Source: Spirosoma fluviale
GTDB lineage: Bacteria > Bacteroidota > Bacteroidia > Cytophagales > Spirosomataceae
Direction: 5' to 3'
DNA: 32,624 nucleotides
Assembly (NCBI GenBank): GCA_945906795.1
Contig: CAMDRO010000025.1
Span: 1-32,624 of the forward strand
Part shown: positions 1 through 32,624 of the stretch, piece after piece
Position numbering within the stretch: the first letter of the stretch is position 1
Layout of the letters: each line of letters begins with the position of its first letter
Notes under the pieces: model-generated
Told to the model about the DNA's origin: nothing
The model's input: only the letters and a program-made list of their open reading frames with translations
Database searches by the model: none
Position numbers and translations under genes: made by a program

Positions 1-195
1 ATAAATTGAATCTTGTTTCAAATCTTGTAAGATAGAAAATAGGTTTTGATCTTTACGTTCAATCATGATTTTGTGTTCTCTTACATTTTCAGCAAAAAAT
101 CCAAGAGTTACAGCAGCAAATAGCATCACAAATTCAATAATGTATTCAGCCCATTTCTTTTTATGTGTTGGGTGGTGTGGGTGATTTACTTCCAT
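1..195 (-). CDS. Small membrane-anchored protein, N-terminal part only (runs off the left edge)
   Basis: The minus strand opens with ATG at 195 and stays open for 65 codons to the window edge, so the C-terminus is missing. The N-terminus is His- and Lys-rich (MEVNHPHHPTHKKKW). It is followed by a hydrophobic segment at about residues 18-35 (YIIEFVMLFAAVTLGFFAEN) and then a charged, probably helical stretch. This resembles a widespread Bacteroidota family of unknown function with one N-terminal membrane helix ending in a GFxAEN-type motif; that resemblance is from memory of the family and was not searched. A mediocre -7-like sequence lies just upstream on the minus strand. No function is proposed. 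Confidence 0.75.
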   Translation of the reverse strand, partial: MEVNHPHHPTHKKKWAEYIIEFVMLFAAVTLGFFAENVREHKIMIERKDQNLFSILQDLKQDSIY

Positions 196-275
196 ATTTT
201 ATTATTAAAATTAAAAATAAGATAATGTTTTCAATTATAAACATTCCCAACTATTAAGGCTCCGTTATGTTTTTA

Positions 276-296
276 AAACCTCACGCAAACCTCACG
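276..296. repeat. Tandem 10-nt repeat, period 11, beside tRNA-Glu
   Basis: AAACCTCACG occurs at 276-285 and again at 287-296, i.e. one helical turn apart. It lies in the non-coding stretch 196-476 between the left-edge gene and the tRNA-Glu terminator. No reading frame of useful length was found in this stretch on either strand. Function unknown. Confidence 0.6.
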
Positions 297-449
297 TAGC
301 AAAGGACCCACGATTTAACGTAAGTCCTTGATTTTCATGTAGCGAGAATGAAGATTTGTAAATCGTCAGCAAAAGTAGACCGGAAGAGGTTATTTCTTTA
401 CTTCGTTTAAATTTAAAAGAAGTTAAATTTCGATCGAAAACACCTCTCG

Positions 450-470
450 TGCTACCACTTCTGCTACCAC
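450..470. repeat. Tandem 9-nt repeat, period 12, beside tRNA-Glu
   Basis: TGCTACCAC occurs at 450-458 and 462-470. Together with the pair at 276-296 this gives two phased tandem repeats in about 200 nt next to a tRNA gene. That arrangement can be found at integrase attachment sites, but no integrase gene or duplicated tRNA end is visible here. Confidence 0.6.
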
Positions 471-476
471 CCCCGT

Positions 477-510
477 AAAATAAAAGAAACCACTCGCCCT
501 GAGTGGTTTC
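477..510 (-). terminator. Intrinsic terminator of tRNA-Glu
   Basis: A perfect 10-bp stem (486-495 with 501-510, GAAACCACTC/GAGTGGTTTC) has a 5-nt loop. Read on the minus strand it starts one nucleotide after the tRNA CCA end and is followed by TTTTATTTTA. It is the natural end of the tRNA transcript. Confidence 0.9.
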
Positions 511-585
511 TGGTAGTCCGTACGGGAATCGAACCCGTGTTTCATCCGTGAAAGGGACGTGTCCTAACCCCTAGACGAACGGACC
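511..585 (-). tRNA. tRNA-Glu (anticodon TTC)
   Basis: The reverse complement folds into a full cloverleaf of 75 nt including an encoded CCA. It has a 7-bp acceptor (GGTCCGT with ACGGACT, including a G-U pair at 1-72), a D-arm GTCT/GGAC, an anticodon stem CGTCC/GGATG around the 7-nt loop CTTTCAC, and a T-arm ACGGG-TTCGATT-CCCGT. The anticodon TTC reads Glu codons. It is a single gene with its own consensus promoter upstream and a terminator immediately downstream, so it is probably transcribed alone. It would supply Glu-tRNA for translation, and in bacteria using the C5 pathway also for tetrapyrrole synthesis. Confidence 0.96.
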
Positions 586-604
586 AAAACTGAATTTGGT
601 GGCA

Positions 605-635
605 CAAAGGTAGCAGTTTTTGAGAAAGATTCAAA
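605..635 (-). promoter_or_regulatory. Consensus Bacteroidota promoter of tRNA-Glu
   Basis: On the minus strand TTTG (635-632) is followed after exactly 19 nt by TACCTTTG (612-605), the full -33/-7 consensus of the Bacteroidota housekeeping sigma factor. The tRNA 5' end lies 19 nt further on, which leaves a short leader to be removed by RNase P. Confidence 0.9.
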
Positions 636-713
636 ATAGTCGATTAAAATAAATAGATAATAAATCTAAATAAATTTCGCTATTTTAGCCTATTAATTGA
701 TTTAGAAGCCTTT

Positions 714-2612
714 ATGTCCGAAGTACTCCCCCATTCTCTTCTTAGTGATTTCGATATTTCCCTGTTCCTACACGGCAAGCATTCAAGACTTTACGAAAAA
801 TTAGGGGCTTTTGAAATAACAAAAGAAGGCATAAAAGGAACATTTTTTGCCGTTTGGGCTCCTAATGCACAATCCGTTCAAGTATTAGGCAACTTTAATT
901 TTTGGGATAAAGAATCACATACCTTATTTCCACGTTGGGATTCCTCTGGTATCTGGGAAGGTTTTATTCCCCATGTCCACACCGGGGAAACCTATAAATT
1001 TGGGATAAAAACAAAAGAAGGAAACTATCTAGAAAAATTAGACCCTTTCGGTCTTTATTGTGAAACCCCTCCAAAAACCGCTAGCATTGTTTGGAATACC
1101 TACAAAGAATGGAAAGACCAGGCATGGATGAAAAACAGGCCGACTCATAATAGCTTGAAATCACCCATGTCCATCTATGAAGTTCATCTGGGCTCATGGC
1201 AAAAAACACTCGACAATCAATACCTGTCCTATGAGGATTTAAGCTATAAATTGGTCGCCTATGTAAAAGAAATGGGCTTTACTCACGTGGAATTTATGCC
1301 CATCATGGAGCATCCCTACGCACCTTCATGGGGCTACCAAATCACCGGTTATTTTGCACCATCTTCCCGGTTTGGAGATCCACAGGGATTCATGAATTTA
1401 GTCGAAAAATTGCATGAGGCCAATATAGGGATTATTTTAGACTGGGTACCCTCCCACTTTCCTGGGGATGAACATGGACTTCGGAATTTTGACGGAACCT
1501 GTTTATTTGAACACCCCGATCCTAAAAAGGGCTATCATCCCGACTGGAAATCCTATATTTTCGATTATGGACGAAAGGAAGTCAGAAGTTTTTTACTATC
1601 CAATGCTGCTTTCTGGCTTGATCGTTATCACATCGATGGCCTGCGCGTAGATGCGGTGGCCTCTATGCTGTACTTGGATTACTCCCGAAACGAAGGAGAA
1701 TGGGAGCCAAATGCCCTGGGTGGGAACCATAACCTGGACTCTATTTCATTTCTCCAAGAGCTAAACTCCCAATTATTTGCAGAATTTCCTGACATCCAAA
1801 TGATTGCCGAGGAATCCACCAGCTTTCCCGGGGTAACCAAACCTGTGCACCATGGCGGCCTAGGTTTTAGCCAAAAATGGATGATGGGTTGGATGAATGA
1901 TACCCTTAGGTTTTTTCAAAAAGATCCCATTTATCGCCAACACCACCTAAATGAATTGACATTTTCACTGATATACGCCTTTGCTGAAAACTTTTGCCTT
2001 CCCCTTTCTCACGATGAAGTGGTCTACGGAAAGGGAGCCCTTCTTCAAAAAATGCCCGGGGATGATTGGCAAAAATTTGCGAACCTCCGATTGCTTTTCA
2101 GTGAACAATTTATGCACCCAGGCACTAAATTAATTTTTCAAGGCGGTGAGTTTGGCCAATTTAATGAATGGAATCACGACCAAAGTCTCGACTGGCATTT
2201 GGCCGATATACCCGCACACCAAGGAATTCAAAATACCGTCAAAGCACTCAATAAACTCTACCGGCAAGAACCCGCTTTGCACCTAAAACAATTCGATTAC
2301 GGTGGATTTGAATGGATCGAAGGAAATGACCAAGGAAATACGGTCATCAGCTTTTTAAGAAAGGGAGAAACAGCGAAGCAACAAATCATCGTGATCCTGA
2401 ACCTAACTCCTATTCCTAGAGAAAACTACCGAATTGGAGTACCATTGCCTGGCGTTTGGAAAGTGATTTTCAATTCAGATCAAGGAATTTATGGCGGTAG
2501 CGATTATCCAATTTCAGGTGCTGTGATGACGGAGGCAATCAATTGGCAAGGAAAAGCATTCTCCATATCCACCAACCTACCCCCTCTTTCTGCTCTGGTA
2601 TTAAAGGCTTAA
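714..2612 (+). CDS. glgB: 1,4-alpha-glucan branching enzyme (GH13)
   Basis: GlgB cuts alpha-1,4 glucan chains and re-attaches the piece as an alpha-1,6 branch during glycogen synthesis in the cytoplasm. The 632-residue protein has an N-terminal CBM48-type beta-sandwich (about residues 30-120, GTFFAVWAPNAQSVQVLGNF). A GH13 barrel follows, with all catalytic residues present: nucleophile D313 in GLRVDAVASM, acid/base E366 in MIAEES and transition-state stabiliser D434 in LSHDEV. A C-terminal beta domain completes it. The length is normal for the short bacterial form. The ATG at 714 has only a one-mismatch -7-like box upstream (TATTTTAG, 682-689). No other glycogen gene (glgA, glgC, glgP) is in the window, so the enzyme stands alone here. 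Confidence 0.96.
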   Translation: MSEVLPHSLLSDFDISLFLHGKHSRLYEKLGAFEITKEGIKGTFFAVWAPNAQSVQVLGNFNFWDKESHTLFPRWDSSGIWEGFIPHVHTGETYKFGIKTKEGNYLEKLDPFGLYCETPPKTASIVWNTYKEWKDQAWMKNRPTHNSLKSPMSIYEVHLGSWQKTLDNQYLSYEDLSYKLVAYVKEMGFTHVEFMPIMEHPYAPSWGYQITGYFAPSSRFGDPQGFMNLVEKLHEANIGIILDWVPSHFPGDEHGLRNFDGTCLFEHPDPKKGYHPDWKSYIFDYGRKEVRSFLLSNAAFWLDRYHIDGLRVDAVASMLYLDYSRNEGEWEPNALGGNHNLDSISFLQELNSQLFAEFPDIQMIAEESTSFPGVTKPVHHGGLGFSQKWMMGWMNDTLRFFQKDPIYRQHHLNELTFSLIYAFAENFCLPLSHDEVVYGKGALLQKMPGDDWQKFANLRLLFSEQFMHPGTKLIFQGGEFGQFNEWNHDQSLDWHLADIPAHQGIQNTVKALNKLYRQEPALHLKQFDYGGFEWIEGNDQGNTVISFLRKGETAKQQIIVILNLTPIPRENYRIGVPLPGVWKVIFNSDQGIYGGSDYPISGAVMTEAINWQGKAFSISTNLPPLSALVLKA

Positions 2613-2615
2613 AAC

Positions 2616-2648
2616 AATAAAGACTCAGAAAAATCCCGAGCCTTTATT
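2616..2648 (-). terminator. Probable terminator between glgB and the pyrF-DUF2721 pair
   Basis: An 11-nt inverted repeat spans 2616-2626 and 2638-2648. Read on the minus strand all 11 positions pair (one G-U), and the stem is followed by GTTTT. Read on the plus strand the same position is an A-C mismatch and the T-run is missing. It therefore suits the minus-strand transcript better, although it lies about 115 nt after that operon's last stop codon and just after glgB. The A/T-rich gap 2649-2762 holds nothing else I can support. Confidence 0.55.
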
Positions 2649-2762
2649 CAATCCGCCTAAGTAGTATTTTTGTATCCTTTCGGTTTTTATATCAATTTTG
2701 TACACAAAAATAATAAAAATTTCATATTTTAAATACTATTAGAATATATTTTTATTTTATAT

Positions 2763-3164
2763 TCATTTTCCAAGAACATCTTCCATGTCAGATAATTCCA
2801 CTTCCAGCGCTTTGGTCGAGATCGTGATTTCCCATGCACTCAATCCTAATGCAATGCTCATACATAGTAAACCTAATCCGAAAAACCAACGAGCAATCAA
2901 TTGCTCATTCATGAACAATAAAAACATGCATATCACACTCAAGATCAAACTCACAATCGCAATAATCTGCATATATTGAATCAATGACATGCGTAAACGT
3001 AAATTTTGAATCTGCTTTAAAATGGATTCAGCAGGATTTTTCTGAAATTTTTCGTGCAATCCTCGGATCAAGGAGGCTATCGACATAAATCGATTTGTAA
3101 AGGCAATCATCAACAAGGAAACTGTTGAAAACAATAATGCGGGGGTTCCTATGCCTAATTCCAT
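2763..3164 (-). CDS. DUF2721 family membrane protein
   Basis: This 133-residue protein matches the DUF2721 pattern. It has an N-terminal hydrophobic segment (TPALLFSTVSLLMIAFTNRF, residues 8-27) running into the conserved NRF...LIRGLH region, then a basic, probably helical linker. Two further hydrophobic segments follow at about residues 65-85 and 91-112. It is predicted to sit in the inner membrane. The function of the family is not known. It starts 3 nt after the pyrF stop codon, so the two genes are almost certainly cotranscribed. Nothing in the sequence links it functionally to pyrimidine synthesis. Confidence 0.85.
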   Translation of the reverse strand: MELGIGTPALLFSTVSLLMIAFTNRFMSIASLIRGLHEKFQKNPAESILKQIQNLRLRMSLIQYMQIIAIVSLILSVICMFLLFMNEQLIARWFFGLGLLCMSIALGLSAWEITISTKALEVELSDMEDVLGK

Positions 3165-3167
3165 AAT

Positions 3168-3995
3168 TTATTTTATCCAAAATTGATCTAAATACATACT
3201 CATTTCTTCCTTGATTTTTTTAGCCTCTCTCGCAGCAGAAACCGACGTGTCATCTCCCGCATATAGAATGCCACGAGAGGAATTAACTAATAAACCCACC
3301 TTCGAATTCATGGCATACTTAGCCACATCTTCTAAATTTCCTCCCTGTGCTCCCACCCCAGGAACTAAAAAAAAATGATCTGGGGCAATCTGCCGGACAT
3401 GCTTCAAATAATCAGTTCTTGTAGCTCCTACCACAAACATTAATTGGTCCACCCCACCCCATTCCATCGACTTCCGCATCACATGCTCATAAAGCGGTAT
3501 ATTATTTTCATCTCGGAGCCATTGGAAATCTGCACTCCCCTCATTCGAGGTTAGGGCCAATAAAATAACCCACTTATCTTCAAAGCTTAAAAAAGGAGTC
3601 ACCGAATCTTTCCCCATGTAGGGCGCTACGGTAATCGAATCAAAATTAAATCCACTCGATGCCGACTCAAAAAAAGTCTGTGCATACTTTAACGCCGTAT
3701 TTCCAATATCCCCACGCTTAGCATCGGCAATGGTAAAAACATTTTTGGGTATATAATCCATGGTCTTTTGCAAACTTTCCCAACCTTTTGGCCCCAAAGC
3801 CTCATAAAAAGCAATATTGGGCTTGTAAGCCACCGCATATTTCTCCGTGGCCTCAATGACCGCCTTATTGAAAGCAAAAATTGGATCCGATTCTTTTTGA
3901 AAATTTGATGGAATTAATCGAGGGTCAGAATCTAAGCCTACGCATAAAAATGAGCCCTTTGATTCGATTTGTTGAACTAATTGAATGGAATTCAT
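3168..3995 (-). CDS. pyrF: Orotidine 5'-phosphate decarboxylase, subfamily 2
   Basis: PyrF catalyses the last step of UMP synthesis, decarboxylating OMP to UMP in the cytoplasm. The 275-residue length and the signature ADAKRGDIGNTA (residues 90-101), with catalytic Asp91/Lys93/Asp96, are those of the longer bacterial subfamily 2. Other supporting motifs are FLCVGLDSDP (17-25), VAPYMGKDS, and VPGVGAQGG near the phosphate-binding loop. The ATG start at 3995 is the only sensible one. It heads a two-gene operon with the DUF2721 gene and is transcribed away from rfbC. The pyrR-pyrB pair lies 0.7 kb away on the other strand, so the locus is a loose pyrimidine cluster. No clear consensus promoter is seen in 3996-4108. 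Confidence 0.96.
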   Translation of the reverse strand: MNSIQLVQQIESKGSFLCVGLDSDPRLIPSNFQKESDPIFAFNKAVIEATEKYAVAYKPNIAFYEALGPKGWESLQKTMDYIPKNVFTIADAKRGDIGNTALKYAQTFFESASSGFNFDSITVAPYMGKDSVTPFLSFEDKWVILLALTSNEGSADFQWLRDENNIPLYEHVMRKSMEWGGVDQLMFVVGATRTDYLKHVRQIAPDHFFLVPGVGAQGGNLEDVAKYAMNSKVGLLVNSSRGILYAGDDTSVSAAREAKKIKEEMSMYLDQFWIK

Positions 3996-4108
3996 GTCGT
4001 TTTGAAAAGAAGGCTTTGTATTAATGCCTAAATATCAATAATTTTGACACAAATAAAGGTCTTTCCTACGCAAAATCAAACAAAGGTTGGCCAAAATTAC
4101 CGGATTCT

Positions 4109-4651
4109 ATGCAATTTATAAAACACCAACTCCCCGGAGTTATTGAATGTGTTCCCACTAAGTTTTTTGACGAAAGAGGTCATTTCTATGAGTCTTACAA
4201 TCAAAATTTATTTTCGGGCAACGGGATTTCAGAAAATTTTGTTCAAGATAATTACTCTTTTTCCATCGCTGGTGTTTTAAGAGGTTTACATTTTCAAAAA
4301 GACCCACATGCACAAGGCAAATTAGTACGTTGCATGACTGGAAAAGTAATCGATATCATTGTGGACCTACGCAAAAGTTCAGCGACCTTTGGGCAGCATG
4401 AAAAGTTTGAATTAACGGCAGAAAAAGGCAATATGCTCTATGTTCCGACTGGTTTTGCTCATGGATTTATCGCCTTAGAAGAAACTATATTTGTGTATAA
4501 ATGCACTGATTTTTGGAACAAAAATGCGGAGTCAGGAATTCGTTGGAATGACCCTGAATTAGCCATTGATTGGAGCTTTGAAAATCCGATTATCTCAGAT
4601 AAAGACCAAGTGTTACCTCTATTTGATTTAAACGAGACTATATTTAATTAA
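4109..4651 (+). CDS. rfbC: dTDP-4-dehydrorhamnose 3,5-epimerase
   Basis: RfbC (RmlC) epimerises C3 and C5 of dTDP-4-keto-6-deoxy-glucose, the third step in dTDP-L-rhamnose synthesis for surface polysaccharide. The 180-residue protein shows the cupin core with the family signature at DERGHFYESY (21-30). The catalytic His61 lies in VLRGLHFQ, and VPTGFAHGF (112-120) and the conserved Tyr130 in VYKCTDFW are also present. The length is typical. The other rml genes are absent from the window, so it is separated from its pathway. It sits between pyrF and pyrR, 34 nt before pyrR, but pyrR has its own promoter box, so cotranscription is not required. Confidence 0.95.
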   Translation: MQFIKHQLPGVIECVPTKFFDERGHFYESYNQNLFSGNGISENFVQDNYSFSIAGVLRGLHFQKDPHAQGKLVRCMTGKVIDIIVDLRKSSATFGQHEKFELTAEKGNMLYVPTGFAHGFIALEETIFVYKCTDFWNKNAESGIRWNDPELAIDWSFENPIISDKDQVLPLFDLNETIFN

Positions 4652-4672
4652 TAATTGCTCAGAAAATTTTAA

Positions 4673-4680
4673 TACCTTTG
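4673..4680 (+). promoter_or_regulatory. -7 promoter box of pyrR, placed for a leaderless transcript
   Basis: TACCTTTG is a perfect -7 box and ends only 5 nt before the pyrR ATG at 4686. A transcript started from it would begin at or next to the start codon. The nearest upstream TTG (4655-4657) is 15 nt away, closer than the usual 19-20 nt. Confidence 0.65.
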
Positions 4681-4685
4681 CAGCA

Positions 4686-5222
4686 ATGACTCGCAAGCTG
4701 ATTCTATCAAGCCCATTGTTGGAAATAACCATCTCAAGGTTATGCCAAGAGCTCATTGAAAATCAAATCATCGGAACAGAAACAGTTATTCTAGGTTTAC
4801 AACCCAGAGGTATTTATTTTGCTGAAAGGTTAGCCGCTGAATTAAGTAAGCATTTAGAAAATCCACCAGCACTAGGAAAAATAGATGCCACATTTTATCG
4901 GGATGACTTCAGAAGAGGCGGTCCTTTATCACCCAACTCAACAGAAATACCCTTTTTGGTCGAAAATAAACGTGTTATTTTAGTAGATGACGTCTTAGCC
5001 ACTGGCCGAATGGTTCGAGCTGCCATGGATGCTTTAAACGCGTTTGGCCGACCCGCCAAAGTAGAACTTTGCGTACTCATCGACCGAATTTATAGTCGAG
5101 ATTTACCCATACACCCTGATTATGTAGGTAAAAGTGTCAATACGTTAACCACCGAAAAAGTGTTAGTGGAATGGACGGAACAGGGACATGAAGCAGATAA
5201 AATTTGGTTAATTACCCAATAA
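4686..5222 (+). CDS. pyrR: PyrR: pyrimidine regulatory protein / uracil phosphoribosyltransferase
   Basis: PyrR-family proteins make UMP from uracil and PRPP, and in many bacteria bind pyr mRNA leaders to control attenuation. The 178-residue protein has the type I PRTase fold. The PRPP-binding motif is VILVDDVLATGRMVRAA (residues 97-113, acidic pair D101-D102), and the N-terminal phosphoribosyl loop is GLQPRGIYFAERL. The length fits the family. pyrB follows after 6 nt, so they form an operon. The promoter box lies right at the start codon, leaving no room for an attenuator leader before pyrR. Any regulatory role must therefore act elsewhere, and here the protein may serve mainly as a UPRTase. 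Confidence 0.93.
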   Translation: MTRKLILSSPLLEITISRLCQELIENQIIGTETVILGLQPRGIYFAERLAAELSKHLENPPALGKIDATFYRDDFRRGGPLSPNSTEIPFLVENKRVILVDDVLATGRMVRAAMDALNAFGRPAKVELCVLIDRIYSRDLPIHPDYVGKSVNTLTTEKVLVEWTEQGHEADKIWLITQ

Positions 5223-5228
5223 AGAAAT

Positions 5229-6146
5229 ATGTTAACATCGCCACACTTATTAGGAATTAAAGATTTAAATGCAGAATCCATTGACCTAATTGTAAAAACG
5301 GCCAAGGAATTCAAAGAGGTCCTCAATAGACCCATTAAAAAAGTCCCTTCCCTGCGTGATGTCACGATTGCCAATGTATTTTTTGAAAACTCCACCCGCA
5401 CCCGATTATCTTTTGAACTAGCCGAAAAAAGATTATCGGCCGATACCATCAATTTCTCAGCGTCCAGTAGCTCCGTAAAAAAAGGAGAAACCCTATTAGA
5501 TACAGTCAACAATATTTTAGCCATGAAAGTCGACATGATCGTCATGCGGCACTCGAGTCCCGGGGCTCCACATTATTTGGCCAAACACATTAAAGCGAAT
5601 ATCATCAATGCCGGTGACGGTACCCACGAACATCCGACCCAAGCGCTTTTGGACACTTATTCACTTCGTGAAAAATTGGGGGATTTAGCCGGTAAAAAAA
5701 TAGCGATCGTAGGAGATATTTTACACTCTCGCGTGGCACTATCCAATATTTATGCCCTGAAAAAACAAGGAGCAGAAGTTCGCTTGTGTGGCCCTAGCAC
5801 GCTCATTCCTAAACATATTCAATCTTTAGGCGTCGAAGTTTCACATGATGTCAAAAGTACCCTCGCCTGGTGCGATGCCGCAAATGTGTTGAGGATACAA
5901 TTGGAACGCCAACAAATTAAATACTTTCCAAGCCTTCGTGAATACGCGCAATCGTTCGGAATTACTCGAAAAATGTTGGATGAATTACCCAAAGAAATCG
6001 TATTAATGCACCCTGGGCCGATCAACCGAGGAGTAGAATTAAGTTCAGATGCGGCGGATTCACCTCATTCGATCATCTTAGACCAAGTAGAAAATGGAGT
6101 GGCTATTCGAATGGCGGTTCTCTACCTACTTGCTTCCAGAGGATAA
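5229..6146 (+). CDS. pyrB: Aspartate carbamoyltransferase, catalytic subunit
   Basis: PyrB joins carbamoyl phosphate and aspartate, the committed step of pyrimidine synthesis. The 305-residue length is normal. The carbamoyl-phosphate loop FFENSTRTRLSFE (51-63), the second-subunit loop region SSSVKKGETLLDT, the HPTQALLD motif (135-142) and MHPGPINRGVEL near the C-terminus are all present. It starts 6 nt after pyrR, in an operon with it. No pyrI regulatory subunit follows. Its last 21 nt overlap the 3' end of the convergent GT9 gene. An opposite-strand open frame across the pyrR-pyrB junction is a shadow. Confidence 0.96.
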   Translation: MLTSPHLLGIKDLNAESIDLIVKTAKEFKEVLNRPIKKVPSLRDVTIANVFFENSTRTRLSFELAEKRLSADTINFSASSSSVKKGETLLDTVNNILAMKVDMIVMRHSSPGAPHYLAKHIKANIINAGDGTHEHPTQALLDTYSLREKLGDLAGKKIAIVGDILHSRVALSNIYALKKQGAEVRLCGPSTLIPKHIQSLGVEVSHDVKSTLAWCDAANVLRIQLERQQIKYFPSLREYAQSFGITRKMLDELPKEIVLMHPGPINRGVELSSDAADSPHSIILDQVENGVAIRMAVLYLLASRG

Positions 6147-7151
6147 AAATTCCTGATAGGCTTCAAACATTTCATTCACGTCAATCAAATTTGCGCAATT
6201 AAAATGAATTTCTGGGCATGATTTCTTTCCATGATCACCACATGGCCTACATGTAAGTTTTTCCTTCACCTCAATGATTTTATGTTTTTCTGCCAAAGGC
6301 CCAAAGCCAAAAGCAGGAATCGTGGAACAAAAAATAGCCACGGTCGGCGTATTCACTGCTGAACATAGATGCAATGGACCCGAATCATTCACAAAACTCA
6401 TTTGACTATGCTTAAAAACAGACAAGGCTTCTAACAAATTAAATCGACCACAGGCATTTTGAATTTTACGTGAATCATTTGAAAAAGCTTGCTCAATTTC
6501 ATCCGAAAGATGTTTTTCAGCCAAAGAACCCATTAATACAATTTTTAGATCCCTAGGCAATAAACGAATAAAATCCATCCATTTTTGAACCGGGAATCGC
6601 TTGGTTTCCCACACAGAACCTGGGGAAATACAGAGGTAATTTTTAGGCTGCAAATCGCTTGGCAGTTGGCCTGCAAGACCAGCATCTAAAAATGGCTTAT
6701 GCAATGTCCCCCCCAGCCATGAAGCCAGCAATTGCGTATTTCTTTCAATTTCATGTTTTCCTTGACCAAATTCATGCGGAACTTTTTCGTCGAAAAACAA
6801 GGATAGCGGGTTTTTATCAAAACCAACAACTTTTTTAGCGCCGATGGAAATGCTTAAAAGGCCCATGCCAAAAAAACGTTGGGCGACAAAAACCTGATCA
6901 AATTTTTCTTTAGCCAATTCATGGCGCAATGCCCACCAAGATTTCAACTTATCCGCTTTATCATAAGTCCAAACTTGGCCCAAGTTTTTATGCGTATAAG
7001 CTTTGAATACGTCCTCAAATCCTTTTCGAATCAATACATGAATCGACGTGTTTGGGCTTTCAATTCTAATTTTCTCCAACAAAGACGTAAGCAAAACCGC
7101 ATCTCCTAAAAAGGCTGTTTGAATAATTAATACCTTAGAGACCTGCGTCAT
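6126..7151 (-). CDS. Glycosyltransferase family 9 (heptosyltransferase-like) protein
   Basis: GT9 enzymes transfer sugars, classically heptose from an ADP-sugar, onto the lipopolysaccharide core at the inner face of the inner membrane. The 341-residue protein has the N-terminal Rossmann start KVLIIQTAFLGDAVLLTSLL (6-25). In the C-terminal domain it has SPGSVWETKRFP and the nucleotide-binding NDSGPLHLCSAVNTPTVAIF. A Cys-rich tail (LTCRPCGDHGKKSCPEIHFNC) is typical of family members and may bind metal. The exact sugar and acceptor cannot be read from sequence. It overlaps pyrB by 21 nt convergently and is divergent from the M16 peptidase gene. No clear promoter is seen. Confidence 0.9.
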   Translation of the reverse strand: MTQVSKVLIIQTAFLGDAVLLTSLLEKIRIESPNTSIHVLIRKGFEDVFKAYTHKNLGQVWTYDKADKLKSWWALRHELAKEKFDQVFVAQRFFGMGLLSISIGAKKVVGFDKNPLSLFFDEKVPHEFGQGKHEIERNTQLLASWLGGTLHKPFLDAGLAGQLPSDLQPKNYLCISPGSVWETKRFPVQKWMDFIRLLPRDLKIVLMGSLAEKHLSDEIEQAFSNDSRKIQNACGRFNLLEALSVFKHSQMSFVNDSGPLHLCSAVNTPTVAIFCSTIPAFGFGPLAEKHKIIEVKEKLTCRPCGDHGKKSCPEIHFNCANLIDVNEMFEAYQEFLSSGSK

Positions 7152-7218
7152 GAAAGAAAAATGAGTGATTCGATATAAAATTAATTAATTTTAAGATCTT
7201 TTTGGTAAAAACCCCTTT

Positions 7219-8448
7219 ATGAATTCAATTCAAACAAAAACATTAACTAATGGAATAACGATTGTACATCGCCAAGTGTTGCATACTGAGATTTCGCATG
7301 TGGGCATCATGTTGGACATCGGAAGTCGGGACGAGTTAACATCAGAACAGGGATTAGCCCATTTTTGGGAACATTTAGCATTCAAAGGGACTGAAAAAAA
7401 ATCCAATATCCAGATTATCAATCGGCTTGATCTCATCGGCGGAGAATTAAATGCATATACCACCAAAGAAAAAATTTGTTTTCATGCCTCCATTTTAACC
7501 CCTTATTTCGAAAGGGCGCTTGAATTAATTACTGACATCACGTTTAATTCTACTTTTCCAGAAAAGGAAATTGAAAAGGAAAGGAGTGTTATTTTGGAAG
7601 AAATGTCCATGTATTATGAGGCGCCGGAGGATGCGATTCAGGATGATTTCGATGAATTATTATTCCCAAATCACCCCTTGGGAGTTAATATTTTAGGGAC
7701 TCAAGAGACCGTTAAATCATTCACTAAGAGCCATTTAAATCAATTTATCGAACGAAATTTGGATACCTCAAGAATCGTCATTTCGTCAATTGGCAAATTA
7801 ACTCATGAGAAAGTTTTTGCCTGGGCAGAAAAGCATGCTGGGGATATAAAAAGCAAAAAAGAACACATTAATCGAATCATTCCTCCCGCGATGATTCCTT
7901 TCGAAAAAATCACCAAAAGAGGTCTTACGCAATCACATGTTGCGATTGGGCGGCAATCGTATGCCATAGAAAACCCCAATAGATTAGCGTTTTTTATGTT
8001 GATTAATCTATTAGGTGGCCCTAGCATGAATTCGCTTTTAAATGTATCGGTCAGAGAAAGGCACGGTTTAGTGTATTCGATCGAAGCGAATTTTACAAGC
8101 TATATGGATGCGGGATTTTGGGCTATTTATTTTGGAACAGAGCCTAATCAAGTCGCTAAGTCCATCCGATTAATTCACAAAGAGTTTAACAAATTAAAAG
8201 ACCGAGAACTATCAGCATCCGCTTTAGTAAAAATAAAATCTCAGTTAAAAGGCCAAATGGCCATGGCTGAAGAAAGTAACCTAAATTTCATGTTGATGAT
8301 GGCCAAGAATCTATTAGACCGTGAAAAAATTGAAACGCTGGAAGAGTTGTTTGAGCAGATTGAACTTGTGACCGCTGGCCAATTACAATCGTTGGCGACC
8401 GATATGCTGAATCCAGACCAATTAAGTTGCCTCATTTTTGAACCTTAA
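7219..8448 (+). CDS. M16 family zinc peptidase, single-domain processing-protease type
   Basis: M16 proteases are clamshell zinc peptidases. This 409-residue protein has one full unit with the inverted zinc motif HFWEH (His48, Glu51, His52). The third ligand is a Glu about 76 residues later in VILEEMSMYY (around Glu128). The second half of the unit follows (GLTQSHVAIGRQSY, then RERHGLVYSIEANF). There is no signal peptide, so it is predicted to be cytoplasmic, unlike the large M16 protein at 29273. Family members of this size process peptides or precursor proteins; the substrate is unknown. hemW starts 5 nt after its stop, so the two are probably cotranscribed. Only a weak -7-like sequence precedes the ATG. 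Confidence 0.92.
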   Translation: MNSIQTKTLTNGITIVHRQVLHTEISHVGIMLDIGSRDELTSEQGLAHFWEHLAFKGTEKKSNIQIINRLDLIGGELNAYTTKEKICFHASILTPYFERALELITDITFNSTFPEKEIEKERSVILEEMSMYYEAPEDAIQDDFDELLFPNHPLGVNILGTQETVKSFTKSHLNQFIERNLDTSRIVISSIGKLTHEKVFAWAEKHAGDIKSKKEHINRIIPPAMIPFEKITKRGLTQSHVAIGRQSYAIENPNRLAFFMLINLLGGPSMNSLLNVSVRERHGLVYSIEANFTSYMDAGFWAIYFGTEPNQVAKSIRLIHKEFNKLKDRELSASALVKIKSQLKGQMAMAEESNLNFMLMMAKNLLDREKIETLEELFEQIELVTAGQLQSLATDMLNPDQLSCLIFEP

Positions 8449-8453
8449 AGATC

Positions 8454-9578
8454 TTGCATCTCTACCTACATATTCCTTTTTGCCATCAAGCATGTCACTA
8501 TTGCGACTTTCATTTCAGTACGAATACAGCTTATAAATCGGATTTAGTGAAGGCTATTTGCCAAGAAATAGCCCTTCAAAAAGACTATTTAAGTGATAAA
8601 AATTTGAAGACTATTTACTTTGGCGGAGGGACCCCTTCCCTACTATCCCCAATGGAATTAGAACAAATATTCAACACCGTTCACCGGTATTATCAGGTTG
8701 AAATAGGTGCAGAAATTACATTAGAAGCTAATCCTGAGGATTTAAGCCTTAGTTATTTGACAGCTATTAAAACCTTAGGCGTCAACAGGCTCAGTATTGG
8801 TATTCAATCATTTCGAGAGGAGAATCTACGTTTATTACATCGGAATCATTCATCGGCCCAAGCGTTAACATGCATTTCTCTAGCGCAAGACATTGGAATT
8901 CATACCATTAGCCTAGATTTGATCTACGGAATTCCTGGCAATGAACTTAAGGACCTTGCATCTGATATTGACAAAGCGGTCGACACAAAAGTCAATCATA
9001 TTTCAGCATATAGTTTAACCATAGAACCTAAAACGGTATTTGGCCAACAAAAGAAAAAGGGTGTTTTTAAGGAATTGCCGGAGGCGATGCAATCGCAAAA
9101 ATTTTTATTCACTCGGAATTTATTAGCAGAGAAAGGCTTTGAAGCTTATGAAACATCGAATTTTGCCAAAAATCAACAGTATTCAAAACATAATACAAGC
9201 TATTGGAATCAAGAATCCTACCTGGGAGTGGGGCCCTCCGCACACAGCTTTAACCAAGTCTCTAGGCAATGGAATGTGGCTAAAAATGGCCTCTATATGA
9301 AGTCCATTTTGGAAGAAAAAATTCCAGCAGAAATTGAAATGTTAACGGAGGCCAACAAAATCAACGAGTACATCATGACCCGATTGAGAACCAAATGGGG
9401 TATTGAATTGTCAAAAATAAAGAAATCTTTTAATCAATTGAACGTAGAATTTCCACAGACTACCTTCATGCAATGGCAAAAAAATGAGTTAGCTATGGAA
9501 TCTAATGATCACTTGATTTTGACTGAGAAAGGTTCGTTAGTGGCTGATAAATTAGCTGCAGACCTTTTTATTGTTTGA
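8454..9578 (+). CDS. hemW: HemW-type radical SAM protein (heme chaperone family)
   Basis: HemW proteins bind heme and are thought to deliver it to target enzymes; they resemble, but are not, coproporphyrinogen III dehydrogenase HemN. The radical-SAM cluster motif CHQACHYC (Cys10, Cys14, Cys17) is followed by Asp-Phe rather than the further Cys of HemN. The HemW-specific HNxxYW motif appears as HNTSYW at 246-251. The SAM-binding GGGTPS lies at 57-62. The length of 374 aa is typical. The start appears to be TTG at 8454, giving (M)HLYLHIPFC, which matches the family N-terminus; no in-frame ATG lies closer. The M16 peptidase gene ends 5 nt upstream. Confidence 0.93.
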   Translation: MHLYLHIPFCHQACHYCDFHFSTNTAYKSDLVKAICQEIALQKDYLSDKNLKTIYFGGGTPSLLSPMELEQIFNTVHRYYQVEIGAEITLEANPEDLSLSYLTAIKTLGVNRLSIGIQSFREENLRLLHRNHSSAQALTCISLAQDIGIHTISLDLIYGIPGNELKDLASDIDKAVDTKVNHISAYSLTIEPKTVFGQQKKKGVFKELPEAMQSQKFLFTRNLLAEKGFEAYETSNFAKNQQYSKHNTSYWNQESYLGVGPSAHSFNQVSRQWNVAKNGLYMKSILEEKIPAEIEMLTEANKINEYIMTRLRTKWGIELSKIKKSFNQLNVEFPQTTFMQWQKNELAMESNDHLILTEKGSLVADKLAADLFIV

Positions 9579-9623
9579 TTATGATTTAATCGTAAATTTA
9601 AACTTTAATTTTTTTACTAGTTT

Positions 9624-10421
9624 ATGGCTAAAAGAGTCACTTTTAATAAGGATTTTAAATCAACAACTAGGTCATCCAAATTTGACCCATTGAGTGACCA
9701 TCCACGCAAGAAAAATCAAAAATGGAGCTTGGCTTATTTTTTTAGAAAATTGGGGCTTTACCTATTTTATGTATGGCTGTCTACGGTTTTTGCCATTGTA
9801 TTATTAAAATTTGTACCTGTTTATTTTACTCCTACCATGGCCAGCCGGAAGATCGAAGCGATGTCGGAAGGGAAACCAAGCGAGATTAATAACCAATGGA
9901 CGCCATATTCGCAGATTTCCAAAAACTATCCCTTAGCGATTTTGGCTTCTGAAGACCAATTGTTTCCGGAACATTATGGCTTTGATTTTAAGTCGATGTG
10001 GGGCGCGGTACAGTCGAATATGAAGGGAAAAAAAATCAAAGGGGCGAGTACGATATCCCAACAAGTGGCTAAAAATGTCTTTTTATGGCAAGATAGAAGC
10101 TATATCAGAAAAGGATTAGAAGTATATTTCACGCTGATGATTGAGCTGGTTTGGGGGAAGAAACGGATCATGGAAGTGTATTTAAATGTGGCTGAAACAG
10201 GTAAAATGACCTTTGGCGTGGAATCAGCTAGCAGACGCTTTTACAATCACTCGGCCGAAGAGGCCAGCACCACAGAAGCCGCTAGACTCGCCGCATGTCT
10301 CCCAAATCCCATTCGATTTTCCATTGAAAATCCTTCAAACTATGTCAATAGAAGAACGGCCAACATCAAAAGACAGATGAGTGGACTGGGTGGAAAGAAG
10401 TTTTTATATAAAATCGATTAA
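9624..10421 (+). CDS. mtgA: Monofunctional peptidoglycan glycosyltransferase (GT51)
   Basis: MtgA polymerises lipid II into glycan strands at the periplasmic face of the inner membrane. The 265-residue protein has a basic cytoplasmic N-terminus and one membrane helix (about 42-68). The GT51 domain has catalytic Glu110 in LASEDQLFPEHYG, motif II GASTISQQVAKN (140-151), KGLEVYFTLMIE, and the second Glu (Glu184) in KKRIMEVYLNVAETG. There is no transpeptidase domain, so it is the monofunctional form. The stop codon overlaps the convergent alkyltransferase-like gene by 4 nt. An A/T-rich 45-nt gap separates it from hemW. Confidence 0.95.
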   Translation: MAKRVTFNKDFKSTTRSSKFDPLSDHPRKKNQKWSLAYFFRKLGLYLFYVWLSTVFAIVLLKFVPVYFTPTMASRKIEAMSEGKPSEINNQWTPYSQISKNYPLAILASEDQLFPEHYGFDFKSMWGAVQSNMKGKKIKGASTISQQVAKNVFLWQDRSYIRKGLEVYFTLMIELVWGKKRIMEVYLNVAETGKMTFGVESASRRFYNHSAEEASTTEAARLAACLPNPIRFSIENPSNYVNRRTANIKRQMSGLGGKKFLYKID

Positions 10422-10744
10422 ATAAGCTCTAGTATAGGATCCCAGAAATGATGGGGAAAGTCAATAATTTGATCTTCTTGAATCACAAGACCTTCCGATT
10501 CCAATAGGTTTTGCATCACACCCTCCCCAAAAAAATTCTTTCCAGTTAAGACTCCATTGCGATTGACTACCCGATGAGCTGGAATTGCTGGATCAGTATG
10601 TGAAGCATTCATGGCCCAACCCACCATTCTAGCTCCCCCTTTCATGCCTAAATAAGCAGCAATGGTCCCATAGGAACTTACCCTTCCATAAGGAATCAAT
10701 TTAACTAAGGCATAAATATCATCGAACGCATTGTGATTTTTCAT
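10418..10744 (-). CDS. Alkyltransferase-like (ATL) protein with Cys replaced by Ala
   Basis: This 108-residue protein is the C-terminal DNA-binding domain of O6-methylguanine-DNA methyltransferase: IPYGRVSSYGTIAAYLG, the helix-turn-helix ARMVGWAMNAS and the active-site segment IPAHRVVN. The catalytic Cys of PCHR is Ala56 (PAHR), so it cannot accept an alkyl group. It belongs with the ATL proteins, which bind alkylated guanine, flip it and hand the lesion to nucleotide excision repair. The N-terminal domain of Ada/Ogt is absent, as expected for ATLs. The DUF3109 gene lies directly upstream with no gap between stop and start, so they share a transcript. The last 4 nt overlap mtgA. Confidence 0.92.
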   Translation of the reverse strand: MKNHNAFDDIYALVKLIPYGRVSSYGTIAAYLGMKGGARMVGWAMNASHTDPAIPAHRVVNRNGVLTGKNFFGEGVMQNLLESEGLVIQEDQIIDFPHHFWDPILELI

Positions 10745-11317
10745 TTAATCGAGCTTTCGTTCGTCAATTTCCTTTTCTAATTCAGCATACCATGAAGTAC
10801 CAAATTTCCGAATCAAAGGATCTTTTAAAAACTTGTAAATAGGCACACCCAATTCTTTACCATGCGAACAAGCATCCGAACAAATAGTCCAGCGATCATA
10901 ATTTAAGGCTTGGTATTCCGCTAATTTTTGAATCCGAATAGGATATAAATGACAAGAAATGGGTTTTCTGAAATCTGTTTTACCTGCAAAATAAGCCTGT
11001 TCTATGCCACATTTTAAATGTCCCTTTTCATCATAAAGAGCATATACACATTCACGACCGGCAATGATGGGGGTGGAAAAATCTCCATCATCTTCTTTGA
11101 TGTAATTACCTTGTTTGGCTATTTCCGCTAAACCATCGGCTGATAAAAACGGCTTTATATCCTCCTGAATTCGATCTAAAATAGCCAATTCTTCTTCTTC
11201 CAAAGGCGCTCCCATATCTCCTTCCACGCAACAAGCACCTTTACACTTAGCCAAATCACACACAAAAAATTCATCTGCAATATCCTCGCTAATGACTGTA
11301 TCGTTAATTAATATCAT
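10745..11317 (-). CDS. DUF3109 family cysteine-rich protein
   Basis: The 190-residue protein fits DUF3109, a Bacteroidota-typical family related to the YkgJ-type cysteine-cluster proteins. The N-terminal half has Cys20, Cys25, Cys29 and Cys30 in [15 protein letters not shown]. Further conserved cysteines occur in [24 protein letters not shown] and ICSDACSHG, which together suggest a metal or Fe-S cluster site. The function is unknown. It is the first gene of a two-gene operon with the ATL protein and has a perfect -7 box 21 nt upstream of its ATG. Confidence 0.88.
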
Positions 11318-11337
11318 TCAAATTGTGTTTTGTTCCG

Positions 11338-11345
11338 CAAAGGTA
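11338..11345 (-). promoter_or_regulatory. -7 promoter box of the DUF3109-ATL operon
   Basis: On the minus strand TACCTTTG matches the -7 consensus perfectly and lies 20 nt before the ATG at 11317. The nearest upstream TTG is 15 nt away, so the -33 element is not ideal. Confidence 0.7.
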
Positions 11346-11392
11346 AGAAATATCTAGGGGCAATAAAATCAGGTCATTGCCGTTTAATGAGA

Positions 11393-11409
11393 TAATTTTG
11401 ATAATTTTG
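11393..11409 (+). promoter_or_regulatory. Two tandem -7 boxes before the LysM transglycosylase
   Basis: TAATTTTG occurs at 11393-11400 and again at 11402-11409 as part of a tandem 9-nt repeat (ATAATTTTG). Both match TAnnTTTG. Either would give a transcript with a leader of roughly 20-30 nt before the TTG start at 11433. Confidence 0.6.
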
Positions 11410-11432
11410 TATCTTACAATATCCTGAAGAAT

Positions 11433-12971
11433 TTGTATAGGATCATCCCGCTTTTCTTGTTTATTATTTCGTTTTCTTTTTATGCAAATGCGTACAAGGA
11501 TTTACCAGATACTATTTCAATCGGAAATGTTAAGGTAATTATTCAGGCTTCTGCCAAACCCATTTTTGACAAAGAATTTAATATGCTGGGGGCCAACAAG
11601 CGCTACTCGACTGCTTTATTAGCCAAAATGCGGCTTTATTTTCCATTGATTGAACCCATTTTGAAAGAGGGAAACATACCTGATGAATTCAAATATTTAT
11701 GTGTTCAAGAAAGTTCATTAAATCCCAATGCCGTTTCCACTTCAGCAGCTGTAGGTTATTGGCAATTTAAACTGGAAACGGCCATCGACGTAGGGATGAA
11801 AGTGGATAAACAAATTGACGAAAGAAGGCATATTATTGAATCAACAAAGGGAGCTGTCAACTATTTCACTAGAAACAACGGGGTTTTGGACAATTGGCTA
11901 AGCACCTTGTTATCCTATAGAATGGGCCTAGGAACGCTAAAAAAAACTAATTACGCCCAAGATTGGAAAGGGAAAACAGAAATAGAGGTAGACTCATCGA
12001 CCGATTGGTATTTGATTCGCTTCCTAGCCTACAAACATTTTTGGGAAGATAAACTTCAAAATGAACCCAATATTGACATAGAAAATACGATGGTCACGAT
12101 GCAGATGACAGGGGGAAGAAATTTATATGAGTTATCAGATTCGCTTCAATTATCTTACGATGATTTAAAAAAACATAATGCTTGGATTTTAAAAGATTGG
12201 ATCCCAAATGATAAAATATATACGCTCTACCATCCAAGCAATATCAAAACCTTTGTGTCTAATCCAAATAAGCCATTTGTCGAACCTATTGAAAATCAGA
12301 TACTAACGGCTTCCGTGGATTCGAGTAAGCTGTATCAACCAAGTCCAAACAAGAAATCGAAAAACGCGGCGATCATGTCGGTACAAATTGAGACTCGTTC
12401 CCATACCGTCATTTCGGGAGAAACTCTTTCGTCGATCGCAAGTCATTATGAAATGAAATTACCTGAGCTACTTAAATTAAATGGATTTGACATGAAGACG
12501 ATGATCATGTTAGGCCAAAAAATAAAAGTGAGGCGTGTGGTTCCTATGCTGGAAATTTTATCCCAACAACTAGATAAAAAGGCAAAAAATGCAGCTAAAA
12601 AAGAGAGTACCCTTGTCATAATAGAAAAAACGAAGGAAGAAGAACCGGCGCGCAACATTAACACGAGTGAAAAAGGAAATAGTTTTATCATTGCACCTGC
12701 AGATTCTAGGGAGATTAGTATAAAATCGGAATCAGAAGTAGTAAAAATCGATAATAAGAATAGGGTGGCTGAAAAGGTGGAAACTGACCTACAAGTAGAA
12801 ACCTCGAGCGCCTCAGAAATAAAACATACGATTCATGTGGTTCAAGCTGGAGAAACCTTGTTTAGAATCTCTAAAACTTATTCTATTTCAACGGAAGATC
12901 TAATTAAATGGAATAACCTAGGTAAAAATCCGAGTTTGAAAATTGGCCAAAAAATTAAATTAATTCCTTAG
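11433..12971 (+). CDS. MltD-like lytic transglycosylase with LysM domains
   Basis: The protein (512 aa) cleaves peptidoglycan glycan strands in the periplasm. It starts with a signal peptide (residues 1-20, ending FYANA). An SLT domain follows, with catalytic Glu93 in LCVQESSLNPNAVS and AAVGYWQF (105-112). A degenerate LysM-like segment lies near 228-270, and two clear LysM repeats at about 323-368 (HTVISGETLSSIASHYE) and 466-512 (HVVQAGETLFRISKTY). A Lys/Glu-rich linker joins the LysM repeats. The start is TTG at 11433: no ATG gives a complete signal peptide, and the tandem promoter boxes lie just upstream. The stop codon interlocks with that of the convergent O-methyltransferase gene. Confidence 0.92.
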   Translation: MYRIIPLFLFIISFSFYANAYKDLPDTISIGNVKVIIQASAKPIFDKEFNMLGANKRYSTALLAKMRLYFPLIEPILKEGNIPDEFKYLCVQESSLNPNAVSTSAAVGYWQFKLETAIDVGMKVDKQIDERRHIIESTKGAVNYFTRNNGVLDNWLSTLLSYRMGLGTLKKTNYAQDWKGKTEIEVDSSTDWYLIRFLAYKHFWEDKLQNEPNIDIENTMVTMQMTGGRNLYELSDSLQLSYDDLKKHNAWILKDWIPNDKIYTLYHPSNIKTFVSNPNKPFVEPIENQILTASVDSSKLYQPSPNKKSKNAAIMSVQIETRSHTVISGETLSSIASHYEMKLPELLKLNGFDMKTMIMLGQKIKVRRVVPMLEILSQQLDKKAKNAAKKESTLVIIEKTKEEEPARNINTSEKGNSFIIAPADSREISIKSESEVVKIDNKNRVAEKVETDLQVETSSASEIKHTIHVVQAGETLFRISKTYSISTEDLIKWNNLGKNPSLKIGQKIKLIP

Positions 12972-13609
12972 TTTATTTTCCTAAGCATCAATAATCCATC
13001 GCGAAGTGGAAGAAGTGTTTTTTCAACGCGAACATCATCCAAGCATTTTTGATTAAAATCTCGCAAGGCAACCGTCGATTTATCCTGTGCAGAGGCATCG
13101 ATTATTTTACCACTCCACAAAACATTGTCGACAATAATTAGTCCACCTGCACGTACCTTGTCGATCACCATATCAAAGTAAGTCGCATAATTCCTTTTAT
13201 CCGCGTCTATAAAAACCAAATCAATGGGTCCCTCCATTTTATTTAATTCGTCTTTTGCGTCGACGATTCGATAATCAATTTGAGAGGCATACGGAGAGCG
13301 ATTGAAAAATGAACGCGTAAATGTTTCCAATTCTTCATTGATGTCGAGCGTCACTAGTTTTCCATTTTCTGCTAATCCTTCAGCCAAACATAAAGCAGAA
13401 TAACCGGTATAAGTACCTATTTCAAGAATCAATTTTGGTTGTAAAATTTTTGAAATTAAGGCTAAAAATCTGCCCTGCAAATGCCCAGAAAGCATTCTTG
13501 GTTGTAATACCAAGGCATGCGTTTCCCGATTCAGCTCTTTTAATAAAGCACTTTCAGGATCTGAAAATGATTGAGAATAGGCTTCAATATTTGAATCGAT
13601 CAAGTCCAT
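12968..13609 (-). CDS. O-methyltransferase, caffeoyl-CoA/catechol OMT family
   Basis: The 213-residue protein is a SAM-dependent O-methyltransferase of the Methyltransf_3 type. Motif I is LILEIGTYTGYSALCLAEGL, and the metal-binding motif is DLVFIDADKRNYATYFDMV, followed by LIIVDNVLWSGK. These acidic residues fit a divalent-metal-dependent OMT. The physiological substrate of bacterial members is mostly unknown. The second methyltransferase gene ends 3 nt upstream, so the two are cotranscribed. The 3' end overlaps the lytic transglycosylase gene by 4 nt. Confidence 0.92.
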   Translation of the reverse strand: MDLIDSNIEAYSQSFSDPESALLKELNRETHALVLQPRMLSGHLQGRFLALISKILQPKLILEIGTYTGYSALCLAEGLAENGKLVTLDINEELETFTRSFFNRSPYASQIDYRIVDAKDELNKMEGPIDLVFIDADKRNYATYFDMVIDKVRAGGLIIVDNVLWSGKIIDASAQDKSTVALRDFNQKCLDDVRVEKTLLPLRDGLLMLRKIN

Positions 13610-13612
13610 GGA

Positions 13613-14383
13613 TTATTTGATCCCCGTGTAAAAGAAATCGAGTGAATTTTCAGGCTCATTGGACAAAAAATAATCATCTACCTGAATGGAATTGACTAAA
13701 GAATTATTTTGATTTGATAAGGAATTGCGGCTCAAGCGATTCGCTAAGTCATAAGGAACCTGCAGCCAGGTTCTTGGAAGCCGATATTGCAAATTAAAAA
13801 TATCAAATTTGGTAATTCGTTCCACTGACTTTTTATTCTCCTCGTAATATTTCATGACCTTATCATTTCCATGAATGCCTTCAGTGAGCACTTTAGAAAA
13901 ATGTTTTTCCATTAATTGCTGTAACCCGTCTGCCAAGTATTCACGCACATGCCATGGGTTTCGCGTCAACGAGAATTTTTTATTGACCGTGGTCAAATAC
14001 AATTTACCTCCTGGTTTCAATACTCGGGCTGCTTCGGCTAAAAAAAAAGAATCTGGTTCAATATGCTCAATCACTTGAAAGGTAATCACAAAATCAAAAT
14101 GATTATCAGGCAAGTCCTGAAGTGGTGGTAAAAACATGTCGATGAAAGTGAAATCAGGATACTTTTGTCCCAAAGACTCCATTAATTCTGTATTCTTATC
14201 TACCCCCGTGTAACTAGAAACCTTATCCGCTAAAACGCCTACTCCCCTACCTGTACCGCAACCAATTTCTAATACGTTCCCGTGGATCATATTACTTACC
14301 TGCTGGTATGGAAATAAAAGTCGCTGGTGAACTGGATTATCTGAAGCAATTTCAGACGAGGCTATTTCAGTAGTTTTGTACAT
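13613..14383 (-). CDS. Class I SAM-dependent methyltransferase
   Basis: The protein (256 aa from ATG at 14383) has the Methyltransf_11/25 core: motif I VLEIGCGTGRGVGVLADKV, then SYTGVDKN, FDFVITFQVIEHI and EAARVLKPGGKLYLTT. The substrate cannot be assigned; relatives act on small molecules, quinones or surface sugars. The frame extends two codons upstream to a TTG, but the ATG (MYKTTEIASS) is the more natural start. The gene is divergent from the AlkB-like gene, with a one-mismatch -7 box (TAACTTTA, minus strand 14409-14402) upstream. It is followed after 3 nt by the O-methyltransferase gene. Confidence 0.88.
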   Translation of the reverse strand: MYKTTEIASSEIASDNPVHQRLLFPYQQVSNMIHGNVLEIGCGTGRGVGVLADKVSSYTGVDKNTELMESLGQKYPDFTFIDMFLPPLQDLPDNHFDFVITFQVIEHIEPDSFFLAEAARVLKPGGKLYLTTVNKKFSLTRNPWHVREYLADGLQQLMEKHFSKVLTEGIHGNDKVMKYYEENKKSVERITKFDIFNLQYRLPRTWLQVPYDLANRLSRNSLSNQNNSLVNSIQVDDYFLSNEPENSLDFFYTGIK

Positions 14384-14441
14384 AATCAATTAATTGAAGC
14401 ATAAAGTTAAGGATAATAAAAAAGATTTTAAGCGATATTTC

Positions 14442-14449
14442 TTAATTTG
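14442..14449 (+). promoter_or_regulatory. -7-like box immediately before the AlkB-like gene
   Basis: TTAATTTG differs from TAnnTTTG at one position and ends 4 nt before the ATG at 14454. This is the same close placement as for pyrR. It supports the short form of the protein and a leaderless or nearly leaderless transcript. Confidence 0.45.
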
Positions 14450-14453
14450 CCAC

Positions 14454-15080
14454 ATGCAATTACAATTTGAAACCATGCCAGGGGTTAACCTGTTGCCCTA
14501 CGATGGAATCGTCAATTACCATCCCATGGCATTTTCACCAGAAGAAATTCATGCCTTTTTCGAATGTTTGTCGGCCGAAATTACTTGGCAGCAAGACGTG
14601 GTCAAGCTATTTGGGAAGACGTACATAACCGATAGAAAAGTGGCGTGGTATGCGGAAAAACCATTCATTTATCGCTATTCGGGCCAATCTAAGGTAGCCG
14701 TAGCCTTTACACAAACATTGATTGACATAAAATTACGTGTAGAGAAACTCACCGGATCTGAATATAATGCATGCCTTTTGAATTTTTACCACAGTGGATC
14801 CGAAGGAATGGGTTGGCATAGCGACAACGAAAAAAGTATTAGCCCAAATAGCAGCATCGCCTCTGTCAGCTTGGGCGCCCTAAGAAAATTTCAGTTTAAG
14901 CATAAAACCCACGGACAAAAAATAGACCTAATCCTCGACTCAGGAAGCGTATTGGATATGCGAGAGGTGACGCAAGAATTTTGGCTGCATGCCTTACCAA
15001 AAAACACCAAGATTAAAGGAGAAAGAATCAATTTAACCTTTAGAAAAATGGCTGATTCATGTGAAATTAGACTACCATAA
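14454..15080 (+). CDS. AlkB-like 2-oxoglutarate/Fe(II) dioxygenase
   Basis: AlkB enzymes oxidatively remove methyl groups from 1-methyladenine and 3-methylcytosine in DNA or RNA. From the ATG at 14454 the protein is 208 aa. It has the iron ligands His122 and Asp124 in MGWHSDNE and His179 in FWLHALPK. The 2-oxoglutarate Arg191 and a second Arg197 lie in GERINLTFRK. Upstream elements include NLLPYDGIVNY and NFYHSGSEGMG. The frame continues 20 codons further upstream to a TTG at 14394, but that extension (Lys/Asp-rich) has no family match in memory and contains the promoter-like box. It is separated from the ATL gene by several kilobases, so no joint repair operon is implied. Confidence 0.92.
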   Translation: MQLQFETMPGVNLLPYDGIVNYHPMAFSPEEIHAFFECLSAEITWQQDVVKLFGKTYITDRKVAWYAEKPFIYRYSGQSKVAVAFTQTLIDIKLRVEKLTGSEYNACLLNFYHSGSEGMGWHSDNEKSISPNSSIASVSLGALRKFQFKHKTHGQKIDLILDSGSVLDMREVTQEFWLHALPKNTKIKGERINLTFRKMADSCEIRLP

Positions 15081-15101
15081 AGAATTGTAAAAAATATTGC
15101 C

Positions 15102-15109
15102 GACCTTTG
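15102..15109 (+). promoter_or_regulatory. -7-like box inside the possible N-terminus of RlmB
   Basis: GACCTTTG is one mismatch from TAnnTTTG. It overlaps a potential TTG start at 15107 and lies 21 nt before an in-frame GTG at 15131. If it is a promoter, translation must start at the GTG. Confidence 0.4.
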
Positions 15110-15130
15110 TCGGAAATTTCAGCAAACGAC

Positions 15131-15922
15131 GTGTCAGAAGAAAACGAATCAAGACCTCCATTTAAAAGACCATTTAGGCATTTTACAACCCCACAAACGG
15201 ATAACAAAGAAATTGTATTTGGAATACAATCGGTGTTAGAAACGTTGAGATCAGGGAAAGAAATTGACCGATTATTAGTCCAACGAGAATTGGGTCATAC
15301 TGAAATATTAGATTTGGCTAGGGAAAAAGGGGTTCAAGTTCAAAAGGTTCCTTTAGAAAAATTAAATCGAATTACGCGAAAAAATCACCAAGGAGCGATT
15401 GCATTTGTTTCGGCCATACATTATGCCAAATTAGAAAATGTAATTGCAACCACCTTTGAAAAAGGTCAAGTGCCCTTGGTTTTAATTTTGGACCGAATTA
15501 CGGACGTGCGTAATTTTGGAGCCATCGCCAGAACGGCAGAATGCGCAGGTGTACATGCGATTGTGATTCCAGCTCGAGGAGCAGCACAGATCAATGCGGA
15601 TGCCATGAAAACTTCATCGGGCGCTTTGAATTTTATCCCCGTTTGTAAAGAAGAAAACCTGATTCAAACGCTTGATTTTCTTCAAAACTCCGGATTAAAA
15701 GTAATTTCATGTACTGAAAAAACAAAAACGTCTATCTATACATGTGACTTAACGGTGCCATTAGCCATCATCTTGGGATCCGAAGAAGATGGAATTTCCG
15801 ATGAATTAATCCGTAAATCGGATGAATTAGCGGCCATCCCTCAGAGTGGCCAAGTGGGTAGTTTAAATGTATCGGTTGCGACGGGAGTCGTTATTTTTGA
15901 AGCTACGCGCCAGCGAGTTTAA
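15131..15922 (+). CDS. rlmB: 23S rRNA 2'-O-methyltransferase, RlmB/SpoU family
   Basis: TrmH/SpoU-family enzymes methylate ribose 2'-OH in RNA; RlmB modifies a conserved G in domain V of 23S rRNA. The protein has an N-terminal substrate-binding domain (IVFGIQSVLETLRSGKEIDRLL, later NHQGAIAFVS). The SPOUT knot follows, with motif 1 ILDRITDVRNFGAIARTAEC, motif 2 ILGSEEDGIS and motif 3 IPQSGQVGSLNVSVATGV. The start at GTG 15131 (263 aa) is chosen because the only upstream in-frame option, TTG at 15107, lies within a promoter-like box. The family assignment is firm; the exact target nucleoside is inferred. Confidence 0.88.
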   Translation: MSEENESRPPFKRPFRHFTTPQTDNKEIVFGIQSVLETLRSGKEIDRLLVQRELGHTEILDLAREKGVQVQKVPLEKLNRITRKNHQGAIAFVSAIHYAKLENVIATTFEKGQVPLVLILDRITDVRNFGAIARTAECAGVHAIVIPARGAAQINADAMKTSSGALNFIPVCKEENLIQTLDFLQNSGLKVISCTEKTKTSIYTCDLTVPLAIILGSEEDGISDELIRKSDELAAIPQSGQVGSLNVSVATGVVIFEATRQRV

Positions 15923-15992
15923 CTAAATTCTACCGCATTTGCATCCGTTTTTATTTAACGAATCAGTTCCCGATTACCGATTGCTTCTTAAA

Positions 15993-16739
15993 TTAAATAC
16001 GATTGATCAAATTAGCTGAGGCCTGTGCGGTGGGCAGTAAAGTCACATCTGATAAATTCACATGTGCGGGCGCCATCACCATAAATCGAATAACTTCAGC
16101 GACATCATGGGCTACCAACGGAGTAAAACCTTTGTAAACGGCATCCGCCTTTTCTTCATCTCCTTTAAATCTAACTGCAGAAAACTCAGTATTTACGGCT
16201 CCAGGTGCTAAATTAGAAACTTTAATACCAAAAGGATTTAGATCAATGCGCATGCCTTGGGATAAAACCTCAACAGCCGCTTTGGAGGCACAATAAACAG
16301 CCCCATTGGCATAAATTTGCTTTCCCGCGATCGATGAAATATTAATAATATGGCCTTTTTTACGGGCAATCATCCAAGGAATAACGGATTTAGATACATA
16401 CAATAAGCCATTCACATTTCCATGCATCATCGCATCCCAATCGGCAACATCACCATCTTGAATCGGAGAAAGTCCATGCGCATTTCCTGCATTATTGATT
16501 AAAACATCAATATTTTTCCAATCTTCAGATAAAGTAGCAAAAGAAGATTGCACTTGGCCTAAATCACGAACATCAAAAATCAAAATAGTGGAATCAACCG
16601 AAATTTCTTTTTGCAAAGCCTCTAAACGATCTTTTCTACGTCCACATAAAATTAATTTATATCCATTTTCAGCTAAAATCAAAGCTGTTTCATGTCCAAT
16701 TCCAGAACTAGAACCCGTAATGCAAGCAATTTTTTCCAT
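15993..16739 (-). CDS. Short-chain dehydrogenase/reductase (YdfG-like)
   Basis: This 248-residue SDR has the cofactor loop TGSSSGIG (8-15), NNAG (82-85), the catalytic Ser136 in INISSIAG, and Tyr149/Lys153 in YCASK. GRRKDR after the second strand suggests NADP(H) binding. Overall it resembles the YdfG group of 3-hydroxy-acid/serine dehydrogenases, but the substrate is not certain. Translation is placed at ATG 16739. A longer frame reaches a TTG at 16757, but that codon is part of a perfect minus-strand -7 box. The gene is divergent from pth and convergent with rlmB; the 70-nt gap 15923-15992 shows no convincing terminator. Confidence 0.92.
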   Translation of the reverse strand: MEKIACITGSSSGIGHETALILAENGYKLILCGRRKDRLEALQKEISVDSTILIFDVRDLGQVQSSFATLSEDWKNIDVLINNAGNAHGLSPIQDGDVADWDAMMHGNVNGLLYVSKSVIPWMIARKKGHIINISSIAGKQIYANGAVYCASKAAVEVLSQGMRIDLNPFGIKVSNLAPGAVNTEFSAVRFKGDEEKADAVYKGFTPLVAHDVAEVIRFMVMAPAHVNLSDVTLLPTAQASANLINRI

Positions 16740-16754
16740 AACAAAATATTTTAA

Positions 16755-16762
16755 CAAAGGTA
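16755..16762 (-). promoter_or_regulatory. -7 promoter box of the SDR gene
   Basis: On the minus strand TACCTTTG is a perfect match, 15 nt before the ATG at 16739. It lies back to back with the pth box, 5 nt apart. Confidence 0.72.
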
Positions 16763-16767
16763 ATGTC

Positions 16768-16775
16768 TAAATTTG
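16768..16775 (+). promoter_or_regulatory. -7 promoter box of pth
   Basis: TAAATTTG matches the consensus perfectly and ends 18 nt before the pth ATG at 16794. The divergent SDR box is 5 nt away, so the two promoters must share one short stretch of DNA. Confidence 0.7.
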
Positions 16776-16793
16776 TAAAATAATATCAATTAC

Positions 16794-17354
16794 ATGAATT
16801 ACCTGATTGTTGGCCTAGGAAATATAGGCCCAGAATATCTTTTCACGCGACATAACATAGGATTTATGTCTGTCGATTATTTGGCCAGACAAAAGGATAT
16901 TAAATTTTCAACGGACCGACTAGGTTCCATCACGTCGTATAAACTGAAAGGAAAGACTATTTATTTATTGAAGCCAAGTACTTATATGAATCTGAGTGGA
17001 AAATCAGTTCTATACTGGAGCCAACAATTAAAAATCGAAATAGATAGATTGTTAATCGTTTTAGATGATATCGCATTACCATTTGAAACCATCAGACTAA
17101 AACCCAAAGGATCCAATGGAGGACATAACGGATTAAAGAGTATAGAATCCACCTTACTAACTACTGAATACGGAAGAATGCGCATGGGTGTTGGCAGTGA
17201 TTTCTCCAAAGGAAGACAAGCCGATTACGTATTAGGCAACTTCGAAACCAAAGAATTAGATCAAATTTCATTCGTCTTAGACCGCAGCTCTGAAATAATA
17301 GAGAATTTTTGCTTGGAAGGAATCCAACAAACAATGAATAAATTTAATCAATAA
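16794..17354 (+). CDS. pth: Peptidyl-tRNA hydrolase
   Basis: Pth releases tRNA from peptidyl-tRNA that drops off the ribosome, an essential recycling step. The 186-residue protein has Asn10 and catalytic His20 in GLGNIGPEYLFTRHNIGF. Asn66 lies in LKPSTYMNLSGKSV and the Asp pair 91-92 in IVLDDIALP. KPKGSNGGHNGLKSIE (104-119) and MRMGVG are also present. The length is typical. It is transcribed alone, divergent from the SDR gene, and is followed by about 250 nt of very A/T-rich non-coding DNA. Confidence 0.96.
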   Translation: MNYLIVGLGNIGPEYLFTRHNIGFMSVDYLARQKDIKFSTDRLGSITSYKLKGKTIYLLKPSTYMNLSGKSVLYWSQQLKIEIDRLLIVLDDIALPFETIRLKPKGSNGGHNGLKSIESTLLTTEYGRMRMGVGSDFSKGRQADYVLGNFETKELDQISFVLDRSSEIIENFCLEGIQQTMNKFNQ

Positions 17355-17485
17355 TATAATTATTTAAAGAATTTTTGATTTATTTTAATATTTTAATAAT
17401 AGAATTATTCAAAACAATTAATAATTTTAACAAAATTTAATTTGGTAAAAATAATATATACATCAATAATAAACCGAAAATAGCG

Positions 17486-17535
17486 TTTATTTTAGAATAT
17501 ACAGATTCGATACTATAAAAATAGTCTAAAATAAA
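17486..17535. repeat. Inverted repeat before the orphan secreted-protein gene (possible operator)
   Basis: TTTATTTTAGA (17486-17496) is matched perfectly by TCTAAAATAAA (17525-17535), with 28 nt between. The right arm ends 2 nt before the -33 element. A smaller hairpin, ACTAT-AAAA-ATAGT (17512-17525), is nested inside. The spacing suits a protein bound at two half-sites or a DNA loop, but the region is so A/T-rich that chance cannot be excluded. The rest of 17355-17603 shows nothing else except the promoter. Confidence 0.45.
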
Positions 17536-17537
17536 GT

Positions 17538-17568
17538 TTTGCAATATTAAAAAAATGCAATAAATTTG
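17538..17568 (+). promoter_or_regulatory. Consensus promoter of the orphan secreted-protein gene
   Basis: TTTG (17538-17541), then exactly 19 nt, then TAAATTTG (17561-17568): the full Bacteroidota -33/-7 consensus. Transcription would start near 17573, giving a leader of about 30 nt. Confidence 0.88.
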
Positions 17569-17603
17569 TAATGTTGATTTAGTAAATAAATATAACAAAA
17601 CAA

Positions 17604-18068
17604 ATGAACAGTAAAATAACAGTGATTAGCGTCCTACTAGGTTTGGGATTAATCAATTCGACAGTACAAGCAAGCGGTTTGACAGGAAAAACAACAATTG
17701 TCCTCGTGTCATCAAAGAGAGAAACTCTTTCAGAAGTAATTCAAACATTAATATTAAAAGAAAATTCAGGAACTAAGACATCATCAGCAAGCCTAACCAT
17801 TTCAATATTAGAGGATTATCAAAAAAATAATCAAAATTACCTTAAAATAAGCACAGAAGATAAAGCCATCTTTAACGCAACGATCAAAACTATTATTTCG
17901 CAAGGAGATAATATTACAGACGCTAGTACGTTAACATGGATAAAAGAAATAAGTAAATCAGCCAAAGCAATCAATATCGTCTGGGCTGTAGTAGAAGAAG
18001 AAAAAAGTATCGAAACTTTGACAAACAATTTGTCTGAGACCTCATTAGATACCATTATCGTATTCTAA
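17604..18068 (+). CDS. Small secreted protein of unknown function
   Basis: I do not recognise this 154-residue protein. It has a clear signal peptide (MNSKITVISVLLGLGLINST, cleavage probably after VQASG or near residue 24), so it should reach the periplasm or beyond. The mature part is about 130 aa, rich in Ser, Thr, Ile, Lys and Glu, with no Cys and no obvious catalytic motif. It ends in alternating hydrophobic residues (LDTIIVF). It is not a lipoprotein, because no lipobox Cys is present. A textbook promoter precedes it, and it is followed within 17 nt by the first of two repeat-terminator modules, so its mRNA probably ends at 18156 or is processed there. Confidence 0.8.
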   Translation: MNSKITVISVLLGLGLINSTVQASGLTGKTTIVLVSSKRETLSEVIQTLILKENSGTKTSSASLTISILEDYQKNNQNYLKISTEDKAIFNATIKTIISQGDNITDASTLTWIKEISKSAKAINIVWAVVEEEKSIETLTNNLSETSLDTIIVF

Positions 18069-18084
18069 TTTAGATTGTAAGTAG

Positions 18085-18111
18085 TTTTCATAGTTAAATA
18101 GGTTTAGAGGT
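18085..18111 (+). repeat. 27-nt direct repeat, copy 1
   Basis: The 27 nt at 18085-18111 are identical to 18203-18229, with core AGTTAAATAGGTTTAGAGG. Identity stops abruptly on both sides. The copy is followed after 6 nt by a terminator hairpin. Confidence 0.95.
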
Positions 18112-18117
18112 ATTCAG

Positions 18118-18156
18118 AAAAGGTGTTGTTTTTAACGACACCTTTTTATTTTTTTT
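18118..18156 (+). terminator. Intrinsic terminator of module 1
   Basis: AAAAGGTGTTG (18118-18128) pairs with CGACACCTTTT (18136-18146), 11 bp with one G-U and a 7-nt loop. It is followed by T-A-T8. It ends the transcript of the secreted-protein gene and/or the small RNA. Confidence 0.92.
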
Positions 18157-18202
18157 GCATTAAACTTATATTATCTCCATAAAATCAGTATATTCGTATA
18201 AA

Positions 18203-18229
18203 TTTTCATAGTTAAATAGGTTTAGAGGT
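18203..18229 (+). repeat. 27-nt direct repeat, copy 2
   Basis: This is an exact copy of 18085-18111, offset by 118 nt. It is followed after 5 nt by a different, stronger hairpin. Flanking sequence is unrelated apart from a TAnATT-like box at the same upstream distance. Confidence 0.95.
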
Positions 18230-18234
18230 TACAT

Positions 18235-18276
18235 AAATAAGGCCAGAAGTTTCTTCTGGCCTTATTTTTATTTATT
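18235..18276. terminator. Strong hairpin terminator shared by module 2 and metG
   Basis: A perfect 15-bp stem (18235-18249 with 18253-18267, core AAGGCCAGAAG) has a TTT loop and is followed on the plus strand by TTATTTATT. It lies 24 nt after the convergent metG stop codon and could also end metG transcription, though the minus-strand side lacks a clean T-run outside the stem. Confidence 0.88.
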
Positions 18277-18290
18277 AAAAGGTATAAAAA

Positions 18291-20321
18291 TCAATTTACA
18301 GTCGCTCCATTCCATATTTTTTTATCGGGCTGCACAAACGCAAGTGACCCATCCGCATCCTCAGCCATCAAAATCATCCCCTCACTTTCCAATCCCATCA
18401 TTTTCCGGGGAGCTAAGTTGGCCAAGAAACTAACCTGCTTACCAATCACCTCTTCAGGTTTAAAATATTCTGCTATTCCACTCAGAATTGTACGCGTTTT
18501 GATTCCGTCATTCACTTTCAACTTCAACAGTTTTTTGCTCTTTTCCATTTTTTCAGCGGCAACAATTTCGCCAATCCGAATATCCATTTTAGCAAAGTCA
18601 TCAAACTCAATCGTATCCTTCACCATGGGCACCGTTTTTAATGCTAATTCCATAAGATTTTTAGTTTGATTTAATTTATCAATTTGAACTTGGATTACAT
18701 CATCCTCTATTTTATCAAACAGCAAACCGGGATTTTTTAAGCTGCGCCCTGCCGGGATAATTTCAAAGTCGCCTATATGAGTCCAAGAATAATCAGACAT
18801 CCCAAGGGCTTCCCTCAAGGTATGAGAAGTAAAAGGAAGAAACGGCTCAAGGGCGATCGCGGCTTGAGCGACCAATTGGACCGCAAAATTCAAAATAGAA
18901 CCCGCTTGAGCTCGATCTTCTTTGATCACCTTCCAAGGCTCGGTCTCCGCCAAATATTTATTTCCTAGTCTGGCGATTTCCATGGCGTTCACCAAAGCAT
19001 CCCGAAATTTAAATCCAGCTAAAGCCGCATCTAATTTGGCCGGAATATCCTTCAGGGCCAACATCAAATCCGATTCCAAACTTGATTCGATACATTTAAC
19101 AGGCACTTGTGAGTCAAAATTTTTATCAATCAACACAAAAGCCCTGTTCACAAAATTCCCTAAAATGGCCACTAATTCGGAATTGTTTTTGGTCTGAAAA
19201 TCAGCCCAAGTAAAGTCCGCATCCTTAGTTTCAGGGCTTAAAGAAGTTAAGGTATAACGCAAAACATCCTGTTTTCCCGGAAAATCCTGTAAATATTCAT
19301 GCAACCAAACAGCCCAATTACGAGAAGTGGAAATTTTATCCCCCTCCAAATTCATAAACTCATTGGCTGGCACTTGGTCCGCCAACTGGAATTCCCCGTG
19401 GGCCATGCACATCGCAGGAAAAATCAAACAATGAAAAACGATGTTGTCTTTGCCTATGAAATGAACAATTTGACTATCCTTCGCTTTCCAATATTTCTCC
19501 CAGTCGGGTGTCAACTGGGTCGTCATGGACATATACCCAATGGGGGCGTCAAACCACACATATAGCACCTTACCCTCCGTATCTGGCAATGGAATAGGTA
19601 CGCCCCAGTTTAAATCTCGGGTCATCGCACGCGGCTTAAGGCCCTCCTGCAACCAAGATTTTACTTGGCCCAACACATTAGGCTTCCATTCTGGATGTAA
19701 ATCGATGTATTTAGTTAACTCTCCTTGCCACTTATCTAAGGGTAGAAACCAATTTTTGGTCGGCTTTAATACAGGGGAAGCCCCGCTCAACATAGATTTG
19801 GGATTCAAAAGTTCATTGGGAGACAAGGTAGTTCCACATTTTTCACATTGATCACCATAAGCTCCAGATTGCTTGCAGGAAGGACAATCTCCTGTAATGT
19901 AACGGTCAGCTAAAAACTGATTCGCCGACTCATCAAAATACTGCATCGTGGTCTCCTCCACAAATTTTCCCTCATTATATAGCTTCAAAAAGAAATCTTG
20001 CGAAAATTGATGATGCACAGGATCTGAAGTTCTCCCATAAAAATCAAATGATATACCAAAATCCTCAAAAGAAGATTTAATTTCTTTATAATAATAATCA
20101 ACCACCTCTTGGGGTGTCTTACCCTCCTTTTGCGCTTTAATGGTAATAGGAACGCCATGTTCATCCGTCCCAGAAACAAAAATCACATCTTTCTTTTGTA
20201 AACGTAAAAAACGCACATAAATATCAGCAGGCAAATAACACCCAGCTAAATGACCAATATGAATGGGACCATTCGCATAAATTAAAGCCGCTGTTACCGT
20301 AGTCCGTGAAAATGTAGACAT
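18291..20321 (-). CDS. metG: Methionyl-tRNA synthetase
   Basis: MetG charges tRNA-Met and tRNA-fMet. The 676-residue protein has the HIGH motif HIGH (21-24) in [13 protein letters not shown]. The zinc-knuckle insert has two Cys pairs ([10 protein letters not shown] and DQCEKCGTT). The KMSKS loop is KISTSRN. An anticodon-binding helical domain follows, and then a C-terminal Trbp111-type tRNA-binding OB domain ([20 protein letters not shown]). This is the long, dimeric architecture. A perfect -7 box lies 22 nt upstream of the ATG at 20321. Divergent from rpsU. Confidence 0.97.
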
Positions 20322-20343
20322 ATCTTGAAATTCTTTTAAAATA

Positions 20344-20351
20344 CAAAAATA
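20344..20351 (-). promoter_or_regulatory. -7 promoter box of metG
   Basis: TATTTTTG on the minus strand (20351-20344) fits TAnnTTTG perfectly and lies 22 nt before the start codon. The A/T-rich setting makes chance matches more likely than for the TACCTTTG boxes. Confidence 0.6.
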
Positions 20352-20408
20352 AGTAAAAAATTATCAACCCGTCGATAAAATATACACCTCAAAATTTACC
20401 ACAATGAC

Positions 20409-20439
20409 TTGCAATTCAAAAAAAATAAAATTATCTTTG
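20409..20439 (+). promoter_or_regulatory. Consensus promoter of rpsU
   Basis: TTG (20409-20411), 20 nt, then TATCTTTG (20432-20439). The rpsU ATG follows at 20471, leaving a leader of about 27 nt. Confidence 0.85.
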
Positions 20440-20470
20440 CATTCAATTTTAATAAAAAAAGAGAACATAC

Positions 20471-20665
20471 ATGTTAATTATTTCAATTAAAGAGAACGAG
20501 TCAATTGATAAAGCTTTAAAGCGTTTCAAAAAGAAATTTGAAAAAACAGGTGTAGTGAAAGAACTTCGTAGAAGGTCTGCATTTGAAAAACCATCAATTG
20601 CTCGACGTACTGAACTTATTCGTGCGTCTTACAAGCAGACTACCTACGGGAATATAAACAACTAA
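20471..20665 (+). CDS. rpsU: 30S ribosomal protein S21
   Basis: S21 joins the 30S platform near the 3' end of 16S rRNA and helps initiation. The 64-residue basic protein has the family pattern: N-terminal ISIKENESIDKALKRFKKKF, then a long basic helix (KELRRRSAFEKPSIARR). In Bacteroidota S21 has been connected with sequestration of the anti-Shine-Dalgarno sequence, in keeping with the absence of SD sites here. It is preceded by a consensus promoter and followed after 38 nt by the Xer recombinase gene. Confidence 0.95.
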   Translation: MLIISIKENESIDKALKRFKKKFEKTGVVKELRRRSAFEKPSIARRTELIRASYKQTTYGNINN

Positions 20666-20703
20666 TTCCTAAAAATATTTAAATAATTGACTACTTTCGG
20701 GCT

Positions 20704-21573
20704 ATGAATCGAGAGTTAGTCAATTTTTTTTTGGTACATCTCAAAGTAGAAAGAAGACTTAGCATTCATACGGTTACGGCCTATGAAAATGACCTCCAGC
20801 AATTTCTTGCATTTATTGGATTAGAGGCAGACGTCACAGAAGTCAAATCAGATGTAATTAGGGGATGGCTGATCCAGTTATCAGATGATGCCATTCAAAA
20901 CCGCAGCATTAATCGTAAACTAGCGACTTTAAGAACTTTTTTCAAATTTCTATTACGTCGGGGCGATCGTCAAGACAACCCAATGACGACGATTAAAATG
21001 ATTAAAACGAAGAAAAAATTACCCCAATTTCTTCGAGAATCTGACATAGAACCTCTATTTAATACGCCGATTGACATCCACTCGTTTGAAGATTTACGAG
21101 ATCAACTAATTCTCTACTTATTATATGGGACGGGAATTCGTTTAGCCGAATTAATATCCTTGCAACGCGTACAGGTCAATTTACAATCAGGAACAATCCG
21201 GGTCATTGGCAAAAGAAATAAAGAACGCATGATTCCCATCCCAAAACTGATTGAGGTCTTGATCGAAAATTACTTAAAGGTTTGTCCTTATACACATGAA
21301 AATTTATTGCTAACCGACAAAGGGGAAATACTCTATCCCGTTTTTGTTCAGAGACTCGTTAAAAAACAATTGAGTCGCATAAGTACCTTAGAGAAACTCT
21401 CACCCCATATTTTGCGCCACACCTATGCCACTCATTTATTGAACCGTGGGGCTGATTTAAACGCCATAAAAGAGTTGTTGGGACATGCTAATTTAGCTGC
21501 CACCCAAGTGTACACCCATAATTCAATGGAGAAAATCAAGGAAATTTATTCACAAGCGCATCCTAAGGCCTAA
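20704..21573 (+). CDS. Tyrosine recombinase, XerC/XerD type
   Basis: Xer recombinases resolve chromosome dimers at dif. The 289-residue protein has the N-terminal SAM-like core-binding domain (1-90). The catalytic set is complete: Arg146 in TGIRLAEL, Lys170, His235 and Arg238 in HILRHTYATHLL, His261 in LLGHANLAATQ and the nucleophile Tyr270 in VYTHN. Its position after rpsU is the usual one for the Bacteroidota chromosomal Xer, so it is a housekeeping enzyme and not an element integrase. XerC versus XerD cannot be settled. A one-mismatch -7 box TACTTTCG (20692-20699) ends 4 nt before the ATG. The stop overlaps thrB by 4 nt. Confidence 0.93.
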   Translation: MNRELVNFFLVHLKVERRLSIHTVTAYENDLQQFLAFIGLEADVTEVKSDVIRGWLIQLSDDAIQNRSINRKLATLRTFFKFLLRRGDRQDNPMTTIKMIKTKKKLPQFLRESDIEPLFNTPIDIHSFEDLRDQLILYLLYGTGIRLAELISLQRVQVNLQSGTIRVIGKRNKERMIPIPKLIEVLIENYLKVCPYTHENLLLTDKGEILYPVFVQRLVKKQLSRISTLEKLSPHILRHTYATHLLNRGADLNAIKELLGHANLAATQVYTHNSMEKIKEIYSQAHPKA

Positions 21574-22505
21574 AAAGGAAGAATTACGGGGCCCGCTTGA
21601 TTGATTTGAGATACATAGCTTTCAGAGCCTATGCCTAATTTAGCAAATTCTGCCGCCATGTTTTTAGCTACTTTTTGGGCTACCTCCTCCCCTTTTGAAA
21701 GCGCAAATAATGAAGGGCCGGAACCAGAAATTGAGCAACCCAAGGCTCCCGCTTGCAAAGCAGCCATTTTAACTTCCTTAAAAGCGGGAATTAAAATTTC
21801 ACGAGAGGGTTCAATGATGACATCGACCAGAGATCGACCAATTAATTCATAATCGGACAATAGTAAACCAGCAACCAAACCTGCCACATTACCCATCTGA
21901 GTAATGGCGGTCGATAAGTAAATTTCTTTATTCAAAATGCCTCTGGCATCCTTGGTATTGACCTCAATTTGAGGATGAACAATGCTAGCAAACAAATCTT
22001 GAGGTGTGGGTATTTGAATAATATCCAATGGATCATAACAGCGAATAATCACAAAACCCCCTAATAAACTTGGCCCCACATTATCGGCATGGGCTGAACC
22101 ACAGGCAACGCGTTCCCCCTCCATGGCGAAGGGCAACAAATCTTTTTGGGCTAAAGGACGCCCCATTAACTCATTGGCTGCAAAAACTCCTGCCACCGCA
22201 GAAGCCGCAGACGAACCTAATCCAGAGCCCAATGGCATATCCTTATGTAAGGAAAGCAAAAAACCTTGGCCTTTTTTACCAATAAATTCAAGGTACTTTT
22301 GAATCGCAATGCCGGCCGTATTTTTGGAAACTTCTTTGGGCAAACGACCTTCATCTCCCGTAATTTCAATTATTTCAATTCCAGAGGAGTCCTTTTTAAC
22401 CAAGACTACTTCATCTCCAGGGTGATTGACCGCAAAACCAAAAATATCAAATCCACAGGCCACATTGGCCACCGTAGCAGGAGCATAAACACGTATTTTT
22501 TCCAT
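21570..22505 (-). CDS. thrB: Homoserine kinase
   Basis: ThrB phosphorylates homoserine, the step before threonine synthase. The 311-residue GHMP kinase has the ATP loop PLGSGLGSSAASAVAG (near residue 91), the N-terminal VYAPATVANVACGFD and the C-terminal CSISGSGPSLFAL motif. It begins 2 nt after the thrA stop codon, so it is cotranscribed with thrA. The expected third gene, thrC, does not follow: the neighbouring gene is the convergent xer gene, whose stop codon interlocks with that of thrB. Confidence 0.96.
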   Translation of the reverse strand: MEKIRVYAPATVANVACGFDIFGFAVNHPGDEVVLVKKDSSGIEIIEITGDEGRLPKEVSKNTAGIAIQKYLEFIGKKGQGFLLSLHKDMPLGSGLGSSAASAVAGVFAANELMGRPLAQKDLLPFAMEGERVACGSAHADNVGPSLLGGFVIIRCYDPLDIIQIPTPQDLFASIVHPQIEVNTKDARGILNKEIYLSTAITQMGNVAGLVAGLLLSDYELIGRSLVDVIIEPSREILIPAFKEVKMAALQAGALGCSISGSGPSLFALSKGEEVAQKVAKNMAAEFAKLGIGSESYVSQINQAGPVILPF

Positions 22506-22507
22506 AT

Positions 22508-24970
22508 TTATCCTAAATAACTGCCTAATGAAACGATATCGGCAAACACACCTGAAGCCGTAACTTCTGCCCCAGCTCCCGGCCCTTTAATGACTAAAGG
22601 CCTATCGTGATATCTTTTTGTGGTGAATGCAATTACATTATCAGCTCCATCCATTTGATAAAAAGGATGCGAAGAATCGACTTCCTTTAGACCAATAGTG
22701 ATTTTTTGATCCTCTAACGTCGCTATATATCTCAAAACATGTCCATTTGCATGTGCCTTATTAACCAAACTCTCAAAGTATGCATTCTGATTTTTCAACT
22801 CGTCAAAAAATGCTTCAACCGTAGGCGCCGACTCACAAGAACTAGGAATAATAGGTGAAATGGTAATATCTGAAAACTCCAATTTCAAACCGATTTCCCT
22901 ACTTAAAATCAATATTTTTCGTGCCACATCCATCCCACTCAAGTCTTCCCGTGGATCGGGTTCTGTATATCCCTTTTTCTTTGCCTCCATTAAAACATCA
23001 GCAAAAGATTTCCCGGGAACAAATGAATTAAATAAATAAGATAAGGTTCCTGATAAAATGCCTTCGATTTTTTCAAATCGATCTCCCGATGAAATTAAAC
23101 CTTGTAGCGTGTTGATGACGGGTAAGCCGGCTCCCACATTCGTTTCGTACAAGAACTTAACTCCCTTAGCTAAAGCAGTTTGATGCAACTCTGCATACAG
23201 CGCATAAGGTCCCGAATTAGCTACTTTATTTGGGGTGACGACGGATACATTGGCGTGAAATAAGCCCAAATAAAATTGATAAATATCCTTGCTAGCCGTA
23301 CAATCTGCAAAGATTGAATTAGGTAAATTCAATTGCTTTAAATCGGCGACAAATGAAGGTAAATTATTTTCAGAACCCTTTGAATCTAGTATTTTAACGG
23401 CCTTTTCAAGGTCAATTCCAGATTCATCGATGTATTGCTTTCGGCTATTCGCTAAGCCTACTAACTTGATTTTTAAACCTTTATATTTAGCCAAATAACG
23501 CTCTTGGCCGATCAATTGGGCTATTAATGTCTTGCCAATCAATCCGGTGCCCACTAAAAAAAGATGTAAGGTCTTTAGTTGGGAAAAGAAAAAAGTCTCA
23601 TGAATAACATTCAAGGCCTTTGACAAATCCTTTTGTTCAATCACCACTGAAATATTCAATTCAGAAGAACCCTGTGCCGTAGCCACAATATTAATCCCAT
23701 TCTTGCCTAACACCGAGAACAATTTTCCACTGACACCTGTATGCTTCCTCATTCCCTCTCCCACCACAGCGATCACAGAAAGATTATTTTGTATATCGAT
23801 TCCTTCGATATCTCCCGACTCAATCTCCACAAAAAACTCTCGGTGCAAGATCTCTTTCACCTTTTCAGAGACTTGAGGCTCAATGGCAAAACAAATCGAA
23901 TGTTCGGACGAAGCCTGCGAAATCAAAATTACAGAGATTTTTTCTCTTGCCAAAACCGTAAATAATTTGGCAGAAACACCTGCCACACCAATCATCCCAG
24001 AACCCTGTAAATTAACTAAAGACAAATGATCAATCGAGCTTATTCCAGTAATAATGTAAGGACTTAAGGTAGGTTCTTTGCTTATGACAGTCCCCTTAAA
24101 ACGAGCATTAAATGTGTTTAATACTCGAATAGGTATATTTTTAGCAAAAGCAGGCTGTAAAGATGGGGGATAAATAACCTTGGCACCAAAATGAGTTAAC
24201 TCCATGGCCTCTGCATATGAAATAGAAGGGATTGTAAATCCAGCAGATACCTTGCGAGGATCCGCGGTCATCATTCCATCCACATCCGTCCATATTTCAA
24301 TCTCCTTGACATCTAATGCAGCGCCAAAAACGGAAGCTGTGTAATCAGAACCACCCCGACCTAAAGTCGTCGTGTCTCCATTATTATCAGATCCGATGAA
24401 ACCTGTTATTAATCCAATTTTGCCATTTTTATCTTCAAAATACGATTGAATAAAAGAATTTGTATCTAAAAAGTTCACTTCGGATTTACCAAAATTTCGA
24501 TTGGTTTTGACTAAAATCCTGGCATCCACATACTCAACGGGCAAACCTTTTTGCTGCAAAACCGAAAAAATCAATTGGGTCGATAAACGTTCCCCAAAAC
24601 TCACTAACAAATCAGAGGTCTTGGGTGAAATCTCTTTAATCAAACTTATTCCTTTTAAAACATCACGTAATTCATTGATTAAAGTCCGTATTTGAGCAAT
24701 CACTTGCGATTGGCCAGTCACCGGAATAAAGTGCTTGATAATCTCGAAATGTCGATTTTCAATATCTTCAATGATGGAATTATCGGTATTTTTCTTTTTG
24801 GAAGCTAGGTTTCCTGCTTCTAATAATTGGTTAGTCACTCCGCTCATTGCGGAGAAAACTACTGCAAATTTAGTTTGAGCCTTAAAATTCGATTCGATGA
24901 TCGAAACAACAGATTGAATACTGACTATACTCCCACAACTCGTACCCCCAAATTTTAAAATCTTTTCCAT
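22508..24970 (-). CDS. thrA: Bifunctional aspartokinase / homoserine dehydrogenase
   Basis: ThrA catalyses the first and third steps from aspartate to homoserine. The protein (820 aa from ATG 24970) has an N-terminal aspartokinase domain (KFGGTSCGS at 5-13; TTLGRGGSDYTA). Two ACT-type regulatory segments follow (around SGMIGVAGVSAKLFTVLA and EGMRKHTGVSGKLFSVLG). A C-terminal homoserine dehydrogenase domain has the cofactor loop LVGTGLIGKTLIAQL and catalytic region NVGAGLPVINTLQGL. ACT domains imply feedback control, probably by threonine. The frame runs one codon upstream to a TTG, but the ATG is the family start (MEKILKFGG). thrB follows after 2 nt. Its own promoter box at 25022-25029 suggests it is not dependent on the DUF421 operon. 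Confidence 0.97.
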   Translation of the reverse strand: MEKILKFGGTSCGSIVSIQSVVSIIESNFKAQTKFAVVFSAMSGVTNQLLEAGNLASKKKNTDNSIIEDIENRHFEIIKHFIPVTGQSQVIAQIRTLINELRDVLKGISLIKEISPKTSDLLVSFGERLSTQLIFSVLQQKGLPVEYVDARILVKTNRNFGKSEVNFLDTNSFIQSYFEDKNGKIGLITGFIGSDNNGDTTTLGRGGSDYTASVFGAALDVKEIEIWTDVDGMMTADPRKVSAGFTIPSISYAEAMELTHFGAKVIYPPSLQPAFAKNIPIRVLNTFNARFKGTVISKEPTLSPYIITGISSIDHLSLVNLQGSGMIGVAGVSAKLFTVLAREKISVILISQASSEHSICFAIEPQVSEKVKEILHREFFVEIESGDIEGIDIQNNLSVIAVVGEGMRKHTGVSGKLFSVLGKNGINIVATAQGSSELNISVVIEQKDLSKALNVIHETFFFSQLKTLHLFLVGTGLIGKTLIAQLIGQERYLAKYKGLKIKLVGLANSRKQYIDESGIDLEKAVKILDSKGSENNLPSFVADLKQLNLPNSIFADCTASKDIYQFYLGLFHANVSVVTPNKVANSGPYALYAELHQTALAKGVKFLYETNVGAGLPVINTLQGLISSGDRFEKIEGILSGTLSYLFNSFVPGKSFADVLMEAKKKGYTEPDPREDLSGMDVARKILILSREIGLKLEFSDITISPIIPSSCESAPTVEAFFDELKNQNAYFESLVNKAHANGHVLRYIATLEDQKITIGLKEVDSSHPFYQMDGADNVIAFTTKRYHDRPLVIKGPGAGAEVTASGVFADIVSLGSYLG

Positions 24971-25021
24971 CAAATACTAAAACAAATTGACTCCTATCTC
25001 TACAAACAGACTAGAATACAA

Positions 25022-25029
25022 CAAATATA
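25022..25029 (-). promoter_or_regulatory. -7 promoter box of thrA-thrB
   Basis: TATATTTG on the minus strand (25029-25022) is a perfect match and gives a leader of about 45 nt before the ATG at 24970. No run of threonine or isoleucine codons and no attenuator hairpin is visible in the leader. Confidence 0.6.
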
Positions 25030-25034
25030 CAATA

Positions 25035-25547
25035 TTAGGCTGTATTTTTTCCTATCACTCGATGACCTTTATGTTTTCTTTGGGTACTTTTCTTGAAATT
25101 ATCAGAAAGAACTGAGATATTACCATCCACTTCAAACATCGCTAGATTAACTAATTCAATACTTTCAACGCCATGTTCACGAACCACAGCTTTTAATTGG
25201 TCTACCGAAATTTGCGCCTTTTTTAAGCCACCTAATTTAACTTCCCCTTGATAAATCAACATAATCGGCTCTCCTTCAATCGCCTTGGAAAAGCCTTTGC
25301 TGAACAAGGATATCTTTTTGAATATATAATTCATCAGAAAAAGTGAAAATGCCGCCACTAATCCACCCTCCAGTGACGAGTCAGCCCCCACCATGGCATT
25401 TTGAACTGAATTGGAAATCAATAGAATGAAAACTAAATCGATAATGGATAATTGCGCAAACTCTTTCTTTCCAAAAACACGAATAGCCGCCACGATGAAC
25501 ACGTAAACGGCTATTGATTTCAGGGCTATATTCAAGTAGCCTTCCAT
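25035..25547 (-). CDS. DUF421 (YetF/YcaP-like) membrane protein
   Basis: The 170-residue protein matches DUF421. It has about three N-terminal membrane helices (residues 7-25, 33-52, 60-78) including GKKEFAQLSIIDLVFILLIS. A soluble C-terminal domain carries GEPIMLIYQGEV and the LKAVVREHGVESIELVNLAMFE motif. The family is common in bacteria and poorly understood; no biochemical role is proposed. It starts 4 nt after exbD and is probably the last gene of the exbB-exbD operon, which is an unusual partner for these genes. Confidence 0.88.
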   Translation of the reverse strand: MEGYLNIALKSIAVYVFIVAAIRVFGKKEFAQLSIIDLVFILLISNSVQNAMVGADSSLEGGLVAAFSLFLMNYIFKKISLFSKGFSKAIEGEPIMLIYQGEVKLGGLKKAQISVDQLKAVVREHGVESIELVNLAMFEVDGNISVLSDNFKKSTQRKHKGHRVIGKNTA

Positions 25548-25551
25548 ATTA

Positions 25552-25962
25552 TTATTTTTTCTTCTCCGCAGCCATCACCATAGAAAGGTTGTTTTTGGCA
25601 GCTAAATCATACACATCAGTCAAATCCTGAACCGTACGCGTTTTATCTATTGAAATAATTAATGAGGTGGCTTTTTTAGTCTGCAATATAACTTTCAATA
25701 CAGAATCCACCTGTTCAATCGCAATACCATTGGCATTACCATCTAAATAAAACGCATTATTGGCATCCACCGACAAACGAATCGACTCTACTACAGGTGG
25801 AGTAACCTTCGTAGAATCAGCCTTTGGAAGCAATAAACGAATAGCATCCGGAGAAGCTAAGGTCGATATCATTAAAAAAAACATCAATAAGAAAAACAAA
25901 ATATCCGCTAATGCACCTGTCTCTACCTCGGATGCTTCTCTTTCGCGCTTTCTAAAATTCAT
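25552..25962 (-). CDS. exbD: ExbD/TolR-type biopolymer transport protein
   Basis: ExbD forms part of the proton-driven motor that powers TonB-dependent outer-membrane transport. From the ATG at 25962 the protein is 136 aa. It has a basic N-terminus (NFRKREREASEVETG) and a single membrane helix (ADILFFLLMFFLMISTL) with the conserved Asp at its start. A periplasmic domain (SIRLSVDANNAFYLDG, then LIISIDKTRTVQDLTDV) completes it. The frame extends 13 codons further, into the exbB 3' end, but MNFRKRERE is the usual start. It lies 4 nt after the exbB stop. No tonB gene is in the window. Confidence 0.92.
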   Translation of the reverse strand: MNFRKREREASEVETGALADILFFLLMFFLMISTLASPDAIRLLLPKADSTKVTPPVVESIRLSVDANNAFYLDGNANGIAIEQVDSVLKVILQTKKATSLIISIDKTRTVQDLTDVYDLAAKNNLSMVMAAEKKK

Positions 25963-25966
25963 ACAA

Positions 25967-26638
25967 TTATTTTTTATTAGCTGGCTTATGCAATAAATCA
26001 ATGAAATCCATCGCTACAATTTCCATCTTATTAATACTGCGATCAATCATGGTCATCAATAAAGTATATAATACGTAGGCAATGATACCCACAATTAAAC
26101 CTGAAGCGGAAGTAACCATTTTCTCATAGATACCTGAAGCGATTGTCGAGATCTCAATTTTGTTTGAAGTAGAGATATTATGAAACGTACGAATCATCCC
26201 CGTAACCGTTCCCAAGAATCCAAACATCGGAGCGATTCGAGCAATCGAACTCAAAATTCCTAAGTTCTTTTCCATGTTATAGATTTCCAGCTTGGCCTTG
26301 TTCTCAATCGCACTCTCAATTTCACGAATTGGAGAGCCTAAACGACCTAGTCCACGTTCCAGCATACTGGCAATCGGGAATTTGGAATTCTTACAGTAAG
26401 TGATGGCTGCTTGAATGTTACCGGCCAATAAAAGTTCGTTGATGTTATGAAGAAAGTTCTCGTCAATTTTCGTCGTCTTTCTGATATATAAATACCTTTC
26501 AATAAATAGAAACACAGCGACACTGAATAAAACCAAGATGGGATACATCACATATCCTCCTTTTTCCAATAAGCTTAAAATGGTGAATACTTCTTGAGAG
26601 GTTGCCTGTAACAGAATTAGATTAAGTATCGATGACAT
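25967..26638 (-). CDS. exbB: ExbB/TolQ/MotA family proton channel protein
   Basis: ExbB assembles into the inner-membrane channel that works with ExbD. The 223-residue protein has three membrane segments (about 31-49, 133-155, 166-190). The family core spans LGILSSIARIAPMFGFLGTVTGMI to SGIYEKMVTSASGLIVGIIAYVLY. The first gene of the exbB-exbD-DUF421 operon. The transported substrate cannot be told from sequence; in Bacteroidota such pairs usually serve SusC-type or siderophore receptors. No perfect promoter box lies in the A/T-rich 91-nt gap upstream (26639-26729). Confidence 0.92.
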   Translation of the reverse strand: MSSILNLILLQATSQEVFTILSLLEKGGYVMYPILVLFSVAVFLFIERYLYIRKTTKIDENFLHNINELLLAGNIQAAITYCKNSKFPIASMLERGLGRLGSPIREIESAIENKAKLEIYNMEKNLGILSSIARIAPMFGFLGTVTGMIRTFHNISTSNKIEISTIASGIYEKMVTSASGLIVGIIAYVLYTLLMTMIDRSINKMEIVAMDFIDLLHKPANKK

Positions 26639-26729
26639 AAATATTTGTTGAAAAATTTAATAACACTTTATAACCTTAAAGATTAACATTTTAATTGTTT
26701 TTTTCAAAAAAAATGGGATCTTTTTAGCT

Positions 26730-27662
26730 TTATTTATTTTGAAGAAACCAATACCCCTCTTTCAAACTGTAAGAAGACACCCACATATTTCCGATGGCAA
26801 ACTCCTCCAAAACAGTGGCTATCAAAACATTAGCAAAAGGTAATATGCCCGCCCTAAAAGCTTTCATCCCCTTGATTTTTTGTCGGCCTGCAAAATCCGT
26901 TTCTTCGACTATTTTTTTCTGCTCGTAAAATTGCGTTATAACTAATCTGGAAGCAGGAGGAATGACGCTACCCGGAGTATCCGCATTAGCTAAATCCCAA
27001 ATCGTTTCAAAGGCTCCCGCGGCACCGATTAAAACGCTAGGCTTATGTTCCTCGCAGGCTGTAAACAAAGGTTTCATTTGGCCCAAAATATACGTCTGCA
27101 GTTCAACTAATCGAGCTAGATGAAAGTGTCCCTCTTGTTGGAATAAAGACAAAAGCCGCAAACCACCTAACTCCAAACTATTTTTAAAGACTATTTTTCT
27201 CCCTTCGAATAGGATGAATTCCACACTACCGCCGCCTATATCCATGACTAAACTAACTGGATTCCAAGGCTGCGGCAAGGAATGATAAATTCCATGATAA
27301 ATTAAATCAGCTTCTTCAATCCCAGAAATAACTTGAATTTCAATGCCTAATCGTTGACGTACCTCCGCTACAAATTGCTGGGTATTTACAGCCCTACGTA
27401 AAATACTAGTTCCAATGGCATGAATTTGATCGATATTACAGCCATTCGCTATAGCCACTTCTTTAAATTCCGTTAAAGCAATTAACGCACGATCCATCGC
27501 ATCCGCTTGCAAAACTCCAGTTTCCATGGCACCTAAGCCCAAAGTTACCGGACGTTGCAATTGGCAAATTACCTGCATAGGTTCAGAAATATTTCCTTGT
27601 TTGGCCACTAAAAGTTGAAAGGTGTTTGTACCTAAATCGATGATTGCAGTTGGCTGTGGCAT
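26730..27662 (-). CDS. Ppx/GppA family phosphatase (short form)
   Basis: Members hydrolyse polyphosphate or pppGpp. The 310-residue protein contains the two actin-fold motifs AIIDLGTNTFQLLVA (5-19) and LVMDIGGGSVEFILFEG, with a conserved Glu in SGIEEADLIYHGI. It covers only the catalytic ASKHA domains and lacks the C-terminal HD-like domain of E. coli Ppx/GppA; the short form is common in Bacteroidota. Whether it prefers polyphosphate or guanosine pentaphosphate cannot be decided. Monocistronic, divergent from the TPR gene, with a perfect -7 box 17 nt upstream. Confidence 0.92.
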   Translation of the reverse strand: MPQPTAIIDLGTNTFQLLVAKQGNISEPMQVICQLQRPVTLGLGAMETGVLQADAMDRALIALTEFKEVAIANGCNIDQIHAIGTSILRRAVNTQQFVAEVRQRLGIEIQVISGIEEADLIYHGIYHSLPQPWNPVSLVMDIGGGSVEFILFEGRKIVFKNSLELGGLRLLSLFQQEGHFHLARLVELQTYILGQMKPLFTACEEHKPSVLIGAAGAFETIWDLANADTPGSVIPPASRLVITQFYEQKKIVEETDFAGRQKIKGMKAFRAGILPFANVLIATVLEEFAIGNMWVSSYSLKEGYWFLQNK

Positions 27663-27679
27663 TAATTATAATTTTGGAA

Positions 27680-27687
27680 CAAATTTA
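27680..27687 (-). promoter_or_regulatory. -7 promoter box of the Ppx/GppA gene
   Basis: TAAATTTG on the minus strand (27687-27680) is a perfect match, 17 nt before the ATG at 27662. No convincing -33 TTG is present. Confidence 0.6.
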
Positions 27688-27767
27688 GGTTGAAATACTG
27701 TTTAAAAATTAAAAATAATTGCTTTAATTTAGTAAAAATTATCACATCTAACCTCCCATAATGGTCT

Positions 27768-29171
27768 ATGCTGGATCCCGAATTCGATGAAAACAGAGAA
27801 GATATCACCTCTTCAGTTCAAAGGTTTGAAAAGATGTTGAATAATCAAGAAGATTCTTTCTTCGAAATTGATACTTTAGAACAAATTGCCGACCATTATT
27901 TCATGCAATCAAAATTTGATGAAGCATTAAAAGCGTGTGATTTAGGGCTAACTCATTTTCCTTATACACTTGAATTAATTATTTTAAAAGCGCAAATTTT
28001 AGGAGAAATTCAAAAACCGGAAGATGCCATCGAAATCATTGAAAATGCAATTCTATTGTTTCCCACGGATATTGAACTCATTTTGGTGAAAGGATCATTG
28101 TTGAGCCAAATGGGACAACACGAAGCCTCCGTCAACTTATTTCTCGAAGCTTTAGAGGCCTACGAAGAAAAAGATGAAGTTTATTTCAGATTGGGCTTAA
28201 GTTATATAGCCTGGTTCAAACCCCGCGAGGCCGTTGACATGTTCAAAAAATCACTTGAATATAACCCTGAAAATGAAAATGCCTTGGTAGAATTAGCCAA
28301 CGCTTTAGACGAAATAGGAAAAATAGACGAGAGCATTCCATTTTATAAAAGCTTTATTGACCAAGATCCTTTCTCCTATACCGCTTGGTATAATTTAGGC
28401 ATTGCCTATTCCAAACTGAAGCAATTTGAAAAAGCAATCGATGCCTATGAATATTCGTTGGCCATCGAACCTACATTTGCTTCCTCCTTATTTAATTTAG
28501 GAAATACTTACATGAACCTAATGGATTATGAAAAAGCGGAAGAATCTTATACCGCTTGCCTAAATTTGGACGACCCCAATCCGGAATTATTTTGTTGCCT
28601 CGGCGCAAGCTTAGAAAGACAAAAGAAATTTGACGCCGCATTATCCTATTATAAAGACGCGGTGAAGTTGGACCCCCTGTGGGATGAAGGTTATTATGGA
28701 TTAGCCGTTTGCCTCACTGAGCTGGATAAATGGTTTGAATCCTTGCATTTTTTGAAAAAAGCCATCAAATTAAATGAATCCAATCCACTCTATTGGACCG
28801 GATTAGCGGATGTAGAAGCCTATTTAGGAAATACCGCTTCGGCAGATGAAGCCTTTCAAAAATCCATCGAATTAGACTCGTTCTTTGCGCCTACTTGGGT
28901 TAAATGGGCTCAATTACACTATGACCTAGAAGATTTTGAAAAATCCGCCGACATCATGTTATCTGCCATCGATGAATTACCCGAAGAAGCAGATTTCTAT
29001 TATCGATCAGCCATTTTCTTAATCAAAGCAGGCCAATTTAAAGAAGCCTTTCACTTTTTAGAATCAGGACTTATCTTAGACTATGACCAACATGTTATCA
29101 TGTTTGAGTATTTTCCTAATTTGGAAACCCAAAAAGCAATCTTTAAACTAATCCAACAATACAAAAAATAA
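27768..29171 (+). CDS. Tetratricopeptide repeat protein
   Basis: The 467-residue protein is made almost entirely of TPR helices (for example AWYNLGIAYSKLKQFEKAID, then SLFNLGNTYMNLMDYEKAEE and GYYGLAVCLTELDKWFESLH), roughly eleven or twelve units. There is no signal peptide, so it is predicted to be a cytoplasmic scaffold for protein-protein contacts. The N-terminus is acidic (LDPEFDENREDI). The start is ATG 27768; the ATG at 27761 is in another frame. It is divergent from the Ppx/GppA gene and upstream of a secreted M16 protease, with a 101-nt gap. The partner is unknown, and the best-known Bacteroidota relatives are uncharacterised. Confidence 0.9.
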   Translation: MLDPEFDENREDITSSVQRFEKMLNNQEDSFFEIDTLEQIADHYFMQSKFDEALKACDLGLTHFPYTLELIILKAQILGEIQKPEDAIEIIENAILLFPTDIELILVKGSLLSQMGQHEASVNLFLEALEAYEEKDEVYFRLGLSYIAWFKPREAVDMFKKSLEYNPENENALVELANALDEIGKIDESIPFYKSFIDQDPFSYTAWYNLGIAYSKLKQFEKAIDAYEYSLAIEPTFASSLFNLGNTYMNLMDYEKAEESYTACLNLDDPNPELFCCLGASLERQKKFDAALSYYKDAVKLDPLWDEGYYGLAVCLTELDKWFESLHFLKKAIKLNESNPLYWTGLADVEAYLGNTASADEAFQKSIELDSFFAPTWVKWAQLHYDLEDFEKSADIMLSAIDELPEEADFYYRSAIFLIKAGQFKEAFHFLESGLILDYDQHVIMFEYFPNLETQKAIFKLIQQYKK

Positions 29172-29272
29172 ACCCTGTCGTGGATTCATTTTTCCACCCA
29201 TCCCAATATCAATCTATACATTTATTTTTCTTTCTAATTTAATTTTTAAATTTAATTAACATTCAATCAACA

Positions 29273-32134
29273 ATGATGAAAAAAATAATCCTTTCTGGTT
29301 TAATTTGGGTCAGTTCAGCGGCCCTGCTTTTAGCCCAACAAAAACCTGTGGCCAATAAAGCGACGACAAAACAATCTGTAGTAGCGACTGCACCTGCAGT
29401 TTCCTTAGCTATTCCAGAAAAAATAACTTCAGCAGAAGGAATTACGGAATATAAATTAGCCAATGGGCTTAAGGTTCTGTTATTTCCAGATCCATCTAAG
29501 CAAACCATCACCGTCAACATCACCTATTTAGTGGGTTCTCGCCATGAAGGCTACGGAGAAACAGGAATGTCTCACTTATTAGAACATATGGTTTTCAAGG
29601 GAACCAAAGAAAAACATAAGGATGTAGCCAAAGAAATTTCAGATCATGGAGCTGATTTTAATGGAACGACTTGGTTAGATCGTACCAATTACTTCGAAAC
29701 TTTTGCTTCGACCGATGAAAATTTAGATTGGGCCTTAGACATGGAAGCCGATCGTATGATCAATTCCCGTATTGCAAAGAGCGAATTAGAAACCGAAATG
29801 ACTGTTGTTCGTAATGAATTTGAAATGGGTGAAAATGATCCAGGAAGCGTACTAATGGACCGAATTGTTTCGACCGCTTTTTTATGGCATAATTACGGTA
29901 ACTCAACTATAGGTGCCCGTTCAGATATCGAAAAAGTACCTATCGAGAATCTTCAAGCTTATTATCGCAAATATTACCAACCCGATAATGCGGTATTATT
30001 GATCGCAGGAAAATTTGATCCCATCAAAACCTTGCAATTAGTTAACCAAAAATTTGGCCTAATTCCGCGTCCGAAGCGTGAACTAACAAAAACATTTACA
30101 GCTGAACCTACGCAAGATGGCGAAAGAGAAGTAACATTAAAGCGTGTAGGTGATGTTCAGGTAGTAGGTATGGCTTATCATATCCCTTCCGGCTTACATC
30201 CAGATTACATAGCTGTGGATGTAATGGCAGACCTTTTAACAGACGCTCCATCGGGTCGTTTATACAAAGCATTAATTGATACAAAAAAGGCATCAAGTCA
30301 GTTTGGCATGACTTTCCAACTAAAAGAACCGGGGCTAGTTTACTTTGCGGCTGAAGTTTTAAAGGAAAAATCATTGGATTCAGTGAAAAAAATTATGATT
30401 GAAACCATTGAGAATTTTGCGAAAACACCCCCTACCAAAGAGGAAGTTGACCGCATAAAGACCAAAGGAATCAAAAATATTGAACTACTATTAAACAATG
30501 CCCAACGCGTGGGAATTGGTATGTCAGAATACATTGCCCAAGGAGATTGGCGATTATTATTTCATACCAGAAACCAATTGGAAAAAATTACTCCTGCCGA
30601 CATCGAACGAGTTGCAGCAGCCTATTTCAAATCATCCAATCGTACTTCTGGAGTATTCTACCCTACAGAAAAACCAGATCGTACCGAAATTCCTGAGGCA
30701 AAAGAAGTAGCTGAAATACTAAAAGATTTCAAAGGAAAAGCCGCTGTTTCAGAAGGAGAAGCCTTTGATACCTCGCCTACCAATATCGATGCAAGGACTA
30801 AAGTGGAAAATATAGCCGGAATTAAATTGGCTTTATTAGCTAAAAAAACAAGAGGGAATTCCGTTTATGCAAAAATGACCCTTCGTTTTGGAGATGAAAA
30901 ATCTTTGTTGGGCACCGTTACGGCCGCTGATTTGGCTGCTGATATGTTGACAAAAGGTACGGCAAAACACACACGCCAACAATTTCAAGATGAATTGGAT
31001 AAATTAAAGGCACGTGTTTCCATCTCTGGTGGACCCACTCAGGCCAACGTATCCATTGAAACTACCAAAGATAATTTAATTCCAGCCCTAAAATTAGTGG
31101 CCGAGGCGTTAAAGCAACCTATCTTCCCAGCAGAGGAATTTGAAAAGTTAAAGCAAGAAAATTTAACCCAAATTGAATCGCAAAAAAGTGAGCCCACAGC
31201 CAAAGCCAGTGAGGCATTGGGCCAATTGAGAAGTGGACATTATCCTAAAAACGATGTACGCTACCAACCAACCATGGTAGAACAGACCACTAATTATTCA
31301 AGCGTTAAATTAGAACAGTCCATAGCTTTTTACAAAGAATTTTATGGAGCTTCTAATGCCACTTTCTCTGCGGTTGGAGATTTCGATGAGGCCGAGTTAA
31401 AAGCAGTTATCAAAGCTGAATTTGCGGATTGGAAATCACCAAAGCCTTTTACAAGAATTCCTGAAGTCTTTAAAGACATCAAAGCTCAAGTGAAATCGAT
31501 TGAAACGCCAGATAAAGCAAATGCATTCTTTTTAGCATATCAACCCATTAAAATATCGGATAGTGATCCAGATTTTGCTGCTTTAGAATTAAGCAATTAC
31601 ATGCTAGGTGGTGGATCAGGATTAAGCTCTCGATTGATGAATCGCATTCGCCAAAAGGATGGCTTATCCTATGGAGTAGGATCTCAATTTGCAGCAAGCC
31701 CCTTAGATCAATCAGGCGCATTTGTAGGTTATGCGATTTATGCGCCAGAGAATTTGGCCAAATTAGAAGCTGCCTTCAAAGAGGAAATTGAGAAAGTTTT
31801 AAAGGAAGGTTTTACGCAAAAAGAAATCGACGAAGCCAAAAAATCATGGGTTCAAGCCAGAGCCGTAGGTCGCTCTCAAGACAGTGGATTAAGTTCCACC
31901 TTAAATTCAAATCTATATTTGAACCGCAACATGAAATGGGCGGATGATTTAGAAAATAAAGTGAAATCGCTAACACCTGAGCAAATTCTACAAGCATCTC
32001 GTAAGTCCATTGACTTACTAAAAATGTCATTTGTCAAAGCAGGTGATTACGAAGGTGCTGCCAAAAAAATGGCTGAAAAAGCCAATAATACGACATCTGA
32101 ATCAGGTGCAGTAGGCGGAGCACCGAAGCAATAA
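29273..32134 (+). CDS. Secreted two-unit M16 zinc protease
   Basis: This 953-residue protein starts with a signal peptide (MMKKIILSGLIWVSSAALLL, cleaved near AQQ), so it works in the periplasm or outside. It holds two M16 units. The first has the zinc motif HLLEH (His101, Glu104, His105) and the third ligand Glu182 in VVRNEFEMGEND, exactly 76 residues on. The second (from about 510) lacks HxxEH and is expected to be structural; it carries the substrate-binding RQKDGLSYGVGSQF. This is the usual layout of fused pitrilysin-type proteins that degrade peptides. ATG 29273 or 29276 could start it. It ends at a strong bidirectional terminator. Confidence 0.95.
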   Translation: MMKKIILSGLIWVSSAALLLAQQKPVANKATTKQSVVATAPAVSLAIPEKITSAEGITEYKLANGLKVLLFPDPSKQTITVNITYLVGSRHEGYGETGMSHLLEHMVFKGTKEKHKDVAKEISDHGADFNGTTWLDRTNYFETFASTDENLDWALDMEADRMINSRIAKSELETEMTVVRNEFEMGENDPGSVLMDRIVSTAFLWHNYGNSTIGARSDIEKVPIENLQAYYRKYYQPDNAVLLIAGKFDPIKTLQLVNQKFGLIPRPKRELTKTFTAEPTQDGEREVTLKRVGDVQVVGMAYHIPSGLHPDYIAVDVMADLLTDAPSGRLYKALIDTKKASSQFGMTFQLKEPGLVYFAAEVLKEKSLDSVKKIMIETIENFAKTPPTKEEVDRIKTKGIKNIELLLNNAQRVGIGMSEYIAQGDWRLLFHTRNQLEKITPADIERVAAAYFKSSNRTSGVFYPTEKPDRTEIPEAKEVAEILKDFKGKAAVSEGEAFDTSPTNIDARTKVENIAGIKLALLAKKTRGNSVYAKMTLRFGDEKSLLGTVTAADLAADMLTKGTAKHTRQQFQDELDKLKARVSISGGPTQANVSIETTKDNLIPALKLVAEALKQPIFPAEEFEKLKQENLTQIESQKSEPTAKASEALGQLRSGHYPKNDVRYQPTMVEQTTNYSSVKLEQSIAFYKEFYGASNATFSAVGDFDEAELKAVIKAEFADWKSPKPFTRIPEVFKDIKAQVKSIETPDKANAFFLAYQPIKISDSDPDFAALELSNYMLGGGSGLSSRLMNRIRQKDGLSYGVGSQFAASPLDQSGAFVGYAIYAPENLAKLEAAFKEEIEKVLKEGFTQKEIDEAKKSWVQARAVGRSQDSGLSSTLNSNLYLNRNMKWADDLENKVKSLTPEQILQASRKSIDLLKMSFVKAGDYEGAAKKMAEKANNTTSESGAVGGAPKQ

Positions 32135-32151
32135 GTTTAAATAGTGAGCAT

Positions 32152-32185
32152 AAAAAAAGGAGCTAGCGAACTAGCTCCTTTTTTT
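32152..32185. terminator. Bidirectional terminator between M16 protease and bacilliredoxin
   Basis: A perfect 15-bp stem (32152-32166 with 32171-32185, core GGAGCTAG) has a CGAA loop. The seven A and seven T at its base provide a U-tract in both directions, serving both convergent genes. Confidence 0.95.
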
Positions 32186-32196
32186 ATATTATTTTT

Positions 32197-32610
32197 TTAG
32201 CAAAACTCCTCAAAAACACCTTCCAAATGCCCTGCAATCATTTCAGCTGAACGACCCTCGATGTGGTGACGTTCCACAAAATGAACTAATTCACCATCTT
32301 TAAATAAGGCAATCGAAGGTGACGATGGAGGATAGGGCAAGGTGTATTCACGCGCTTTTTGGGTAGCTTCTTGGTCCACACCCGCAAAAACAGTCACTAA
32401 ATGAGCCGGCTTTTTAGTGGAAGCAGCTACTGCCTCTTTGACACCTGGTCTAGCTGTTCTAGCCGAACAACCACAAACTGAGTTGATAAACAATAAAGTA
32501 GTTCCTGGCTGCGCCATCGTATTTTCCACTTCAGCAGCAGAACTTAGCTCTTTGAAACCACCTTCGACAATATCCATCCGCATAGGATGTACTAAATGTT
32601 CTGGATACAT
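32197..32610 (-). CDS. BrxA/BrxB family bacilliredoxin
   Basis: Bacilliredoxins remove bacillithiol from S-thiolated proteins under redox stress. The 137-residue thioredoxin-fold protein has the diagnostic CGC active site (Cys46-Gly-Cys48) in INSVCGCSARTARPG. PYPPSSPSIALFKDGELVHF and the conserved RHHIEGRSAEMI near the C-terminus are also present. The length is typical. ATG at 32610 is the natural start. Its presence suggests a bacillithiol-using cell, which is plausible for Bacteroidota. The upstream promoter region is cut off by the window edge. Confidence 0.94.
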   Translation of the reverse strand: MYPEHLVHPMRMDIVEGGFKELSSAAEVENTMAQPGTTLLFINSVCGCSARTARPGVKEAVAASTKKPAHLVTVFAGVDQEATQKAREYTLPYPPSSPSIALFKDGELVHFVERHHIEGRSAEMIAGHLEGVFEEFC

Positions 32611-32624
32611 ATTTTTTATATTTA

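Follow-up and report, generated by a model that had tools for sequence, protein, structure and literature searches.

Most of what is known of post-transcriptional control in Bacteroidota comes from the genus Bacteroides. FopS (RF04319) comprises small RNAs (sRNAs) of ~65-70 nt with an unstructured universal 5' region, which are multicopy, include a 3'-UTR-derived member, are driven by sigma-ABfr promoters and pair at the start codons of glycan genes, where a block of initiation has been shown (PMC11697453). GibS, another Bacteroides sRNA, carries a long single-stranded 5' seed that pairs around start codons, and a block of initiation has been shown for it as well (PMC7366714). A survey of the open-licence literature retrieved no paper on sRNAs of Aquirufa, Arcicella, Flectobacillus or other Cytophagales and none on a Bacteroidota sRNA in carbon catabolite repression, and the literature matches listed included none on conserved intergenic elements in these bacteria.

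The locus considered here lies in a 32,624-nt stretch of DNA from Spirosoma fluviale (the window), in which the first-pass annotation had singled out two modules, each made of an identical 27-mer and a different hairpin, as a candidate new sRNA family. This observation is confirmed as a whole, and the reading as an sRNA family is supported overall, with its sRNA half and its 3'-UTR half each holding in part. We consider it likely that the locus harbours two members of a multicopy family of trans-acting ~70-nt sRNAs that block the start codons of secreted and sugar-catabolic genes. Each RNA would consist of an invariant, unstructured 27-nt 5' segment and a terminator hairpin free to vary. Copy 2 would be an independent gene, with a -7 promoter box of its own, and copy 1 would most likely be released from, or form the end of, the 3' UTR of the upstream gene. 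The core UAGGUUUA would pair with UAAACCUA/AACCUAU in the 5' UTR of a target, and UUUUCAU with the start codon and the codon next to it (AUGAAAA). By analogy with FopS and GibS, the natural result of such pairing would be a block on the translation of a secreted and sugar-catabolic regulon; that the RNAs are transcribed, pair with targets in the cell and repress them in response to a signal is what we infer. The observations discussed below are in silico ones and concern conservation, the promoter box, the hairpins, motif enrichment and the gene set. If the proposed model is true, FopS-like control would extend to abundant freshwater Cytophagales, with a whole predicted regulon marked by a readable leader motif, and sRNA control of sugar use without Hfq or RbpB would become directly testable.

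The locus between pth and metG

The features of the locus are collected in table 1. The two 27-nt segments, earlier reported as identical, indeed agree exactly. Even with 3 mismatches allowed, none of 100 shuffles contained a match to the 27-mer, and at the same tolerance it occurs in its own genome at these two places only. In copy 2, positions 18203-18209 read UUUUCAU, which is complementary to AUGAAAA. The neighbouring genes, identified with Pfam, are pth upstream and metG downstream, the latter on the opposite strand from 18291. A coding explanation was considered and rejected, both 27-mers lying outside the listed same-strand ORFs, with the upstream ORF ending at 18068 and metG on the other strand, in agreement with the earlier statement that nothing coding explains the segments locally. 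The ORF directly upstream matched no Pfam family and distantly resembles the 160-aa ORF that occupies the corresponding position in Pseudarcicella (25% identity over 97 aa, E 5e-08). Copy 1 starts 16 nt past the stop codon of this ORF and therefore falls within the 3' UTR of that gene.

Table 1. Features of the 27-mer locus, in positions of the window.
Feature	Position	Strand	Remark
154-aa secreted-looking ORF	17604..18068	+	directly upstream of copy 1
TAGATTG degenerate box	18071..18077	+	upstream of copy 1
27-mer copy 1 (class B)	18085..18111	+	predicted single-stranded 5' seed region
UAGGUUUA seed core, copy 1	18099..18106	+	reverse complement of the 5'-UTR motif UAAACCUA
Terminator hairpin 1	18117..18147	+	14 bp, then T-tract
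TTTGCA element	18154..18159	+	~50 nt before copy 2
TATATTCG, -7 promoter box (TAnnTTTG type) of copy 2	18189..18196	+	
27-mer copy 2 (class A)	18203..18229	+	predicted sRNA 5' end; probable start 18201-18203
UAGGUUUA seed core, copy 2	18217..18224	+	
Terminator hairpin 2	18235..18267	+	15 bp, then T-tract

Conservation and distribution of the 27-mer

A search of 59 genomes with up to 3 mismatches, a check suggested in the first-pass annotation, retrieved further copies of the 27-mer. It is present in 36 of the 37 genomes of the same genus, which we take to be Aquirufa (35 with two copies and one with a single copy; G001 has none), and in none of 22 genomes from other families. A second draw of 200 genomes of the family gave matches in 58, which represent 10 of 36 genera. 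The copies frequently form tandem arrays, with up to seven copies outside the genus. Among the places listed, nearly all 27-mers are identical to the query, and the invariance therefore does not arise simply from searching for exact matches. When named genomes were scanned for exact copies of the 23-nt core, 61 stretches were retrieved, including ones from Aquirufa, Arcicella, Flectobacillus, Pseudarcicella and Sandaracinomonas. Genes resembling pth and metG in sequence again flank the copies in Pseudarcicella and in a Flectobacillus-like genome. The proposed sRNA family is widespread in a part of the Cytophagales of the Flectobacillaceae/Spirosomaceae type.

With a covariance model of the family (R1), 77 of 241 genomes of the order had matches at E <= 0.05, most of these matches being weak. 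The weak matches across the order (L130-L142) look like TTTTCATAG...TTTAG...terminator and may be distant members or AT-rich pre-terminator look-alikes. Arrays of the Arcicella type (L073, L082) contain altered elements, in which the 27-mer is split by a ~15-nt insert and the terminator hairpin is missing, alternating with normal copies. A record titled Cellulophaga sp. BC115SP (L067) has a locus very like that of Flectobacillus longus (L091), and its name may be wrong.

Two tandem, identical copies, and Arcicella arrays with up to six copies and altered elements, would fit a non-functional tandem duplication or mobile repeat whose copies are kept alike by recent gene conversion. We regard this explanation as very improbable, since the 27 nt are identical over 10 genera while the sequence between and after them varies freely, pairing in the hairpins is maintained by double changes (see below), and loss or drift of the 27-mer in close relatives was not seen in 36 of 37 genomes.

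Terminator hairpins

The strong hairpin with a U-tail noted earlier behind each copy is borne out by folding: a 71-nt piece with hairpin 1 folds at -16.3 kcal/mol (z -3.7) and a 70-nt piece with hairpin 2 at -21.4 kcal/mol (z -4.9), with a U-tract at both. The gap between 27-mer and stem, previously given as 6 and 5 nt, is in fact 5 nt in both copies. The two hairpins were also said to share no sequence; within this genome they are indeed unrelated, yet the downstream parts can be aligned as paralogues when genera are compared. Stem pairing is kept across genera and classes, with a double-sided change in at least one sequence for all nine predicted pairs, several pairs being broken in 6-12 of 42 sequences. 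A stem of at least 7 bp and a T-run lie behind 121 of 135 distinct copies (142 distinct contexts less 7 dropped as too close to the end of a locus). For class A copies a further, smaller hairpin was predicted; it is disrupted in the class A copy of the window and was set aside.

Promoter boxes and two classes of copies

The 135 contexts fall into 51 like copy 2 (class A) and 84 like copy 1 (class B), and many of them come from near relatives, because of which the class counts are not independent. TAnnTT[TC]G lies at -15..-8 in 51 of 51 class A contexts, and AAT precedes TTTCATAG in all of them as well. In class B, TAnnTTTG or TAnnTTCG was found at -20..-3 in 0 of 84 contexts and the AAT in one. 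A TTG at the usual -33 spacing occurs in 0 of 51 class A contexts, and TTG[CT]A, ~12 nt further upstream than that spacing, in 47 of 51. The corresponding element of the window, TTTGCA, could be a site for a regulator or activator of the sRNA promoter, or a -33 box at unusual spacing. Consecutive copies on the same strand follow the order B-A (40 cases) or B-B (31), never with A first.

Of the TAnATT box that had been described 6 nt ahead of each copy, the presence stands (18071-18076 and 18189-18194) and the distance does not, the box ending 8 nt before the 27-mer. TAGATTG before copy 1 is not a full TAnnTTTG, and a promoter there is therefore doubtful. Judged by sequence features, copy 2 looks like a free-standing sRNA gene with its own Bacteroidota-type -7 box, and copy 1 is probably 3'-UTR-derived. 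The earlier proposal of two ~70-nt RNAs with a fixed 5' segment and the conserved 3'-UTR element that had been offered as an alternative each hold in part: copy 2 belongs to a class that always has the box, and copy 1, of a class that never does, is located close behind a stop codon.

Taken to its full extent, the latter alternative holds that the 27-mer is a 3'-UTR or pre-terminator element aiding termination or mRNA stability of the preceding gene, without any RNA acting in trans. The 16-nt distance of copy 1 from a stop codon fits this explanation, as do the overlap of a 22-nt core with the Hsp70 (dnaK) stop codon in some isolates and the fact that weak model matches elsewhere in the order also precede terminators. 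It is nevertheless unlikely, given that a promoter box stands directly before the copy-2-type 27-mer in 51 of 51 relatives and that a termination aid leaves unexplained why the complement of the 27-mer is the top 5'-UTR word (see below). As to the Hsp70 genes themselves, the 22-nt core ATAGTTAAATAGGTTTAGAGGT overlapping the stop codon is directly followed by a terminator (L123-L125, L214; G004, G017, G024); a pattern search found this arrangement in six isolates, and the sequence was seen in three.

Comparison with FopS and GibS

At gathering score, Rfam gave nothing at the locus, the only match in the window being a tRNA at 514-585. The earlier verdict that no known RNA class is recognisable is borne out in this respect, with a weak likeness to FopS and the complementarity to start codons having been overlooked. 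An E-value threshold yielded 27 weak matches. Those to AaHKsRNA41, MicC and others, mostly terminator-like and on either strand, were discarded; FopS is the one weak match aligned over its full length, on the correct strand, in both copies. Its consensus, UUUUUCAUgGU..AUUAGAUUUA.AGGUUAA, aligns only weakly with the window copies. These score 22.7 and 21.7 bits (E 0.15 and 0.24), whereas the gathering score is 56. In three of four Aquirufa genomes copy 1 is the best match to the FopS model in the genome, with 29.8, 27.8 and 26.6 bits, all below the cut-off, at a lax threshold at which even unrelated control genomes give matches. In the genome of the window, copy 1 is absent from the list of FopS-model matches, in which 150 of 496 candidates were scored; no match over the cut-off was found in 12 Cytophagales genomes, and the Pseudarcicella copies gave no FopS match at E <= 0.5. 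A partner of the RbpB type (RRM_1) was found in 0 of 4 Aquirufa genomes (the control in Bacteroides ihuae was recovered) and Hfq likewise in 0 of 4 (the control was found in five genomes). As the FopS-model matches are below threshold and RRM_1 was not found, we do not file the window sRNA as a member of FopS.

In our reading the window sRNA works like FopS, and common descent is possible. It resembles FopS in its predicted size of ~70 nt, with an unstructured 5' part and a terminator, and in the presence of several paralogues per genome with a common 5' region. As to the promoter, of the sigma-ABfr type in FopS, the -7 box is present in class A, where a TTG at the usual -33 spacing is lacking, and absent from class B; pairing at start codons is predicted in silico in Aquirufa and not, by the motif, in Pseudarcicella. 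Unlike in FopS, the seed core UAGGUUUA is a different one, matched to a genome-wide 5'-UTR word, and the copies form a tandem cluster between pth and metG rather than being dispersed. With GibS the sRNA shares a long single-stranded 5' seed at start codons; GibS differs in that it is one sRNA only, which carries two seeds and has a non-canonical promoter, and the likeness is one of description.

A leader motif complementary to the 27-mer

The first hint of targets came from weak reverse-strand matches of the R1 model in Aquirufa, which included start regions of secreted proteins. An unbiased count of words was made in 800 kb of G006 (evenly spaced) and 400 kb of the genome of the window, comparing the 25 nt before the start with the preceding 35 nt in 970 crudely called genes (first ATG, at least 80 aa). 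AAACCTA, the reverse complement of the 27-mer core, ranked first of 7235 7-mers before start codons (32 genes, against 2 further upstream), TAAACCT second (26 vs 2) and AACCTAT fourth (22 vs 4), all three being words of the anti-seed. The enrichment is confined to the sense strand (TAGGTTT 1 vs AAACCTA 32), the reverse complements being absent or rare. The first C of CCT mostly lies 8 to 18 nt ahead of the start codon; another group of sites has it at -3. The motif marks 24 of 311 and 33 of 659 genes in carriers of the 27-mer, and 4 of 321 and 3 of 339 in two genomes without it (G149, of the same family, and the AT-rich G045). In Pseudarcicella, which has three copies of the 27-mer, it is not enriched (4 of 314 genes vs 6 in the far window, in a sample of 400 kb out of 6.2 Mb), a result that speaks against a regulon shared by every carrier.

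The longer anti-seed pattern AACCTATTTAACTATGAAA has 106 matches in 12 Aquirufa genomes, or 76 without 24 sRNA and 6 dnaK-end copies; a reversed-pattern control gives 56 in the same genomes, and the raw count alone is unimpressive. Of 32 Aquirufa sites, mostly picked for an ATG, 25 begin an ORF that stays open over ~97 codons or more; in the genome of the window, where all six sites were examined, two are ORF starts. With sRNA copies removed, five genomes of other genera gave 49 matches vs 70 for the reversed control; 6 of 11 sites examined there are start regions, including those of genes for an MFS sugar transporter, a sugar isomerase-like protein and a GMC oxidoreductase.

Catabolic leaders are known elsewhere to be controlled by proteins in the manner of Crc/Hfq. 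The AAACCTA motif might likewise be read by an RNA-binding protein or another RNA, with its match to the 27-mer coincidental or the 27-mer bound otherwise, and the lack of enrichment in Pseudarcicella, despite an identical 27-mer, is in line with this. We deem such a reader rather improbable, because what the sRNA contains is complementary to the motif rather than a copy of it, the enrichment is on one strand, neither Hfq nor RRM_1 was detected in the four genomes searched, and the chance that the top 7-mer falls among the 21 anti-seed words would be ~21/16384.

Pairing with start regions, as the proposed sRNA would require, was assessed by duplex energies of the 27-mer (cut-off <= -14 kcal/mol) against dinucleotide-shuffled seeds. 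Duplexes were predicted for 28 of 332 genes in sample 1 (shuffle mean 7.4; 1 of 300 shuffles as good), 27 of 327 in sample 2 (5.9; 2 of 300) and 24 of 311 in the genome of the window (4.8; 0 of 300). They are also enriched in Pseudarcicella (19 vs 5.8; 2 of 150 shuffles as good), and G045 gave 8 vs 4.9 (27 of 150). G149, which lacks the 27-mer, shows no excess at <= -16 kcal/mol (44 of 120 shuffles as good); at -14, the loosest cut-off, the real seed beats the shuffles there (3 of 120 as good), because UUUUCAU suits any ATGAAA start.

With the core fixed, a shuffled 5' flank loses a mean of ~3 kcal/mol (0 of 300 as good), an effect that may stem partly from the abundance of ATGAAA starts; a shuffled 3' flank pairs no worse than the real one (122 of 300 as good). 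With the 5'-UTR part alone, secreted genes as a group are weakly shifted (p 0.068, with 8 of 100 shuffles as good) and the best-scoring tail is enriched. In a gap-free alignment on the motif, matches above background lie mainly over UAAACCUAU, and long contiguous pairing is therefore not general.

Predicted target genes

Most of the 57 motif genes appear to encode secreted proteins, and sugar-catabolism families dominate among them. Signal-like N-termini, scored with a crude home-made predictor, occur in 35 of the 57 vs 216 of 913 others (p 5e-9). Among the Pfam families listed (25 of 107), GFO_IDH_MocA is represented 6 times, the xylose-isomerase-like TIM barrel 4 times, and 3-keto-disaccharide hydrolase, carboxylesterase and MFS 3 times each, with single cases of GH95, GH39, GH109, rhamnosidase, sialidase-type BNR, GntP and DHDPS. 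No such cluster is seen in 57 random control genes, where among the families listed (25 of 124) none of these kinds has two or more members. Some motif genes are housekeeping-like (GroES-like and ribosomal-protein-like ORFs), and the list therefore contains chance members. From their N-terminal sequences we take the ORFs at anti-seed sites to be sialidase-like, 3-keto-disaccharide hydrolase, carboxylesterase, Gfo/Idh, sugar isomerase, Kelch and CarboxypepD_reg/SusC-like; part of these assignments was also tested with Pfam. As read from the sequence, the twin RNAs suggest a switch that would hold sugar-digesting genes off.

In five isolates (L203-L207), a 15-nt seed complement of the ACCTCTAAACCTATTCA type, its core kept and its flanks variable, lies behind the end of a susD-like gene, so named from ~25 C-terminal residues, and is followed by a terminator. 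This 3' region could be a sponge for the sRNA. A precedent is the trap of ChiX by chb mRNA in enterobacteria, where the transcript of a sugar operon with an sRNA-complementary site serves as a sponge; the predicted arrangement is alike, and ChiX itself differs in being Hfq-dependent and unrelated in sequence.

A wider proposal, which we put forward tentatively and with somewhat less than even confidence, is that FopS would be the Bacteroides branch of an older 'anti-AUGAAAA' sRNA superfamily of Bacteroidota. UUUUCAU would be kept throughout, and the middle of the seed would drift with a genome-wide leader code (AAACCTA in Aquirufa) by which the mRNAs of sugar catabolism would be singled out and silenced together, with neither Hfq nor RRM chaperones involved, the susD-like 3' UTR acting as a sponge that relieves silencing upon induction of its locus.

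A genome with a changed seed (G241) is a separate case. Because a wider search there is not enriched (24 matches besides the sRNA-like copies vs 22 for the reversed control), co-variation of seed and targets is only a lead in this genome, in which three tandem sRNA-like copies with the changed middle CATAGTTTAAGGTTAAG (L409-L411) lie behind an OmpA-like gene and one start region (L413) matches the changed seed.
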